From: Microbacterium yannicii PS01
GTDB lineage: Bacteria; Actinomycetota; Actinomycetes; Actinomycetales; Microbacteriaceae
Reading direction: 5' to 3'
NCBI RefSeq assembly: GCF_000304335.1
Contig: NZ_CAJF01000019.1
Location: 1-64,000, forward strand
DNA length: 64,000 nt
Part shown: piece by piece, positions 1 to 64,000 of the stretch
Numbering within the stretch: position 1 is the stretch's first letter
Layout of the letters: the number at the start of each line of letters is the position of its first letter
Notes under the pieces: generated by a model
Seen by the model: only the letters and a program-made list of their open reading frames with translations
Database searches by the model: none
Told to the model about the DNA's origin: nothing
Made by a program: the position numbers and the translations under genes

Positions 1-1160
1 CGGAACGACTCCTGTGCGCGCACCGTGTCGTAGTCGTGCGGCGGCGTCTCGGCGAACTGGATCGAGAACAGATTGCCGCTGCGCTGGACGACGTGCGTCA
101 CGCCGGCCTCTGAGAGAGCGGATGCCGCGGCATCCGCGATCGTCGTCGCGGCACGGTCGATGCGTCCATAGGCAGCGGCGTCGAGGTGGTCGAGGGTCGC
201 CCGTCCGGCGGCCACGGCCAGCGGGTTGCCGCTGAGAGTTCCCGCCTGGTACACCGGCCCGAGCGGCGCGAGCAGCTCCATGATGGCTGCAGGACCGCCG
301 AGGGCGGCGAGCGGCAGGCCTCCGCCGACGACCTTGCCGAACGTGATGAGGTCAGGGGTGAACGGGACCGGGTCGACGCCGTACCAGCCGGCCGGCCCGA
401 CGCGGAAGCCGGTGAGCACCTCGTCGAGGATGAGGAGCGCGCCGTGCTCGTGCGCGATGCCCGCGAGAGCGGCGTTGAAGCCGTGCGCCGGCGGCACGAT
501 GCCCATGTTGGCGGGGGCGGCCTCGACGATCACCGCGGCGATCTCGCGGCCGCGGGCGGTGAAGACCTCGCGGACGGCATCGAGATCGTTGTACGGGATC
601 ACCAGGGTCTGCGCGGCGATCGGAGCGGGAACGCCCGCCGAGCCCGGAAGCGCCAGCGTCGCGACGCCGGAGCCCGCCTCGGCGAGAAGGCCGTCGGAGT
701 GGCCGTGGTAGTGCCCGGCGAACTTCACGATGAGGTCGCGGCCCGTTGCGCCCCGCGCGAGACGGATCGCCGTCATCGTCGCCTCGGTGCCGGTCGAGAC
801 CAGCCGCACGCGTTCGACCGGCCGTGCCTCCCCGTCCCGGGTGACGCGGGCTGCGATCAGCTCCGCCAGTTCGGTCTCACCCGGCGTGCTCGCGCCGAAG
901 CCGAGACCGTGGGCAGCGGCATCCTGCACCGCCTTCACCACGGCGGGATGCGCGTGCCCGAGGATCGCGGGACCCCACGACCCGACGAGGTCGACGTACT
1001 CGCGACCCTCGACGTCGGTGACGTACGGGCCCGAGGCCGACACGAAGAAGCGCGGGGTCTCGTGCACCGACCCGAAGGCGCGCACGGGAGAGTTGACGCC
1101 GCCGGGCATCGCCCCTCGGGCGCGGGCGAACTCTCGCTCATTCGTCGTCTGCTCGGTCAT
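1..1160 (-). CDS. hemL: Glutamate-1-semialdehyde 2,1-aminomutase (C-terminus outside window)
   Basis: PLP-dependent enzyme that converts glutamate-1-semialdehyde to 5-aminolevulinate, the second step of the C5 haem route. The N-terminus reads [20 protein letters not shown] and is followed by NSPVRAFG and [13 protein letters not shown]. The PLP lysine is Lys276 in [12 protein letters not shown] (codon at 333-335). About 386 residues are present; the family is usually 430-440 long, so roughly 50 residues lie beyond position 1. The ATG at 1160 overlaps the hemB stop as ATGA, which suggests translational coupling as the last visible gene of the minus-strand haem operon. Confidence 0.95.
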
Positions 1161-2149
1161 CGGATCCACCCCGCAAGTTCGATCGCCCAATAGGTCAGGA
1201 CGGCGTCGGCGCCCGCACGTCGGATGCCGAGAACCGATTCCTCGATCGCGCGACGCCGGTCGATCCAGCCGTGGGCGGCGGCGGCCTCGATCATCGCGTA
1301 CTCGCCCGACACCTGGTACGCCCACACCGGAACGGGGCTCGTCGCCGCGGCATCGGCCAGCACATCGAGGTAGCTCATCGCGGGCTTCACCATCACGATG
1401 TCCGCACCCTCGGCCACATCGAGGTCGAGCTCGCGCATGCCCTCGCGGCGGTTGGCCGGGTCCTGCTGGTACGTGCGGCGGTCGCCTTCGAGCGAGGACT
1501 GCACCGCCTCGCGGAACGGACCGTAGAAGGCCGACGCGTACTTGGCCGCGTAGGCGAGGATCGGCGTGTTCCCGAAGCCCGAACCGTCGAGCGCGTCGCG
1601 CACCGCGGCGACCTGGCCGTCCATCATGCCGCTGAGCCCCAGCAGCTGCGAGCCCGACGCGGCCTGGGCCACGCCCATGTCGCGGTAGCGCTCGAGCGTC
1701 GCGTCGTTGTCGACGTAGCCGTTCGCATCCAGCACACCGCAGTGGCCGTGGTCGGTGAACTCGTCGAGACACAGGTCGGTCTGCACGACGAGCGCGTCGC
1801 CCCCCTCCGCCACCGCGATCCGGGTCGCCACGTTGAGGATGCCGTCCGGATCGGTCGCGCCGGAGCCGATGGCGTCCTTGCGCTCGGGCACGCCGAACAG
1901 CATGATCCCGCCGATGCCGGCGGCCGCGGCATCCGTCACCGCCTTCTTGAGGCTCTCGGTCGAATGCTGCACGACGCCCGGCATGGACGAGATCGGGATC
2001 GGCTCGGAAGCACCCTCGCGCACGAACATCGGCAGGATCAGCTCGGCCGGGTGCAGCCGGGTCTCGGCGACCAGGCGGCGCATCGCAGGCGTCGAGCGCA
2101 GGCGGCGAGGTCTGCGGGGGAGAGCCCCCTCGCGGTGAGCACTGTTCAT
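1157..2149 (-). CDS. hemB: Delta-aminolevulinic acid dehydratase (porphobilinogen synthase)
   Basis: Condenses two 5-aminolevulinate molecules to porphobilinogen. The 330 residues match the family length. The two Schiff-base lysines are visible as Lys203 in [13 protein letters not shown] and Lys255 in [12 protein letters not shown]. The metal loop reads [15 protein letters not shown], so the three-cysteine zinc site of the E. coli and human enzymes is C127-D129-C137 here, with Asp replacing the middle Cys. This suggests altered metal use. The start ATG overlaps the hemC stop by four bases and the stop overlaps hemL by four bases, with no hemD between hemC and hemB. Confidence 0.96.
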
Positions 2150-3057
2150 GGGCGGGCTCCGGTCAGGTCGGCGGCGCCGGCGTCGAGCAGTTCACGGGCG
2201 ACGGATGCCGCGACCTCACGCGACGCGTCGTCGTCGGGCCATGTCGTGGCATGCGACGAGGTGAGTGCGGTCGTGCCGTCGAGGCTGTACACGCTCGCCG
2301 AGACGAGGAGCAGGCCGGCGTCCACGACGGCGCGCGCCCCGAGCGGCGCCGAGCAGCCCGCTTCGAGAAGGGCCAGCACTTCGCGCTCGGCCTCCACGGC
2401 GGCGCGTGTCTCCGCGTGGTCGAGGGCGCGCACGAGGTCCTCGTCGCCGCGCCGCACCTCGACCGCCAGTGCGCCCTGGCCCGGAGCCGTCGGCCACCGA
2501 TCGGCGTCGAGGAGTTCGGTGATCACGTCGGTCCGGCCGATGCGGTTGAGTCCCGCGGCGGCGAGGATGACGGCATCCAGCTCGCCGCTGGTGACCTTTC
2601 CGAGACGCGTGTCGACGTTGCCGCGGATGTCGACGACCTCGACGTCGGGGCGGCGCCGGCGCAGCTGCGCCATGCGTCGCGGCGAGCCGGTGCCGATGCG
2701 GGCGCCGGCCGGAAGAGCGTCGAGGGTGAGCCCGTCGCGTGCGCAGAGGGCGTCGCGCGGGTCCTCGCGGGCGGGGATCGCGGCGACGACGAGCTGATCG
2801 TGCGCCGCGGTGGGGAGGTCCTTGAGCGAGTGCACCACCACGTCGCAGCGGCCCTCGATCAGAGCGTCTCGCAGCGCGCCCGTGAAGAGCCCGCTGCCGC
2901 CCGCGCGGGAAAGCGGCTCGTTCGAGCGGTCGCCGTCGGTCGTGATCGTGACGAGCTCGGTCGTGGCGCCGGTCGCGTCGGCCAGGTCGTCGGCGACCAT
3001 GCCGGTCTGCGTGAGGGCGAGCGTGCTCCCGCGCGTCCCGATGCGCAGGGCGCTCAT
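2146..3057 (-). CDS. hemC: Hydroxymethylbilane synthase (porphobilinogen deaminase)
   Basis: Polymerises four porphobilinogens into the linear tetrapyrrole hydroxymethylbilane. The 303 residues begin [18 protein letters not shown], the family N-terminus. Catalytic Asp80 lies in HSLKDLP. The substrate-binding basic segment is [15 protein letters not shown]. Cys235 in [11 protein letters not shown] is the expected dipyrromethane cofactor attachment site. The gene is coupled to hemQ upstream and hemB downstream by ATGA overlaps. Its product normally goes to HemD, which is not in this cluster. Confidence 0.96.
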
Positions 3058-3800
3058 GCGAGCACCTCGGCGATCTCGTTCAGCTCAAGACGCCGGCCGG
3101 TGAAGAACGGCACCTCTTCGCGCACGTGACGGCGGGCCTCGGTCTGGCGGAGGTCGCGCATGAGGTCCACGAGCTCGACGAGCTCGGGAGCCTCAAGGGC
3201 CAGGATCCACTCGTAGTCGCCGAGCGCGAACGAGGCGACCGTGTTGCTCAGCACGCTGCGGTGCTGCGCGCCCTTGCGGCCGTGATCGGCGAGCATCTGG
3301 CGTCGCTCCTCGTCGGGGAGGATGTACCAGTCGTACGAGCGCACGAACGGGTACACCGTCAGCCAGGACTCGGGCTCCTTGCCGCGCATGAACGCGGGCA
3401 GGTGGTTCGACGTGAACTCCGCGTCGCGGTGCATCCCCATCGCGTTCCACACCGGCAGCAGCGAAGCGAGCGGCTCGGTGCGTCGCAGCTTGCGAAGCCC
3501 CGCCTGCAGCGTCTCGGGCGCCGTGTCGACGCCGTCCGCGTCGGTCGTGCCGTGCAGCCACACCATGATGTCGGCATCCGCACGCATGCCCGAGACGTCA
3601 TAGAACCCGCGCACCACCACGCCCATCTTCTCGATGGCCTCGATGGCGGCTGCGAGATCCTGCACGTCGGGCGTACGTCCCGGTCCGCCCGCCGACAGTG
3701 CGGGGTCGCGGCGGAACACCGCCCACACGGTGTAGCCGAGGGTCTCGGTGGAGGGAGGCGCCTGGTCAGCGGGCACGTGCGCGGCCGAGGAATCGCTCAT
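3054..3800 (-). CDS. hemQ: Coproheme decarboxylase (HemQ / ChdC, chlorite-dismutase-like)
   Basis: Last enzyme of the coproporphyrin-dependent haem route used by Actinobacteria and Firmicutes; it decarboxylates coproheme to haem b using peroxide. The 248-residue protein has the core SLLPVWNAMGMHRDAEFTSN. By spacing to the actinobacterial family, Tyr150 (LTVYPFVRS) is the catalytic tyrosine, His173 (ADHGRKG) the axial ligand and His133 (SNHLPAF) the distal base. The ATG is preceded by GGGAGGATAG, and the upstream spacer holds the 34-35 bp tandem repeat. The gene is coupled to hemC by ATGA. Confidence 0.93.
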   Translation of the reverse strand: MSDSSAAHVPADQAPPSTETLGYTVWAVFRRDPALSAGGPGRTPDVQDLAAAIEAIEKMGVVVRGFYDVSGMRADADIMVWLHGTTDADGVDTAPETLQAGLRKLRRTEPLASLLPVWNAMGMHRDAEFTSNHLPAFMRGKEPESWLTVYPFVRSYDWYILPDEERRQMLADHGRKGAQHRSVLSNTVASFALGDYEWILALEAPELVELVDLMRDLRQTEARRHVREEVPFFTGRRLELNEIAEVLA

Positions 3801-3817
3801 AGAACTATCCTCCCACC

Positions 3818-3990
3818 CCTGCGGGAGCCTCCTGCCCGGAGGGGGCCGCGATCCTGCGGGAGCCTCCTGCCCGGAGGGGCCGCGATCCTGCGGGAGCCTC
3901 CTGCCCGGAGGGGGCCGCGATCCTGCGGGAGCCTCCTGCCCGGAGGGGGCCGCGATCCTGCGGGAGCCTCCTGCCCGGAGGCGGCCACGG
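3818..3990. repeat. Five-copy 34-35 bp tandem repeat between hemY and hemQ
   Basis: Copies of CCTGCGGGAGCCTCCTGCCC plus a GGAGGGGGCCGCGAT-type tail start at 3818, 3853, 3887, 3922 and 3957. Unit length is 35 bp except copy 2 (34 bp, one G fewer); the last copy ends with a diverged GGAGGCGGCCACGG. Each unit contains CCTCC-TGCCC-GGAGG, a 5-bp hairpin. On the transcribed (minus) strand each unit carries AGGAGG, a perfect anti-16S sequence. The array fills nearly all of the 196-bp gap between the hemY stop and hemQ start, the only real gap in an otherwise overlapping operon. Confidence 0.95.
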
Positions 3991-3996
3991 GCAGGG

Positions 3997-5199
3997 TCAG
4001 CGGGCGAGGAGGGCGGCGGCGGTGCGCTCGGCCTGCGCGACGATGCCGGCCAGGCCCGAGCCGGCGACGGTCTCGCCCACCAGAACCGTCCCTGCCGGCG
4101 GGGCCGCGGGTGCGGGTCGCGTCCAGAAGACGTGAGCCGAGCCGACCACGACAGGCAGCCGGACGCCGAGCAGCGCCTCGGCGTCGCCGCGCGCCGCCCG
4201 GGCCGGGTCGGCAGGAGTCGTGTCGTACGACAGCCGCAGCACGTGGCGTCCGCCGGACACTTCGCGCAGCCACGCCCACTTCGCGGTCGCGTGGGTCAGC
4301 GCCCGGGCACCCACCGGTGCCCCCTGCGCCACGAGCAGTCCGGTGCCGCGGGGCGCGGCATCCAGTTCGTCCTGCTCCACGACGAGCGTGACGAGGTCGA
4401 TCCGCCGCCCACTGACGGCGGGCGCGACCACGCCTGGCGCGGCCACGACGACCGTGCCGCCGAGCGTCGCGACGTCATCGACGCGAGTGCCGAGACGGAT
4501 GTCGCCGCCGCGGCGTGCGAGATCGTCGGCGAGTGCGGGCACGAGGCGATGGATGCCGCCGCGAAGGCCCGCGACGGCGGCGCCGGGCGGAGCATCGGCG
4601 CGCAGGCGCGACACCGCGCCGCTGAGCGAGCCCGCTGCCAGCACCGCATTCGGCAAGCCGGGATGGGCGCGGGCGACGGCGAGATCGTCGGGGTGCTGCG
4701 AGTGCACGCCGTGCACGACCGGCGCGACGAGGCGGTCGAGCAGGTCGGCGCCGAGGCGTTCACGCACGAGAACTCCCAGGGTCTCGGGCAGCGCGGTCAC
4801 GGGCCGGGCGTCCAGTCCCGCGGCGCACTCCGCTGCATCGCGCCCGATGACCCGCACGACATCGGGCGCGAGGGGGTCGGCCGGGATGCCGAGCAGCGCC
4901 GTCGCCGGGAGGGGGACCGGCTCGCCGGCCACAGGCTGCAGCCACGCCGGCCCCGGCGCCGGGGCGACGATGTCGTCCGACAGTCCGAGTTCACCGAGCA
5001 GGGTGGCGACGCCGCCACCGCGGACCGCGAAGCTCTCGGCCCCGGCATCCAGCTCGATCCCGGCGACCTCGTGCCGCGCGACGGTGCCGCCCAGGCGATC
5101 GGATGCCTCGTACAGCGCGACATCGGCGCCGGAGGCGGCGAGTCGCCGGGCCACGACCAGGCCCGCGACGCCGCCGCCCACGACGGAGAATTCAGCCAT
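3997..5199 (-). CDS. hemY: Protoporphyrinogen/coproporphyrinogen III oxidase (HemY/HemG/CgoX type)
   Basis: FAD-dependent oxidase of the tetrapyrrole route; next to hemQ it most likely oxidises coproporphyrinogen III to coproporphyrin III. The 400 residues open with the dinucleotide-binding motif [16 protein letters not shown], followed by [11 protein letters not shown] and [13 protein letters not shown] second FAD segment lies near the C-terminus ([20 protein letters not shown]). This is somewhat short for the family (about 450), and the middle is alanine-rich and diverged. It overlaps the hemE stop by 8 bp (ATGGCTGA). The usual ferrochelatase partner gene is not nearby. Confidence 0.92.
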
Positions 5200-6250
5200 T
5201 CGCGTGGACGAACTCCACGATCCGCGTCAGGACCGTCGGGTCGGTGTCGGGCGGGACGCCGTGGCCCAGGTTGACCACGTGCGCGCGCGCCGCGCGCCCG
5301 CGCTCGAGCACGTCGCGGATGTGCGCCTCGAGCACCGGCCAGGGCGCCTGCAGCAGCGCCGGATCGATGTTGCCCTGGAGCGTCACGCCCGTCCCCACGC
5401 GCCGGACGGCTTCGTCGAGCGGCAGGCGCCAGTCCACGCCGAGCGCGTCCACACTGATGTCGCGCATCGCGGCGAGGAGTTCACCGGTGCCCACCCCGAA
5501 GTGCACGAGCGGCACGCCGAGCTCGCGCACCGGCTCCAGCGCCAGGGCGGAGAAGGGGGCGACGTGCGCGGTGTAATCGGCCAGGCTCAGTGAGCCGGCC
5601 CACGAGTCGAAGAGCTGGCCGGCCGAAGCGCCGGCCTCGATCTGCGCGGCCAGGAAGGCGCCGGTGATCCCGGCGCACCATGTGAGCAGCGCGGCCCAGG
5701 TCTCGGGATCGGAGTGCATCAGAGCGCGCGTCTTCAGCTGCTCCTTGGAAGGTCCGCCCTCCACCAGGTACGACGCGAGCGTGTAGGGGGCGCCCGCGAA
5801 ACCGATGAGCGGCGTCGCGCCGAGGCTCGCGACCGTGAGCGCGACGGCTTCCCGAATCGGCGCCAGGGCGGCGGGGTCGAGCGGCGGCAGCGCTCGCACG
5901 TCGGCGGCGGTGCGGACGGGGTGCTCGAGAACGGGCCCGCGACCGGCCACGATTCGCACATCGACGCCGGCGAGACGCACCGGGATGACGATGTCGCTGA
6001 AGAAGATGCCCGCGTCGACGCCGTGGCGGCGCACCGGCTGGAGGGTGATCTCGCTCGCCAGCGCCGGATCGAGGCAGGCGTCGAGCATGTCGGTCCCGAC
6101 GCGCAGCTCGCGGTACTCGGGCAGGGAGCGTCCGGCCTGCCGCATGAACCACACGGGGGCGGTGTCGGGGCGCTCGCCGCGATAGGCGCGGACGAGTGCG
6201 GGAGGCGTGTAGCCCTCAGCCAATGTCGGGTGGGCGGGGTCGAGTGGCAC
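5192..6250 (-). CDS. hemE: Uroporphyrinogen decarboxylase
   Basis: Decarboxylates the four acetate side chains of uroporphyrinogen III to give coproporphyrinogen III. The signature [14 protein letters not shown] lies near the N-terminus and [16 protein letters not shown] follows. I chose the GTG at 6250 (V-P-L-D-P-A-H-P), giving 352 residues, the normal length. A TAGAGT hexamer (6258-6263, minus strand) ends 7 nt upstream, as at other apparently leaderless genes here. The longer in-frame opening back to 6442 would run through the hemA start and adds only low-complexity residues. First gene of the minus-strand haem operon. Confidence 0.95.
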
Positions 6251-6343
6251 GCCTTCAACTCTAGGCGCCCGGGCCGTGCGATCCTCCGAGGGGTCGCGGC
6301 GGCTGCGGCCCGTCTTCTCAGGAGCGTCCGTTAAGATGGAGGC
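6251..6343. promoter_or_regulatory. Divergent hemE/hemA promoter region
   Basis: A 93-bp gap between two divergent starts. A -10-like TAAGAT (6332-6337, plus) ends 6 nt before the hemA GTG, and TAGAGT (6258-6263, minus) ends 7 nt before the hemE GTG. Both therefore predict transcription starting at or next to the start codon. No convincing TTGACA-like -35 is seen for either. Confidence 0.5.
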
Positions 6344-7600
6344 GTGCTCCTCTGTCTGACCGCGAACCATCGGAACGCGAGCCTCGACATCCTGGAGCGT
6401 CTCTCCGTGGGCGCGCCGTCCGCGACGCGCGCTCTGGTCCACGATGAGATCTTCGTCTCGGGCGCGGTCGTCCTGGCCACCTGCAACAGGTTCGAGGCCT
6501 ATCTCGACATCGACGAGCCGCTCACCGGCGGCGAGGTCGTCGCGGTGGAATCCGTCGTCGGGGCGATGGCCGAGGCATCCGGTGTCGACGTGGATCTACT
6601 GCGAGCGTCGGTCGCCGTCCATCATGGAGCGGATGCCGCGGCCCACCTCTTCGCGGTGACCAGCGGCCTGGAATCGCTCGTCGTCGGCGAGGACGAGATC
6701 TCGGGTCAGGTGCGTCGCGCGCTCGAGGCGTCCCGCGCCGAGGGCATGACGAGCGGCGAGCTCGAGCGGCTCTTCCAGAGGGCGACGCACACCAGCCGTG
6801 GCGTGCGCAACCGCACCCGTCTGCGGGGGGCCCACCGCTCGCTGGTCCGGCTCGCCCTCGAACTGGCATCGAGCCGAGTCGCCGACTGGGCAGAAGCCCG
6901 GGTCGTCGTGGTCGGCACCGGCCGGTACGCCGCCCGCACCGTCGAGGCACTCCGCGCCCGCGGCGCCGGCGACATCGAGGTCTTCTCGCCGTCCGGCCGT
7001 GCCGAGGCGTTCGCCGCCAAGCACTCGCTGACCCCGGTCGCCGACTTCCGCGCCGCGGCTGCCGCTGCCGACGTCGTCATCACCTGCACCGCCGATGCCG
7101 TGGTGCATGCCGAGGCCTTCGAGCCCGGCCATCGCGTGCTCGTCATCGACCTGGGGCTGCCGCGCAACGTCGACCCGGTCGTGGGCCGCGTCGCCGGTGT
7201 CGAGCTGCTCGACCTCGAGACCATCCGCCTGCACGCGCCGCTCGAGGAGTTCAACGCGCACGCCGACGCCCGCGCGATCGTCGGAGACGCCGCCACCGAG
7301 TTCGCCGCCGACCGCCAGGCCGGGCCCGCGATCACGGCGCTGCGCCGCGAGGTGCTGGGCACGCTCGACCGCGAGATCGCGCGCGCACGCTCGCGTGGAG
7401 CGGGCGACGAAGTCGAATCCGCGCTGCGCCACTTGGCCGGCGTGCTGCTGCACAAGCCGTCGGTGCGCATCCGTGAGCTCGCCGTCCAAGGCCGCATCGA
7501 CGAGGCCCGCGCCGCGCTCGAGCTGCTGCACGGACTCGATGTCGACACCGAGGTCACCGAGATCGTCCGCGACGCCGACGACTGGTCCGCCTCGGCCTGA
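6344..7600 (+). CDS. hemA: Glutamyl-tRNA reductase
   Basis: Reduces glutamyl-tRNA(Glu) with NADPH to glutamate-1-semialdehyde, the committed step of C5 haem synthesis. The GTG start yields 418 residues beginning [20 protein letters not shown]. Catalytic Cys47 lies in [12 protein letters not shown], the family signature. [13 protein letters not shown] and [14 protein letters not shown] follow, then the NADP domain with [16 protein letters not shown] and the C-terminal dimerisation region. The gene faces away from hemE, so the first step is transcribed separately from the rest. The TAAGAT box 6 nt upstream suggests a leaderless transcript. Confidence 0.95.
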
Positions 7601-7631
7601 CGCTCGCCGCCGGGCCCGCAGAGGCTGGTGC

Positions 7632-8393
7632 TCAGCCGGCGAGCTCGTGCAGCAGGAACGCGCCGAGGAAGCCGATCGTCGCCCACAGCCCCGTGAGCGC
7701 GTGCTGCTCATCGAACGCCTCGGGGATCATCGTGTTGCAGATCATCGCGAGCAGACCGCCCGCCGCGACGGTCGTGATCAGTGCGATGAGATTGGGTGGC
7801 GCCGCCGCGAACGCGATGAAGCCGACGACCGACGCGACCACCGTCACCAGCGCGATCCCCGTCCACAGCAGCGCGACCGAACGGCCGCCCGAGCCGCTGC
7901 GCTTGAGCGCGGCCGTCGAGCCCAGTCCTTCGGGGAAGTTGCTGATCGCGACCGCCGCCACGATCGGGATGCTGATGCCTCCCTGCAGGACCGACAGTCC
8001 CATGACGATCGATTCGGGGATGCCGTCGATCAGGGCGCCGATCGCGATGGCGACGCCGGTGCCGCCGGCGAGCTTCGCCCCGGCGCGACGGGCGACGATG
8101 TTCGCGGGCGGGTCAGCCGGCTTCTGCTGCGGACGTGAGACGAGCCAGTCCGCGACGATGTAGAGGACCGCGCCCGCGAGGAATCCGACCGTGGTCGGGA
8201 TGAGGCCGCCGATGTCGGCCGCCTCCTCGACGAGCTCGAACGCCAGGGTCGAGATCAGCACGCCGGCACCGAGCGCCATGATGCCCGCCACCACCCGCTG
8301 CGGGATGTCGACGAACCAGGCGACGGCGGCGCCGACCAGCAGCGTGCCGCCGCCGATCAGGCCGCTCAGCGCCGCGAGCCAGATGCCGTCCAT
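7632..8393 (-). CDS. ZIP-family divalent metal permease
   Basis: An integral membrane protein of 253 residues with about eight hydrophobic segments. The two signature helices read ALIDGIPESIVMG and AISNFPEGLGS, matching the ZIP pattern of consecutive H-x-x-P-E helices. In both, the usual first-position His is replaced (Asp and Ser), so the metal preference may differ from classical zinc importers such as ZupT. TAGGTT (8400-8405, minus) ends 6 nt before the ATG. The gene is convergent with hemA and shows no clear operon partner. Confidence 0.8.
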   Translation of the reverse strand: MDGIWLAALSGLIGGGTLLVGAAVAWFVDIPQRVVAGIMALGAGVLISTLAFELVEEAADIGGLIPTTVGFLAGAVLYIVADWLVSRPQQKPADPPANIVARRAGAKLAGGTGVAIAIGALIDGIPESIVMGLSVLQGGISIPIVAAVAISNFPEGLGSTAALKRSGSGGRSVALLWTGIALVTVVASVVGFIAFAAAPPNLIALITTVAAGGLLAMICNTMIPEAFDEQHALTGLWATIGFLGAFLLHELAG

Positions 8394-8421
8394 GGCGCCA
8401 ACCTAGTGGTCGGCGAGAATC

Positions 8422-9787
8422 TCAGACGAGAGCCGCCTCGCGCGCCCGCAGGTCTTTGCGGAGGATCTTCCCGGCCGCGGACTTCGGGATCGCCTCGATG
8501 AACTCCACCCGGCGCACCTTCTTGTGCGGCGCGACGTGCTCGGCCACGAACGCCATCACCTCGTCCTGGGTGAGTCCGCTGTCGGGCGCGGGCACGATGA
8601 ACGCCTTGGGGATCTCCTGCCTGTCGTCGTCGAGCACGCCGATGACCGCGGCATCCATCACCGGGCTTGGTCACCCCGTCGGGGCCGACGTCGGTGATCT
8701 CTTCGCCCGTCTCGGTGTCGATGAGCTTGTTGAGCGTGTTCGGCAGCATGGTGCCGACCGAGCTGACGGGGATGTCGTGGCGGTCGACGGGCATCGCGTG
8801 CGACACCGGGCTGAGCTCGCTCATGCCGTAGCCCTGCATCATGCGCGCGTTGATCCGGCGTCCGGCCAGCTCGGCCGTCTCGCCGTCCAGCGGAGCCGCG
8901 CCCGAGAACACGGTGTGCACGCTGGAGATGTCGAACTGGTCGACGACCGGGTGCTTCGCCAAGGCGACGGCGATCGGCGGCGCGATGTAGAGGTAGGTGC
9001 ACCCGAAGTTCTGGATGTTCGTGAGGAACTCGACGAGGTCGAACTTCGGCATGGTCACGAGGCCGGCGCGCTGACGGAGCGCGAGGTTCAGCAGCACCGT
9101 CATGCCGTAGATGTGGAAGAAGGGCAGCACGGCGAGCACGCGGTCGGTCTCGCGCAGGTCGAGGCTCACGCGGCATTGTTCGACATTCGCCACCAGGTTG
9201 CGGTGCGACAGCATGACACCCTTGGGCACCCCGGTCGTTCCCGACGAGTAGGGCAGCACCGCGACGTGGGTCGCCGGATCGAACGAGACCTCCGGAGCGG
9301 GCGCGCCCGCGGTGAGCAGGTCCCGCAGGTTCGGGTGCCCCGGAGCGCCGTCGAGGACGATGACGCGATCGTGAGGGATGCCGGCGGCCTCGGCGGCGAT
9401 CTGCGCCTGGGGAAGCAGTGGGTGCACCGTCACGAGCCAGGTGGCACCGGCATCCCGCAGTTGCTTCTCAATCTCGCCCGCGGTGTAGAGCGAGTTGACC
9501 GTGGTGACAGTGCCGCCGGCGCGGAGGATGCCGTGGAACACCGTCGCGAACGCGGGGACGTTCGGGCACAGCACCGCCATGACGGTGCCCACGCCGACCC
9601 CGCGTGCGGCGACCGCGCCGGCGAACGCCTCGATCTGCGCGCGCAGCGCGGCGTAGGTCGTCTCGGCGCCGGTGGCCGGATCGATCAGCGCGACGCGCTC
9701 AAGGTCATCGCGCTCGAGACCGGTGAAGAGGTAGTCGAAGATGCTGAGCTCGGGAATCTCGACATCGGCAAAAGGGCTGGTGAACAC
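8422..9787 (-). pseudogene. Long-chain-fatty-acid / 4-coumarate CoA ligase, broken by internal deletion
   Basis: The N-terminal part runs from GTG 9787 (SD GAAGGAG) in one frame with all adenylation motifs: PYSSGTTGVPKGVMLSHRN, FFHIYGMTVL and MQGYGMSELSPVSH. It continues to DVGPDGVTKPG and is then out of frame. The C-terminal end resumes in another frame as MDAAVIGVLDDDRQEIPKAF through PKSAAGKILRKDLRAREAAL. About 65-70 residues expected between them (the TGD and DRLKELIKYKG hinge motifs) are missing. The junction at 8658-8665 is CCCGGTGA, which would encode both the PGE before and the PVM after the gap, as expected for deletion between short direct repeats. An assembly error is the alternative. 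Confidence 0.85.
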
Positions 9788-9866
9788 CGGATCTCCTTCG
9801 ATCTGCCGACGCCATGGCCTCGGTAGCGCTCCGCGTTGAGCGCCGTTGCCCATCCTGCCAGCTGAA

Positions 9867-9921
9867 GCTCGCGGGTGGAACGGGATATCGCAACCTGTGG
9901 AACGCAGTCCCACCCGCGAGC
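9867..9921 (-). terminator. Long-stem hairpin after the dehydrogenase gene
   Basis: GCTCGCGGGTGG (9867-9878) pairs perfectly with CCACCCGCGAGC (9910-9921), a 12-bp stem with a 31-nt loop starting 6 nt after the stop of the minus-strand dehydrogenase gene. No U-tract follows, as is common in high-GC Actinobacteria. Confidence 0.5.
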
Positions 9922-9926
9922 CGGGC

Positions 9927-11018
9927 TCAGGCCGCGCCGACCACGTCGTCGACCAGTGCGGGCTGAGCGCCACGGGCGAGGCGCTCTGCAGCCAGTCCCT
10001 CGGCGGCCTCGAGCGGCGTCACACCGCGCGCGTCGGCGGTGTCGAACACGCGACGAACGGTGTCGCCGATGTGCGCGACGCGGTCCATGATCTCGCTGCG
10101 CGTGCCGAGCTTCTTCGCCTCGAGGTCGAGGTAGATCACGCCGCCCGCGTTCACCACGAAGTCGGGGGCGTAGAGGATGCCGCGCGCCGCGAGCCGCTCC
10201 GCCCCCCGGTGCTCGGCGAGCGGGTTGTTCGCCGGCCCGCAGACGGCCTTCGCGTCGAGGGCGTCGATGACCTCGTCGGTGAGAACGCCGCCGATGCCGG
10301 CCGGGACGAAGACGTCGGCCGGAACGAGGTGCTCCTCGCCGGGAAGCGCCCAGTCCGCGCCGAGCTCCCGCGCGAGGTCCCGCTTGGCCGGATTGACGTC
10401 GGTCACCGCAAGCCGGGCGCCCTCCGCCGACAGGCGGACGGCCAGACGGCTGCCGACCTGGCCGAGGCCGGAGATCGTGATGTGGCGTCCGGCGACATCG
10501 GGCGAGCCGGTCACGCGCTCGAGCGTTGCCCGCAGCGACTCGTAGACGCCGAGGCTCGTCGGACCGGCGGGCTCGCCCGACCCGCCGACCGCGTCGGGGA
10601 GGCCCACGACGTGCTCGGTGCGCTCGCTGACGACGAGCATGTCGTCCGTCGTCGAACCGACGTCCTCCGCCGTGCGGTACAGGCCGTGCAGCGACTCGAC
10701 GGCGTCGCCGAGGTCGAGGAACGCGGCGCGACGTCGCGCAGGGTCGAGGGTCGTGCCGGGCGGGAGGGCGATGACGGACTTGCCACCACCGGCGTCGAGT
10801 CCGGCGGCGGCGTTCTTGAGCGTCATCGCCGCCGAGAGGCGAAGAGCGTCGCCCAGGGCATCGCTCCAGTGCGGGTAGGTCCACAGGCGGGCGCCTCCCA
10901 GTGCGGAGCCGAGGACCGAGGAGTGCAGGGCGACGGCGATGAACAGGCCGCTGCGTCGTCCCTGGATCACCTCCACGCGCTCGTGCATGAAGTCGGGCAG
11001 GGGCAGAGTGTGCGTCAT
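9927..11018 (-). CDS. Leucine/valine dehydrogenase (Glu/Leu/Phe/Val dehydrogenase family)
   Basis: NAD-dependent oxidative deamination of a branched-chain amino acid. From ATG 11018 (SD GAAGGAAG) the protein has 363 residues, the leucine dehydrogenase length. The catalytic region reads AAMTLKNAAAGLDAGGGKSV, containing both family lysines, and the NAD fold reads ISGLGQVGSRLAVRLSAEGA. VNAGGVIYLDLEA is the conserved C-terminal segment. Leucine and valine dehydrogenases cannot be separated by eye. In-frame codons upstream to 11081 have no ribosome site. Likely role: catabolism of valine, leucine and isoleucine. Confidence 0.88.
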   Translation of the reverse strand: MTHTLPLPDFMHERVEVIQGRRSGLFIAVALHSSVLGSALGGARLWTYPHWSDALGDALRLSAAMTLKNAAAGLDAGGGKSVIALPPGTTLDPARRRAAFLDLGDAVESLHGLYRTAEDVGSTTDDMLVVSERTEHVVGLPDAVGGSGEPAGPTSLGVYESLRATLERVTGSPDVAGRHITISGLGQVGSRLAVRLSAEGARLAVTDVNPAKRDLARELGADWALPGEEHLVPADVFVPAGIGGVLTDEVIDALDAKAVCGPANNPLAEHRGAERLAARGILYAPDFVVNAGGVIYLDLEAKKLGTRSEIMDRVAHIGDTVRRVFDTADARGVTPLEAAEGLAAERLARGAQPALVDDVVGAA

Positions 11019-11444
11019 CGCGGGTCTTCCTTCGGCGGGCCTCGTGGGCAGTGCACTATGGACGCCGCGGCTTTGCGGCATCCGTTCTCATTTCACACCG
11101 CAACGGCGGAATGTTCAACCGTCTCCACGGCGAGTGAACACAATGCGCGGTGGGGCGGGCTTGCGACGGTGCTGAAACGTCACACTGTCCAGCTGTCGCC
11201 GAAGCCGTCGTCGTCGCTGTCTGCCGCTGTCGCGCTTGGTGCGGTGCACCCGGGCGTCGGCTGCCGACCGCTGTGTGGCCTGCGCGATCGGCGGCGGGCG
11301 TGGGCGGACTCCTGAAACGGGCTCGACAGCAGGCCGGCAGTGACGGAACGGTGCACAGTCGGGCGTTCCTGCTTCCGGCCGCCGGCTGAGCCTGCAGGCG
11401 GTCACGCTTCATCGGCCGCGAACGATCCCCGGTAGCATCGGCGG
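11019..11444. promoter_or_regulatory. 426-bp gap with a candidate dehydrogenase promoter
   Basis: On the minus strand TTGAAC (11113-11118) and TGAAAT (11090-11095) are separated by 17 bp and could be the -35/-10 pair of the dehydrogenase gene, leaving a leader of about 70 nt. On the plus strand TAGCAT (11433-11438) ends 6 nt before the methyltransferase start. The middle (about 11160-11400) contains only short overlapping open frames on both strands with no recognisable product; I see no RNA gene there. Confidence 0.35.
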
Positions 11445-12260
11445 ATGCCGGACGCCTACACCCACGGACACCACGAGAGCGTTCTGCGGTCGCACCGCTG
11501 GCGCACCGCCGAGAACTCCGCCGCCTATCTGCTGCCGCACCTTCGCATCGGGATGTCGATCCTGGATGTCGGCAGCGGTCCGGGCACGATCACTGCGGAC
11601 CTCGCTGCTCGGGTGTCGCCCGGTCGCGTGGTGGGAACGGATGCCGCCGCCGCCGTCGTCGCGCAGGCCGGCGCCGAGCACACGGCCCCGAATCTGTCGT
11701 TCGAGGTGGGCGACGCCTACCGGCTGCCGTACGCAACCGGGGAGTTCGATGTCGTGCACGCGCACCAGGTGCTTCAGCACGTCGAGCGCCCTGTCGACAT
11801 GCTGCGGGAGCTCGGGCGCGTGGCCGGCGAGGCGGGCCTGGTCGCCGCTCGTGACGTCGACTACCGCGGCGTCATCTGGTACCCGCTGATCCCCGCTCTC
11901 GACGAGTGGCTCGAGCTGTATCTCGTGACCCACCGTAGCGTCGCGGGAGAGCCGGCGGCGGGGCGACGTCTGAAGGCATGGGCCCGCGAGGCCGGCCTGG
12001 TCGACGTCTCGGCGACGGCGTCGCTGTGGCTCTTCGAAGACGAGGCCGATCGCTCGTGGTGGGGCGGCATGTGGGCCGACCGGGTGCTGCAGTCGGCGTT
12101 CGCCGACGCGGCTCGTGCGACCGGAGCGGACGACGCGCAGCTGCAGCGCATCTCCGACGGCTGGCGGGAGTGGGCCGCTGCCGAGGACGGCTGGCTGCTG
12201 ATGCCCCACGGCGAGATCCTGGCGCGCGGTCACGCAGGTCGCCTCGGCGGAGCCTCGTAG
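11445..12260 (+). CDS. SAM-dependent class I methyltransferase
   Basis: A 271-residue protein with a UbiE-like core: motif I ILDVGSGPGTITADLA, the acidic end of strand 2 VVGTDAAAAVVAQA, motif II region DVVHAHQVLQHVERPVDMLR and AARDVDYRGV. The substrate cannot be deduced. The C-terminal half (EWLELYLVTHRSVAGEP onward) resembles the many actinobacterial paralogues annotated only as methyltransferase domain proteins. TAGCAT ends 6 nt before the ATG and there is no SD, so the mRNA is probably leaderless. The next gene starts 9 nt after the stop but has its own TAGGCT box. Confidence 0.85.
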   Translation: MPDAYTHGHHESVLRSHRWRTAENSAAYLLPHLRIGMSILDVGSGPGTITADLAARVSPGRVVGTDAAAAVVAQAGAEHTAPNLSFEVGDAYRLPYATGEFDVVHAHQVLQHVERPVDMLRELGRVAGEAGLVAARDVDYRGVIWYPLIPALDEWLELYLVTHRSVAGEPAAGRRLKAWAREAGLVDVSATASLWLFEDEADRSWWGGMWADRVLQSAFADAARATGADDAQLQRISDGWREWAAAEDGWLLMPHGEILARGHAGRLGGAS

Positions 12261-12269
12261 GCTGAGATG

Positions 12270-12761
12270 GTGACCGAGCAGCCCGCCCCCGCAGAGCTTC
12301 CCGCCCGCAGCCGCCTCGTCCATGACGCGATCCGTGCTGCGGGAATCACCGGTGACATCGTCGTGCTGCCGGATGCCGCCTCCACCGCAGCGCTCGCCGC
12401 GGCCGCCCTCGGGATCGAGGTGGGGGCGATCGCCAACAGCCTCGTGTTCTGGTCGGACGGCGAGCCTCTTCTCGTGATGACCAGTGGTGCCCACCGCGTC
12501 GACACGGCCGCGCTCGCCGAGCGCCTCGGGCGGGGCAGGATCCAGCGAGCGACGGCCGAGCAGGTGCGAGAGGCGACCGGCCAGGCCATCGGCGGCGTGG
12601 CCCCGACGGGTCACCCGGCCCCGCTGACGACGATCATCGACCCCGATCTCGCCGGCTATCCCGAGATCTGGGCGGCCGGCGGCACGCCGCACACCGTCTT
12701 TCCCATGAGCTACGACGAGTTGGTATCGCTCACCGGCGGCACGGTCACCAAGGTCGACTGA
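12270..12761 (+). CDS. YbaK/ProX-family aminoacyl-tRNA deacylase-like protein
   Basis: A 163-residue single-domain protein of the YbaK/aaRS-associated editing family, which hydrolyses mischarged aminoacyl-tRNA in trans. The signature GGVAPTGHPAPLTTIIDPDL and the C-terminal GGTPHTVFPMSYDEL are clear. The region usually carrying a catalytic Lys (K-S-L-V/I-F) reads IANSLVFWSDG, so Asn stands in its place. GTG 12270 is preferred because TAGGCT (12258-12263) ends 6 nt before it, the spacing seen at neighbouring genes; ATG 12267 is the alternative and adds one residue. Confidence 0.82.
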   Translation: MTEQPAPAELPARSRLVHDAIRAAGITGDIVVLPDAASTAALAAAALGIEVGAIANSLVFWSDGEPLLVMTSGAHRVDTAALAERLGRGRIQRATAEQVREATGQAIGGVAPTGHPAPLTTIIDPDLAGYPEIWAAGGTPHTVFPMSYDELVSLTGGTVTKVD

Positions 12762-12784
12762 GGCGACGGCCGGCGGCCGGAGCG

Positions 12785-13102
12785 TCAGCTCCGCTGAACG
12801 TAGTGACGGACGGTGTCGTCGCGTTCGACGAGGAACCGATCGTCTTCGGGGTAATAGACCGCCCGATCGAGGTCGGTGCCCGCGAAGCCTCGTACGTGCT
12901 CGATACTGTCCCACCGCGACACCGTCACGATCTCGGTGAGACCGTCGCCGAGGTCGCGCGTCAGCGTCCACGCGTCGCGATTCCCCGGCGTGGCACGGTA
13001 CTCCTCGATGCCCGTGCGCTCGACGTACTCCACATACTCGTCGCGGTCGGCCGTGCGGATGACTCCGCGCCACATGCGGACCACCATCGGCTGCTCACTC
13101 AT
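12785..13102 (-). CDS. Small dimeric alpha-beta-barrel protein (antibiotic biosynthesis monooxygenase-like)
   Basis: A 105-residue protein beginning MSEQPMVVRMWRGVIRTADR. The alternation of strands and helices, VVRMWRG at the start, VTVSRWDSIEHVRGFAG in the middle and an acidic tail is typical of stand-alone ABM-type ferredoxin-like barrel proteins. The substrate is not predictable. The frame is open much further upstream (to 13708), but those codons run into the MRJP-family gene and terminator hairpins, so ATG 13102 is taken as the start. Convergent with the YbaK-like gene. Confidence 0.7.
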   Translation of the reverse strand: MSEQPMVVRMWRGVIRTADRDEYVEYVERTGIEEYRATPGNRDAWTLTRDLGDGLTEIVTVSRWDSIEHVRGFAGTDLDRAVYYPEDDRFLVERDDTVRHYVQRS

Positions 13103-13189
13103 ACCGACATCTTCGCCTCTGGTCCCGCGGAAGACGAGAGGCGTCCCTCGCCCGCTCTCACGCCAGCACGGTCGCTGAGCTCGAGTGAT

Positions 13190-13255
13190 GCCCGCACGTT
13201 CCTGCGGGCGTGGCAGCGGCCCTCGGCCCGGGGGAGGGTCTGTCGAGGGCCGCTG
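13190..13255 (-). terminator. Two adjacent hairpins downstream of the MRJP-family gene
   Basis: CAGCGGCCCTCG (13214-13225) and CGAGGGCCGCTG (13244-13255) form a perfect 12-bp stem with an 18-nt loop. Directly after it on the minus strand, GCCCGCA (13203-13209) and its complement at 13190-13196 form a 7-bp stem with a 6-nt loop. They lie in the 274-bp gap between the stop at 13377 and the next gene. The rest of the gap holds an imperfect 16-bp duplication containing GCTATACGT (near 13319 and 13335) and nothing else I recognise. Confidence 0.55.
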
Positions 13256-13376
13256 ACCTTCACCGTACGGCGTGACGGGGCGGCGCGTCCGGGGGGTTGA
13301 TTTTCCGGCGTCGTGCGGGCTATACGTCGTGCGAGCTATACGTTGCGTGCGCGGTTGTGTACGCGCATCTCGCGGA

Positions 13377-14513
13377 TCAGCGCAGGAGCACGGGCCCCGC
13401 GTCGACCGCGAACCGGAACAGGTAGTAGGGGTAGGTGCGCAGGTCCTCGCCCCCCTGATACTTCTCCTGACGATGCAGCTGGTTGGCGGTGAAATAGAGG
13501 TGCCGATCCTTCGCGACCGATATCGTGTCCGGCCACAGCATCCGCTCATCGTGGACGAGCGTCTCGATCGACCCGTCCGGTCGACGCCGCGTGATGGCGT
13601 TGTGCTCCCAGTTGGTGGCGTAGATCCGGCCTTCGTCGTCGGTTTCGAGACCGTCCGCAGCGCCGCCTTTGTCGCCTTCGTCGATGACCGTCGCGGCGAC
13701 CTCCTCATCGCTGAGGCTCCGGTCGCGAAGAGCCGAGGTCGCCACCGAGTACCACCGGCGGCTGATCAACGGGCAGTACCAGAGCCGCTCGCCGTCGTGC
13801 GAGATCGCGATGCCGTCCGCTCCCATGGCGACCTGCTTCGCCGGCTCTCCGGGCGTGCGCTCGGCGAACGCTCGCCCTTCGGCCATCGGCACCATCTCCG
13901 AGGGCGGAACGGCCTTCGTGCTGGGGTGGTCGTGCAGCCTGCGCCACGCCCGTCCGGCGGCGAGGTCGACGACGATGATCCCGTTCGGACCCTGGTCGGA
14001 GGAGTCCGTGATGTAGGCGAAGCCACCGTCCCCGTGACGCAGGTCGAACCGGACGTCGTTGAGGTAGGTCGTCGCGAGGGCCACGTCGCGGTCGAACAGG
14101 ATCGTCTGCACCACTTCGTCTGTCGACAGGTCGACGCAGACGAGTTTCGGGCCCCCGTGTTGCGTCGGCTGGAACAGCGGGCTGCCGGTGTCGAGGATCC
14201 AGAGCCGGTCTGCCGGGTCGACGACGATGCTCTGCACCGACACGAGGGCAGCCGGGTCCGCGTCGTCGGCGGGCCGATTGATGGCCTCGCTCGGGTAGGG
14301 CACCGGCTTTCCATCGACCAGCTCCACCACGGTGGCCGGCACGTCGTCGCCCCACTTGGGGAAGTTGACGAAGATCCGGCCGGTGTGGGACACGCTGACT
14401 CCGGTAGGCATCGGCCCCCCGTCGAACGCGTGCACCACCTCGAGTCGGCCACGGGCGGTGTCACTGCTGTCCTTCACGCGCTCCTGCGTGGCTGCGAAGA
14501 AATCGTTCGTCAT
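13377..14513 (-). CDS. Major royal jelly / yellow-family beta-propeller protein
   Basis: A 378-residue protein of the MRJP/yellow family, which in bacteria consists of uncharacterised six-bladed propellers related to lactonases and gluconolactonases. Family features are MPTGVSVSHTGRIFVNFPKW, VDPADRLWILDTGSP, YLNDVRFDLRHGDGGFAYIT, DSSDQGPNGIIVVDL, ADGIAISHDGERLWYCPL and LYFTANQLHRQEKY. No signal peptide is visible, so it is probably cytoplasmic. A strong SD (AGGAGGTC) precedes the ATG. It is followed by paired hairpins and lies 92 nt beyond the stop of the baeRF-type gene. Confidence 0.8.
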   Translation of the reverse strand: MTNDFFAATQERVKDSSDTARGRLEVVHAFDGGPMPTGVSVSHTGRIFVNFPKWGDDVPATVVELVDGKPVPYPSEAINRPADDADPAALVSVQSIVVDPADRLWILDTGSPLFQPTQHGGPKLVCVDLSTDEVVQTILFDRDVALATTYLNDVRFDLRHGDGGFAYITDSSDQGPNGIIVVDLAAGRAWRRLHDHPSTKAVPPSEMVPMAEGRAFAERTPGEPAKQVAMGADGIAISHDGERLWYCPLISRRWYSVATSALRDRSLSDEEVAATVIDEGDKGGAADGLETDDEGRIYATNWEHNAITRRRPDGSIETLVHDERMLWPDTISVAKDRHLYFTANQLHRQEKYQGGEDLRTYPYYLFRFAVDAGPVLLR

Positions 14514-14605
14514 GATCGGACCTCCTGTGCCGGCGCCCTCGGCGAGACCGGCTCTGTCGAATGAGAATCTGGCGAGTGAAGACGCTCCGTCGGATGTCCG
14601 TCGCG

Positions 14606-15727
14606 TCAGCCGGTCGGCGCCACCGGGAAGCGCAGCGTGGCCGCCACCGGCGAGCCGTCCATGAGGTCGCGGCGACGGACCGCGCGCACCGTCCCGCCGG
14701 TGTGAAGCACGCGGGCGGCGATCTCGTCGACGAGCCGCGGCGAGTCCGGATCGCCGTCAGCGCGGGCGAGCTGCCCGAAATCGTCGACGGTGCCCTGATC
14801 GTCGGCGTCGAGGTCGAAGCGCAGCTCGTCGATGGCGGCCTGCGCAGCGGCCGCCGCAACTTCGGCGACCTTGCTCGTGGCCAGTCCCTGGGCGCGCAGC
14901 GTGCCGAACCGCTCTTTCCACTCCGACGTCTCGGCGGCCCGCAGCTCGTCCAGGCACTCTCGGGCGAACCGCTCGATCTCGGCGTCGTCGAGCGACTCCG
15001 GATGCGCGTCGATTCCCTTCGCCAGGAGCGCTGAGTGGGTGTTGACGGCTCGGTACGCCGGCTCGAGGGCGGTGGCGGCCGAGAGGATCAGGGGCACGCC
15101 GTCGGGGACCACCTTGACGACCTCGTCCTGCACGATGCGGCAGAAGCGCTCGCGCTCGTCGCGCTCGCCGTTGGCGCCCTGTGCTCGATGGCGATCGAGC
15201 CGGCCGTCGTTCTCCGCGTGGACGAGTGTGAGGCCGTGGTCCTCGGGCAGCGACAGGGGGTGCTCGAACGGGCCGTGGTCGGGACCGATCTCGGTCAACC
15301 GCACCAGTCCCTCGGCCAGCTGCAGCACGAAGGCGCGCCCCGGGTAGGCGGTCGCGCGCAGCAGCGGGGCCGCATCGAAGCGATCGCCGACGGTCACCAC
15401 GTCGCCCAGATGATTGGCGAGCCGGAACGCCTCGATGATGCCGGGAGCGGCGAAGACGACGATCGAACGCGATTGATGTTCCCAGAAGTCGTCGTCGTTG
15501 AGGAGTTCTTCGAGCCTGCCGATCACGTCGTCGCGGGCCCCATGCTCGAGCTCGCGTGCGGAAAGCCGCCGGTCGACCTCGTCGATGGCGTTGCGCAGTG
15601 CGATCCGGATCCGCTCGTGGTCCTGCGGGAGGGGAGAGGACGCCAGCGCCAAGGTCACCGAAGGATCGGCGCGACGGTCGATGAGATCGATCAGCTGGGT
15701 CTGTTCGGGGATGTCGGCAGGAAGCAT
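14606..15727 (-). CDS. baeRF-type (bacterial archaeo-eukaryotic release-factor-like) protein
   Basis: A 373-residue soluble protein. Its layout (N-terminal ADPSVTLALASSPLPQDHER, SRSIVVFAAPGIIEAFRLAN, LLRATAYPGRAFVLQLAEGL and C-terminal ARVLHTGGTVRAVRRRDLMD) matches proteins with the baeRF domain, related to archaeal/eukaryotic aRF1/eRF1 and implicated in ribosome-associated functions. The GGQ peptide-release motif of true release factors is not present. TAGCGT (15735-15740, minus) ends 7 nt before the ATG. Function unknown; assignment is by overall resemblance. Confidence 0.6.
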   Translation of the reverse strand: MLPADIPEQTQLIDLIDRRADPSVTLALASSPLPQDHERIRIALRNAIDEVDRRLSARELEHGARDDVIGRLEELLNDDDFWEHQSRSIVVFAAPGIIEAFRLANHLGDVVTVGDRFDAAPLLRATAYPGRAFVLQLAEGLVRLTEIGPDHGPFEHPLSLPEDHGLTLVHAENDGRLDRHRAQGANGERDERERFCRIVQDEVVKVVPDGVPLILSAATALEPAYRAVNTHSALLAKGIDAHPESLDDAEIERFARECLDELRAAETSEWKERFGTLRAQGLATSKVAEVAAAAAQAAIDELRFDLDADDQGTVDDFGQLARADGDPDSPRLVDEIAARVLHTGGTVRAVRRRDLMDGSPVAATLRFPVAPTG

Positions 15728-15799
15728 GTGAGCGACGCTAGGCGCCCCGATTCCGTGAGCCCAAGGGGGTTGCGGATGCCTCGGGATCGTTCTAAACCG

Positions 15800-16591
15800 T
15801 CAGCCGCGTCCGATGCGGCGCTCGAGCTCGGCGGCCGCACCCATGGTGAAGCCGGTGAGAGCAGCGACATCCGCGCCGTCGCCCGCCTCGGTCGCGGGCC
15901 ACGTGATCGCGATGGCCGCAGCGGGCCATCCGGCGTGATCGCGCACGACGGCGCCGACCGAGCGCAGGCCGAGGGTGACCTCGCCGTCCTCGGACGCCCA
16001 ACCGCGCACGCGCACCTCGCGGAGGATCTCGCGCAGCTCGCCGGGTCTGCGCGGACCGCGTCCCGTGCGGTCGGCGAAGGCCGCGGCATCCGGGTACAAG
16101 GCGCGCACCTGTGCGCGAGGGAGGGCCGCCAGCATCGCTCGGCCCGTGGCCGTGAGGTGCGCAGGCAGCCGGACGCCGACGTCGGTGACCAGCGCGGGGC
16201 GCCGAGGTGCGCGCTCCTCCACGATGTACATCACGTCGCGGCCGTGCATCACCGCCAGGTGGGCGCTCTCGTGGGTCCGGTCGGCGAGCTCGGCCAGAAC
16301 GGGCCGACCGAGTCGTGCGAGGGGCTCCTGCCGCGCGAAGCCGCCCGCGAGCTCGAACGCGGCGATGCCGAGGCCCCATCGCCGGTCCTCGGGCAGGTGC
16401 ACGACGAAGTGGTGCTCCTGCAGCGTCGAGAGCAGGTGATAGATGCTCGACCGCGGGATGCCGAGCCCTGTTGCGATGGAGCGCGCCGGCACCGGACCGC
16501 GCTGTCGCGCCAGGTAGGACAGCACCCGCAGCGTCTGGTCGGCGGCGGGCACCTGTGGGCGTGCGGCAAGGGCTCGCGAACTGTCTGGCAT
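15800..16591 (-). CDS. IclR-family regulator of the histidine-utilisation genes
   Basis: A 263-residue regulator: winged helix near residues 20-75 (QTLRVLSYLARQRGPVPARS, GIPRSSIYHLLSTLQEHHFV) and a C-terminal effector domain (RDVMYIVEERAP, RLPAHLTATGRAMLAALPR). It is divergent from hutH, and the same TGTCTG-N6-CAGACA palindrome lies upstream of hutH and hutU, so it very likely controls them in response to histidine or urocanate. The first palindrome overlaps the ATG chosen here (16591), implying autoregulation. A GTG at 16600 is an alternative start three codons upstream. Confidence 0.85.
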   Translation of the reverse strand: MPDSSRALAARPQVPAADQTLRVLSYLARQRGPVPARSIATGLGIPRSSIYHLLSTLQEHHFVVHLPEDRRWGLGIAAFELAGGFARQEPLARLGRPVLAELADRTHESAHLAVMHGRDVMYIVEERAPRRPALVTDVGVRLPAHLTATGRAMLAALPRAQVRALYPDAAAFADRTGRGPRRPGELREILREVRVRGWASEDGEVTLGLRSVGAVVRDHAGWPAAAIAITWPATEAGDGADVAALTGFTMGAAAELERRIGRG

Positions 16592-16599
16592 GTCAGACA
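16582..16599. promoter_or_regulatory. HutR (IclR) operator 1, hutR-hutH gap
   Basis: TGTCTG-GCATGT-CAGACA, a palindrome with 6-bp arms and a 6-bp centre. It lies just upstream of the hutH promoter elements and across the hutR start codon. An almost identical element in the opposite orientation (TGTCTG-TCATGC-CAGACA) lies upstream of hutU at 18979-18996. Confidence 0.8.
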
Positions 16600-16616
16600 C
16601 AGGATGCCACGATCCG

Positions 16617-16646
16617 CTGTCGCACGGCAGGGGGCCGGTGTGGAAT
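16617..16646 (+). promoter_or_regulatory. hutH promoter
   Basis: CTGTCG (16617-16622), 18 bp, then TGGAAT (16641-16646). The -10 ends 6 nt before the hutH ATG. GTGTGGAATCGA is repeated exactly at the same place upstream of hutU, supporting both as real promoters. Confidence 0.6.
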
Positions 16647-16652
16647 CGAGGC

Positions 16653-18284
16653 ATGGCCGCACCGTCTCAGAGCGCTCTCCTCGCCGACCCCACCGTCGTC
16701 CGGATCGGCGAGGCGCCGCTGCGCCCCGACGAGGTCGTCGCCGTCGCACGCCACGATGCCCGTGTGGTCGTCTCGGATGAGGCGCTCGCGCGCGTCGCGG
16801 CGGCCCGCACGCTCGTGGAAGGGCTTGCGGACGACCCCGAGCCCCATTACGGCATCTCGACCGGCTTCGGCGCCCTCGCCACGACGTTCATCGCCCCCGA
16901 GCGTCGCGTGCAGCTGCAGGCCAGCCTCATCCGCTCCCACGCCGCCGGCACCGGCCCCGAGGTCGAGCGCGAGGTCGTGCGGGCACTGATGCTGCTGCGC
17001 CTGCAGACGCTGGCGACCGGCCATACCGGCGTTCGCCCGGTCGTCGTCGAGACCTACGCCGCCATGCTCAACGCCGGCATCACCCCGATCGTGCGCGAAT
17101 ACGGTTCGCTGGGCTGTTCGGGCGATCTGGCGCCCCTCTCGCACGTCGCGCTGGCCGCGATGGGTGAGGGACGGGTCCGCGACGCCGCGGGAGCCGAGCT
17201 CGACGCCGCCGAAGCGCTGGCTGCGGCTGGGTCCGCACGCCTGGACGCTCCGGGCGAGGCGCCGGCGCCGCGAGAGGGTGCGGGGGGCATTCGTCCGCTC
17301 GTCCTGCGCGAGAAGGAGGGGCTCGCCCTCATCAACGGCACCGACGGCATGCTCGGGATGCTGCTGCTCGCGCTTCACGACCTGTCGATGCTCCTCGATA
17401 CCGCCGATGTCGCCGCGGGCATGTCGGTGGAAGCGCAGCTGGGCACCGACGCGGTCTTCGCCGCCGACCTGCAGGCGCTGCGGCCCCAGGTAGGGCAGGC
17501 GGCCTCGGCGGCGAATCTGCGCGCCGTGCTCGCCGACTCGCCCATCATCGCGTCGCACCGCGACCCGTCGGTGTGCACGCGCGTGCAGGACGCCTACTCG
17601 CTGCGATGCTCGCCCCAGGTGCACGGGGCGGCGCGCGACACCGTGGAGCACGCCCGGCTCATCGCGTCGCGCGAACTGGCGGCCGCCGTCGACAACCCGG
17701 TCATCACCGACGACGGGCGGGTGCAGTCCAACGGCAACTTCCACGGCGCACCGGTCGCCTACGTGCTCGACTTCCTCGCGATCGCCGTCGCGGACGTGGC
17801 CTCCATCTCGGAGCGCCGAACCGATCGAGCTCTCGACCCCGCGCGCAGCCACGGACTGCCGCCGTTCCTCGCGCACGAGGTGGGTGTGGACTCCGGGCTC
17901 ATGATCGCCCAGTACGCCGCGGCCGGAATCGTCTCGGAGCTCAAGCGGCTCGCCGTGCCGGCGTCGGTGGATTCCATCCCGTCGTCCGCGATGCAGGAGG
18001 ATCACGTCTCGATGGGCTGGGCCGCAGCGCGCAAGCTGCGCCGCGCGATCGACGGCCTGTCGCGCGTGCTCGCGATCGAGGTGCTGACGGCAGCCCGCGC
18101 ACTCGACCTGCGCGCGCCCCTGCGGCCTGGCCCGGTGACCGGCGCCGTGCGCGACCTCGTCCGTTCGGTCGCCGACGGGCCGGGCTCGGACCGCTTCCTC
18201 TCGCCCGAGATGGAGGCCGTCACGCAGCTCGTCGCCGGCGGCGCGGTGGCACGCGCCGCGTTCGGGGATCCGGCGGAGCGCTAG
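16653..18284 (+). CDS. hutH: Histidine ammonia-lyase
   Basis: Deaminates L-histidine to trans-urocanate, the first step of histidine catabolism. The family motifs are HYGISTGFGALATTFI and EYGSLGCSGDLAPLSHVALA, the latter containing the residues that cyclise to the MIO electrophile. Here they are Cys155-Ser156-Gly157 instead of the common Ala-Ser-Gly. DAYSLRCSPQVHGA and QSNGNFHGAPVAYVLD are further conserved blocks. ATG 16653 gives 543 residues, close to the usual 500-540. The TGGAAT box and HutR operator lie upstream; open codons before 16653 overlap that promoter and are not used. Confidence 0.95.
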   Translation: MAAPSQSALLADPTVVRIGEAPLRPDEVVAVARHDARVVVSDEALARVAAARTLVEGLADDPEPHYGISTGFGALATTFIAPERRVQLQASLIRSHAAGTGPEVEREVVRALMLLRLQTLATGHTGVRPVVVETYAAMLNAGITPIVREYGSLGCSGDLAPLSHVALAAMGEGRVRDAAGAELDAAEALAAAGSARLDAPGEAPAPREGAGGIRPLVLREKEGLALINGTDGMLGMLLLALHDLSMLLDTADVAAGMSVEAQLGTDAVFAADLQALRPQVGQAASAANLRAVLADSPIIASHRDPSVCTRVQDAYSLRCSPQVHGAARDTVEHARLIASRELAAAVDNPVITDDGRVQSNGNFHGAPVAYVLDFLAIAVADVASISERRTDRALDPARSHGLPPFLAHEVGVDSGLMIAQYAAAGIVSELKRLAVPASVDSIPSSAMQEDHVSMGWAAARKLRRAIDGLSRVLAIEVLTAARALDLRAPLRPGPVTGAVRDLVRSVADGPGSDRFLSPEMEAVTQLVAGGAVARAAFGDPAER

Positions 18285-18285
18285 C

Positions 18286-18933
18286 TCAGCGCGCGGCGAG
18301 CGGCGGAAGCGTCGCCGCGACCTGGAGCCAGGGGACGGATGCGTCGGGGCGCGCCGCCGCGCCGCGGGCATCCCCGTCGCAGCGGACGACGACCGCCCAG
18401 TCCTCGAGCGACGTGCCGGCCTCACGCAGCCGATCGCGCAGCCGCCGCACCGCCTTGATGCTGGGCCGGCCGCCCACCGAGACGTGTGCCATGTGCGTGG
18501 CGATGAGGGCGGATGCTGCGCCCACGAGTGCGCTCGGGATATCGAGCCGTCGCCCCAGCCGCACGGCGATCTCGGCGCCGCGCTCGGCGTGGCCGTACGA
18601 GGTGATGCGGCCGTTGCGTCGCCGTATGGTCTCGGGCTTGCCGATGTCGTGCCACAGCGTCGCGAGGACGAGGAGCTCTCGCTCGTCGGGGGTCGCACCG
18701 GCTTCGTCGGCGTGCTGGGCTGCGAGATCGGCAGCCCACAGCGAGTGGACGAGCACATCGCCCTCGGGGTGCCATGCCGGATCCTGCGGTGTCTGCGCCA
18801 GGGCGGCCATCTCGGGGATCTCATCGATCAGCCCTTCGGCGCGCAGGCGCTGCGACGGCGTACCGGGCTCACGCAGCGCGGCGCGGAAGCGTTCGCCGCG
18901 TTCGCGGTCGGTGCGGGCTCGGATGCCGGCCAT
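18286..18933 (-). CDS. HD-domain phosphohydrolase
   Basis: A 215-residue protein with a metal-dependent HD domain: HSLWAADLAAQHADEA, then LATLWHDIGKPET (the His-Asp pair) and a downstream ATHMAH. HD proteins of this type resemble the HD part of tRNA nucleotidyltransferases or nucleotidases; the substrate is unknown. It sits on the opposite strand between hutH and hutU (its stop lies 2 nt past the hutH stop), so it interrupts the hut genes without an obvious role in histidine breakdown. Confidence 0.78.
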   Translation of the reverse strand: MAGIRARTDRERGERFRAALREPGTPSQRLRAEGLIDEIPEMAALAQTPQDPAWHPEGDVLVHSLWAADLAAQHADEAGATPDERELLVLATLWHDIGKPETIRRRNGRITSYGHAERGAEIAVRLGRRLDIPSALVGAASALIATHMAHVSVGGRPSIKAVRRLRDRLREAGTSLEDWAVVVRCDGDARGAAARPDASVPWLQVAATLPPLAAR

Positions 18934-18978
18934 GACTCCATTCGATCAGCCCAGGCGGGCGCTCGCAACGGTCGTGGA

Positions 18979-18996
18979 TGTCTGTCATGCCAGACA
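18979..18996. promoter_or_regulatory. HutR (IclR) operator 2, upstream of hutU
   Basis: TGTCTG-TCATGC-CAGACA, the reverse-orientation match of the hutR-hutH site: the arms are identical and the centre differs by one base when flipped. It lies about 18 bp upstream of the hutU -35. Confidence 0.8.
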
Positions 18997-19014
18997 GCGT
19001 CGTGGCCCGGACCG

Positions 19015-19043
19015 TTGCCGCACGGGCGATGGACGTGTGGAAT
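19015..19043 (+). promoter_or_regulatory. hutU promoter
   Basis: TTGCCG (19015-19020), 17 bp, TGGAAT (19038-19043). The -10 ends 6 nt before the hutU ATG at 19050, matching the hutH promoter. Confidence 0.65.
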
Positions 19044-19049
19044 CGACCC

Positions 19050-20768
<1,719 letters not shown>

Positions 20769-20864
20769 GCACGTCTGTGTCCCGATTTCGCGCACTCCCG
20801 GCACTCCACGCGGCCGGAAATGGGACACGATGGGCGGAGAGCGGGACATGAGGGGGCGGATGCC

Positions 20865-22169
20865 GTGACCACGACGCTGATCGACAACATCGGCGAGCTG
20901 ACGACCAACGTCGCCCGCGACGGCGACCCGTGCGGCACGCTCCGAGACGCCGCCGTGCTCATCGAGGGATCCAGGATCGCGTGGACGGGGCGGGCCGGCC
21001 AGATCGATGCGGTGCTCTCGGCACGCGGACTGCCGCGAGAGCCCGGTCATGAGCGGACCGATGCCCGCCTCGAGGTCGCCCGACCGGACAACGGGAACCA
21101 CTCGCGCTCGCGCCGGCCCGACGAGGTCTCGCGCGGACCCAACCGGCTGCGGCGCCTCGAAGTCGTCGACGCCGGCGGCCGCGCGGTGATCCCGGGGTTC
21201 GTCGACAGCCACACCCATCTCGTCTTCGGGGGCGACCGCGCCGATGAGTTCGAAGCGCGCATGACCGGCACGCCCTATGCCGCGGGCGGAATACGCCGGA
21301 CGGTCGCGGCGACGCGTGAAGCCAGTGACGAAGAGCTCCGAGCGCGGCTCGCCGCTTTCGTGTCGGAGCTGCACCGTCAGGGAACGACGACGTTCGAGAT
21401 CAAGACGGGCTACGGGCTGACCGTCGCCGACGAGGCCCGCCTCGCCCGCCTGGCGGCCGAAGTCACCCCCGAGGTGACGTTCCTCGGCGCCCACGTGGTG
21501 CCCGCCGAGTACGCCGATCGCCGCGATGAGTATGTCGACCTGGTGTGCGGCGACATGCTGCGCGCCTGCGCACCGCACAGCCGGTGGGTGGACGTCTTCT
21601 GCGAACGCGGAGCCTTCACGGCTGCCGAGAGCGAGCGGGTGCTCGTCGCGGGGGCGCGGCACGGCCTCGAGCCGCGGGTGCACGGCAATCAACTCGGACC
21701 CGGTGAGGGGGTGCGTCTCGCGGTGGCGATGGACGCGGCATCCGTTGATCACTGCACCTTCCTGAGCGCGGACGACATCGCGGCCCTCGCCGGATCGAGC
21801 ACCGTCGCGACGCTGCTGCCGGGCGTGGAGTTCTCGACGCGACAGCCCTACCCCGACGCCCGGCGGCTCATCGACGCGGGGGTCACGGTCGCGCTCGCAA
21901 GCGACTGCAATCCGGGATCGAGCTTCACCAGCTCCATGCCGTTCATGATCGCCCTGGCGGTGCGTGAGATGGGCATGACGCCGGCCGAGGCCGTATGGGC
22001 GGCGACCGCCGGGGGAGCGCGGGCACTGCGCCGGCACGACGTGGGCGCGATCGCGCCCGGCGCGCCCGCGGACATCTTGCTGCTCGACGCGCCGACGCGT
22101 GTGCATCTGGCCTACCGACCAGGCGTGCCTCTCATCGCGGGCGTCTACAAGAGCGGCGCGCGCGTCTGA
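20865..22169 (+). CDS. hutI: Imidazolonepropionase
   Basis: Metal-dependent amidohydrolase that opens imidazolonepropionate to N-formimino-glutamate, step three. Metal ligands lie in [20 protein letters not shown]. The substrate region reads [13 protein letters not shown], followed by [20 protein letters not shown] and [23 protein letters not shown] 20865 gives 434 residues. This is longer than usual because an Arg-rich stretch of roughly 45 residues (about 21000-21165, e.g. [20 protein letters not shown]) separates the N-terminal strand domain from [13 protein letters not shown]. Confidence 0.93.
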
Positions 22170-22178
22170 CCGCCGGCC

Positions 22179-22661
22179 TCAGCGTGGCGACTCGAAGCTC
22201 CAGTCCTCGGGGTCGGTCGCTGTCGCGACGTCCCAGTCGTCGACCGGCCAGGTGAAGGTCGCAACGGCGCAGGTCGGCATGTGGCCGATGCGATCCCCCG
22301 AGAGTCGCGCGGCCAGCTCGCTCATCCCGGGGTCGTGTGCGACGACGATCACCGCCTGGGCGCCGCTCGCGGCGGCTGCGGCCAGCAGCCGGTCGGCGGA
22401 CGCGCCGTACAGCTCGGCGTCGAGGGTCACAGGCACCCCCAGCTCGGCCGCGAAGGCCTCGGCGGTGGTCCGGGCTCGCAGCGCGGTGCTCGAGAGGATC
22501 GCGTCGGGATGGAAGCCGGTGCCGGCGAGACGCCCGGCCATGCGAGGCGCATCGCGCCGGCCGCGCTCGTTCAGCGGTCGATCGTGATCGGCGAGCGCAT
22601 CGTCGCCCCAGTCCGATTTCGCGTGCCGCACGAGCACCAGTGTGATTCCGCGCGTCGTCAT
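22179..22661 (-). CDS. SixA-type histidine phosphatase
   Basis: A 160-residue phosphoglycerate-mutase-like protein: TLVLVRHAKSDWGDD carries the catalytic RHxK motif of SixA-like phosphohistidine phosphatases, ILSSTALRARTTAEAF the second block and VIVVAHDPGMSELAARLSGD the C-terminal catalytic His. The ATG overlaps the stop of the upstream ureohydrolase gene as ATGA, so the two are probably co-translated, although a functional link is not obvious. Convergent with hutI, whose stop lies 9 nt away. Confidence 0.85.
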   Translation of the reverse strand: MTTRGITLVLVRHAKSDWGDDALADHDRPLNERGRRDAPRMAGRLAGTGFHPDAILSSTALRARTTAEAFAAELGVPVTLDAELYGASADRLLAAAAASGAQAVIVVAHDPGMSELAARLSGDRIGHMPTCAVATFTWPVDDWDVATATDPEDWSFESPR

Positions 22662-23560
22662 CGACCCACCGCCTTTCCTGCCAAGAGCTCGAGCACGCAG
22701 AGCGCCGCGAGGCGGACGGTGCGCCCGTCGGGGGCATCGGCCGTCGCGTCCACCTCGACGATATCGGCGCTGCGCAGCCGGGAGTCGGATGCCGCGGCAC
22801 GCACCAGAGCGCGCAGCTCCCACGCCTGCAGTCCTCCCGGAACGGAAGCCGGGCACCCCGGCGCGACGGAGCGGTCGCAGACGTCGATGTCGATGTCGAG
22901 ATGGACCGGACCGTCGCCCGCGCCCGCGATCGCCAGGGCCTCGGCGACGACATCATGGGCGCCGCGACGGCGGACGTCGTCGAGGGAGATCACCGTGATG
23001 CCGAGCTCGGCGGCGCGTCGCGCATAGGCCGCCGAGTTCGCGAAGTCGGCGATGCCGAGCTGGACGATCCGCCGCGGGTCGAGTCCGTCCTCGACGAGCC
23101 GGCGCACCGGCGAGCCGTTCGAGACGCCGTCGCGCAGGTCGAGATGGGCGTCGATCGTAATGAGACCGGTCGATTCCGCGCCTTGCACGACCCCGTAGGT
23201 GAGGGAGTTGTCGCCGCCGAGGGCGATGACGAGGTCTGCCCGCTCGCGCAGGGCCGCCACGGCGGTGCGCACCGACTGCTCGCCCGCCGGCCCGTCCGGC
23301 TCGTCGATGTCGCCGACGTCGGCGATCCGGAGGATCTCGTTCAGGTCGACGGAAGCAGGGGCGAGGACGGTGGGACTGTAGCGCCGCAGCGCCTCTCGCA
23401 CGGCGGCCGGCGTCGCATGCGCGCCGGTCGGCGAGAGCGACGTCCGGAATGCGGGGATGCCCACGATCGCGGCATCCCACGTCCCGTCGTCCCTTCCGTC
23501 TTCGGAGGGGGAGGGCCACGCGCCGGCGCGCGGCCAGAGAGGGTCGTGATTCAGCGCCAC
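22658..23560 (-). CDS. hutG: Ureohydrolase (arginase/agmatinase/formimidoylglutamase family), probable HutG
   Basis: A binuclear manganese hydrolase family member; by context it probably releases formamide from N-formimidoyl-glutamate, the last Hut step. Metal-site segments are LVIALGGDNSLTYGV, LITIDAHLDLRDG and HLDIDIDVCDRSVAPG. The first normally reads GGDHS; His is replaced by Asn. The conserved VPGGLQAWELRALVRAA follows. GTG 23560 (300 residues, V-A-L-N-H-D-P) is chosen because TAGCGT (23568-23573, minus) ends 7 nt upstream; longer readings to 23707 run into the next gene's end. Agmatinase activity cannot be excluded. Confidence 0.78.
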   Translation of the reverse strand: MALNHDPLWPRAGAWPSPSEDGRDDGTWDAAIVGIPAFRTSLSPTGAHATPAAVREALRRYSPTVLAPASVDLNEILRIADVGDIDEPDGPAGEQSVRTAVAALRERADLVIALGGDNSLTYGVVQGAESTGLITIDAHLDLRDGVSNGSPVRRLVEDGLDPRRIVQLGIADFANSAAYARRAAELGITVISLDDVRRRGAHDVVAEALAIAGAGDGPVHLDIDIDVCDRSVAPGCPASVPGGLQAWELRALVRAAASDSRLRSADIVEVDATADAPDGRTVRLAALCVLELLAGKAVGR

Positions 23561-23592
23561 GGACCCGACGCTACCGCGCCGCCGCGCCCGCG

Positions 23593-23970
23593 TCAGGCCG
23601 ACACGTAGACCCACGCCCGACGGCCGGAGGCCAGGACGACGGCGGCCCGCCGGTACAGTGCCACCTCGTACTCGTCGGACGCTTCCAACTCGTCTTCCGT
23701 GACCCACAGGGCTGTGCCCACGACCTTGTCGAGGGGGTTCCCGGTGGGGCGCACGATCGGGTGCACGGCGAGTCCAGACAGATCCACGACGCGGCGGTCC
23801 TCGATCTCGGCGTAGTCGACGGTGTAGCCCGGCAGGATGTCGTCGTCACCGTCCAGCAGACGCCCGAACGTGTCGAGCTGCACGTCGGCGGAGCGGAGCG
23901 TCCCGTAGCTGAACAGGAGCAGGTCGGGCGGGGCGGACGGGGCGAGAGGAGCGGGCTGTTCGGCGGCCAC
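23593..23970 (-). CDS. AIG2-like gamma-glutamylcyclotransferase-family protein
   Basis: A 125-residue protein with the GGCT/AIG2 signature LLLFSYGTLRSADVQLDTFG near the N-terminus and the acidic SDEYEVALYRRAAVVLASG block that supplies the general acid/base in this fold. Bacterial members are often cyclotransferases or amine cyclases of unknown substrate. The GTG start at 23970 is preceded by TACCCT (23977-23982, minus) with 6 nt between and no SD, fitting a leaderless message. Confidence 0.78.
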   Translation of the reverse strand: MAAEQPAPLAPSAPPDLLLFSYGTLRSADVQLDTFGRLLDGDDDILPGYTVDYAEIEDRRVVDLSGLAVHPIVRPTGNPLDKVVGTALWVTEDELEASDEYEVALYRRAAVVLASGRRAWVYVSA

Positions 23971-23991
23971 GAGGCCAGGGTACCGCCGCGA

Positions 23992-25263
23992 CTACCCGAG
24001 CACTGCGTGGGCGATCGAGAAGATCGCGAGTCCGGCCAGCGCGCCGACCACCGTGCCGTTGAGGCGGATGTACTGCAGGTCGCGTCCGACCATGAGCTCG
24101 ATCTTCTCGGTCGTCTCGGCCGGGTCCCACCGTTCGACGGTGTCGGTGATGATCGACGCGATGTCATGGCGATAGCGGTCCACGAGGAACACGGCGGCAC
24201 CGGTCACCCAGGCGTCCACACGGCTCTGCAGGGCGGCATCCGTGGTCAGTCGCTGACCGACCTCGGCGAGAGCCTCGGCGGCGCGCCGGCGCAGCCCGCT
24301 GTCGGCGTCGGCCAGCGAGCGCAGCAGCCCCGACTTCGCCGTGTTCCACGCCTCGGCGGCGAGCTCGCGCACGCGCGGGCTGTCGAAGACGGTGTGCTTG
24401 GCGTCTTCGAAGCGGCCGATCGTGGCGGGGTCGTGCTGGAGGTTGTCGGCGAGCCGGGAGAGGTAGCCGTCGATCGCCCGCCGGGCCTGATGCTCGGGGT
24501 CCCGGCGCACGGCGGCGACGAACTTGACCGCCTCGTTGTAGACGGTGTCGTCGACGAGGCGCTGGGCGACGGACGGCACCCACGACGGCAGCCGGCGCGA
24601 GACGAGCCCGGTGAAGGCCGCCTGATTCGCTTCCAGCCACGCGCTGATCGTATCGAGGGCCATGTCGACCGTGCCGTGGTGCGCGCCCGACTCGACGATG
24701 CGGCCCAGCCACTCGCCCAGCGGCGGACCCCACTCGGGCGCGATGAGATGCTCACGCGCGAGGTCCTCGATCACGTCCTGGACGTCGTCGTCGCTCAGGG
24801 CCTGCAGCACGCTGGAGGCCATGACCGAGGCCTCGGCCGCGACGCGTTCGGCATGCTCGGGCTCGGCGAGCCATTCGCCGAGCCGCCGGGCGATCGCCGT
24901 GGACTCGAGCTTGGTGCGCACCACGTCGCCGCGCAGGAACTCGGTCTCGACGAACTCGCCGAGCGTCCGCCCGATCTCGTCCTTGCGGCTCGGGATGATC
25001 GCGGTGTGCGGGATGGGGATTCCGAGGGGGTGCCGGAACAGCGCGGTCACGGCGAACCAGTCGGCCAGCGCCCCGACCATGCCGCCTTCCGCAGCCGCGC
25101 GCACGTAGGCGAAGGCGGGGATGTCCTGCTGGAACGCGAAGGCGATCGCGAACAGGACCGCCATGAAGACGAGGGCGCCGAGGGCGACGCCCTTCATCAC
25201 GCGCAGCGCGCGTCGCCGCTCCTGGTCGGCGGGGCTGAGCAGATGTGTCGGGGTCTGCGCCAT
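23992..25263 (-). CDS. DUF445 (YjiN-like) membrane protein
   Basis: A 423-residue protein with a hydrophobic helix near residues 25-47 (MKGVALGALVFMAVLFAIAF) and another at the C-terminus (TVVGALAGLAIFSIAHAVLG). The family's conserved N-terminal block is present: AAEGGMVGALADWFAVTALF followed by RHPLGIPIPHTAIIP and NKDEIG-like SRKDEIGRTLGEFVE. The long soluble helical middle probably lies on one face of the membrane. Function is unknown in all members. No clear operon partner. Confidence 0.85.
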   Translation of the reverse strand: MAQTPTHLLSPADQERRRALRVMKGVALGALVFMAVLFAIAFAFQQDIPAFAYVRAAAEGGMVGALADWFAVTALFRHPLGIPIPHTAIIPSRKDEIGRTLGEFVETEFLRGDVVRTKLESTAIARRLGEWLAEPEHAERVAAEASVMASSVLQALSDDDVQDVIEDLAREHLIAPEWGPPLGEWLGRIVESGAHHGTVDMALDTISAWLEANQAAFTGLVSRRLPSWVPSVAQRLVDDTVYNEAVKFVAAVRRDPEHQARRAIDGYLSRLADNLQHDPATIGRFEDAKHTVFDSPRVRELAAEAWNTAKSGLLRSLADADSGLRRRAAEALAEVGQRLTTDAALQSRVDAWVTGAAVFLVDRYRHDIASIITDTVERWDPAETTEKIELMVGRDLQYIRLNGTVVGALAGLAIFSIAHAVLG

Positions 25264-25290
25264 GGCGTCATCCTCGCACGCGTGGTCGGG

Positions 25291-25827
25291 TCAGTCGTCG
25301 AGCCGGGCGGTGAGATCGTCGCACCACTCGAGGGCGAGCCGGTTCGATCGGAGGCCGTAGTCGAGCGTCGCCCGCTGGAACTGGAACACGTCGGTGAAGT
25401 CGGGTGCGATCTCGCTCGCGTCCACGCCGCGTGCGACGCCCTCGAGCTCGGCGAGGTCTGCCGCCACCCGTGCGCGGATCGTATCGAGGACCTGGCGGCG
25501 CTCCGCGGTGTCGGGGAGCAGTCCGAGGAAGAACGTGCGCGCGAGCGCGATCTTCTCGACGTCGGAGCCCGAGATCGGAGACAGCATCCATTCCCGCCAG
25601 GCCCGGTGTCCGGCATCCGTCACCGTGTAAGGCCTGGTGCCGCGTGCGTCGCCACCTGCCTCGGCGATGGTGGCCAGTTCCTGCTCGGCGAGCTGTTTGA
25701 GGGCGCGCTGGATGCTGCCGAAGCTCGCGCTGTAGAACAGCGAGACACCCTGCTGGAACAGACGCTGCACCGCGTAGAGAGAAAGGGGTCCGTGCAGGAT
25801 CAGCAGTCCGAGGATGACCTGTTGCAT
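25291..25827 (-). CDS. PadR-family transcriptional regulator
   Basis: A 178-residue regulator with the PadR winged helix: MQQVILGLLILHGPLSLYAV, SASFGSIQRALKQLAEQEL and TRPYTVTDAGHRAWREWM, followed by a C-terminal helical dimerisation region. ATG 25827 has a good SD (GGGAGG). It is divergent from a serine hydrolase gene across 50 bp that are nearly filled by a large palindrome (25843-25876), so it probably represses both itself and that hydrolase. Confidence 0.88.
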   Translation of the reverse strand: MQQVILGLLILHGPLSLYAVQRLFQQGVSLFYSASFGSIQRALKQLAEQELATIAEAGGDARGTRPYTVTDAGHRAWREWMLSPISGSDVEKIALARTFFLGLLPDTAERRQVLDTIRARVAADLAELEGVARGVDASEIAPDFTDVFQFQRATLDYGLRSNRLALEWCDDLTARLDD

Positions 25828-25842
25828 TGCGCCTCCCGGTTC

Positions 25843-25876
25843 GATATACCTAGGAGAGATATCTAGGAGGTATATC
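25843..25876. promoter_or_regulatory. Palindromic operator between padR-like and hydrolase genes
   Basis: GATATACCT (25843-25851) and AGGTATATC (25868-25876) are perfect inverted repeats 16 bp apart, with an inner AGATATCT palindrome (25857-25864). The AT-rich element covers the SD of the plus-strand gene (AGGAGG) and lies 16 nt from the padR start, well placed to block both. Confidence 0.7.
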
Positions 25877-25877
25877 T

Positions 25878-27014
25878 GTGAGTGATGTCGGCATCGATCG
25901 TCGCACGAGGGGTGTCCGAGTGCCCGAGCGCCTCGCCGCGGACATGGCGCGGGTCGCTGCCCGGAGCGATCGCGCACGTGCTCGTCGCCATCTGCCCCCT
26001 GCGCAGATCCTTGTCCAGGCGCCGAGGTTCGAGTTCGCCTGGGGCGAGCGAGCGCGGCGGTTCCACGCCGCCAGCGTCGGCAAGTCCCTCACCGCCACGC
26101 GGGCGTTCCAACTAGCCGAAGCGGGTGCCGTCGATCTCGACGCGCCGATCACCCGGGCATTGCCCCGAGAGGACTGGCGCGGCCTCTTCCTCCGCGGGGG
26201 CGAGGATCATGCCGAGAAGGTGACGGTGCGGCACCTCCTGTCTCATACCAGCGGAGCAGCCGACTACTTCGGAGGTCGAGTCGCTGAGGGGCTCTCGTTC
26301 GAGAGATCCCTCTCCGTGGAGCCGGATCGGCACTGGAGTGCCGCCGACCTCCTCGCCTTCAGCCGCGACCGTCAGCAGCCGGTCGGCGATCCCGGTCAGC
26401 GCTTCTCGTACTCCGACACGGGCTATGTGCTTCTCGGCCGGGTCGTCGAGGAGGCGGGCGGCGCCGCCCTGGGTGGACAGCTGCACGCGGGCATCTTCGC
26501 GCCCGCCGGCATGGCGGACTCGTGCCTGCTGTTCCACACCTTGCCTGGCGGCGTCGTCTCGACCGCTCCGGACCCCGCCGCTGAGCTCGACATCGCGCCG
26601 TTGTGGCTGGGCGACGATGAGCGAAGCCGTTCCCGCTGCCTGAGCTGCGACTGGGGCGGCGGAGGAGTGGTCACAACTCTCGACGACCTCGCGCGCTTCT
26701 GGTCGGCGTGGGAGCGCGGCGATCTCGTCGGCGGTGACTCCCGAGAGGCGATGGCGCGCGACCGCAATCGGTTCCGGGCCGGCATCCGCTACGGCGAAGG
26801 CCTCATGAGGTTGCGATACGACGGGTTCTCGCCCTTCCTGCGGGGCCTCCCGCGACCGGTGGGCCACCTCGGGGTGACAGGCGCGCACGCCTTCACGGTG
26901 CCAGAGCTCGGCATCCGTGTCGTCATGAACTTCCACTCCACTCGCGAGATGATCCGAAGCTTCCGCGTGCACATCGAGCTCGTCCGGCTGCTCACCCGCG
27001 CGATCGGAGCCTGA
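25878..27014 (+). CDS. Class C beta-lactamase-like serine hydrolase
   Basis: A 378-residue member of the penicillin-binding-protein-like serine hydrolases. The SxxK motif is Ser66-Val-Gly-Lys69 in FHAASVGKSLTA. The family LLSHTSGAADYFG follows, then the YxN-equivalent RFSYSDTGYVLLGRV and a C-terminal GHLGVTGAHAFTVPELG. No signal peptide or lipobox is visible, so it is probably an intracellular esterase-type enzyme. The GTG has a strong SD (AGGAGG, 7-nt spacing) lying inside the PadR palindrome, pointing to control by the adjacent PadR protein. Confidence 0.85.
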   Translation: MSDVGIDRRTRGVRVPERLAADMARVAARSDRARARRHLPPAQILVQAPRFEFAWGERARRFHAASVGKSLTATRAFQLAEAGAVDLDAPITRALPREDWRGLFLRGGEDHAEKVTVRHLLSHTSGAADYFGGRVAEGLSFERSLSVEPDRHWSAADLLAFSRDRQQPVGDPGQRFSYSDTGYVLLGRVVEEAGGAALGGQLHAGIFAPAGMADSCLLFHTLPGGVVSTAPDPAAELDIAPLWLGDDERSRSRCLSCDWGGGGVVTTLDDLARFWSAWERGDLVGGDSREAMARDRNRFRAGIRYGEGLMRLRYDGFSPFLRGLPRPVGHLGVTGAHAFTVPELGIRVVMNFHSTREMIRSFRVHIELVRLLTRAIGA

Positions 27015-27018
27015 CGGG

Positions 27019-28200
27019 TCACTCCTCGATCGGCCCCAGCCACGCCGTGGCGACGGTGGCGTGCGCCGACTCGGGATCGGACGGATGGAACAGGCCGGCG
27101 AGGACGTCCCGGTACAGCCGGCTGAGCTCGTTGCCGGCGAAATACGACGATCCTCCCGTGACGAGGACGGCGTCGTCGACGGTCGCCTTCGCCACCGTGA
27201 CAGCCCGATGCTTGACGCCGGCGAGCAGCGAGAACCAGCGTCCGCCGTGGTCGGCCAGCGCGTCGACATCGCGGCACAGTGCGTCGAGCTGCGGTGTGAG
27301 GCCGTCGTACGCGAGCGCCATCTCGGCGATGCGCCAGCGGATGTCGGGATCCTGGCTATACGCCTTCTCGGTCTTCTTCGACGTGCGCTTGTGCGCGGTG
27401 GCGACCGCGAGATCCAGCGCGCGCCGAGCGATGCCGGTGTAGACCGACGCCAGCAGCAGCTCGAACACGCTGAAGATGCCGAAGACGAGCGGGTCGGGGC
27501 TGGGGCCCGGCGCCAGGCGCCGCACGACTCGATCCGCCGGCGCGAGCGCCCCGTGCAGCTCGGTCGTGCGGGATTGCGTGCCGCGCATGCCGAGGGTGTC
27601 CCAGTCGTCGCGCACGATGACGCGGTCCGCCTGCACCTCGGAGCGCGGCACGAAGGCGTAGACCAGCTGCGGGGCGTCCGGAGACGAGGTGTCGAGGCCG
27701 TGCAGCCCGAGCTGCGTCCACACCGGGGCGAGCGAGGTGAAGATCTTCGTACCCGTGAACGCGTAGCCCCCGTCGGGGAGCGGCGCGGCATCCGTCCCGC
27801 TCCCGAAGAGCACCAGGTCGTTGCCCGCCTCACTGATCCCGAAGGCGAACACCTCGCCGGCCGCAGCCCCCTCCTGCACGAAGCGCAGCGCATCGCTCCC
27901 GCGGTCGGCGAGCACCTTGGCCACGCCCGTCCACACCAGGTGCATGTTGATCGCGAGGGCCGTCGCCGGCGCGGCGCCGGCCAGGCGCTGCTGCAGGGCG
28001 GATGCCTCGGCCAAGCCGAGTCCCGAACCGCCCAGATCCCTCGGCACGAGGATCGCGAGGTAGCCCGCGGCCTTCAGGTCGGCGAGGTCCTCGTCGGGGA
28101 AGGTGTTCTCGCGGTCGTGGACGGCGGCGCGCTCGCGGAAGCGCTCGAGCAGCTCGTCGGAGAGGATCTCGGCCGGGTCGAGTCGGGTCACGCTCCTCAT
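27019..28200 (-). CDS. Acyl-CoA dehydrogenase-family flavoprotein
   Basis: A flavoprotein of about 393 residues with the acyl-CoA dehydrogenase fold: N-terminal helical domain (ENTFPDEDLADLKAAGYLAI, LGGSGLGLAEASALQQRLAG), middle beta domain (FAFGISEAGNDLVLFGSGTD, YAFTGTKIFTSLAPVW) and C-terminal helices (SSYFAGNELSRLYRDVLAGL). The ending resembles the DszC/flavin-dependent monooxygenase side of the family as much as true dehydrogenases, and the catalytic Glu is not obvious. ATG 28200 is used; GTG 28191, 7 nt after an AAGAAT box, is equally possible. Divergent from the DUF389 gene. Confidence 0.8.
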   Translation of the reverse strand: MRSVTRLDPAEILSDELLERFRERAAVHDRENTFPDEDLADLKAAGYLAILVPRDLGGSGLGLAEASALQQRLAGAAPATALAINMHLVWTGVAKVLADRGSDALRFVQEGAAAGEVFAFGISEAGNDLVLFGSGTDAAPLPDGGYAFTGTKIFTSLAPVWTQLGLHGLDTSSPDAPQLVYAFVPRSEVQADRVIVRDDWDTLGMRGTQSRTTELHGALAPADRVVRRLAPGPSPDPLVFGIFSVFELLLASVYTGIARRALDLAVATAHKRTSKKTEKAYSQDPDIRWRIAEMALAYDGLTPQLDALCRDVDALADHGGRWFSLLAGVKHRAVTVAKATVDDAVLVTGGSSYFAGNELSRLYRDVLAGLFHPSDPESAHATVATAWLGPIEE

Positions 28201-28220
28201 TCTTGCGCCATGATGAGCGC

Positions 28221-29213
28221 ATGTCGCCACTGACCGGCAGTCTCATCCCCGCTGCGCAGCGGCAGACCATCGACTCGCTCGTGGACGCCGTCGACCTCGA
28301 TCACGGCGACGTGATGAGCAAGCGCAGCGGATTCCTCATCATGCTGGTGCTGTCAGGCATCATCGCTGTCGCGGGGATCCTCACCGACTCCACGGCCACG
28401 GTGATCGGTGCGATGATCATCGCACCTCTCGGCACCCCGATCCTCGGGATCGCGGTCGGGCTCGTGGTGGGCCGCATCGCCCTGGTCGGCAGGTCCATCC
28501 TCTGGGTTGTGGGCGGTGTCGTCATCGTGGTGGCCCTCGGCGCCCTCGCATCCGCCCTGATCGCCGATCCGTCCCGGCTGGTCGGCAACTCGCAGATCTC
28601 GGGGCGCACGTCGCCTGGGCTGCTCGACATGATCGCGGCGCTGGCGACGGGCACTGCCGGTGCGTTCGCGATGTCGCGTCGCGACCTCAGCGCCGTGCTG
28701 CCGGGGGTCGCCATCGCCATCTCACTCGTGCCGCCGCTCGGCGTCGTCGGCGTCACGGCGGGTCAGGGCGAGTGGGCCGCGGCCTTCGGTGCGCTCATGC
28801 TCTTCCTCTCCAACGTCATCGCCCTGGTCATCGCCGGCAGCATCGTCTTCACCCTCGCCGGCTACGCGCGTGACCCGTTGGCATCTCGCACCGCGAATCG
28901 TCGTCGCGCGTACGTCTTCGTCGGGGTGCTGAGTGCCGTGATCGTGCTGCCGCTGGCGGCGAACACGGTCGTCGGCGTGGCGCTGGCTCGGTGGGGCGAA
29001 AGCATCCAATCAGCGACGGAGGAATGGATCGACCAGACCCAGGGCGCCCGCGTGGGCGACGTGACATGGCACGCCACCACAGCCGTCGTCTCGATCACGT
29101 CACCGCAGGGCGACGTGCCTCCCATCGACGACCTGGCGAGCCGGCTGGACCTGCCGTCGTTCCTCGGGGTCACCCTCGACGTCGACGAAGGCGCCCAGTA
29201 CCACGTTCGCTGA
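28221..29213 (+). CDS. DUF389 membrane protein
   Basis: A 330-residue protein with about six to seven membrane helices. The DUF389 core is clear: SGFLIMLVLSGIIAVAGILT, DSTATVIGAMIIAPLGTPIL and LPGVAIAISLVPPLGVVGVT. A soluble C-terminal tail of about 90 residues follows the last helix. Function is unknown; some relatives are called TIGR00341 or hydrophobic-domain proteins. ATG 28221 is preceded by CATGAT with 6 nt between and no SD; open codons upstream belong to the opposite-strand flavoprotein gene. Confidence 0.83.
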   Translation: MSPLTGSLIPAAQRQTIDSLVDAVDLDHGDVMSKRSGFLIMLVLSGIIAVAGILTDSTATVIGAMIIAPLGTPILGIAVGLVVGRIALVGRSILWVVGGVVIVVALGALASALIADPSRLVGNSQISGRTSPGLLDMIAALATGTAGAFAMSRRDLSAVLPGVAIAISLVPPLGVVGVTAGQGEWAAAFGALMLFLSNVIALVIAGSIVFTLAGYARDPLASRTANRRRAYVFVGVLSAVIVLPLAANTVVGVALARWGESIQSATEEWIDQTQGARVGDVTWHATTAVVSITSPQGDVPPIDDLASRLDLPSFLGVTLDVDEGAQYHVR

Positions 29214-29227
29214 GTCGCGCCGGGTCG

Positions 29228-30019
29228 TCAGCTGACCGGCGCCAGCTGGGCGATCGCCGTGCGCACTGCGTCGATGGTCTCCTCTGGCCGGTCCCGGTGT
29301 GGCGAGTGTCCGGCGCCCTCGACGACGGACATCGAGAAGCGCGGATTCCGCGCCACCACGTCCTCGGCCGGTTTCCCTCGGAAGATCGAGTACACCGCTG
29401 GATCGGATGCGATCACGTGCGTGGGCACGTCTATCCGCAGCGCTGTCGCCCGCACGTCCCACTCCGGGTTCTGAGAGCTCGTCTGCTCGACCGCCCAGCG
29501 GCTGGCCTGGCGCGCCGACAGCGACTTGAGCTCCACGTCCTGGGGGTGCCAGTGCGGGTGCTCGGTCCGCACCGCCGCCTCGCTCGGATCGGCGAACGAT
29601 CGCGTCTGGCTGTCGCGCACGATGTCGCGATCGCGGTCGGTGAGCGCGATGGCGGGGTCGATCAGGATCAGGCGGCGCGTCCACGAGGGATCCTCGGCGG
29701 TGGCGATGACGGATGCCGCGCCTCCGAGCGAGTGACCGATGACGAGGTCCCACGCCCCGCTTCCGTCGCCGACGGCGGGCTCCGGCCTGGTCACGACGAG
29801 GTCCGCGGAGTAGGCGGCCAGGCGATAGTCCAGGGCTCGTGGAGCCGTCCCGTGCCCCCGCAGGTCCACGGCATCCGCCCGCCAGCCGGCTTCTGCCAGC
29901 GCCACGCCGTAGCGCCACATCAGCGCTCCGTTCGAGCCGAGCCCGTGCACCAGGAGCGCGCGACGGTCGGCGTCGGGCGAACCCCACGAGAGGCGGGGGA
30001 GGGAGACGGGAGCCAGCAT
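29228..30019 (-). CDS. Alpha/beta-hydrolase
   Basis: A 263-residue hydrolase. The oxyanion turn is LLVHGLGSNGALMW, the nucleophile Ser97 lies in LVIGHSLGGAASV and the catalytic His is in VVEGAGHSPHRDRPEE near the C-terminus. The substrate is unknown; esterase, lipase or dehalogenase-like activities are all possible. TAGGCT (30026-30031, minus) ends 6 nt before the ATG with no SD. Its stop is 14 nt from the convergent DUF389 stop. Confidence 0.85.
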   Translation of the reverse strand: MLAPVSLPRLSWGSPDADRRALLVHGLGSNGALMWRYGVALAEAGWRADAVDLRGHGTAPRALDYRLAAYSADLVVTRPEPAVGDGSGAWDLVIGHSLGGAASVIATAEDPSWTRRLILIDPAIALTDRDRDIVRDSQTRSFADPSEAAVRTEHPHWHPQDVELKSLSARQASRWAVEQTSSQNPEWDVRATALRIDVPTHVIASDPAVYSIFRGKPAEDVVARNPRFSMSVVEGAGHSPHRDRPEETIDAVRTAIAQLAPVS

Positions 30020-30071
30020 GCGACCAGCCTAGAAGGCGTCGACGGGTTGTCTCGCACGACAAGATGGAGGC

Positions 30072-30383
30072 ATGACCTCGGAGGCGAATCCCGATTTCGA
30101 GCCCGCTGCAGCCCACCTCGACGCGACCCTCGCGGAGCGCAGAGGCGGAACCCTCGCCAAGTCGGCTCGCACCGCGGCCTCGTTCGCACTCGCGATCCTG
30201 ACCGGTGACACGGTCAGCGGACCCTCCGAGACCGACCTGGTCGTCTCGCGGCGCGACACCGGCAACGAGGTCCTGCGCGTGTCTGCCGGCTCGCTCGAGG
30301 AAGCCGACCGCCTCCTCTCGACGGTCCGCGCCGATCTGCGGACCAAGTCCGTCGCAGAGTTCGTCGCCGAGTGGCGGGCCTGA
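30072..30383 (+). CDS. Small uncharacterised protein
   Basis: A 103-residue protein I do not recognise. It begins MTSEANPDFEPAAAHLDATL, is predicted helical and soluble, with a basic segment (GTLAKSARTAASFALAIL) and an acidic one (GSLEEADRLLSTVRADL). Normal codon bias and the GGAGG just before the ATG support it as a gene. It lies 51 bp before another small gene on the same strand. Confidence 0.6.
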   Translation: MTSEANPDFEPAAAHLDATLAERRGGTLAKSARTAASFALAILTGDTVSGPSETDLVVSRRDTGNEVLRVSAGSLEEADRLLSTVRADLRTKSVAEFVAEWRA

Positions 30384-30434
30384 CAGTTCCCACCCGGCCG
30401 GCCTCGCCCTCGCGTGCCGGGGGAGGATAGGCAC

Positions 30435-30854
30435 ATGATCTCGACCGACATGGCCCTGGCACTGCGAGACGCCGGCCTGGTGTGGCACCCGCACTCGGGC
30501 GACCGGTTCCAGCTGGACGAACCGGAGTTCGACGCCGACGTCTTCACGGTGAGCGAGATGACGATCGAGCCGCGGGAGTACCCGACCGGACGGATTCTGG
30601 CCTTCAACGGCACGACGGAGTGGGCGCTGGACTCGGTCGCGCTCGAAGATGCGCTGTGGCTGCCGCACGAGCATCAGCTCCGCGAGCTGCTGCGTGGGGC
30701 GTTCCGCTCGCTCCGCCGCTTGACCGACACCCACGAGGTGGAGATCGCCCTCCGGCAGCCCGGCGGGGAGGAGGCGGTGCTCGTGTTCCAGCATCCCGAG
30801 CCGGCCGACGCGTACGCGCTCGCCGTCAGGGAGCTGCTGCGTCGCATCGAGTGA
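30435..30854 (+). CDS. Uncharacterised 139-residue protein
   Basis: Begins MISTDMALALRDAGLVWHPH and contains GRILAFNGTTEWALDSVALE, LPHEHQLRELLRGAFRSL and a C-terminal QHPEPADAYALAVRELL. It is rich in acidic residues and has no membrane segment or catalytic motif I can name. The GGGGGAGGATAG sequence upstream gives an SD with 7-9 nt spacing to ATG 30435. An in-frame GTG at 30414 precedes this SD and is less likely. Convergent with the MFS gene, whose stop begins 2 nt after this stop. Confidence 0.65.
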   Translation: MISTDMALALRDAGLVWHPHSGDRFQLDEPEFDADVFTVSEMTIEPREYPTGRILAFNGTTEWALDSVALEDALWLPHEHQLRELLRGAFRSLRRLTDTHEVEIALRQPGGEEAVLVFQHPEPADAYALAVRELLRRIE

Positions 30855-30855
30855 G

Positions 30856-32061
30856 CTAGAGGATCGTCTGCACCGGCTCGGTGTCGGGGATCGGGCTCGC
30901 GTCGCGGTTGCGCAGATCGGGGAATCCGCGCACGAACACGATCGCCACGATCAGTCCCACGACGGCGAACGAAGCCGCCGCCACATATGCGCCGGTCGGT
31001 CCGATGTCGTCGATGAGGAAGCCGGCGATGGCCGATCCCGCGGCGGCGCCGATCAGCTGGCCGGTGCCCACCCAGCCGAACGCCTCGGCGGTGTCGCTGA
31101 ACTTCACGCTCGCCGACGTCATCGCGAAGAGCACGGCGAGGGCCGGGGCGATGCCGATCCCGGCCAGGACGAGCGTGCCGCCGAGCCACCAGATGTTCAG
31201 CGACACGATCGTGAGCGTGAGTCCCACTGTCACGATCGCGAGGCGCCGGGCCATGGCCCACGGCCCGATCGGGATGTGGCCGAGCGTCAGGCCGCCGGCG
31301 AGGCTGCCCACCGAGAACACCGCGAGCACGATCCCCGCCTCGAGCCCGCCATGGTCGAACGTGGCCACCACCCCCGCCTCCACGGCCGCGCACGCGCCGA
31401 TGAGAAGGAACCCGACGACGGTCGCCAGCAGCACCGGGGGCTTGGCGAGCACCTTGCCCAACCCGCGCCGGCTGCGGGGGATCCGCACCCGTCCGACCTC
31501 GGGCGACAGGATGAACCATGCGCCGCCGCCGACGAGGATGGCGACGATCAGCAGCAGCCCCGGCACCGTGCCCGCCTGCGTGGCGACGAGGGTGATCAGG
31601 ACCGGTGCGACGATCCAGATGATCTCCTGCAGCGACGCGTCGAGCGAGAACAGCGGCGTCAGCTGCCGGGAGGTCACCATCTTCGGGTAGATGGTGCGCA
31701 CGGCGGACTGGACGGGCGGGGTGGCAAGTCCCGCCAGCAGCCCGAGCGCCATGTAGCCGGGGACGGGCAATTCGATCAGGGCGATCGCGGTGATGGCGAG
31801 GGCGCAGACGACGAGCGTCGAGGTGAGCACGCGACGCATGCCCCAGCGGCCCATCCACCTGCTCGTCACCGGGCCGGCCACGGCCTGACCGATCGAGGTC
31901 GCCGCCAGCACCAGACCGGCGGCGCCGTACGAGCCGGTCACGTGCTCGATGTGGAGCAGGATCGCAAGGCTCGTCATCCCGTTCGGGAACCGAGCCGTCA
32001 GCTGCGCCGCGATGATGCGTCCGACTCCCGGAGTGCGAAGAAGATCCCGGTAACCAGCCAC
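30856..32061 (-). CDS. Major facilitator superfamily transporter
   Basis: A 401-residue permease with about 12 hydrophobic helices. VAGYRDLLRTPGVGRIIAAQ starts the protein and the loop 2-3 region reads VTSRWMGRWGMRRVL. The profile (helical pairs, central loop near residue 200, C-terminal TGAYVAAASFAVVGLIVAIV) resembles drug-efflux-like MFS proteins of Actinobacteria; the substrate is unknown. GTG 32061 is chosen because TACCGT (32068-32073, minus) ends 6 nt upstream; in-frame codons to 32319 are low-complexity and lie in the nrd upstream region. Confidence 0.82.
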   Translation of the reverse strand: MAGYRDLLRTPGVGRIIAAQLTARFPNGMTSLAILLHIEHVTGSYGAAGLVLAATSIGQAVAGPVTSRWMGRWGMRRVLTSTLVVCALAITAIALIELPVPGYMALGLLAGLATPPVQSAVRTIYPKMVTSRQLTPLFSLDASLQEIIWIVAPVLITLVATQAGTVPGLLLIVAILVGGGAWFILSPEVGRVRIPRSRRGLGKVLAKPPVLLATVVGFLLIGACAAVEAGVVATFDHGGLEAGIVLAVFSVGSLAGGLTLGHIPIGPWAMARRLAIVTVGLTLTIVSLNIWWLGGTLVLAGIGIAPALAVLFAMTSASVKFSDTAEAFGWVGTGQLIGAAAGSAIAGFLIDDIGPTGAYVAAASFAVVGLIVAIVFVRGFPDLRNRDASPIPDTEPVQTIL

Positions 32062-32461
32062 CCCACAACGGTAATGGGTGCGTCGCGAAGGTCTGATCGC
32101 TTGGCTGCGGCGAGCTCTCGCGGGCGTCGGCGCACGACACGCCGCGACACGCCGAGAGCGTCCTCCACAGCCGAATCCGATGTCGGTGGATCCCCCTAGC
32201 GTCGAGTCTGTGGACAGATGCGGCGGCGGCGTCCGAAACAGCCGTGATTCAGGGTTTTTCCAGGCTTCGAATCGGGCCCGCGCCTGTGGATGAAATGGTG
32301 GACAACCTGTGTTGTACATGGGGAGAGCGGTGGAAAATCACACCGATGTAACTACTACCCCTTGTGGTGGTTTCGAATGTCGGTACCCATATGTAGTATT
32401 GGACTCCCGGCGGGGGGCCTGCCGGAAAATCAATCAGATGTGAGGGGAGACAGGGATTCCT
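32062..32461. promoter_or_regulatory. 400-bp nrd upstream region with DnaA-box-like sites
   Basis: Relatively AT-rich for the window. Three sites differ by one base from the DnaA-box consensus TGTGGAYAA: TGTGGACAG (32209-32217), TGTGGATGA (32285-32293) and GGTGGACAA (32297-32305). The downstream part holds the nrd promoter and NrdR-box candidates, listed separately. I see no gene here. Confidence 0.35.
32352..32399 (+). promoter_or_regulatory. nrdH: Tandem NrdR-box candidates over the nrdHIEF promoter
   Basis: Box 1 CTACTACCCCTTGTGG (32352-32367) and box 2 TACCCATATGTAGTAT (32384-32399) fit the flanks or core of the NrdR consensus acaCwAtATaTwGtgt, with starts 32 bp apart (three helical turns), the arrangement usual for NrdR. 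A possible promoter, TTTCGA (32371-32376), 17 bp, TAGTAT (32394-32399), is overlapped by box 2. NrdR itself is not in the window. Confidence 0.5.
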
Positions 32462-32695
32462 ATGGCGATCACCGTCTACACGAAGCCCGCGTGCGTCCAG
32501 TGCACCGCGACCTATCGAGCACTCGACTCGAAGGGCATCGAATACGAGATCCACGACCTCTCGGAGGACCCGTCGGCCCTCGAACAGGTCAAGGCGCTGG
32601 GGTACCTCCAGGCGCCGGTCGTCATCACCGATGAAGACCACTGGTCGGGCTTCCGTCCCGACAAGATCGACGAGCTCGCCTCGCGTCTGGCCTGA
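32462..32695 (+). CDS. nrdH: Glutaredoxin-like protein NrdH
   Basis: A 77-residue thiol electron donor for the class Ib ribonucleotide reductase. It starts MAITVYTKPACVQCTATYRA; the redox pair is Cys11-Val-Gln-Cys14, the NrdH CxQC motif. The C-terminus DHWSGFRPDKIDELASRLA carries the WSGFRPD segment typical of NrdH, which lets thioredoxin reductase reduce it. First gene of nrdHIEF; nrdI starts 35 bp after the stop. Confidence 0.95.
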   Translation: MAITVYTKPACVQCTATYRALDSKGIEYEIHDLSEDPSALEQVKALGYLQAPVVITDEDHWSGFRPDKIDELASRLA

Positions 32696-32730
32696 GCCCT
32701 TTCGACGTAGCTCGAGGAGCGGGGTGAGCC

Positions 32731-33174
32731 ATGTCGACGATGCAGCGCGTCGTGACGGACGCGCCGCTGCTGGTCTTCTTCTCCAGCGTCTCGGGCAACA
32801 CCGCACGCTTCATTCAGAAGCTCGGCAAGCGAGCCGTGCGCATCCCGCTTCATTCGACGGATGCCGGACTCTTCGTGGACGAGCCGTTCGTCCTCGTCAC
32901 ACCGACCTATGGCGGAGGCCAGGGTCGTGGCGAGGAGAAGGGCGCCGTTCCCAAGCAGGTGATCCGATTCCTCAACGACGAGCGAAATCGGCGCCTCATC
33001 CGCGGAGTGATCTCGGCGGGCAACTCCAACTTCGGTGACGCGTTCTGCGCCGCCGGCGACATCATCAGCCGCAAGTGTCATGTGCCGCACTTGTACCGGC
33101 TAGAGGTATTCGGCACGCCAGAAGACGTCGAACGCGTAAGCGAGGGATTGGAACGATGGTGGAATCGGCAGTGA
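32731..33174 (+). CDS. nrdI: Flavodoxin-like NrdI
   Basis: FMN protein that supplies the oxidant to assemble the dimanganese-tyrosyl radical cofactor of NrdF. The 147 residues contain the FMN phosphate loop [38 protein letters not shown] and [20 protein letters not shown], all conserved in NrdI. An SD-like CGAGGAGCGGGG lies upstream. Its 3' end overlaps the nrdE start. Confidence 0.94.
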
Positions 33175-35312
33175 CCGAAGCGACATTCAAGACGAACACG
33201 CGATTCGAGGGTATGGACTACCACGCCCTCAACGCGATGCTCAACCTGTACGACGCCGAGGGCAAGATCCAGTTCGGCGCCGACAAGCGCGCGGCGCGGG
33301 AGTACTTCCTGCAGCACGTGAATCAGAACACGGTGTTCTTCCACTCCCTCAAGGAGCGCCTCGACTACCTCGTCGAGAAGGAGTACTACGAGCCGGCTGT
33401 GCTCGAGAAGTACTCGTTCGAGTTCATCCAGAAGCTCAACGACTTCGCCTACGGCAAGAAGTTCCGTTTCGAGACCTTCCTCGGCGCGTTCAAGTACTAC
33501 ACGAGCTACACGCTCAAGACGTTCGACGGCAAGCGCTACCTGGAGCGCTTCGAGGACCGGGTGGTGATGACGGCGCTCGCCCTCGCGGACGGCGATGAGC
33601 AGCTTGCCACCAGTCTCGTCGACGAGATCATCTCCGGTCGCTTCCAGCCCGCCACTCCGACGTTCCTCAACGCGGGCAAGGCCCAGCGTGGAGAGCTCGT
33701 ATCGTGCTTCCTGCTGCGGATCGAAGACAACATGGAGTCGATCTCGCGCGGCATCAACTCGTCGCTGCAGCTGTCGAAGCGCGGCGGCGGCGTCGCGCTG
33801 CTGCTGTCGAACATCCGCGAGTCGGGTGCGCCGATCAAGCAGATCGAGAACCAGTCCTCGGGCATCATCCCGGTGATGAAGCTTCTTGAAGACAGCTTCA
33901 GCTACGCCAACCAGCTCGGTGCGCGTCAGGGCGCCGGCGCGGTGTACCTCAACGCGCACCACCCCGACATCATGCGGTTCCTCGACACCAAGCGCGAGAA
34001 CGCCGACGAGAAGATCCGCATCAAGACGCTCTCGCTCGGTGTCGTCGTGCCCGACATCACCTTCGAGCTCGCCAAGAACGGCGAGGACATGTATCTCTTC
34101 TCGCCGTACGACGTCGAGCGCGTGTACGGCGTGCCCTTCGGCGACATCTCGGTCACGGAGAAGTACCGCGAGATGGTCGATGACCCGCGCATCAAGAAGA
34201 CCAAGATCAACGCTCGCGAGTTCTTCCAGACCCTCGCCGAGATCCAGTTCGAGTCGGGCTACCCGTACATCATGTTCGAAGACACGGTGAACAAGGCCAA
34301 CCCGATCAAGGGCCGCATCAACATGTCGAACCTGTGCAGCGAGATCCTGCAGGTGAACACGCCGACGACCTTCAACGAGGACCTGTCGTACGACCAGATC
34401 GGCAAGGACATCTCGTGCAACCTCGGCTCGCTCAACATCGCTCTCGCGATGGACGGCGGCGACCTCGCGCGGACGGTGGATACCAGCATCCGTGCGCTCA
34501 CCGCGGTCAGCGACCAGAGCCACATCCGCTCGGTGCGCTCGATCGAGGACGGCAACGACCGCTCGCACGCGATCGGTCTGGGCCAGATGAACCTGCACGG
34601 CTACCTGGCTCGCGAGCACGTCTTCTACGGCTCGGAGGAAGGCGTCGACTTCACCAACATCTACTTCTACTCGGTGCTGTTCCATGCCCTGACGGCCTCG
34701 AACCGGATCGCGATCGAACGCGGTGAGGTGTTCGACGGGTTCTGGGACTCGAAGTACGCCACGGGCGAGTTCTTCGACAAGTACATCGAGCAGGAGTGGG
34801 TTCCGGCGACCGACAAGGTCAAGGAGATGTTCGCCGGCCACCACATCCCGACGCAGGACGACTGGCGCGAGCTGAAGGCATCGATCCAGCAGCACGGCAT
34901 CTACAACCAGAACCTGCAGGCGGTGCCCCCGACCGGGTCCATCTCGTACATCAACAACTCGACGTCGTCGATCCACCCGATCGCCGCTAAGGTCGAGATC
35001 CGCAAGGAAGGCAAGCTCGGCCGCGTCTACTACCCGGCGGCGTTCATGACGAACGACAACCTGGAGTACTACCAGGACGCGTACGAGATCGGCTACGAGA
35101 AGGTCATCGACACGTATGCTGCCGCGACGCAGCACGTCGACCAGGGTCTCTCGCTCACGCTGTTCTTCAAGGACACCGCGACCACCCGCGACATCAACAA
35201 GGCGCAGATCTACGCATGGCGCAAGGGCATCAAGACGATCTACTACATCCGCCTGCGCCAGATGGCGCTGGAGGGTACGGACATGACCGAGTGCGTCTCC
35301 TGCACGCTCTGA
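33156..35312 (+). CDS. nrdE: Class Ib ribonucleoside-diphosphate reductase, alpha subunit
   Basis: Catalytic large subunit that reduces ribonucleotides to deoxyribonucleotides. The 718 residues show [20 protein letters not shown], the [18 protein letters not shown] substrate region, [12 protein letters not shown] with the finger-loop cysteine, the [19 protein letters not shown] block and the C-terminal redox pair in [11 protein letters not shown] 33156 (SD GAGGGA) overlaps the nrdI end by 19 bp; GTG 33171, overlapping the nrdI stop as GTGA, is an alternative start five residues shorter. AT content is slightly higher than in neighbours, as usual for highly expressed genes. Confidence 0.96.
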
Positions 35313-36320
<1,008 letters not shown>

Positions 36321-36331
36321 CCTTCACCCGA

Positions 36332-36413
36332 AACGGCCTCCGCCGGCGCCCGCTGGGTGACGGACGGGGGCCGTTCCGCGCGTTCGGCCGACACGCCTGG
36401 CGTGTCGGCCGAA
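36332..36413 (+). terminator. Two hairpins after nrdF
   Basis: Just past the nrdF stop, AACGGCCTCCG (36332-36342) pairs with 36365-36375 (11 bp, one G-U, 22-nt loop). Next, TTCGGCCGACACGCC (36383-36397) and GGCGTGTCGGCCGAA (36399-36413) form a perfect 31-bp palindrome around a single T, so the folded loop must open a few pairs. Neither has a U-tract. The second could also end a transcript coming from the right. Confidence 0.6.
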
Positions 36414-36454
36414 GTCCCTACAGATTTTCCGCCCCCTCGACGCTAGCGTCATAG

Positions 36455-36583
36455 CCGGGACGTCCCCAGCGTCCCACGGGAGTAGGTGTCCCCAGCACCC
36501 TCCGTGCCACGGCGCTCGTTCGCCTTGGGGGAGTTCGATCGCCGTGGCAGTCGGGCCTCGGCGTCCCCAGCGCCGGGGCCCGG
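36455..36583. ncRNA. Candidate structured RNA with three identical-loop hairpins
   Basis: Three hairpins share the loop TCCCCAG (CTGGGGA on the other strand) but have different, self-complementary stems: GGGACG/CGTCCC (36457-36475), GGTG/CACC extended by GGAG/CTCC (36479-36503), and GGGCCTCGGCG/CGCCGGGGCCC (36553-36581, one U-G pair). Between the last two, TGCCACGGCG (36505-36514) pairs with CGCCGTGGCA (36540-36549); its 25-nt loop contains GGGGGA (36527-36532), complementary to the UCCCC loops. A palindromic TAGCGT -10-like sequence lies at 36444-36449. The strand is not certain. C-rich UCCCC loops on the plus strand recall Gram-positive sRNAs that pair with ribosome-binding sites. I do not recognise a known family. 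Confidence 0.4.
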
Positions 36584-36703
36584 CGATCTTTGCAGCGGAG
36601 TGACGCAAGACGCGTCATAGAACAGCGATCTCTGCGTCTCTTGATGCGGGGACACATGCCGACCCCCGATCGGCGTCCTCGCCGCGACCCGAATGCGCGG
36701 CCA

Positions 36704-36734
36704 CCGGGGGCCGGACGTCTGGGCCGGCCCCCGG
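36704..36734. terminator. GC-rich hairpin at the end of the nrdF-hydrolase gap
   Basis: CCGGGGGCCGG (36704-36714) pairs with CCGGCCCCCGG (36724-36734), an 11-bp stem with a 9-nt loop. It could terminate a plus-strand RNA from the hairpin region at 36455-36583. The rest of the 501-bp gap (36584-36703 and 36735-36821) shows only a small TGACGC/GCGTCA stem near 36601 and no gene. Confidence 0.4.
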
Positions 36735-36821
36735 GTCAACCTGTTCGCGATATCCGGCAGTGGACCGGCAGCCGCGCATCTGGCACCGTGGGAAGCCTCG
36801 CCCGCGACCCAGTGAGGGACT

Positions 36822-37685
36822 ATGACCGACCCGATGACGGCTGAATCCGGCTACGCGCAGCTCGGCGACCTCCGGATGTACTACGAACAGCACGGCGTGC
36901 GCGCCGACGGCGGTGAGCCGCTCGTCCTCCTGCACGGCGGACTCTTCGACATCGAGCAGCAGTTCGGTGCGCTTCTGCCGCGACTGGCTGAGAACCGGCT
37001 CGTCGTGGCAGTGGACTTCCAGGGCCACGGACGCACCAATGACATCGACCGGCCGTTCGGATCGGCCGCTTTCGCCGGAGACGTCATCGGCGTGCTCGAC
37101 CTGCTCGGAATCGAGAGGGCCGACGTGTTCGGTTTCAGCGTTGGCGGCGCGGTCGCGATCGAGCTCGCGGTGCGGCATCCGGATCGAGTACGAAGGCTGG
37201 TCGCGTCGTCGGTGTCGTTCCGCGCCACCGGCATGCGCGGTCATGACAACGCGGACGCTGTCGGCTCGATGACCGTGGACATGATCGCGGGAACGCCGAT
37301 GGAGCAGTCCTATCTCGCGAAGTCGCCGCACCCCGACCGGGACCACTTGCAGCGCTTGCTCGACAAACTCGGCGCGACGTACACGGGCGGGTTCCCGGAC
37401 TGGACTGAGGACGACATCAGAGGCATCGCGGCGCCGACGCTCATCACGGTGGGCGACGCCGACATGGTGAGCCTCGATCACGCGGTCGAGTTCCTCCGGC
37501 TGCGCGGAGGCGACGTCAACGGCGACTTCGACGGGCTTCCGGCCTCGCAGCTCGCCGTGTTCCCGGGCACCACGCACTTCTTCGGTCTCGCACACACCGA
37601 GCTCGTTCTCGCCGCGGTGCTCCCGTTCCTCGACGCGCAAGAAGCCGGTCCCGCTGCCATCGACCCGGACGGGGCCTCGGCGTGA
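36822..37685 (+). CDS. Alpha/beta-hydrolase
   Basis: A 287-residue hydrolase: oxyanion region PLVLLHGGLFDIEQQFGALL, the DFQGHGRT strand, nucleophile Ser106 in VFGFSVGGAVAIELAV and the C-terminal His in VFPGTTHFFGLAHTEL. The substrate cannot be inferred. SD GAGGGAC lies before the ATG. The stop overlaps the GTG of the next gene (GTGA), so the two are translationally coupled. Confidence 0.85.
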   Translation: MTDPMTAESGYAQLGDLRMYYEQHGVRADGGEPLVLLHGGLFDIEQQFGALLPRLAENRLVVAVDFQGHGRTNDIDRPFGSAAFAGDVIGVLDLLGIERADVFGFSVGGAVAIELAVRHPDRVRRLVASSVSFRATGMRGHDNADAVGSMTVDMIAGTPMEQSYLAKSPHPDRDHLQRLLDKLGATYTGGFPDWTEDDIRGIAAPTLITVGDADMVSLDHAVEFLRLRGGDVNGDFDGLPASQLAVFPGTTHFFGLAHTELVLAAVLPFLDAQEAGPAAIDPDGASA

Positions 37686-38065
37686 GGGCGGCAGCACGCT
37701 GGCTCCTCGCGGCGGCGATGGTGTTCGCCGGCGTGAGCCACCTCTTCTGGGCGCGACGAGAGTTCCAGGCGCAGGTGCCCGACTTCACCGCGAAAGTCAC
37801 GGATAAGGATGCCGTGGTGGTGGCCTCGGGCGTGGTCGAGGTCATGCTGGGCGCGTCACTCGTCGCATTGCCCGCCTCGCGCTCGCGGATCGGCGCGATC
37901 CTCGCCGCCTTCTTCGTGGCCGTCTTTCCCGGCAACGTCGAGCAGTACGCGAAGCGGCGCGACGGGTTCGGGCTCGACACCGATCGCAAGCGGCTCGTGC
38001 GGCTGTTCTTCCAGCCTGCCCTGGTGGGGTGGGCGCTGTGGTCGACGCGGGAGCCGCGCCGCTGA
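37682..38065 (+). CDS. DoxX-like small membrane protein (copy 1)
   Basis: A 127-residue protein with about four hydrophobic helices: AARWLLAAAMVFAGVSHLFW, DAVVVASGVVEVMLGASLVA, IGAILAAFFVAVFPGNVEQY and LFFQPALVGWALWSTREP. It is related to the DoxX/SURF4-like family of quinone-associated membrane proteins and is a clear paralogue of the gene at 46362, sharing the PGNV, DKD and VASG blocks. It starts at a GTG coupled to the upstream hydrolase. Confidence 0.8.
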   Translation: MRAAARWLLAAAMVFAGVSHLFWARREFQAQVPDFTAKVTDKDAVVVASGVVEVMLGASLVALPASRSRIGAILAAFFVAVFPGNVEQYAKRRDGFGLDTDRKRLVRLFFQPALVGWALWSTREPRR

Positions 38066-38071
38066 GGCCGG

Positions 38072-39178
38072 TCAGCGCCTGGTGGACACGGTGACGGTGA
38101 ACTTGGCGTTGCGGGCGATCTGCCGCGTGGGGCCGACGAGGCGCTCGAGCGCGGCGCGGTAGCGCAGCGCCGAGTTCCAGACGGTCCACAGTTCGGCGCT
38201 CGGGCGGAGAACACGCGCGGCGTCGACGAAGAGCCGGGGCGCGATGCCCTCGTGCACAGCTGCGCCGGAGTGGAACGGCGGGTTCAGGGCGATGAACGAC
38301 GCACTCGCGTCCGCACGGGCCGAGAGCATGTCGTCACGAACGACCTCGACCCGGTCTGCCACGCCGTTCGCGGTCGCGGTCGCTCGCGCGGATGTGACGG
38401 CGGCTGCCGACTGGTCGCACGCGTAGACGTGCAGCTGGGGATGCCGCAGCGCGAGCGCGGCGGCCACGACACCGGTGCCGCAGGCGAGGTCGACCGCCTC
38501 GGATCCGGGGATCTGAGAGGGGAGGTGCTCGAGCAGGAACCGGGTGCCGATATCGATGGAGGTGCCCGCGAACACTCCGCCCAGTGCGCACACCGTGAGC
38601 GCTCCGTGCCGCTCCGCACGAGGCAGCGGGTCATGTCCGTCATGCGGGCCACGGGCGATCAGGACGCGTGACTTCTGCCGCGCGTGCGTCACGTCGATGC
38701 GGTCGAACCCTTCGCGCAGCACGTCGTTCATCGTGGGCGACATGTGCTTGACGCGGCCGCCCGCGAACACGACCACCTCCGGCGATGCGTGGGCGGCGAC
38801 GAGCCCGACGATGTCGCGGAGCGCCTCGAGCGAGCGGGGGAGGCGGACCAGGACCACCCGCGCATCGCGAACCAGGTCGGCGTCCAAGCCGCGTGAGGCG
38901 AAGGTGCCGCCGAGGCCGAATCGCTCGGCGTTCGCGGCGAGGGCGTGCTCGCCGGCGAGGGGGTCCTGGTGCACGCGGATGCTCCGACCGCCCTCGGCAG
39001 CGGACGCGAGGGTCAGCGCGCCGTACGCGTCGCCGATCACCGTCACCGCACCGGCGGCGACGTCTGCTCGCGCCGCGGCGGATTCGTCGAGGATGAGCCG
39101 GTCCGCGGCATCAGTGGCCACGAGATCGGGCGCTTCGACGTCGGGCCAGCGCCGCAGCGCCTCGAGCGAGAAGGTCAC
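38072..39178 (-). CDS. RsmC/RlmG-like rRNA guanine-N2 methyltransferase
   Basis: A 368-residue two-domain methyltransferase. The C-terminal half has a SAM fold with AVDLACGTGVVAAALALRHP, an acidic VYACDQSAAAVTSARATA and the catalytic IALNPPFHSGAAVHEGIAP; NPPFH is diagnostic for N2-guanine rRNA methyltransferases such as RsmC (16S G1207) and RlmG (23S G1835). The N-terminal half is a degenerate duplicate of the same fold, as in RsmC. The exact rRNA target is undecided. GTG 39178 is preceded by TAGCGT (39185-39190, minus), 6 nt away. Confidence 0.85.
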   Translation of the reverse strand: MTFSLEALRRWPDVEAPDLVATDAADRLILDESAAARADVAAGAVTVIGDAYGALTLASAAEGGRSIRVHQDPLAGEHALAANAERFGLGGTFASRGLDADLVRDARVVLVRLPRSLEALRDIVGLVAAHASPEVVVFAGGRVKHMSPTMNDVLREGFDRIDVTHARQKSRVLIARGPHDGHDPLPRAERHGALTVCALGGVFAGTSIDIGTRFLLEHLPSQIPGSEAVDLACGTGVVAAALALRHPQLHVYACDQSAAAVTSARATATANGVADRVEVVRDDMLSARADASASFIALNPPFHSGAAVHEGIAPRLFVDAARVLRPSAELWTVWNSALRYRAALERLVGPTRQIARNAKFTVTVSTRR

Positions 39179-39255
39179 GGCACCACGCTAGCCGTCCCGC
39201 GTCAGGCCGCCGGCGGAGCGAACGTAGGCTGGATGGACCCGACCCGAGGAGACCC

Positions 39256-39720
39256 GTGTTCCGCGCGCCCCTGAGCCTGTTCCGCACTCTGGCGATCGCG
39301 GAGGCGATCTCCTGGACTCTGCTGATCGCGGGGCTCATCGTCCGTGCGACCACCGACTTGGCGATCGCCGTGACGATCGGCGGCGGCGTCCACGGATTCG
39401 TCTTCCTCGCGTATGGTGCGACGGCGGTGCTCGTGGCGAAGAACCAGCGCTGGGGTGCTCGTGCGACCGTCATAGCGATCGTGAGCGCCGTCGTCCCCTA
39501 CGCGACGATCCCCACCGAGATCTGGCTTCATCGCTCCGGCCGCCTCGACGGGCCGTGGCGGATCGAGTCGACCGGTGATCCGCGGGACACCGCATGGCAC
39601 GACCGGCTCATGCGCTGGTTCCTGCGGCGACCGTGGATCCTTGCAGCGCTTCTTGCGCTCGCTGTCGTCACGGTGTTCGTCGTGCTGCTGATCGTCGGCC
39701 CGCCGGGCGGTCGCGACTGA
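39256..39720 (+). CDS. DUF3817 membrane protein
   Basis: A 154-residue protein of the DUF3817 (YdzA-like) family: N-terminal RTLAIAEAISWTLLIAGLIV, a middle pair of helices including VHGFVFLAYGATAVLVAKNQ and ARATVIAIVSAVVPYATIPT, then a charged loop and a last helix (ILAALLALAVVTVFVVLLIV). The GTG has an SD (GAGGAG). A TAGGCT box lies at 39225-39230, predicting a leader of about 20 nt. Function unknown. Confidence 0.8.
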   Translation: MFRAPLSLFRTLAIAEAISWTLLIAGLIVRATTDLAIAVTIGGGVHGFVFLAYGATAVLVAKNQRWGARATVIAIVSAVVPYATIPTEIWLHRSGRLDGPWRIESTGDPRDTAWHDRLMRWFLRRPWILAALLALAVVTVFVVLLIVGPPGGRD

Positions 39721-39727
39721 TGCGCGC

Positions 39728-40099
39728 TCAGGGTCGCGGCGGGAGCTCCTGAAGACTCCAGGTGTTGCCGTCCGGGTCGTCGAACGAGACGAAGCGGCCC
39801 CAACCGAGGTCTTCGACGCCCTTCGCCTCGACGCCGAGCCCCTGCAGGTGAGCGAGTGCCTCATCCGCGTCCGGGACGACCACCTGGATGGTGTTCTGCT
39901 GCCCGGGCTCGAGATCGATGCCGAGGTTGGTGCCGAACGCGATCGAGCATGCCGAACCGGGAGGTGTCATCTGCACGAACCGCAGGCCGTCGTACGGGAC
40001 CTGGTCGTGATCGGCATGGAATCCGATCCGTTCGTAGAACTCCTTGGCCCTGTCGACGTCGCTGACGGGTACGAAGATGAGCTCGATCTTCCAGTCCAT
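39728..40099 (-). CDS. Glyoxalase/VOC-superfamily protein
   Basis: A 123-residue single VOC domain: IELIFVPVSDVDRAKEFYER at the start, GLRFVQMTPPGSACSIAFG in the middle and GRFVSFDDPDGNTWSLQELP at the end, the last containing the usual metal-ligand strand. The substrate is unknown; related proteins are lactoylglutathione-lyase-like or bleomycin-resistance-like. ATG 40099 is preferred because SD GAGAGGG lies 9 nt upstream; ATG 40108 would sit directly on that SD. Divergent from the ClpC-like gene. Confidence 0.82.
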   Translation of the reverse strand: MDWKIELIFVPVSDVDRAKEFYERIGFHADHDQVPYDGLRFVQMTPPGSACSIAFGTNLGIDLEPGQQNTIQVVVPDADEALAHLQGLGVEAKGVEDLGWGRFVSFDDPDGNTWSLQELPPRP

Positions 40100-40213
40100 G
40101 TCTGGCATCCCTCTCGGTCGTGAAGCTCCCCGTGAGGCTAAAGCTACGCCCTGCCCCGGACGTCCGCTGTCCGCGAACGATGCCGGGAATACCCCGCTCG
40201 GGCTGTCGTTTAA

Positions 40214-40263
40214 CTTGATACGGCTGTACTCAAGTTCGTAAACTTGACAGTCCTTCACTCAAG
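40214..40263 (+). promoter_or_regulatory. Two HAIR (HspR) operators and promoter of the ClpC-like gene
   Basis: CTTGATA-N7-ACTCAAG (40214-40234) and CTTGACA-N7-ACTCAAG (40243-40263) match the HspR inverted repeat CTTGAGT-N7-ACTCAAG, with identical right arms. A promoter TTGATA (40215-40220), 18 bp, TAAACT (40239-40244) lies within the first site and the spacer, so bound HspR would block it. The second copy lies in the early transcribed region. Confidence 0.85.
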
Positions 40264-40277
40264 TTCAGGAGTATGGA

Positions 40278-42857
<2,580 letters not shown>

Positions 42858-42877
42858 CCCGTCGCGGCAGAGCGCAC

Positions 42878-42907
42878 AGGGCGCCGTGCCATCGGGCACG
42901 GCGCCCT
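42878..42907 (+). terminator. Rho-independent-type terminator after the ClpC-like gene
   Basis: AGGGCGCCGTGCC (42878-42890), loop ATCG, GGCACGGCGCCCT (42895-42907): a perfect 13-bp stem followed by TTCGCG. It lies between convergent genes and can serve both. Confidence 0.85.
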
Positions 42908-42923
42908 TTCGCGTCTCGTCGAC

Positions 42924-43643
42924 TCAGGCCTGCAGCATCCGCTTCAGCGTGCGGGCGTTGCGGACGGCGTTGCCGTCGCCGTCGTTGTTGAAGTACGCGT
43001 ACACCTCGTGGCCCGCCCCCTCCCATTCGCGGATGCGCTGGGCCCACCACGCCATGTCGTCGTCGGAGTAGGAGCCGCCGTACAGGTGCTCCGGGTCGGG
43101 GCCGTGCAGCCGCACGTACACCAGTCGCGCTGTGGCGCGGAGGAGACAGGGGAGGCGTGCGCCGCTCATGACGCAGTAGGCGGCGCCATGGCGCTCCAGG
43201 AGCGCGAAGACGGTCTCGTCGTTCCAGGACGGATGCCGGAATTCCAACACCGGCCGCGTCCAGTCCGGCAGCGCGCTCAGGAAGTAGTCCAGCCGGGCGT
43301 CGTCGCGCTCCATCGTTGGCGGGAGCTGCAGGATGAGCGGTCCGCGGCGACCACTCAGGGCGTGGAGTCCGGCAGTGGTGCGCCCGATCCATTCCTCCGG
43401 CTCGCGCAGGCGCCGCGCGTGGGTCAGCCCGCGCGCCGCCTTCACCGTCATCTCGAAGCCTTCCGGCAGGCGGTCGCGCCAGGCCGCGAATCGCTGTTCG
43501 GACGGCCATCGGTAGAAGCTGCCGTTGAGCTCGACCGTGTCGAACTCGGCGACGTACTGCGCAAGCCACGTGCTCTGCGGACCCTGGTAGACGACACCGC
43601 GCCAGTGCGGGTACACCCAGCCGGAGGTTCCCACGCGCGCCAT
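42924..43643 (-). CDS. DUF72 protein
   Basis: A 239-residue TIM-barrel-like protein of the DUF72 (YecE) family: MARVGTSGWVYPHWRGVVYQ, FDTVELNGSFYRWPSEQRFA, GPLILQLPPTMERDD, VLEFRHPSWNDETVFALLER and the C-terminal VYAYFNNDGDGNAVRNARTL. No function is established. ATG 43643 has SD TGGAGG. In-frame codons further upstream are low-complexity and overlap the divergent promoter region. Confidence 0.88.
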   Translation of the reverse strand: MARVGTSGWVYPHWRGVVYQGPQSTWLAQYVAEFDTVELNGSFYRWPSEQRFAAWRDRLPEGFEMTVKAARGLTHARRLREPEEWIGRTTAGLHALSGRRGPLILQLPPTMERDDARLDYFLSALPDWTRPVLEFRHPSWNDETVFALLERHGAAYCVMSGARLPCLLRATARLVYVRLHGPDPEHLYGGSYSDDDMAWWAQRIREWEGAGHEVYAYFNNDGDGNAVRNARTLKRMLQA

Positions 43644-43782
43644 GCCTCCAGAGTGCGCCGAAGGCGAGGCACGCGGGAAGGGGTTGCCCGGACGCGCCCG
43701 GGCGGCTAGACCTATGGGTCGCGGCCGAAACACCGCGACTCGGAATTTCTGGACGCCTCGCGCGATTTGGTTCGCTGTGACG

Positions 43783-44520
43783 ATGAGTAGTGCAGCCCTT
43801 CTCGAGCACGAGGAATGGATCCGAGCGCGTCGAGCCGAGGTGACCGCCCCCCACGGAGCGCTGTCACTGGTGCAGACGACCTGGTCGCCGGCGGGTGCGC
43901 CGCCGGTCGACGATCAGGCCGCGCTCGCCGGTCACCCCCTCGACGCTCTGCTCACTCGGCTGCGGCGCCCCGACCCCTCGACCGGAGAGATCCGGGACGG
44001 CTACCGCATCTGGCGACGGGACTCGCCCGCGCAGCAGGCGTTCGAAGGCATCGAGTACTACGACTACGACCCGGCGTGGGTGATCCCGGGCCGATTCGAG
44101 CTCGTCGACGAGGACAGGCTGGTGCCCTTCGAGCACATGAAGGACGCCGGCGCCACGCGCGCGGTCGCGGTGCCGGGGGATCTGGTGTTCCAACTGGAGG
44201 GCACCGAGTATCGCCTGAGCGCCTTCGACGCGGGCTACGAGGACCGGGCGCTGCTGCAGCTGGTGTTCGCCGATCGCACGAACGGCGTCGAGAGCTACGG
44301 CGCGGGCCGGTTTCTCTATCTGGACCTGCCCGACAGCGGGCGCATGCTGACGCCGGGCGACAGCATCCCGCTCGCCATCGATTTCAATCGCGCGACCGTT
44401 CCGCCGTGCGGCTTCTCGGATCAGATGAACTGCCCGCTGCCGCCGCTTCAGAATCGTCTGCCGTTCCCGGTGCGGGCGGGCGAGAAGCGCGTCCGCTATG
44501 CCGAGGGATTCGAGCTCTGA
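43783..44520 (+). CDS. DUF1684 protein
   Basis: A 245-residue protein of the DUF1684 family: starts MSSAALLEHEEWIRARRAEV, contains FQLEGTEYRLSAFDAG, LLQLVFADRTNGVESYGAGR and the family hallmark DFNRATVPPCGFSDQMNCPL followed by NRLPFPVRAGEK. Function is unknown. ATG 43783 is the natural N-terminus; in-frame GTG 43777 two codons upstream is possible. No SD. Confidence 0.85.
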   Translation: MSSAALLEHEEWIRARRAEVTAPHGALSLVQTTWSPAGAPPVDDQAALAGHPLDALLTRLRRPDPSTGEIRDGYRIWRRDSPAQQAFEGIEYYDYDPAWVIPGRFELVDEDRLVPFEHMKDAGATRAVAVPGDLVFQLEGTEYRLSAFDAGYEDRALLQLVFADRTNGVESYGAGRFLYLDLPDSGRMLTPGDSIPLAIDFNRATVPPCGFSDQMNCPLPPLQNRLPFPVRAGEKRVRYAEGFEL

Positions 44521-44572
44521 CGAGCCGGTGATGCGGGTCGCGGCCGTCGGTGACCGCTGACAGAGTGGGAGC

Positions 44573-45472
44573 ATGACCCGCATCGGCGCGATCTTCAATC
44601 CGTACACCCACACGCCCGACGAGTTCCACGATGCCGTCCAGGCCGCCGAGGCGGCCGGCGTGGCCGAGCTCTGGGTCTGGGAGGACTGCTTCCGCCAGTC
44701 CGCGTTCGCGACGGTCGGTGCGGCGCTGGCATGGACGGACCGGCTGAAGATCGGCATCGGCATCGCGCCCATGCCCCTGCGCAACGTCGCGACGACCGCG
44801 ATGGAGATCGCCACCGTCGAGCGGCTCTTCCCGGCGCGGCTGCTGCCGGGCGTCGGCCATGGCGTGCTGCCGTGGATGGGGCAGGTGGGCGCCCGTGCGG
44901 CGTCGCCGTTGACGCTCATGCGGGAGTACGTGCCGGCGCTGCGCTCGCTGCTCGCGGGGGATCAGGTCGACGTCGCCGGGCGATATGTGACCCTCGACGG
45001 CGTGCGGCTCGACTATCCGCCCGAGACAGCGCCCCGTGTCTACGCCGCGGCGGAGGGCCCCAAGACGCTGCGGCTGAGCGGTGAGGTCGCCGACGGCACG
45101 GTGCTCGACAGCGGCCACACGCCGGCCGAGATCGCCGTGTCGGTCGCCGCGATCCGCGAGGCTCGCGCGGCGGCCGGCGTCAGCGGCGATCCAGATGACC
45201 GCGCCCGCGAGCAGGATATCGTCGCGTACGTCGTCGCCGCGTTCGGAACGGATGCCGAAGCTCGCGCTCGGGCGGACGTCGGCGACAAGCCCGACCCGAT
45301 GGAGCGCGCGATCTGGGGCGACCCGAATCGTGTGGCTGAAGGCGCGAGAGCCTTCTTCGAGGCGGGAGTGGACGAGGTGGTCCTCCTGCCCTCGTCACGG
45401 GTGGACCTCCGCGAGTTCTACACCCACGCCGGCGAGGTTTCGCGACTCGTCGAAGCGGATGCTGCGCAATGA
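44573..45472 (+). CDS. Luciferase-like (LLM) flavin-dependent oxidoreductase
   Basis: A 299-residue F420- or FMN-dependent oxidoreductase of the bacterial-luciferase fold: AVQAAEAAGVAELWVWEDCF, LKIGIGIAPMPLRNVATTAM, RLLPGVGHGVLPWMGQVGAR and PRVYAAAEGPKTLRLSGEVA. The substrate and cofactor are not determinable. The stop overlaps the start of a second LLM-type gene as ATGA, so the pair probably forms one unit. Confidence 0.87.
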   Translation: MTRIGAIFNPYTHTPDEFHDAVQAAEAAGVAELWVWEDCFRQSAFATVGAALAWTDRLKIGIGIAPMPLRNVATTAMEIATVERLFPARLLPGVGHGVLPWMGQVGARAASPLTLMREYVPALRSLLAGDQVDVAGRYVTLDGVRLDYPPETAPRVYAAAEGPKTLRLSGEVADGTVLDSGHTPAEIAVSVAAIREARAAAGVSGDPDDRAREQDIVAYVVAAFGTDAEARARADVGDKPDPMERAIWGDPNRVAEGARAFFEAGVDEVVLLPSSRVDLREFYTHAGEVSRLVEADAAQ

Positions 45473-46260
45473 CGGGCCGTCTCTCGCTGGGGATCGCTGC
45501 CGCCGTCGGGCCCGAACTCGCTGCGAAGCTCGCCCCCGCCGCCGAGCGGGCCGGCATGCACGCGCTCTGGGTGAACGACACGCCGGGGCATGACGCGCTC
45601 GAGGTCCTCGCCGCTGCCGCGAAGGTCACCGAACGGCTCACGCTGGCGACGGGCGTCGTCCCGGTCGACCGCCGCGCGCCGGGCGAGGTCCGGCGTCGCG
45701 TGATCGAGCTCGACCTGCCGACGGAGCGGCTGGTCCTCGGCATCGGCTCGGGCTCGACGGCCGCCGGCGCGCTCGCCCGCGTCGAGGCTGCCGCTTCCGA
45801 CTTGAGAGCCGAGGACGCGCCGCACGCCGGTGAGCCCGATCGCGCGCGGGTCGTCGTCGGCGCGCTCGGACCGAAGATGCGGCGACTCGGCGCCATGGCA
45901 TCCGATGGTCTGCTGCTGAGCTGGCTGCCCCCCGCGCAGGCGCGGGCGCAGAGCGACGAGGCGCACGACATCGCACCGGCGACGCACGTCGCCCTGTATG
46001 TGCGCACGGCGACCGATGCCGCCGCCGTGTCGCGCCTGGATGCGGAGACCGAGCGCTACGCGGGCTACCCGGCGTACGCCGCGAACTTCGCCCGGCTGGG
46101 CATCGAGGCTCGCGACACCGTGATCCGCCCCGATGCGGTCGGCGAGGGCGTCGCGGCGTACCGCGCCACGGTGGACGAAGTGGTCCTGCGTGCCATCACA
46201 GCCGAGGAGACGCTCGACGACTACCTGCGGTTCGTCGAGGCGGTCGCGGCCGCCGCCTAG
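45469..46260 (+). CDS. Second luciferase-like (LLM) oxidoreductase
   Basis: A 263-residue shorter relative of the preceding gene, coupled to it by ATGA. It shows AERAGMHALWVNDTPGHDAL, LTLATGVVPVDRRAPGEVRR, RLVLGIGSGSTAAGALARVE and ASDGLLLSWLPPAQARAQSD. Lacking part of the usual insertion, it is short for the family (normally about 300), which may mean a distinct subfamily. It could act with its neighbour on one substrate. Confidence 0.82.
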   Translation: MTGRLSLGIAAAVGPELAAKLAPAAERAGMHALWVNDTPGHDALEVLAAAAKVTERLTLATGVVPVDRRAPGEVRRRVIELDLPTERLVLGIGSGSTAAGALARVEAAASDLRAEDAPHAGEPDRARVVVGALGPKMRRLGAMASDGLLLSWLPPAQARAQSDEAHDIAPATHVALYVRTATDAAAVSRLDAETERYAGYPAYAANFARLGIEARDTVIRPDAVGEGVAAYRATVDEVVLRAITAEETLDDYLRFVEAVAAAA

Positions 46261-46361
46261 GTCATCGCTCGGCGCTGCAGCGGCGCACGTCGAGTCCTTG
46301 TGCGGGCCGTGAGGCCCCAGGGAGGACTGGCGATGTCGGACGGGGTGCCAGACTGAAGGCG

Positions 46362-46823
46362 ATGAGACGCTCCTCGGCCTCCCGCTCCCGCCGGTCCCCA
46401 TCCGCGACCACGATCGTGCGAGAGGTCGCCCGCTGGGCCCTCGCGACCCTCCTGCTCGCCGCCGGAGCCTCGCATCTGACGTGGGGCCGCCGCGGCTACC
46501 GCATCGTCGTCCCCGACTGGGCGACACGCCTGCTGCGCACCGACAAGGACATGATCGTCGTCGCCTCGGGCGCCGCCGAGCTCATGCTCGGAGCAGCGCT
46601 GGTCGCGCTCCCCGCCGATCGCCGCCGCGTCGGCGCGGCGATCGCCGCGTTCTTCGTCGCGGTCTTCCCGGGAAACGTCCACCAGTGGCGCACGGGCCGA
46701 TCCGCGCCGCTCATGCGGACCGATCGCGCCCGCTTCCTCCGCCTGCTCCTGCAGCCGGTGCTGGTGCTGTGGGCGCTGTGGTGCACGGGTGCGCCCGCAG
46801 GGTCGGCGAGGTCGTCCCGATGA
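46362..46823 (+). CDS. DoxX-like small membrane protein (copy 2)
   Basis: A 153-residue protein paralogous to the gene at 37682. After a basic N-terminus (MRRSSASRSRRSPSATTIVR) come EVARWALATLLLAAGASHLT, DKDMIVVASGAAELMLGAAL, AIAAFFVAVFPGNVHQWRTG and LLLQPVLVLWALWCTGAPAG. The N-terminal 15-20 Arg/Ser-rich residues are absent in the other copy. SD GAAGGCG lies before the ATG. The stop overlaps the next gene as ATGA. Confidence 0.8.
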   Translation: MRRSSASRSRRSPSATTIVREVARWALATLLLAAGASHLTWGRRGYRIVVPDWATRLLRTDKDMIVVASGAAELMLGAALVALPADRRRVGAAIAAFFVAVFPGNVHQWRTGRSAPLMRTDRARFLRLLLQPVLVLWALWCTGAPAGSARSSR

Positions 46824-47812
46824 CCCGCCCGGTCGCCGTCATCGCCGGCGCCTCGGGATTCGTGGGCACGGCGGTCCGTCGAGCGCTGGCCGACGACGGC
46901 TACGACGTCCGCACGATCGGCCGGACGGGCGCCGACGCGCGCTGGGGCGACGGCGCCGGCATCCGCTCGCTCGTCGACGGCGCGGCGATCGTGGTCAACC
47001 TCGCCGGCAAGTCGGTGAACTGCCGGTACACCGACGCCCATCGAGATGAGATCCTGCGCTCGCGCGTCGAGACCACTCGCGAGCTCCGCGACGCGATCAC
47101 GGATGCCGCGGCGCCGCCGCCGCTGTGGCTCAACGCCAGCACGGCCACGATCTACCGCTACGCGCTGGATCGGCCGCAGACCGAGGCCGACGGTGATCTC
47201 GGCAGCGGCTTCTCGGTCGACGTCGCCCGCACGTGGGAGGACGAGTTCTTCGCAGCCGAGCTGCCCGGCACCCGCCGGGTCGCGCTGCGTATGGCGATCG
47301 TGCTCGGGGACGGTCCGGCGACGCGCATGCTGGTCCGCCTCGCTCGGATCGGACTCGGCGGGCCGCAGAACGACGGGTGGTGGTTCCCGCATCGGCGCTA
47401 TCGCGGCATCGGCCCACGGCCGAGCGGCGACGGGCGCCCGCCGTGGCACCGCTCGCGCGGACGCCAGCGGTTCAGCTGGATCCACATCGACGACGTGGTC
47501 GGAGCGATCCGCTTCGTGCGGGATCGTCCCGATCTGGCCGGGCCGGTCAATCTGGCGGCGCCAGGCGTGAGCGACAACCGCTCCCTCATGGCGACGCTGC
47601 GCCGTGTGGTCGGTGCGCCGGTCGGACTGCCTGCGTGGCGCTTCATGCTCGAGCCGGCGATGTTCGTCCTGCGCACCGAGCCGGAGCTGATCTTGAAGAG
47701 CAGGTGGGCCGAGCCCGAGGTGCTCACGGAGGCGGGATACCGCTTCACCTATCCCGATCTCGAGCCGGCGCTGCGCGACGTCGTCGCCGATCGTGCTCGA
47801 TCGCCGCGCTGA
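46820..47812 (+). CDS. TIGR01777-type NAD-dependent epimerase
   Basis: A 330-residue SDR of the TIGR01777 family: NAD loop VAVIAGASGFVGTAVRRAL, VNLAGKSVNCRYTDAHRDEI, WLNASTATIYRYALDRPQTE and SWIHIDDVVGAIRFV. It carries an additional aromatic/Arg-rich segment (about 30 residues, from DGWWFPHRRYRG to the SWIHIDD motif) between the usual GLGG and Q-x-F-S-W-I-H blocks. The role is unknown; relatives occur with cell-division or membrane genes. Coupled to the DoxX-like gene by ATGA. Confidence 0.85.
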   Translation: MTRPVAVIAGASGFVGTAVRRALADDGYDVRTIGRTGADARWGDGAGIRSLVDGAAIVVNLAGKSVNCRYTDAHRDEILRSRVETTRELRDAITDAAAPPPLWLNASTATIYRYALDRPQTEADGDLGSGFSVDVARTWEDEFFAAELPGTRRVALRMAIVLGDGPATRMLVRLARIGLGGPQNDGWWFPHRRYRGIGPRPSGDGRPPWHRSRGRQRFSWIHIDDVVGAIRFVRDRPDLAGPVNLAAPGVSDNRSLMATLRRVVGAPVGLPAWRFMLEPAMFVLRTEPELILKSRWAEPEVLTEAGYRFTYPDLEPALRDVVADRARSPR

Positions 47813-47849
47813 GCGCCGGCCTGTCGGCGGGCAGTGCGAGAATGCCGGA

Positions 47850-49376
47850 ATGCTGCTCCACGAGCTCGTGACGGCGACGGACGCCGTGTCGGCCACCTCG
47901 TCGCGCCTGGCCAAGAGCGCAGCGCTGCGGAACGTTCTGCGCGCACTCGAGCCTGACGAGGTGGCGATCGCGATCGGGCTTCTCATCGCGAGCCCGCGGC
48001 AAGGCCGTCTCGGCGTCGGGTGGCGCCGGCTCGCGGGCCTCGACGCCGTGCACTCTGCGACTCCGTCGCTGACCATCCTCGACGTCGACGCCGCACTCCA
48101 GCGGCTCGCTGTCGCCGACGGGCCCGGATCGACCGGCGTGCGGGCCAGAGAGCTCGATGCGCTCGCCGGCCGCGCGACGGCGGAGGAGTGGGACTTCCTC
48201 GCCCGCGTGATGCGCGGGGAGCTGCGTACCGGCGCCCTGGAGGGCGTGCTGCTCGACGCGATCGCCAAGGCGTCGGAGAGGGATGCCGCGTCCGTACGAC
48301 GCGCGGCGATGCTGTCGGGCGACCTCGGCGAGACGGCGCTGCTCGCCCTGACGGGAACGGCGGACGATCTCGCCGACGTCGGGCTCGCCGTCGGGCGTCC
48401 GGTGCTTCCGATGCTCGCGTCGACGGCGGCATCGACGGCTGAGGCCCTGGCGACGCTCGGGGCTGCGGCATCCGTCGAATACAAGCTCGATGGCGCGCGC
48501 ATCCAGGTGCACCGCGACGGTGAGGACGTGCGCGTCTACACCCGCAGCCTCGCCGACATCACGTACCGCGTGCCTGAGATCGTCGAGTCCGTGCGCACGC
48601 TTCCTGCCGACCGCGTGATCCTCGACGGCGAGACGCTCTCGCTCGACGAGGACGGCGCGCCCCGTCCCTTCCAAGACACGATGGCGCGCTTCGGCTCAGA
48701 GTCGGGCGCGGCCGTCGTGCTGAAGCCGTGGTTCTTCGACATCCTGCACCTGGACGGCCGCGACCTTCTCGACGAGCCGCTCGCGACGCGGCTCGAGGTG
48801 CTGGAACAGGTGGCCGGTCCCGCACGCATGCTCGGGATCGTCACGGACGATCCCGAGGCGGCCGAGCGCTTCTCGCGCGAAGCTCTCGCGGCGGGGCACG
48901 AGGGCGTCATGGTCAAGGGCATCGATGCGCCGTATGCTGCGGGCCGGCGCGGCAAGAGCTGGATGAAGGTCAAGCCGGTGCTCACATACGACCTCGTCGT
49001 GCTCGCCGTGGAGTGGGGCTCGGGGAGGCGCACCGGAATGCTCTCGAACCTGCACCTCGGAGCCCTCGATCCTGAGGGCGTCTTCGGCGAGCCGGGCGGC
49101 TTCGTGATGGTGGGCAAGACCTTCAAGGGGCTCACCGACGAGACGCTGCGCTGGCAGACCGCCCATTTTCCGACCATCGAGACCCACCGCTCGGCTTACG
49201 CGGTGCACGTTCGGCCCGAGACGGTCGTCGAGATCGCCATCGACGGGGTGCAGCGATCGACGCGGTACCCCGGCGGAGTCGCTCTGCGATTCGCGCGGGT
49301 GAAGGGCTATCGACCCGATAAGCGCCCCGACGAGGCCGACACCATCGCCTCGCTGCGCGCTCTGCTCCGCGGCTGA
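47850..49376 (+). CDS. ligB: ATP-dependent DNA ligase (LigB type)
   Basis: A 508-residue ATP-dependent DNA ligase of the kind found alongside the NAD ligase in Actinobacteria. The adenylated residue is Lys212 in VEYKLDGARIQVHR; motif III is RSLADITYRVPEI, motif IIIa/IV ILDGETLSLDEDG, then HEGVMVKGIDAPYAAGRRGK and SWMKVKP. An N-terminal DNA-binding domain (about residues 1-190) and a C-terminal OB domain complete it. The start at 47850 is preceded by GAGAAT with 6 nt between and no SD. It probably serves repair rather than replication. Confidence 0.92.
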   Translation: MLLHELVTATDAVSATSSRLAKSAALRNVLRALEPDEVAIAIGLLIASPRQGRLGVGWRRLAGLDAVHSATPSLTILDVDAALQRLAVADGPGSTGVRARELDALAGRATAEEWDFLARVMRGELRTGALEGVLLDAIAKASERDAASVRRAAMLSGDLGETALLALTGTADDLADVGLAVGRPVLPMLASTAASTAEALATLGAAASVEYKLDGARIQVHRDGEDVRVYTRSLADITYRVPEIVESVRTLPADRVILDGETLSLDEDGAPRPFQDTMARFGSESGAAVVLKPWFFDILHLDGRDLLDEPLATRLEVLEQVAGPARMLGIVTDDPEAAERFSREALAAGHEGVMVKGIDAPYAAGRRGKSWMKVKPVLTYDLVVLAVEWGSGRRTGMLSNLHLGALDPEGVFGEPGGFVMVGKTFKGLTDETLRWQTAHFPTIETHRSAYAVHVRPETVVEIAIDGVQRSTRYPGGVALRFARVKGYRPDKRPDEADTIASLRALLRG

Positions 49377-49390
49377 GCCCGCTGCTGGAC

Positions 49391-50056
49391 TCAGCGGTCG
49401 GCGACGGCGTAGCGGTGCTCCGGCCGGCCGGTCGTTCCGTAGCGCAGCCGCACGTCGACCTGACCCCGCGCTGCCAGGGCGGAGAGATGCCGTTGCGCCG
49501 TCGCGCGTGAGATCCCCACGCGGTCCGCGATCTCGGCGGCCGAGGCCTCGGAACCGCCGAGACCGTCCAGGATGAGCTGCTCGGTAGCCGACCGCGAAAC
49601 CGATGCCGACTCGCCGGCGCCGTGCATGATCGACAGAGCGCGATCGATGTGATCCTGCTCGAGCGGACGGTCCGAGCGGAGCAGGTTGCGCATCCGGGCG
49701 TAGCGGGCGAGGCGGTCGTCGAGCGCTCGTGCATCGAACGGCTTGGCGAGATACGCGATCGCGCCCGCGCGCAGCGCCCGTCGTACCGTCGGGGCATCGG
49801 TCGCCGCCGACAGCACGAATGCGTCCGCTCCGGCGCGGGCGACGAAATCGATTCCGTCGCCGTCCGGAAGGAACGCGTCGACGAGAAGCAGATCAGGCGT
49901 GTGCGTCGCCAATGCCCGCGTGGCCGCCGCGAGCGAATGCACCGGCTCGAGCGCGACGAAGCCGGCCCGACCGGCGACGATGTCGCGATGCAGCCCCGCG
50001 ACGCGGAAGTCGTCGTCGACGACGAGCACACGGATCGGGTCGCTGGTCGATGTCAT
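49391..50056 (-). CDS. CitB/DcuR-type response regulator
   Basis: A 221-residue response regulator. The receiver contains VLVVDDDFRVAGLHRDIVAG with the acidic pocket, phospho-acceptor Asp60 in LLLVDAFLPDGDG and Lys105 in YLAKPF. The output domain has a helix-turn-helix (EASAAEIADRVGISRATAQR) followed by RLRYGTTGRPEHRY, typical of the CitB/DctR family that controls C4-dicarboxylate or citrate use. Coupled by ATGA to the sensor kinase; the target is probably the divergent CitMHS gene at 51933. Confidence 0.9.
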   Translation of the reverse strand: MTSTSDPIRVLVVDDDFRVAGLHRDIVAGRAGFVALEPVHSLAAATRALATHTPDLLLVDAFLPDGDGIDFVARAGADAFVLSAATDAPTVRRALRAGAIAYLAKPFDARALDDRLARYARMRNLLRSDRPLEQDHIDRALSIMHGAGESASVSRSATEQLILDGLGGSEASAAEIADRVGISRATAQRHLSALAARGQVDVRLRYGTTGRPEHRYAVADR

Positions 50057-51708
50057 GCCATCTCCTCGGTATCGGACGAAGGGTCGACGGCGCGCATCGC
50101 ATCCGGGAGTCGCGCACCGAAGACAGCGCCGCCCCCTGTGCCACCCCGATCGATGACCCACACATCACCGCCGCGTCGGCGGGCGAGATCTCTGGAGAGC
50201 GGAAGCCCGAAGCCTCGTCCGTGCACGGCGTCGGGCCGTTGCTCGGTCGCCTCGTCGGAGCGGCGGGTCGTCGTGAACGGGTCGGCATCGTCGTCGCGGA
50301 TGCCGTCGCCCGAATCCGCGACGACCAGCACGAGTTCCTCGCCGTCGTCGAGCAGGGTGACCTCGACCCACGCATCCGCCCGGCCCGTCGCCGCGGCCGA
50401 GATGGCGTTGTCGACGAGGTTGCCGAGGATCGCCGCGACATCCTCCGCCGCGACGACCGTGCCCAGCAGCAGCGTGTCGTTCGAGACGCGCAGCGCCACC
50501 CCACGTTCGCGGGCGGCGGCGGACTTCGCACCCACCAGCGACTGCAGGAGCGGGTCGGTCACGCGATGCATCTCCTCGACGGCGAAGTCGACGGCGCCGC
50601 GGACGGTGAGATCGGCCAGGAAGTCGCGCGCCTCGCTCACTCGCTCGGCGTCGATGAGCCCCGCGGCGACGTGCAGGCGGTTCGCGAACTCGTGCCGCTG
50701 CACGCGCAGCGCCTCGGTCATGGCCCGCACGGTGTCGAGGCGACCGGCGAGCGCTTCGAGGTCGGTGCGGTCCCGGACGACCACGACATGGCCGAGAGCG
50801 CGCGCGTCCCGCACCACCGTGCGAGCGTCGACATACAGGACGCGATCGCCGACGACCGCCTCCACGTCGGTCTCTCCTCCGCGGACGGCGTCACGGATGC
50901 GCTGCGGCAGCCCGAGATCGTCGAACGGCCGCCCGACCGGCGCGTCGACGCGCAGCATCCGCTCTGCCGCGCTGTTGCACACCCGGACGATCTCCTCGGT
51001 GTCGATCGCGAGCACGCCATCGCCGACGCCGTCCAGCACCGCGGCCTGGTTCTGCACCAGTGCCACCAGCTCCTCGGGCTGCAGACCGAGGGTCAGGCGT
51101 TCGAAACGGCGACGAAGGAGGACGGTGGCGAGCGTCGCCAACCCGAGAGCGCCGAGGGCGGCGATGCCGATCGTCACGATGAGCGCCGGGAGGTCGTCGA
51201 AGACGCTCGCTCGCTCGAAGCCGACGCTCACCTCACCGACCGGCGCTCCGGTGTCGCCGGAGAAGATCGGCACCTTCGCGCGCGCCGACTCGCCCAGGGT
51301 GCCGACCTCCCAGTCGACGACCTCGTTTCCTTCGAGGACCTCTCGGAACGGCGTCGAGACGACCTCGCCGAGAAGATCCGGGTTCGGGTGCGCGAGCCGG
51401 ATTCCCTGGTCGTCCGTGATGACGACGAAGAGCGCGTCGGTGCGCGTGGCGACATCGGCCGCGATTTGCTGGAGCGCGCCGTCACCCAGGGCCGCGGCAT
51501 CCGGCGTGCCGGGATCGGCCGAGTACTCCGTCACGAGCTCACGAACGTCGCGGTCCTCGGCGAGAGTCCGGGCGATGTTGAGAGCGGCGGCCTCGGATTC
51601 GGCCCGCAGCTGCGTGACCCCCAGCCAGCCGAAGACAGCCGCGCACACCGCCACGACCGCGGTGACCGTCGCCAGCTGGATGAGGAGAAGCCGAGTCGCG
51701 AAGCGCAT
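50053..51708 (-). CDS. CitA/DcuS-type sensor histidine kinase
   Basis: A 551-residue kinase: TM1 near residues 7-30, an extracytoplasmic Cache-like sensor to about 170 (DALFVVITDDQGIRLAHPNP, as in citrate/fumarate sensors), TM2 near 174-198, a PAS domain (about 215-315), phospho-acceptor His339 in RVQRHEFANRLHVAAGLI and the ATPase domain with Asn434 in NLVDNAISAA and DSGDGIRDDD. ATG 51708 has a strong SD (GGAGGTGAC). Its position beside the citrate transporter suggests citrate or a related acid as ligand. Confidence 0.92.
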   Translation of the reverse strand: MRFATRLLLIQLATVTAVVAVCAAVFGWLGVTQLRAESEAAALNIARTLAEDRDVRELVTEYSADPGTPDAAALGDGALQQIAADVATRTDALFVVITDDQGIRLAHPNPDLLGEVVSTPFREVLEGNEVVDWEVGTLGESARAKVPIFSGDTGAPVGEVSVGFERASVFDDLPALIVTIGIAALGALGLATLATVLLRRRFERLTLGLQPEELVALVQNQAAVLDGVGDGVLAIDTEEIVRVCNSAAERMLRVDAPVGRPFDDLGLPQRIRDAVRGGETDVEAVVGDRVLYVDARTVVRDARALGHVVVVRDRTDLEALAGRLDTVRAMTEALRVQRHEFANRLHVAAGLIDAERVSEARDFLADLTVRGAVDFAVEEMHRVTDPLLQSLVGAKSAAARERGVALRVSNDTLLLGTVVAAEDVAAILGNLVDNAISAAATGRADAWVEVTLLDDGEELVLVVADSGDGIRDDDADPFTTTRRSDEATEQRPDAVHGRGFGLPLSRDLARRRGGDVWVIDRGGTGGGAVFGARLPDAMRAVDPSSDTEEMA

Positions 51709-51932
51709 GTCACCTCCGTTGGGCCGCGTGGACGCCGTGCTGAGCACAATGCGCAGAACACACGCTACGCGCATAACGTGCGCGAATGCGACATAGCGCG
51801 CGCCGGGGCCCGACCCGCCTCTAGCCTCGCGGGAACGAGCGGGCGATCCGGCTCACCCGCCACCGCAGCCCCCGCACGACACACGCACCACACGACGCAA
51901 GACACGATGCACCAGACGACGAAGGAGTCGAC

Positions 51933-53474
51933 ATGATCGCGGCATCCCCCATCCTCACCGCGGCCGCCGAGGCCGAGGCCTACGACACGGCGTTCGCGCC
52001 GCCGGAATGGGTGCTGGTCGCCCTCGGCTTCACCATGGTGCTGGTCTTCATGGCGCTCATCATGACGAGGCGGCTGACGCCCATGGTCGCCCTGATCGTC
52101 GTGCCGACGGCGTTCGGCCTCTTCGCAGGAGCGGGACTCGGGCTCGGCGACATGATCCTCGATGCGATCGGCAGCATGGCGCCGACCGCGGCACTGCTCA
52201 TGTTCGCGATCATGTACTTCGGCATCATGATCGACGTCGGACTGTTCGATCCCCTCATCCGCGCCATCACGCGCCTGCTCGGAGACGACCCGGCGAAGGT
52301 GGTGCTCGGCACCGCGATCCTTGCGGGCGCGGTGTCGCTCGACGGCGACGGGTCGACCACGTTCATCATCACCACGTCGGCGATGCTGCCGATCTACCTT
52401 CGCCTCGGCATGAGCCCGGTCGTCCTCACGTGCGTCGCCGGCCTGATGAACGGCACGCTCAACATCGTGCCCTGGGGCGGGCCCACCGTACGGGCCGCGA
52501 CCGCACTGGGACTCCAGCCCACGGACGTCTTCGTGCCCATGCTGCCTTCGCTGGCGGCCGGCATCGTCATCGCACTGACCTTCGCGTGGTTCCTGGGGCT
52601 CGCCGAGCGCAAGCGCATCGGGCAGATCGACATCTCGCGACTGGGCGGCAGCGGCTCGGAGGCGGGTGCGGGCGGTTCCGGCCGCATCCTCCGTCCGCGT
52701 GCCCCTAAGCCCGGAGCGCGGGCCGCGCTGCGCACGGGGAACATCGTCACGATCGCGGGCAGCCGAACCGCCGTGCCGGCGGCGACCGCCGTCGTCGATC
52801 GGGAAGACACCGCGATGGCGGACACCATGCTCGATCCGGCGCGCGCAACGCTTCGGCCGAAGCTCATCTGGTTCAACCTGGCGCTGACGATCGCCGTGAT
52901 GGTGCTTCTCGTGCTGGACCTGTTCCCGCTGGCCTACGTGTTCATGGTCGGTGCCGCCATCGCGCTCTTCGTGAACTTCCCGAAGCTGAAGACCCAGGCC
53001 GACGAGATCGTCGCCCACGCCCCGAGCATCGTCGGCGTGGTCTCCATGGTGCTCGCCGCCGGCGTCCTGGTGGGTGTGCTGAACGGCACCGGGATGGTGG
53101 ACGCGATGGCGACCTGGATCACCACCGTCATCCCGTCCTCCCTCGGCCCGTTCCTGGCGGTGATCACGGGCGTCCTGTCGATACCGTTCACGTTCTTCAT
53201 GTCCAACGACGCGTTCTACTACGGGATCCTCCCGGTGCTCGCCCAGAGCGCGGCTAACTTCGGGATCGAACCGGTGGAGATGGCACGGGCATCGATCACG
53301 GGTCAGCCCGTCCACCTGCAGAGCCCGCTGGTCCCTGCGATCCTGCTGCTGGTGTCGTTGGCGAGCGTCAACCTCGGCGACCATCACAAGAAGGTGCTGT
53401 GGCGCGCGTGCGTGGTCTCGCTGTCGATGCTGGCGGTGGGTGTGCTCGTGGGAGCCATCCCTCTGATGGCCTAG
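51933..53474 (+). CDS. CitMHS-family citrate/metal:proton symporter
   Basis: A 513-residue membrane protein with about 12 helices. CitMHS features: ALGFTMVLVFMALIMTRRLT, MFAIMYFGIMIDVGLFDPLI, GAVSLDGDGSTTFIITTSAM, LMNGTLNIVPWGGPTVRAAT and late NDAFYYGILPVLAQSAANFG. It takes up citrate complexed with Mg or Ca. Residues 225-290 form a long cytoplasmic loop rich in Gly, Arg and Ala. SD GAAGGAG precedes the ATG. Divergent from the two-component system across 224 bp that contain no other gene; I could not identify the regulator site. Confidence 0.92.
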   Translation: MIAASPILTAAAEAEAYDTAFAPPEWVLVALGFTMVLVFMALIMTRRLTPMVALIVVPTAFGLFAGAGLGLGDMILDAIGSMAPTAALLMFAIMYFGIMIDVGLFDPLIRAITRLLGDDPAKVVLGTAILAGAVSLDGDGSTTFIITTSAMLPIYLRLGMSPVVLTCVAGLMNGTLNIVPWGGPTVRAATALGLQPTDVFVPMLPSLAAGIVIALTFAWFLGLAERKRIGQIDISRLGGSGSEAGAGGSGRILRPRAPKPGARAALRTGNIVTIAGSRTAVPAATAVVDREDTAMADTMLDPARATLRPKLIWFNLALTIAVMVLLVLDLFPLAYVFMVGAAIALFVNFPKLKTQADEIVAHAPSIVGVVSMVLAAGVLVGVLNGTGMVDAMATWITTVIPSSLGPFLAVITGVLSIPFTFFMSNDAFYYGILPVLAQSAANFGIEPVEMARASITGQPVHLQSPLVPAILLLVSLASVNLGDHHKKVLWRACVVSLSMLAVGVLVGAIPLMA

Positions 53475-53517
53475 GGCGGATCGCCGGCCCGTCCGAGGCC
53501 CGCCATAGGATTGCCGC

Positions 53518-54141
53518 ATGACCAGGGGAGAGAGCCCCGGCGCCGAACTGGAGTATCACAGCTTCGGCGCCCCGGGTGCCGAGCGGACGGTCTTTCTGCT
53601 GCGCGAGGGCGAGGCGGCCACGCTCGACCCCGAACCGACCGCCACCGCTCGTCGTAACGTGCGCGTGGTCGCGGTGCGCGTGACGGCGGATGACATCGAG
53701 GATCCGGCGGCCTACCGCGGGGCGACGCCGGCGGCCGTGGCGGCGGCCGCGATCGCCGCGCTGGTGACGAACGAGGCTCACGACGAGCGCGTCGGGCTGG
53801 TCGGCGTCTCGTCCACCGGAGAGCTCGCCCTCCTGCTGGCGCAGCGACTCGGCGAGCAGGTCGATCGGCTCGCCCTCGTCGCGATCGCCGAGCCCTCCAC
53901 TGCCCTGGACCGCGATGAGACGGGCGATCTGCTGGCGGGTATCTCAGCGAAGACCCTGATCCTCAACGGCAGGGACGACCCGGATGCCGCGGCCGCGGCC
54001 GCGCGCTGGCACCAGTCGCGTCTTCCCGATGCGCGTATGGAGATCGTCCCCGACGGCGCGGACGCGGTCGACCCCCGCCTCAGCATCAGTCACGTGTGGG
54101 AGCGGGTGCTCTCGCACACGGCGCCCGGAACGGTGAGATGA
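53518..54141 (+). CDS. Alpha/beta-hydrolase-like protein
   Basis: A 207-residue protein with a shortened alpha/beta-hydrolase fold. The nucleophile elbow reads GLVGVSSTGELALLLAQ (Ser99), the acid strand AKTLILNGRDDPDAAAAAAR and a possible catalytic His lies in LSISHVWERV. The lid region is minimal and the N-terminal oxyanion segment atypical, so activity is uncertain. TAGGAT (53506-53511) ends 6 nt before the ATG with no SD. The stop overlaps the sirtuin start (ATGA). Confidence 0.65.
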   Translation: MTRGESPGAELEYHSFGAPGAERTVFLLREGEAATLDPEPTATARRNVRVVAVRVTADDIEDPAAYRGATPAAVAAAAIAALVTNEAHDERVGLVGVSSTGELALLLAQRLGEQVDRLALVAIAEPSTALDRDETGDLLAGISAKTLILNGRDDPDAAAAAARWHQSRLPDARMEIVPDGADAVDPRLSISHVWERVLSHTAPGTVR

Positions 54142-54833
54142 CACGGATCGTCGTGCTCACCGGCGCGGGGATCTCCGCCGAGAGCGGCGTTCCGACGTTC
54201 CGCGACGCCGGGGGACTGTGGGAGGGCCATCGGATCGAGGACGTCGCGACACCGGAAGGGTTCGAGCGCGACCCCGACACGGTCCACCGCTTCTACGATG
54301 CACGACGCCGGGCCGTGGCGAACGTCATCCCGAATGCCGCGCACCGGGCGCTCGCCCGCCTCGAGAGCGGCATCGGGCCTGAGCTCCTCGTCGTCACCCA
54401 GAACGTCGACGACCTTCACGAGCGGGCCGGAAGCAGCAACGTGCTGCACATGCACGGCGAGCTGCGACGCGCGCTGTGCACATGGTGCGGCGCCCGGCCC
54501 GCCTGGGAGGACGACCTCGCCGACCGCCCGCCCTGCCCGGAATGCGGCGAGCGGATGCTGCGACCCGACGTGGTGTGGTTCGGCGAGATGCCCTACCACC
54601 TCGACCGCATCGAGCAGGCGGTGGTCTCGTGCGAGGTCTTCGCCTCGATCGGCACCTCGGGTGCGGTCTATCCCGCGGCCGGCTATGTCGCCCTGGCCGC
54701 GGCGTTCGGAGCACGCACTGTCGAGCTCAACCTCGAGCCGAGCGACGCGATCGTGCCGTTCGACGACGCGCGGGCGGGAGCCGCGACTGAACTCGTGCCG
54801 GCCTGGGTGAACGAGGTCCTCGCCGGAAGCTGA
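54138..54833 (+). CDS. cobB: NAD-dependent protein deacylase (sirtuin)
   Basis: A 231-residue Sir2 enzyme: NAD-binding VLTGAGISAESGVPTFRDAG, TQNVDDLHERAG, catalytic His106 in LHMHGEL, four zinc cysteines (114, 117, 133, 136 in CTWC and CPEC) and GTSGAVYPAAGYVALA. Tyr53 and Arg56 in FYDARRRAV match the Tyr/Arg pair of SIRT5 and E. coli CobB that accept succinyl or malonyl lysine, so desuccinylase activity is likely. It may regulate acetyl-CoA synthetase and related enzymes. Coupled to the preceding hydrolase-like gene. Confidence 0.94.
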   Translation: MTRIVVLTGAGISAESGVPTFRDAGGLWEGHRIEDVATPEGFERDPDTVHRFYDARRRAVANVIPNAAHRALARLESGIGPELLVVTQNVDDLHERAGSSNVLHMHGELRRALCTWCGARPAWEDDLADRPPCPECGERMLRPDVVWFGEMPYHLDRIEQAVVSCEVFASIGTSGAVYPAAGYVALAAAFGARTVELNLEPSDAIVPFDDARAGAATELVPAWVNEVLAGS

Positions 54834-54849
54834 AGACGTCGCGGCAGCG

Positions 54850-55419
54850 TCAGTCCACCGCGGCGAGCCGAGGCGCTCGATCCGAGATACCGAGGACGAA
54901 CGCGACGATCTCCATGGCGGTGCCCTCCAACACCGGCCCGCGTCCGAAAGCCCACTCGGCGTCGGTGGCCCGCACGGTATGCCCTACGAGAACCGCCCGC
55001 CGGTCGAACGATGCCGAGGTTGCTCCGTAGAGGGCGACGGATCCGGAGATCGTGGGGTCGAGCGCGATCGCGGTTGCGGTCTTCCGCCCGAGAAGCAACA
55101 GAGCGCGGACCGTACGGGAGAGGTGGCGGATGCCGCGGCGCTTGCCTGTCCGGACAGCCAGGGCCGTTGCCGCCAGCCGCGCGGCGGGATCAGCGACGTC
55201 TGTGGGGGAGAGGCCCTCCAAGCCCGCTTCACGCAGAAATCCGCGTGTCAGGGGCTCCGCCTCATCGGCGCCGGAGCGGGCGATGAGCTTCGCGGCCTGC
55301 TCCACCACCCCAGCTTCGGCGGCATGCCGGTCCGACGTCACGCCGGACTCGTCGCCATGGGGGCGATTGCTGAGCGGAAGGAACCGCGCGAAATCTGCCA
55401 CGATTGCCAGTGTAAGCAC
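54850..55419 (-). CDS. Uncharacterised protein with an MDMPI-like C-terminus
   Basis: A 189-residue open frame starting at GTG 55419. The C-terminal part (HTVRATDAEWAFGRGPVLEG, TAMEIVAFVLGISDRA) resembles the end of mycothiol-dependent maleylpyruvate-isomerase-like proteins (GRGP... GxAxxLLxxLxGR). The N-terminal 100 residues lack the expected DinB-type helices and metal histidines. It could be a decayed member or a chimera created by frameshifts. It shares the upstream region with the LacI-type gene. Start and function are uncertain. Confidence 0.45.
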   Translation of the reverse strand: MLTLAIVADFARFLPLSNRPHGDESGVTSDRHAAEAGVVEQAAKLIARSGADEAEPLTRGFLREAGLEGLSPTDVADPAARLAATALAVRTGKRRGIRHLSRTVRALLLLGRKTATAIALDPTISGSVALYGATSASFDRRAVLVGHTVRATDAEWAFGRGPVLEGTAMEIVAFVLGISDRAPRLAAVD

Positions 55420-55450
55420 TCATCGCTCGGACGAATCCGGAGGTTGCCGG

Positions 55451-55526
55451 TGTGACTGTCACATCGGGCACATGACCTCCGCGTCAAAGGCCGTGCATAA
55501 TGGCTAGGAATGTGTGACCGTTCACA
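55451..55526 (+). promoter_or_regulatory. lacI-like gene promoter with two TGTGA operators
   Basis: Operator 1 TGTGACTGTCACA (55451-55463) is a perfect 13-bp palindrome. Operator 2 TGTGACCGTTCACA (55513-55526) lies just downstream of a possible promoter TGACCT (55473-55478), 17 bp, CATAAT (55496-55501). The reverse complement of operator 2, TGTGAACGGTCACA, is exactly the operator before araD. Confidence 0.75.
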
Positions 55527-55553
55527 TTCCCTCCCCGCCGAGAGCACCACGAC

Positions 55554-56570
55554 ATGAGCGACGACGCCAGCGTACGAAGGCCAAGCATTCGCGACGTCGC
55601 GCGCCTCGCCGGAGTGTCTCATCAGACGGTCTCTCGAGTGCTGAACGATCATCCGAGCATTCGCCCCGAGACGCGTGAGCGCGTGCAGCAGGTGATGGCC
55701 GACCTTCAGTACCGCCCGAATCGAGCGGCACGGGCACTCGTCACGAGCAGGTCGCAGACCATCGGGATCCTCGCCGCCTCCAGCTCGATGTACGGTCCCG
55801 CGTCGAGCATCGCGTCGATCGAGGCGGCCGCCCGAGCGCGTGGATACTGGGTGAGCACGGCCAACATCGACTCTCGGGATCCGCAGTCGATTCGCGCTGG
55901 GATCGCACACCTCACCGCCCAGTCGGTCGAGGGGCTCGTCGTGATCGCGCCGCAGGTCCGCGTAATCCGCGCGATCTCGGCGCAGAAACTCGACATCCCG
56001 TACGTCACTCTGCAGTCCACCGATCTCGACCCGGACCATACGTTGACCGTCGATCAGATCGCCGGGGCGAGAATGGCGACGAAACACCTGATCAACGCGG
56101 GTCACCGCTCGATCTATCACATCGCCGGCCCGCAGGACTGGATCGAAGCCGAGGCACGGATGCGCGGCTTCCTGGAGGAGATGAGCGCGAACGACGTTCC
56201 CACGACCGCGCCCATCCTGGGGGACTGGTCGGCCGATTTCGGATACTACGCAGGACGCGAGTTGCTGCAAGTGCGGGACTTCACCGCCGTCTTCTGCTCG
56301 AACGACCAGATGGCGCTTGGCTTCATGCACGCCGTCCGCGATGAAGGCCTCGACGTGCCTCGCGACGTCAGCATCGTCGGGTTCGACGACATCCCGGAAG
56401 CGGCGCACTTCTGGCCACCCCTGACCACGATCCGGCAGGACTTCGCCGACCTCGGCCGCCGGTGCGTCGACCTGCTTCTCGGTTCGGAGCAGAGCACTGA
56501 GCGCCCAGCGGGAGCCATTGCGCCGCAGCTGATCGTGCGAGGGTCCACGGCCCCACCGAACTCGTGGTGA
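55554..56570 (+). CDS. LacI-family transcriptional regulator
   Basis: A 338-residue repressor: helix-turn-helix and hinge IRDVARLAGVSHQTVSRVLN, ERVQQVMADLQYRPNRAARA and the effector domain TIGILAASSSMYGPASSIAS, VEGLVVIAPQV, FTAVFCSNDQMALGFMHAVR and SIVGFDDIPEAAHFWPPLTT. Operators in its own promoter and in the araD promoter make it an autoregulated repressor of the araD/sugar-transport operon. The effector is probably a pentose or a related sugar. Confidence 0.92.
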   Translation: MSDDASVRRPSIRDVARLAGVSHQTVSRVLNDHPSIRPETRERVQQVMADLQYRPNRAARALVTSRSQTIGILAASSSMYGPASSIASIEAAARARGYWVSTANIDSRDPQSIRAGIAHLTAQSVEGLVVIAPQVRVIRAISAQKLDIPYVTLQSTDLDPDHTLTVDQIAGARMATKHLINAGHRSIYHIAGPQDWIEAEARMRGFLEEMSANDVPTTAPILGDWSADFGYYAGRELLQVRDFTAVFCSNDQMALGFMHAVRDEGLDVPRDVSIVGFDDIPEAAHFWPPLTTIRQDFADLGRRCVDLLLGSEQSTERPAGAIAPQLIVRGSTAPPNSW

Positions 56571-56602
56571 CCGGCTCGTGATCAAGCCGTGACCAATCCG
56601 GC

Positions 56603-56654
56603 TTGACAGCCGGGGATCGCGGGTGGCTATAGTGATCCGATGTGAACGGTCACA
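56603..56654 (+). promoter_or_regulatory. araD operon promoter and operator
   Basis: Consensus -35 TTGACA (56603-56608) and -10 TATAGT (56628-56633) are 19 bp apart, followed immediately by TGTGAACGGTCACA (56641-56654), where transcription should start, so a bound LacI-type repressor would block it. A half-site, TGTCACAC, follows near 56660. Confidence 0.82.
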
Positions 56655-56736
56655 TGGACTGTCACACACCCGATGCGAAGTCCTCCCGGCGCAGGCCGGA
56701 TGAAACCCCCAGTTCCAGACGAAGGAGTCGTTCCAG

Positions 56737-57498
56737 GTGGCAGTCAAGGATGCGGACCAGCGCGAGCGCTACGTGGTCGGCGTCAAGACCGAGGTGGCGA
56801 TCGCACGAGTGCGGGCCGACGTCGCCGCCCTTCACGGCGAGCTGGTGCGGTATGGCCTGGTGGTGTGGACGGGCGGCAATGTCTCGGGGCGGGTGCCGGG
56901 TGCGGATCTGTTCGTGATCAAGCCGTCGGGTGTGTCGTATGACGAGCTGGCGCCGGAGAACATGATCCTGTGCGATCTGGACGGGAATGTGGTTCCCGGC
57001 ACGCCGGGCAGTGACCGGTCGCCTTCCAGTGACACGGCGGCGCACGCGTATGTGTATCGGAACATGCCGGAGGTCGGCGGTGTCGTGCACACCCATTCGA
57101 CGTTCGCGGTGGCGTGGGCGGCGCGGGGGGAGGAGATCCCGTGCGTGATCACGGCGATGGCCGATGAGTTCGGTGGACCGATCCCGGTGGGGCCGTTCGC
57201 GATCATCGGCGACGACTCGATCGGCCGGGGCATCGTCGAGACGCTGAGCGGGCATCGCTCTCGGGCGGTGCTGATGCAGAACCATGGTCCGTTCACGATC
57301 GGCGCTTCGGCCAAGGATGCCGTGAAGGCGGCGGTGATGGTCGAGGACGTGGCCCGCACGGTGCACTACGCGCGGGAGGCGGGCCCGTTGGTGCCGATCC
57401 CGCAGGACGCGATCGACAGCCTGTACGACCGCTACCAGAACGTCTACGGACAATCCCCCGACGCTCGCCGGAAGCCCGGCGGCGGCGGCCACAACTGA
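56737..57498 (+). CDS. araD: L-ribulose-5-phosphate 4-epimerase
   Basis: Class II aldolase-type zinc epimerase linking L-ribulose-5-phosphate to D-xylulose-5-phosphate. The 253 residues contain [26 protein letters not shown] and the zinc histidines in [12 protein letters not shown] and [12 protein letters not shown] 56737 has SD GAAGGAG about 9 nt upstream and begins V-A-V-K-D-A-D-Q. First gene of the operon with the sugar-binding protein, ATPase and permease. No araA or araB is present, so the substrate might be another pentulose phosphate. Confidence 0.9.
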
Positions 57499-57544
57499 AT
57501 ACCGAAACACCAAGACAGCGATGTCCTTTGGAGAGGAAAACACA

Positions 57545-58669
57545 GTGAAGATCAAGAAGATGCTGCTCGCGGCGGTCGCCGCGGGCGCACTCATGCTCAC
57601 GGCATGCTCGGGTGGAGCCGGCGGCGACGGCGGCGGCGAGGGCGGCGGCGACGGCGGTCTCATCGGCGTCGCGATGCCGACCAAGAGCTCGGAGCGCTGG
57701 ATCCAGGATGGCGACGCCGTCAAGGCAGCCCTCGAGGACGCCGGCTACTCGGTCGACCTGCAGTACGCCGAGGACGACATCCCCACGCAGGTCTCGCAGA
57801 TCGAGAACATGATCACCAAGGGCGCCGAGGCGCTCATCGTGGCCTCGATCGACGGCACCACGCTGTCGGAGGTGCTGCAGACCGCGGCCGACTCCGACAT
57901 CCCGGTCATCGCGTACGACCGACTGATCCGTGACACCGAGAACGTCGACTACTACGCGACGTTCGACAACTTCCTCGTGGGTCAGCAGCAGGCGTGGACG
58001 CTGCTGAACGGCCTGGGCCTGACCGACCTCGAGGGCACGCCCACCGAGGGCGCGCCCGCCGGTCCGTTCAACATCGAGCTGTTCGCAGGCTCGCTGGACG
58101 ACAACAACGCCTTCTTCTTCTTCGACGGCGCGATGGACGTCCTTCAGCCCTACATCGATGAGGGAACCCTCGTCGTGAAGTCGGAGCAGACCGACATCGA
58201 GCAGGCCGCCACGCTCCGCTGGGACGGCGAGACCGCCCAGAGCCGCATGGAGGACATCCTCACGTCCAGCTACTCGGACGGCTCCGAGGTCGACGCGGTG
58301 CTCTCGCCCTACGACGGCATCTCGCGCGGCATCATCTCGGCGCTCACCGACGCGGGCTACGCCCCCGGCGAAGAATGGCCGATCATCTCCGGTCAGGACG
58401 CCGAGGTCGACTCGGTCAAGGCGATCCTCTCGGGCGAGCAGTTCGCGACGATCTTCAAGGACACGCGTGAGCTGGCCAAGGTCGCGGCCGACATGGCCAT
58501 CGCGATCCTGAACGACGAGGAGGTCGAGGTCAACGACGAGGAGACCTACGACAACGGCGTGAAGGTCGTGCCGTCCTACCTGCTGGAGCCGGTCCCCGTC
58601 GTCCAGGAGAACGTCGAGCCCGCGCTCGTCGACACCGGCTACTGGACCGCGGAGGAGCTCGGCCTCTAA
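57545..58669 (+). CDS. ChvE-type sugar-binding lipoprotein
   Basis: Periplasmic-binding-protein-like lipoprotein of the ChvE/multiple-sugar group. GTG 57545 with SD GGAGAGGA begins [20 protein letters not shown]; the lipobox LTAC puts the acylated Cys at residue 21. A glycine-rich linker (residues 22-39) follows and the mature domain runs [60 protein letters not shown] and [16 protein letters not shown]. The 374-residue length and the aromatic [12 protein letters not shown] block are typical. Likely ligands are arabinose, xylose or galactose. Confidence 0.93.
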
Positions 58670-58691
58670 GGTCGGACCACCGCTCACACGA

Positions 58692-58727
58692 GCGACGGCG
58701 GTGGGGGATCTCCTCCACCGCCGTCGC
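58692..58727 (+). terminator. Intercistronic hairpin after the binding-protein gene
   Basis: GCGACGGCGGTGG (58692-58704) pairs perfectly with CCACCGCCGTCGC (58715-58727), a 13-bp stem with a 10-nt loop in the 148-bp gap before the ATPase gene. Such hairpins often protect or attenuate mRNA so that the binding protein is made in excess over the membrane components. Confidence 0.75.
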
Positions 58728-58817
58728 CACCACCACGCTCCTCATCGGCGGGCCGCGACCTGTCGCTGAGCGACGGCCATGTCACCAGGCCCCCCGAAGC
58801 ACAAGGAAGTCGAAACC

Positions 58818-60347
58818 GTGACCGAAACCATCCTGGAGATGCGCGGCATCACCAAGACGTTCCCGGGCGTCAAGGCGCTCTCGAACGTCAATCTCGAGGT
58901 CGAGCGCGGCGAGATCCACGCGATCTGCGGCGAGAACGGCGCCGGCAAGTCGACCCTCATGAAGGTCCTGTCGGGCGTGTACCCGCACGGCACCTACGAC
59001 GGTCAGATCATCTACGCCGGCGAGGAGGTGCAGTTCAAGAGCCTCCGCGACAGCGAGGCGAAGGGGATCGTCATCATCCACCAGGAGCTGGCGCTCAGCC
59101 CGCACCTCTCGATCGCCGAGAACATCTTCCTCAACAACGAGCAGAAGGCCGGGAACGGCCTGATCGACTGGAACCGCACGAACTTCGAGGCCGGAAAGCT
59201 CCTCAAGCGCGTGGGTCTGACCGACAACCCGACGACGAAGATCAGCCATATCGGCGTCGGCAAGCAGCAGCTCGTCGAGATCGCCAAGGCTCTGTCGAAG
59301 GAGGTGAAGCTCCTCATCCTCGATGAGCCCACCGCCGCGTTGAACGACGAGGACTCCGACCACCTGCTGGACCTCATCCTGAGCCTGCGCGAGCAGGGGA
59401 TCTCGTCGATCATCATCAGCCACAAGCTCAACGAGATCAAGAAGGTCGCCGACACGGTCACCGTCATCCGCGACGGCAAGACGATCGAGACGATCGCCAA
59501 GAACGACGTCACCGAGGACCGCATCATCAAGGACATGGTGGGCCGGGATCTCGAGCACCGCTACCCCGACCACGAGCCGCAGATCGGCGAGGAGCTGCTG
59601 CGCGTCGAGGACTGGACGGCATACCACCCGCAGGATCCCTCCCGCGTGATGGTCGACAACGTCTCGATCAACGTGCGCGCGGGCGAGATCGTCGGCATCG
59701 CCGGACTGATGGGCGCCGGCCGCACCGAATTCGCGATGAGCCTGTTCGGGCAGTCGTACGGCGTGCGCATCTCGGGCAAGGTCTTCATGCGCGGCAGAGA
59801 GATCCGCACCCGCAGCGTGGCGGAGGCGATCGGCAACGGCATCGCCTACGCGACGGAGGACCGCAAGACATACGGCCTGAACCTCATCGAGGACATCAAG
59901 CGGAACATCTCGATGGCGTCGCTGAGGAAGCTCGAGCGGGCCGGCCTCGTGGACGACAACGAGGAGTTCAAGGTCGCCAACGAGTACCGGCGCAGCATGA
60001 ACATCAAGGCGCCGAACGTCCTGGTGAAGACCGGCAAGCTGTCCGGAGGCAACCAGCAGAAGGTCGTCCTGTCGAAGTGGATCTACTCCGACCCCGACGT
60101 CCTCATCCTGGACGAGCCGACCCGCGGGATCGACGTCGGCGCGAAGTACGAGATCTACTCGATCATCAACCGGCTCGCGGCATCCGGGAAGGGGATCATC
60201 GTGATCTCCTCGGAGCTTCCCGAGCTGCTCGGGATCTCGGATCGCGTCTACGCGCTCTCGGAGGGCCGCATCACCGGCGAGCTGCCCATCGAAGAGGCGA
60301 CACCCGAGTCCGTCCTCAAGCTCATGACCATGGAGAAGCCCCGCTGA
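58818..60347 (+). CDS. Sugar ABC transporter ATPase (GguA/MmsA type)
   Basis: A 509-residue tandem ATPase with two nucleotide-binding domains. Domain 1 has Walker [17 protein letters not shown], signature [16 protein letters not shown] and Walker [12 protein letters not shown]. Domain 2 has a degenerate Walker A ([10 protein letters not shown]), signature [14 protein letters not shown] and [20 protein letters not shown]. This asymmetry is normal in the monosaccharide ABC group. GTG 58818 follows SD AAGGAAG. It energises the permease at 60370. Confidence 0.95.
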
Positions 60348-60369
60348 CGGGGCCGCAGGAGACACGCAC

Positions 60370-61605
60370 ATGTCGAACGACAATCTCTCGAACGAGTCCA
60401 CCGCCGCCGGAGCACTCGTCAATCCCTCTGACAACAAGTTCACCCGCTGGCTCAGCACGGTGCTGGCCGACCTCGGCAAGAACGGCATCTTCATCGCGCT
60501 CATCGCCGTGGTGGCGCTATTCGCGATCCTGACCGACGGCATCCTGCTGCGGCCGCAGAACATCTCGAACCTCATCGTCCAGAACGGCTACATCCTCGTG
60601 CTGGCGATCGGCATGGTGATGGTCATCATCGCCGGCCACATCGATCTCTCGGTCGGATCGGTCGCAGCCTTCATCGGCGCGATCTCGGGTGTGTTCGCCG
60701 TCGAGATGGGCCTGCCGTGGTGGCTGTCGATCCTGCTCTCGCTGCTGATCGGCGCTCTGGTCGGCGCGTGGCAGGGGTTCTGGGTCGCCTTCGTCGGCAT
60801 ACCGGCGTTCATCGTGACGCTCGCCGGCATGCTCATCTTCCGAGGCCTCGCGCTGGTCGTGCTCGGTAACGCCAACATCGGCTCGTTCCCCACCGAGTAC
60901 CGCGGTCTCGGCAACGGATTCCTCTCCGGGATCTTCGGGGAATCCGACCCCGACATCTTCACCCTCATCATCGGAGCGATCGCCATCGTGGCCCTCGTCG
61001 TCCAGCAGGTTCGCACCCGCCGCGGTCGCCAGAAGTACGACCAGGCCGTCGAACCCGGCGCGTGGTTCATCGCCAAGCTGGTGCTCATCTCGGCCGTGAT
61101 CGGCTGGTTCGCGTGGGCGCTCGCGTCGTACAAGGGCATCCCTGTCACCCTGATCGTGCTCGCCATCCTGGTGCTCGTGTACGGCGTGGTCATGAACCGC
61201 ACCGTGTTCGGCCGTCACATCTACGCGATCGGCGGGAACCGCCACGCAGCGGAGCTCTCCGGCATCAAGACCCGCCGAGTGGACTTCTGGCTCTTCGTGA
61301 ACATGGGCTTCCTCGCGGCTCTCGCGGGTCTCATCTTCACCGCGCGACTGAACCTCGCCGGGCCGAAGGCCGGTGACGGCTTCGAGCTCGAGGCGATCTC
61401 GGCCGCGTTCATCGGCGGCGCGGCGGTCCAGGGAGGCGTCGGCACCATCGGCGGCGCGATCATCGGTGGCCTCATCATCGGCGTCCTGAACAACGGCATG
61501 TCGATCATGGGCATCGGGATCGAATGGCAGCAGGCGGTCAAGGGCCTCGTGCTGCTGCTCGCGGTCGCGTTCGACGTCTACAACAAGCGCCGATCCGGCA
61601 ACTGA
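60370..61605 (+). CDS. Sugar ABC transporter permease (GguB/MmsB type)
   Basis: A 411-residue inner-membrane permease: FIALIAVVALFAILTDGILL, VLAIGMVMVIIAGHIDLSVG (family hallmark), GIPAFIVTLAGMLIFRGLAL, RHIYAIGGNRHAAELSGIKT with the cytoplasmic ATPase-coupling region and AFIGGAAVQGGVGTIGGAII near the end. There are about ten membrane helices. The central loop (around 220-240) is longer than in RbsC, as in GguB. It lies 22 bp after the ATPase gene. Confidence 0.95.
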   Translation: MSNDNLSNESTAAGALVNPSDNKFTRWLSTVLADLGKNGIFIALIAVVALFAILTDGILLRPQNISNLIVQNGYILVLAIGMVMVIIAGHIDLSVGSVAAFIGAISGVFAVEMGLPWWLSILLSLLIGALVGAWQGFWVAFVGIPAFIVTLAGMLIFRGLALVVLGNANIGSFPTEYRGLGNGFLSGIFGESDPDIFTLIIGAIAIVALVVQQVRTRRGRQKYDQAVEPGAWFIAKLVLISAVIGWFAWALASYKGIPVTLIVLAILVLVYGVVMNRTVFGRHIYAIGGNRHAAELSGIKTRRVDFWLFVNMGFLAALAGLIFTARLNLAGPKAGDGFELEAISAAFIGGAAVQGGVGTIGGAIIGGLIIGVLNNGMSIMGIGIEWQQAVKGLVLLLAVAFDVYNKRRSGN

Positions 61606-61618
61606 GCGGAGACCGACC

Positions 61619-61789
61619 ATGTCACCTGCGCAGAACGGCGCCACCGGTCCGGGACAGCTGCCCCCTCCCAGCGACCCCGGTCGCGGCTCCGGCCCGTCGG
61701 GCGTCCGCATCGGACTCTGGGTCATCGGCGCCGGGGTCGGCATCTACATGATCGTGTCGGGCGTCATCGGAGCCCTCTCGGGCGGCTGA
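61619..61789 (+). CDS. 56-residue single-helix membrane protein at the end of the sugar operon
   Basis: Starts 13 nt after the permease stop at ATG 61619: MSPAQNGATGPGQLPPPSDP, then a Gly/Arg/Pro segment and one predicted transmembrane helix (IGLWVIGAGVGIYMIVSGVI) with C-terminal GALSGG. Codon use matches the neighbours and it is followed by a terminator, so it is probably the last gene of the transporter operon. I do not recognise a family. It could be an accessory subunit of the permease or a small regulator. Confidence 0.6.
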   Translation: MSPAQNGATGPGQLPPPSDPGRGSGPSGVRIGLWVIGAGVGIYMIVSGVIGALSGG

Positions 61790-61822
61790 GGCGCTTCGGC
61801 CGGCGCCTCTGCACGGACAGCG

Positions 61823-61861
61823 AAGAGGGTGGATTCTCGTCGATCGGGGATCCACCCTCTT
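61823..61861 (+). terminator. Operon terminator
   Basis: AAGAGGGTGGAT (61823-61834) and ATCCACCCTCTT (61850-61861) form a perfect 12-bp stem with a 15-nt loop, between the end of the sugar operon and the convergent MFS gene. Confidence 0.8.
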
Positions 61862-61894
61862 GCGTGTCAGGGCTTCATGTCCAGGAACGGGCGG

Positions 61895-63280
61895 TCACGT
61901 CGTCTTCTGCGGCTCGGCGCCCGTCTCGGCCAGCAGTCGCTCCTGGTCCACCCGGTCGAGATCGTGCAGTGACGAGCCCTTCGTCTCTCGCAGCGAGATG
62001 ACCGCGACCATGGTGATCGCTGCGGCGATGGCGAGGTAGATCGCCACGGGGATCCACGTCCCGAACTCCCGCAGCAGGGCGGTTGCGATGATCGGCGCGA
62101 GCGATCCCGCGACGATCGAGGTCACCTGGTACCCGAGGGAGACACCGGAGTACCGCATCCGAGTGGGGAACATCTCCGACATGATCGCCGGCTGCGGCGC
62201 GTACATGAGCGCATGGATGACCAGCCCGAGGCAGATCGCGAGGATGATCACGACGGGGGAGCGGGTGTCGAACATCGGGAACGCGATGAACCCCCAGGCT
62301 GCGGCGAGCAGGGTGCCGGCGAAGTAGACCGGCTTGCGCCCGATGCGGTCGGTGAGGGCGCCGATCGGCGGAATCACCACCATGTGCACGATGTGGGCGA
62401 TGACCAGCCAGCTCAGGATCTCGGCCGTGTTCATCTCGAGCGCCACGGCCAGGTAGGTGATCGAGAACGTCACCACGAGGTAGTACATGATGTTCTCCGC
62501 GAAGCGCAGACCCATCGCGGTGAAGACGCCGCGCGGGTAGCGTCGCAGCACCTCGAGGACGCCGTAGCGCACGTGCTCCTCGGTCTGCACCTGCTTCTGC
62601 ACCTCGAGGAAGATCGGTGCGTCGGTGATGCGGGTGCGCACGTAGTAGCCCACGGCGACGATGACGACCGACAGCCAGAATCCGACGCGCCAGCCCCATG
62701 CCAGGAACGCTTCCGGCGACAGCGCGCTGTTCAGCACGAGCAGGACGACGGTGGCGATGAGGTTTCCGATCGGCACGGCGGCCTGGGGGAACGACGCCCA
62801 GAAGCCGCGCGAGTGATTCGGCGAGTGCTCCGCGACGAGCAGCACGCCGCCGCCCCACTCGCCTCCGACCGCGAAGCCCTGCGCGAAGCGGAGCATCACC
62901 AGCAGGGCCGGCGCCCAGTATCCGATCTGGTCGAACGTGGGCAGGCAGCCCATCAGGAATGTGGCCACTCCCACGAGGATGATCGCGACCTGCAGCAGGC
63001 GCTTGCGGCCGTACTTGTCGCCGAAGTGGCCGAACACGATGCCGCCCAGCGGGCGGGCAACGAACCCGACCGCATAGGTGACGAAGGCCTGGATGATGGG
63101 CGCATAGGGATCGTCGGACGGCGGGAACATGATCAGGTTGAACACGAGCGTCGCCGCCGTGGCGTAGAGGAAGAACTCGTACCACTCGACGACGGTGCCC
63201 GCCATGGATGCGGTGACGACCCGTCGAAGACTCGACTGCTTCACATCGCCGGCGGGATCGGATGCTGTGGCTGACGCCAT
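61895..63280 (-). CDS. MHS-family MFS transporter
   Basis: A 461-residue permease of the metabolite:H+ symporter group (ProP/ShiA/KgtP-like). Signatures: MAGTVVEWYEFFLYATAATL, PLGGIVFGHFGDKYGRKRLL, RFAQGFAVGGEWGGGVLLVA and LTDRIGRKPVYFAGTLLAAA. The substrate could be an organic acid, osmolyte or shikimate-like compound. A very strong SD (AAGGAGG) precedes the ATG. The C-terminal 30 residues are charged and cytoplasmic. Convergent with the sugar operon. Confidence 0.92.
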   Translation of the reverse strand: MASATASDPAGDVKQSSLRRVVTASMAGTVVEWYEFFLYATAATLVFNLIMFPPSDDPYAPIIQAFVTYAVGFVARPLGGIVFGHFGDKYGRKRLLQVAIILVGVATFLMGCLPTFDQIGYWAPALLVMLRFAQGFAVGGEWGGGVLLVAEHSPNHSRGFWASFPQAAVPIGNLIATVVLLVLNSALSPEAFLAWGWRVGFWLSVVIVAVGYYVRTRITDAPIFLEVQKQVQTEEHVRYGVLEVLRRYPRGVFTAMGLRFAENIMYYLVVTFSITYLAVALEMNTAEILSWLVIAHIVHMVVIPPIGALTDRIGRKPVYFAGTLLAAAWGFIAFPMFDTRSPVVIILAICLGLVIHALMYAPQPAIMSEMFPTRMRYSGVSLGYQVTSIVAGSLAPIIATALLREFGTWIPVAIYLAIAAAITMVAVISLRETKGSSLHDLDRVDQERLLAETGAEPQKTT

Positions 63281-63382
63281 GCGCTGAACCTCCTTGTAGA
63301 GCGCGGATCGCGGCTGCAGATGCCGCGTGGCGACCCTACCTGACGGGGGATTCAGGTTTCAAGCTGGAGAGCGTGAGAAGTT

Positions 63383-64000
63383 TCAGTTCCGGTCGGCGGC
63401 GAGGCGGATCAGCACGATGTTGCCCGACTCGTCGACTTCGGCGACCGTGGGGTGCGCCTTCACGAACTCCGAGAAGCTCTTGTGGCCGAGCGCCTTCTCG
63501 CTGAAGGACGGGTCGAGCCTCTTGACCAGGCTCTTCACGGCCGAGGCGTGCTGCCACTCGACGTCCTCCTTGTCGCTCTCCAGCCGCAGCGCGCGCTCGA
63601 GGAGGGCGCCGGCCGGATCGGCCTCTGCCTTCTTCGCGCGGCGGCGGGTGGGAGCGACATCCTTCTTCCCGGGCGGAGGGGCCGCGACCCCCGGGAGAGC
63701 GTCGTACGAGTCGAACTGGTCGCACGCCGCCGCGAGCGATTTCGCGGTCGAGCCGGCGACGCCGACCCCCACAACGTACCGGCCGAGGCGCTTGCACCGC
63801 TGCGCCAGCGGGACGTAGTCCGAATCGCCGGCCACGATGACGACATGGGTGAGGTCGGGCAGGCGGAACATGTCTTCGACGGCGTCGACGGCGAGCCGGA
63901 TGTCGGCGCCGTTCTTCGCATACGCCGCGGCCGGGAACAGCTGCACGAGATCGACCGCGCGCGCGACGAGCTGGGAGCGGTAGACGGCGTTGACGGGCGC
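63383..64000 (-). CDS. NYN-domain protein with C-terminal OST-HTH/LOTUS domain (N-terminus outside window)
   Basis: The visible 205 residues start inside the NYN (PIN-like) nuclease fold, with YAKNGADIRLAVDAVEDMFR, VVIVAGDSDYVPLAQRCKRL and GRYVVGVGVAGSTAKSLAAA; the acidic residues in ADIRLAVDA and GDSD are the expected metal site. A basic linker (KKDVAPTRRRAKKAEADPAG) leads to a LOTUS-like domain (SLVKRLDPSFSEKALGHKSF, then ESGNIVLIRLAADRN). Such LabA/DUF88 proteins probably cleave RNA. About 60-90 N-terminal residues lie beyond 64000. Confidence 0.85.
   Translation of the reverse strand, partial: APVNAVYRSQLVARAVDLVQLFPAAAYAKNGADIRLAVDAVEDMFRLPDLTHVVIVAGDSDYVPLAQRCKRLGRYVVGVGVAGSTAKSLAAACDQFDSYDALPGVAAPPPGKKDVAPTRRRAKKAEADPAGALLERALRLESDKEDVEWQHASAVKSLVKRLDPSFSEKALGHKSFSEFVKAHPTVAEVDESGNIVLIRLAADRN

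Follow-up and report, generated by a model that had tools for sequence, protein, structure and literature searches.

Downstream of nrdF in the window, i.e., the whole 64,000-nt stretch of Microbacterium yannicii PS01 analysed here (contig NZ_CAJF01000019.1), lies a sequence that folds into four hairpins, three of them with the same C-rich loop, and whose structure is conserved in other genomes of the genus. We consider it moderately probable that this is a free-standing plus-strand gene for an sRNA that is multicopy, confined to the genus and active in trans, pairing with G-rich sites in mRNAs by means of its redundant C loops.

Four hairpins in the interval behind nrdF

The interval from the nrdF stop to the next start, positions 36321–36821, spans 501 bases and is free of genes, as stated in the preliminary description made from the letters of the window. 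The features of the locus are as follows.

35346–36320, plus strand: nrdF, the upstream neighbour, outside the RNA (Pfam Ribonuc_red_sm, 7.2e-97)
36444–36449, plus strand: −10 box TAGCGT(C), from sequence reading, with no convincing −35 box
~36456–36590, plus strand: sRNA gene of ~135 nt with putative ends, the start (~36456) placed from the −10 box; covariance model match 36453–36586, 86.1 bits
36457–36475, plus strand: hairpin 1 of the fold, loop CCCCA closed by U-G, nine-letter motif GTCCCCAGC at 36462–36470
36479–36503, plus strand: hairpin 2 of the fold, loop CCCCA, GTCCCCAGC at 36488–36496
36505–36549, plus strand: hairpin 3 of the fold, 10-bp stem, 25-nt loop with GGGGGA, G-rich top CGCCTTGGGGGAG
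36550–36584, plus strand: hairpin 4 of the fold, 15 pairs including the U-G closing pair, loop CCCCA, terminator-like
36822–37685, plus strand: alpha/beta hydrolase gene, the downstream neighbour, outside the RNA (Pfam Abhydrolase_1, 1e-15)

The plus strand of 36450–36600 folds with a minimum free energy of −86.4 kcal/mol (z −4.34; 0 of 200 shuffles as good), and hairpins 1–4 follow one another almost without gaps, whereas the minus-strand fold of the same stretch is weaker (z −1.97; 9 of 200 shuffles as good). The tops of hairpins 1, 2 and 4 each consist of CCCCA closed by a U-G pair inside a G-C pair, i.e., GTCCCCAGC. The plus-strand fold and the motif counts given below confirm the three hairpins with an identical loop, U-CCCCA-G, reported in the preliminary description, and its additional hairpin with a 10-bp stem and GGGGGA in the loop is also present in the fold; the extended stem of the last hairpin, given there as 11 bp, is corrected to 14–15 pairs.

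The 64-kb window has TCCCCAG three times on its plus strand, every time in the loop of hairpin 1, 2 or 4, and three times on the minus strand, never with a 4-bp stem. The shorter CCCCA, found 86 times on the two strands, is flanked by a stem of at least 4 bp in these three hairpins alone; one further hairpin, on the minus strand at 9413, has the 6-nt loop TCCCCA (4 bp). When the 501-bp interval was dinucleotide-shuffled 2000 times, no shuffle produced three CCCCA hairpins or any one 7-nt loop in triplicate, and 8 produced some 5-nt loop three times. The three-hairpin observation is confirmed as real and far from chance.

The surroundings of the RNA contain further structure. Between nrdF and the sRNA gene, two perfectly matching 15-bp arms one base apart form an inverted repeat (36383–36413) that is perhaps the nrdF terminator, though it is without a T tail. 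Directly behind the sRNA, a second conserved structured stretch (36608–36740, plus strand; 74% over 149 bases in genome G096) terminates in a strong GC hairpin and is possibly another small RNA; it can also be aligned in G074 (L073), a genome with no CCCC RNA seen in its nrdF region. In G067 (L067), which is outside the 49 genomes matched by the covariance model described below, two more GTCCCCA stretches with hairpin-like flanks lie ~1000–1060 bases past nrdF.

Distribution, covariation and strand

A DNA similarity search of 58 genomes gave, outside the window's own genome, short matches that were not distinguishable from chance, one of which (G012:C3:1531091) later turned out to be a member of the family; a covariance model was needed. 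A search with the pattern GTCCCCAGC-N(8–38)-GTCCCCAGC found matches in 96 of 295 Microbacterium genomes, against 22 matches in 16 genomes for the reversed pattern, and across the family in 5 of 199 genomes, two of them Microbacterium including the window's own. One match sits just downstream of nrdF in G096, and a second copy in the window's genome was traced through a palindrome that lies upstream of many matches. Covariance model R1 was built on a training alignment of ten sequences, from which L270 (G305) was omitted as near-identical to L235. It matches 49 of the 295 genus genomes at E ≤ 0.01 and, at E ≤ 1e-9, 33 places in 26 of them, ten of these places belonging to the training set. Computation shows two copies in the window's genome, the window copy (86 bits) and a sister on the minus strand at C5:126685–126828 (113 bits). 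Among the weaker matches are second copies (G305, G012, G241) as well as RNAs from other C-loop loci. The family-wide R1 search (199 genomes, 85 genera) found none in the other 198 genomes, two of which are of the same genus, under strict filters that were used in both R1 searches and that may miss remote relatives. Within the genomes searched, computation shows the RNA family to be restricted to Microbacterium.

The strong matches, together with three weaker second copies (L358–L360), make up an alignment of 36 homologs, from which the weak matches L349–L352 and the duplicate L330 were left out. A locus of M. luticocti DSM 19459 (L094), which matches L050 of G214 without a difference over 3030 bases, is a true member; a scan of contigs across bacteria for the GTCCCCAGC pair gave at least 120 stretches, nearly all chance by a stem test, which L094 escaped through a wobble in its second stem.

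In the homolog alignment, which was fitted to the structure and is biased in favour of pairing, 95.9% of cells are paired versus 83.4% in shuffles, and sliding the partner by 1–3 columns lowers pairing to at most 56.3%. Two-sided changes are seen in 28 of 38 pairs, compared with 16.3 in shuffles (0 of 500 as high), the count being made on 35 distinct rows after one identical row was merged; an earlier, unfitted alignment of ten sequences already had such changes in 17 of 38 pairs. Computation shows that the structure is conserved. Selection on RNA structure, claimed in the preliminary description, is borne out by covariation across homologs. The covariation claim itself stands between genomes and not inside the locus, where the stem differences belong to different hairpins and are not covariation per se.

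Hairpin 1 (seven pairs) has 100% of its lettered cells paired, and its nine-letter motif is identical in 36 of 36 homologs, an invariance that is partly biased by the presence of the motif in all ten training sequences; hairpin 2 of the same RNAs varies. Both pairs that close the loop of hairpin 1, G-C and U-G, are invariant, while the outer pairs of the hairpin covary. The loop of hairpin 2 is TCCCCAA in several homologs and ACCCCAGG in L331, and its C run is absent in L357. Hairpin 3 has two-sided changes in six of six modelled stem pairs. The expectation of several C-rich loops within one RNA is supported.

The strand of the RNA is read from the wobble pairs. G-U occupies 160 of 1319 cells of the homolog alignment, whereas A-C or C-A occupies 16; since a G-U pair would appear as A-C on the opposite strand, the excess points to the plus strand, in agreement with the position of the −10 box and with the strand favoured in the preliminary description. 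Inverted repeats exist on the minus strand too and would suit either a DNA element or an RNA of that strand with CUGGGGA loops, but the wobble count, the better plus-strand fold and the order from −10 box to last hairpin leave this reading with hardly any probability.

Putative promoter, genomic contexts and related loci

A TANNNT box lies 4–7 nt before hairpin 1 in 36 of 36 homologs, and reads TANNGTC in all nine copies that lack the palindrome (window-type copies); computation shows this −10 position to be fixed. A sigma-70 scan detected no two-box promoter, and no consensus terminator was found for hairpin 4, whose T tail is weak in the window (GATCTTT); seven homologs (L323–L329) finish in CCTTTTC. 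The palindrome TGTCC...GGGGACA is present in 27 of the 36 homologs and ends 21 nt (four copies) or 22 nt (23 copies) before the −10 box; in the pattern set, TANNNT is found at 21–22 nt in 29 of 30 stretches with an upstream GGGGACA. This spacing would fit an activator site just upstream of the −35 region.

We rejected the palindrome as a mark exclusive to these RNAs. In the form TGTCCNC-N(4–8)-GGGGACA it is present in 57 of 59 Microbacterium genomes, and at 30 palindrome loci that were read TANNNT stands at 20–23 nt in four (L302, L307, L309, L310) and is absent in 26; of the four, L302 and L310 only are C-loop RNAs by reading. The palindrome (L291–L322) looks like the operator of some regulator.

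The RNA is found in at least three contexts, i.e., with hydrolase and ferredoxin-reductase-like genes (17 and 16 loci), with permease-like genes (7 loci) and near nrdF, the first three names coming from sequence reading; an alpha/beta hydrolase homolog is likewise downstream of the RNA in G096 and G183. The refuting condition named in the preliminary description, homologous intervals without the loops and compensatory changes, was checked and does not overturn the RNA: in five of nine window-type copies nrdF lies at most 1.6 kb upstream on the same strand. In G017 and G012 nrdF is 12 kb and ~65 kb away, and for the remaining two copies ~860 bases are covered. Among the 97 of 99 genomes in which nrdF was found, 30 nrdF loci were read, one of them truncated, and the RNA is within 1.5 kb in three of the 30. 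The RNA does not consistently accompany nrdF; since the neighbouring genes differ among groups of copies, it is the RNA that is conserved and not one gene context. Proximity to nrdF in the five copies would suit an element of the nrdF 3′ untranslated region, acting in cis in termination or mRNA stability, or else an RNA released from the nrdF transcript by cleavage, but the −10 box at a fixed distance, the inverted repeat that already intervenes between nrdF and the RNA, the groups of homologs that adjoin other genes and the 27 of 30 nrdF loci at which the RNA was not seen within 1.5 kb make such an origin very improbable.

The genus as a whole holds 106 distinct GTCCCCAGC-pair stretches (identical stretches merged before counting) that form 28 clusters, 13 of them with at least two members. 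Members that were read of the largest cluster (n = 50; L032, L034, L036, L038 and 46 others) adjoin, on the upstream side, one conserved gene, which begins MTDQRPQYGELAT or similar, and several printed members have two such hairpins followed by a terminator-like hairpin again with GTCCCCA. Both nine-letter motifs cap stems of at least three strict pairs in 53 of the 106 genus stretches, compared with 3 of 172 pair matches in the at least 120 contigs across bacteria; a few single clusters resemble coding repeats or chance (L044, L222). Elsewhere in the genus the same nine letters cap unrelated stems, at some loci behind the palindrome 21–22 nt before a −10 box, although the motif served as bait in finding these loci and its invariance there is built in. 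Two points weigh against so wide a set: no more than two C-loop RNAs are known in the window's genome, and there a shorter pattern (GTCCCCA twice) is not enriched, with two matches (the window RNA and one place on contig 39) versus two for the reversed control.

Other C-loop hairpins stand beside the palindrome, by reading, in L318 (~1380–1640) and also in L291, L295 and L300; L318 has one terminator-like hairpin with GCTCCCCCCGC (six C) and another with CAGTCCCCAATG. At gathering, a tRNA was the sole Rfam match in these loci. In L234 (G216:C1:1268966–1270097) two different C-loop RNAs are divergent, their nine-letter pairs ~170 bases apart.

We tentatively propose, as a possibility to which we give rather less than even weight, a genus-specific post-transcriptional code in which the hairpin top GUCCCCAGC, present two to three times in unrelated sRNAs, would address a single shared partner, either an RNA-binding protein or one shared set of mRNA sites. 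Several of the loci would then stand under one palindromic operator, and the window RNA and its sister would be members of the set.

Possible partners of the C-rich loops and comparison with known RNAs

For the trans-acting sRNA that we favour, we infer transcription, mRNAs as targets and pairing that blocks translation. An RNA of ~135 nt would be transcribed from a plus-strand promoter of its own and end at hairpin 4; its UCCCCAG loops (hairpins 1, 2 and 4) would begin pairing with UGGGGA-type G-rich stretches located at the start of a few mRNAs or close to it, and the pairing would block translation or alter mRNA stability. Among 356 start regions, predicted in 20 stretches of G183 and in the window with a home-made gene caller whose starts are uncertain, GGGGA occurs in 6 and TGGGGA in 1, the regions carrying AGGAG-type sites; further upstream GGGGA occurs 0 and 5 times, so that start regions are little different. 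The rarity of TGGGGA means that the loop misfits the usual AGGAG-type ribosome-binding site of the genus and that the RNA would be selective. General anti-Shine-Dalgarno action is rejected on these counts. In G183 an 8-nt match, GCTGGGGA, is found at sdhD, in the end of the upstream frame. As a target sdhD, the best candidate, was rejected: of 30 orthologs, taken from the best 30 of 284 genomes with a match, 4 have TGGGGA and 3 the whole of GCTGGGGA; TGGGGA is present in 2 of 18 carriers and is absent in the window's own genome. Neither the start regions nor sdhD thus yielded a target.

The invariance of the closing pairs of hairpin 1 exceeds what pairing of a C run needs, and counts against the mRNA-pairing reading. 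It leaves a protein partner as a serious rival, in which the GUCCCCAGC loops bind an RNA-binding protein and the RNA and its sister titrate that protein, as CsrB does CsrA, through a different motif. We regard such a sponge as unlikely on the whole. The constancy of the motif and its closing pairs in all 36 homologs above covarying outer pairs, its recurrence on unrelated stems elsewhere in the genus, the three loop copies per RNA and the rarity of the loop complement at predicted start regions all agree with it; however, the loops of hairpin 2 vary among homologs, the recurrence elsewhere was found with the motif as bait, and the protein is putative. CsrA is not that partner, as its gene (PF02599) has 0 matches in the window's genome, compared with 7 of 20 genomes searched in which it is present.

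Hairpin 3 could in principle occupy the C loops, UUGGGGG and UCCCCAG having seven possible pairs (−10.3 kcal/mol). Of the 36 homologs 32 have its GGGG, which is lost in L357–L360, RNAs that retain two or three TCCCCA, and two of its Gs take part in conserved local pairs (columns 96–104 and 97–103). The proposal that this hairpin holds the loops inactive is therefore weakly supported, favoured by the retention in 32 homologs but opposed by the four losses and the local pairing: self-masking is possible and not required by the family. Extended to a network in which the G-rich top pairs with C loops within its own RNA or in its sisters, the copies thereby masking or sponging each other, the idea gains from the existence of other C-loop RNAs in the genus, but the same losses, and the conserved C-G pairs that the top makes of its own, leave it quite improbable.

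Few actinobacterial sRNAs have been mapped beyond the mycobacteria, corynebacteria and streptomycetes. For mycobacteria, RNA chaperones are described as unsettled (PMC8628891). An sRNA family that covaries, keeps one nine-letter loop constant, has two sisters in this genome and shares its loop with other loci of the genus is a testable system, which could tell whether mRNAs or a protein read such loops. Among the literature matches listed, which cover few subscription journals, no Microbacterium sRNA of such kind was found.

The preliminary description recognised no known RNA family, and comparison with Rfam 15 agrees: the whole window has no match at gathering. For 36300–36830, searched up to E 10, the best match is Scr3202 (RF02833), a Streptomyces sRNA to which hairpins 3 and 4 align weakly, at 23.4 bits versus a gathering threshold of 52 (E 0.41), which is chance level, and we rejected the identity. 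Fifteen loci (fourteen from the pattern and one from the nrdF search, including L032, L036 and L038) gave no Rfam match, and another fifteen, including the sister copy, gave one tRNA and nothing else at gathering.

CsrB/RsmZ-type sponges resemble the window RNA in having several hairpins with one repeated loop motif. That motif is GGA, which the plus-strand loops of the window RNA do not contain. A CsrA sponge on the minus strand was rejected for the window's genome on the absence of the gene.

The C-rich loops prompted a comparison with 6C RNA (RF01066), on which Mai et al. (2019) reportedly worked; none was found in the window, in 36300–36830 up to E 10 or in the whole genome at E ≤ 0.001, and the identity was rejected. 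Like the window RNA, 6C is an actinobacterial sRNA with C-rich loops, and its two loops can bind G-rich sites near ribosome-binding sites, according to PMC10470900 and PMC8628891. It consists of a pair of stem-loops, usually with six C apiece, according to PMC4046766, which concerns the C. glutamicum form, whereas the window RNA has three loops of four C in the frame U-CCCC-A-G, four hairpins of which one is G-rich, and two copies. B11 is the mycobacterial 6C, and it represses mRNAs through its redundant C-rich loops: in M. abscessus either of two C loops suffices to repress eccB4, whose leader has six G (PMC10470900).

LhrC has an Rfam family, and no family reached gathering in the window. 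LhrC1–5 of Listeria monocytogenes are five copies, each with three redundant UCCC sites, one of them in the terminator, through which a G-rich start region is bound (PMC4132741). The window RNA shares three redundant UCCCCAG loops, one of which is in hairpin 4, and has two copies in its genome; it consists of four hairpins, whereas LhrC has loops and a single-stranded stretch, and LhrC is induced through LisRK, where here a palindrome precedes 27 of 36 homologs. The resemblance is a likeness of working and not membership. By analogy with B11/6C and LhrC the window RNA should pair with UGGGGA-type sites, and our best reading is that it may work in the manner of 6C/B11 or LhrC while belonging to neither.
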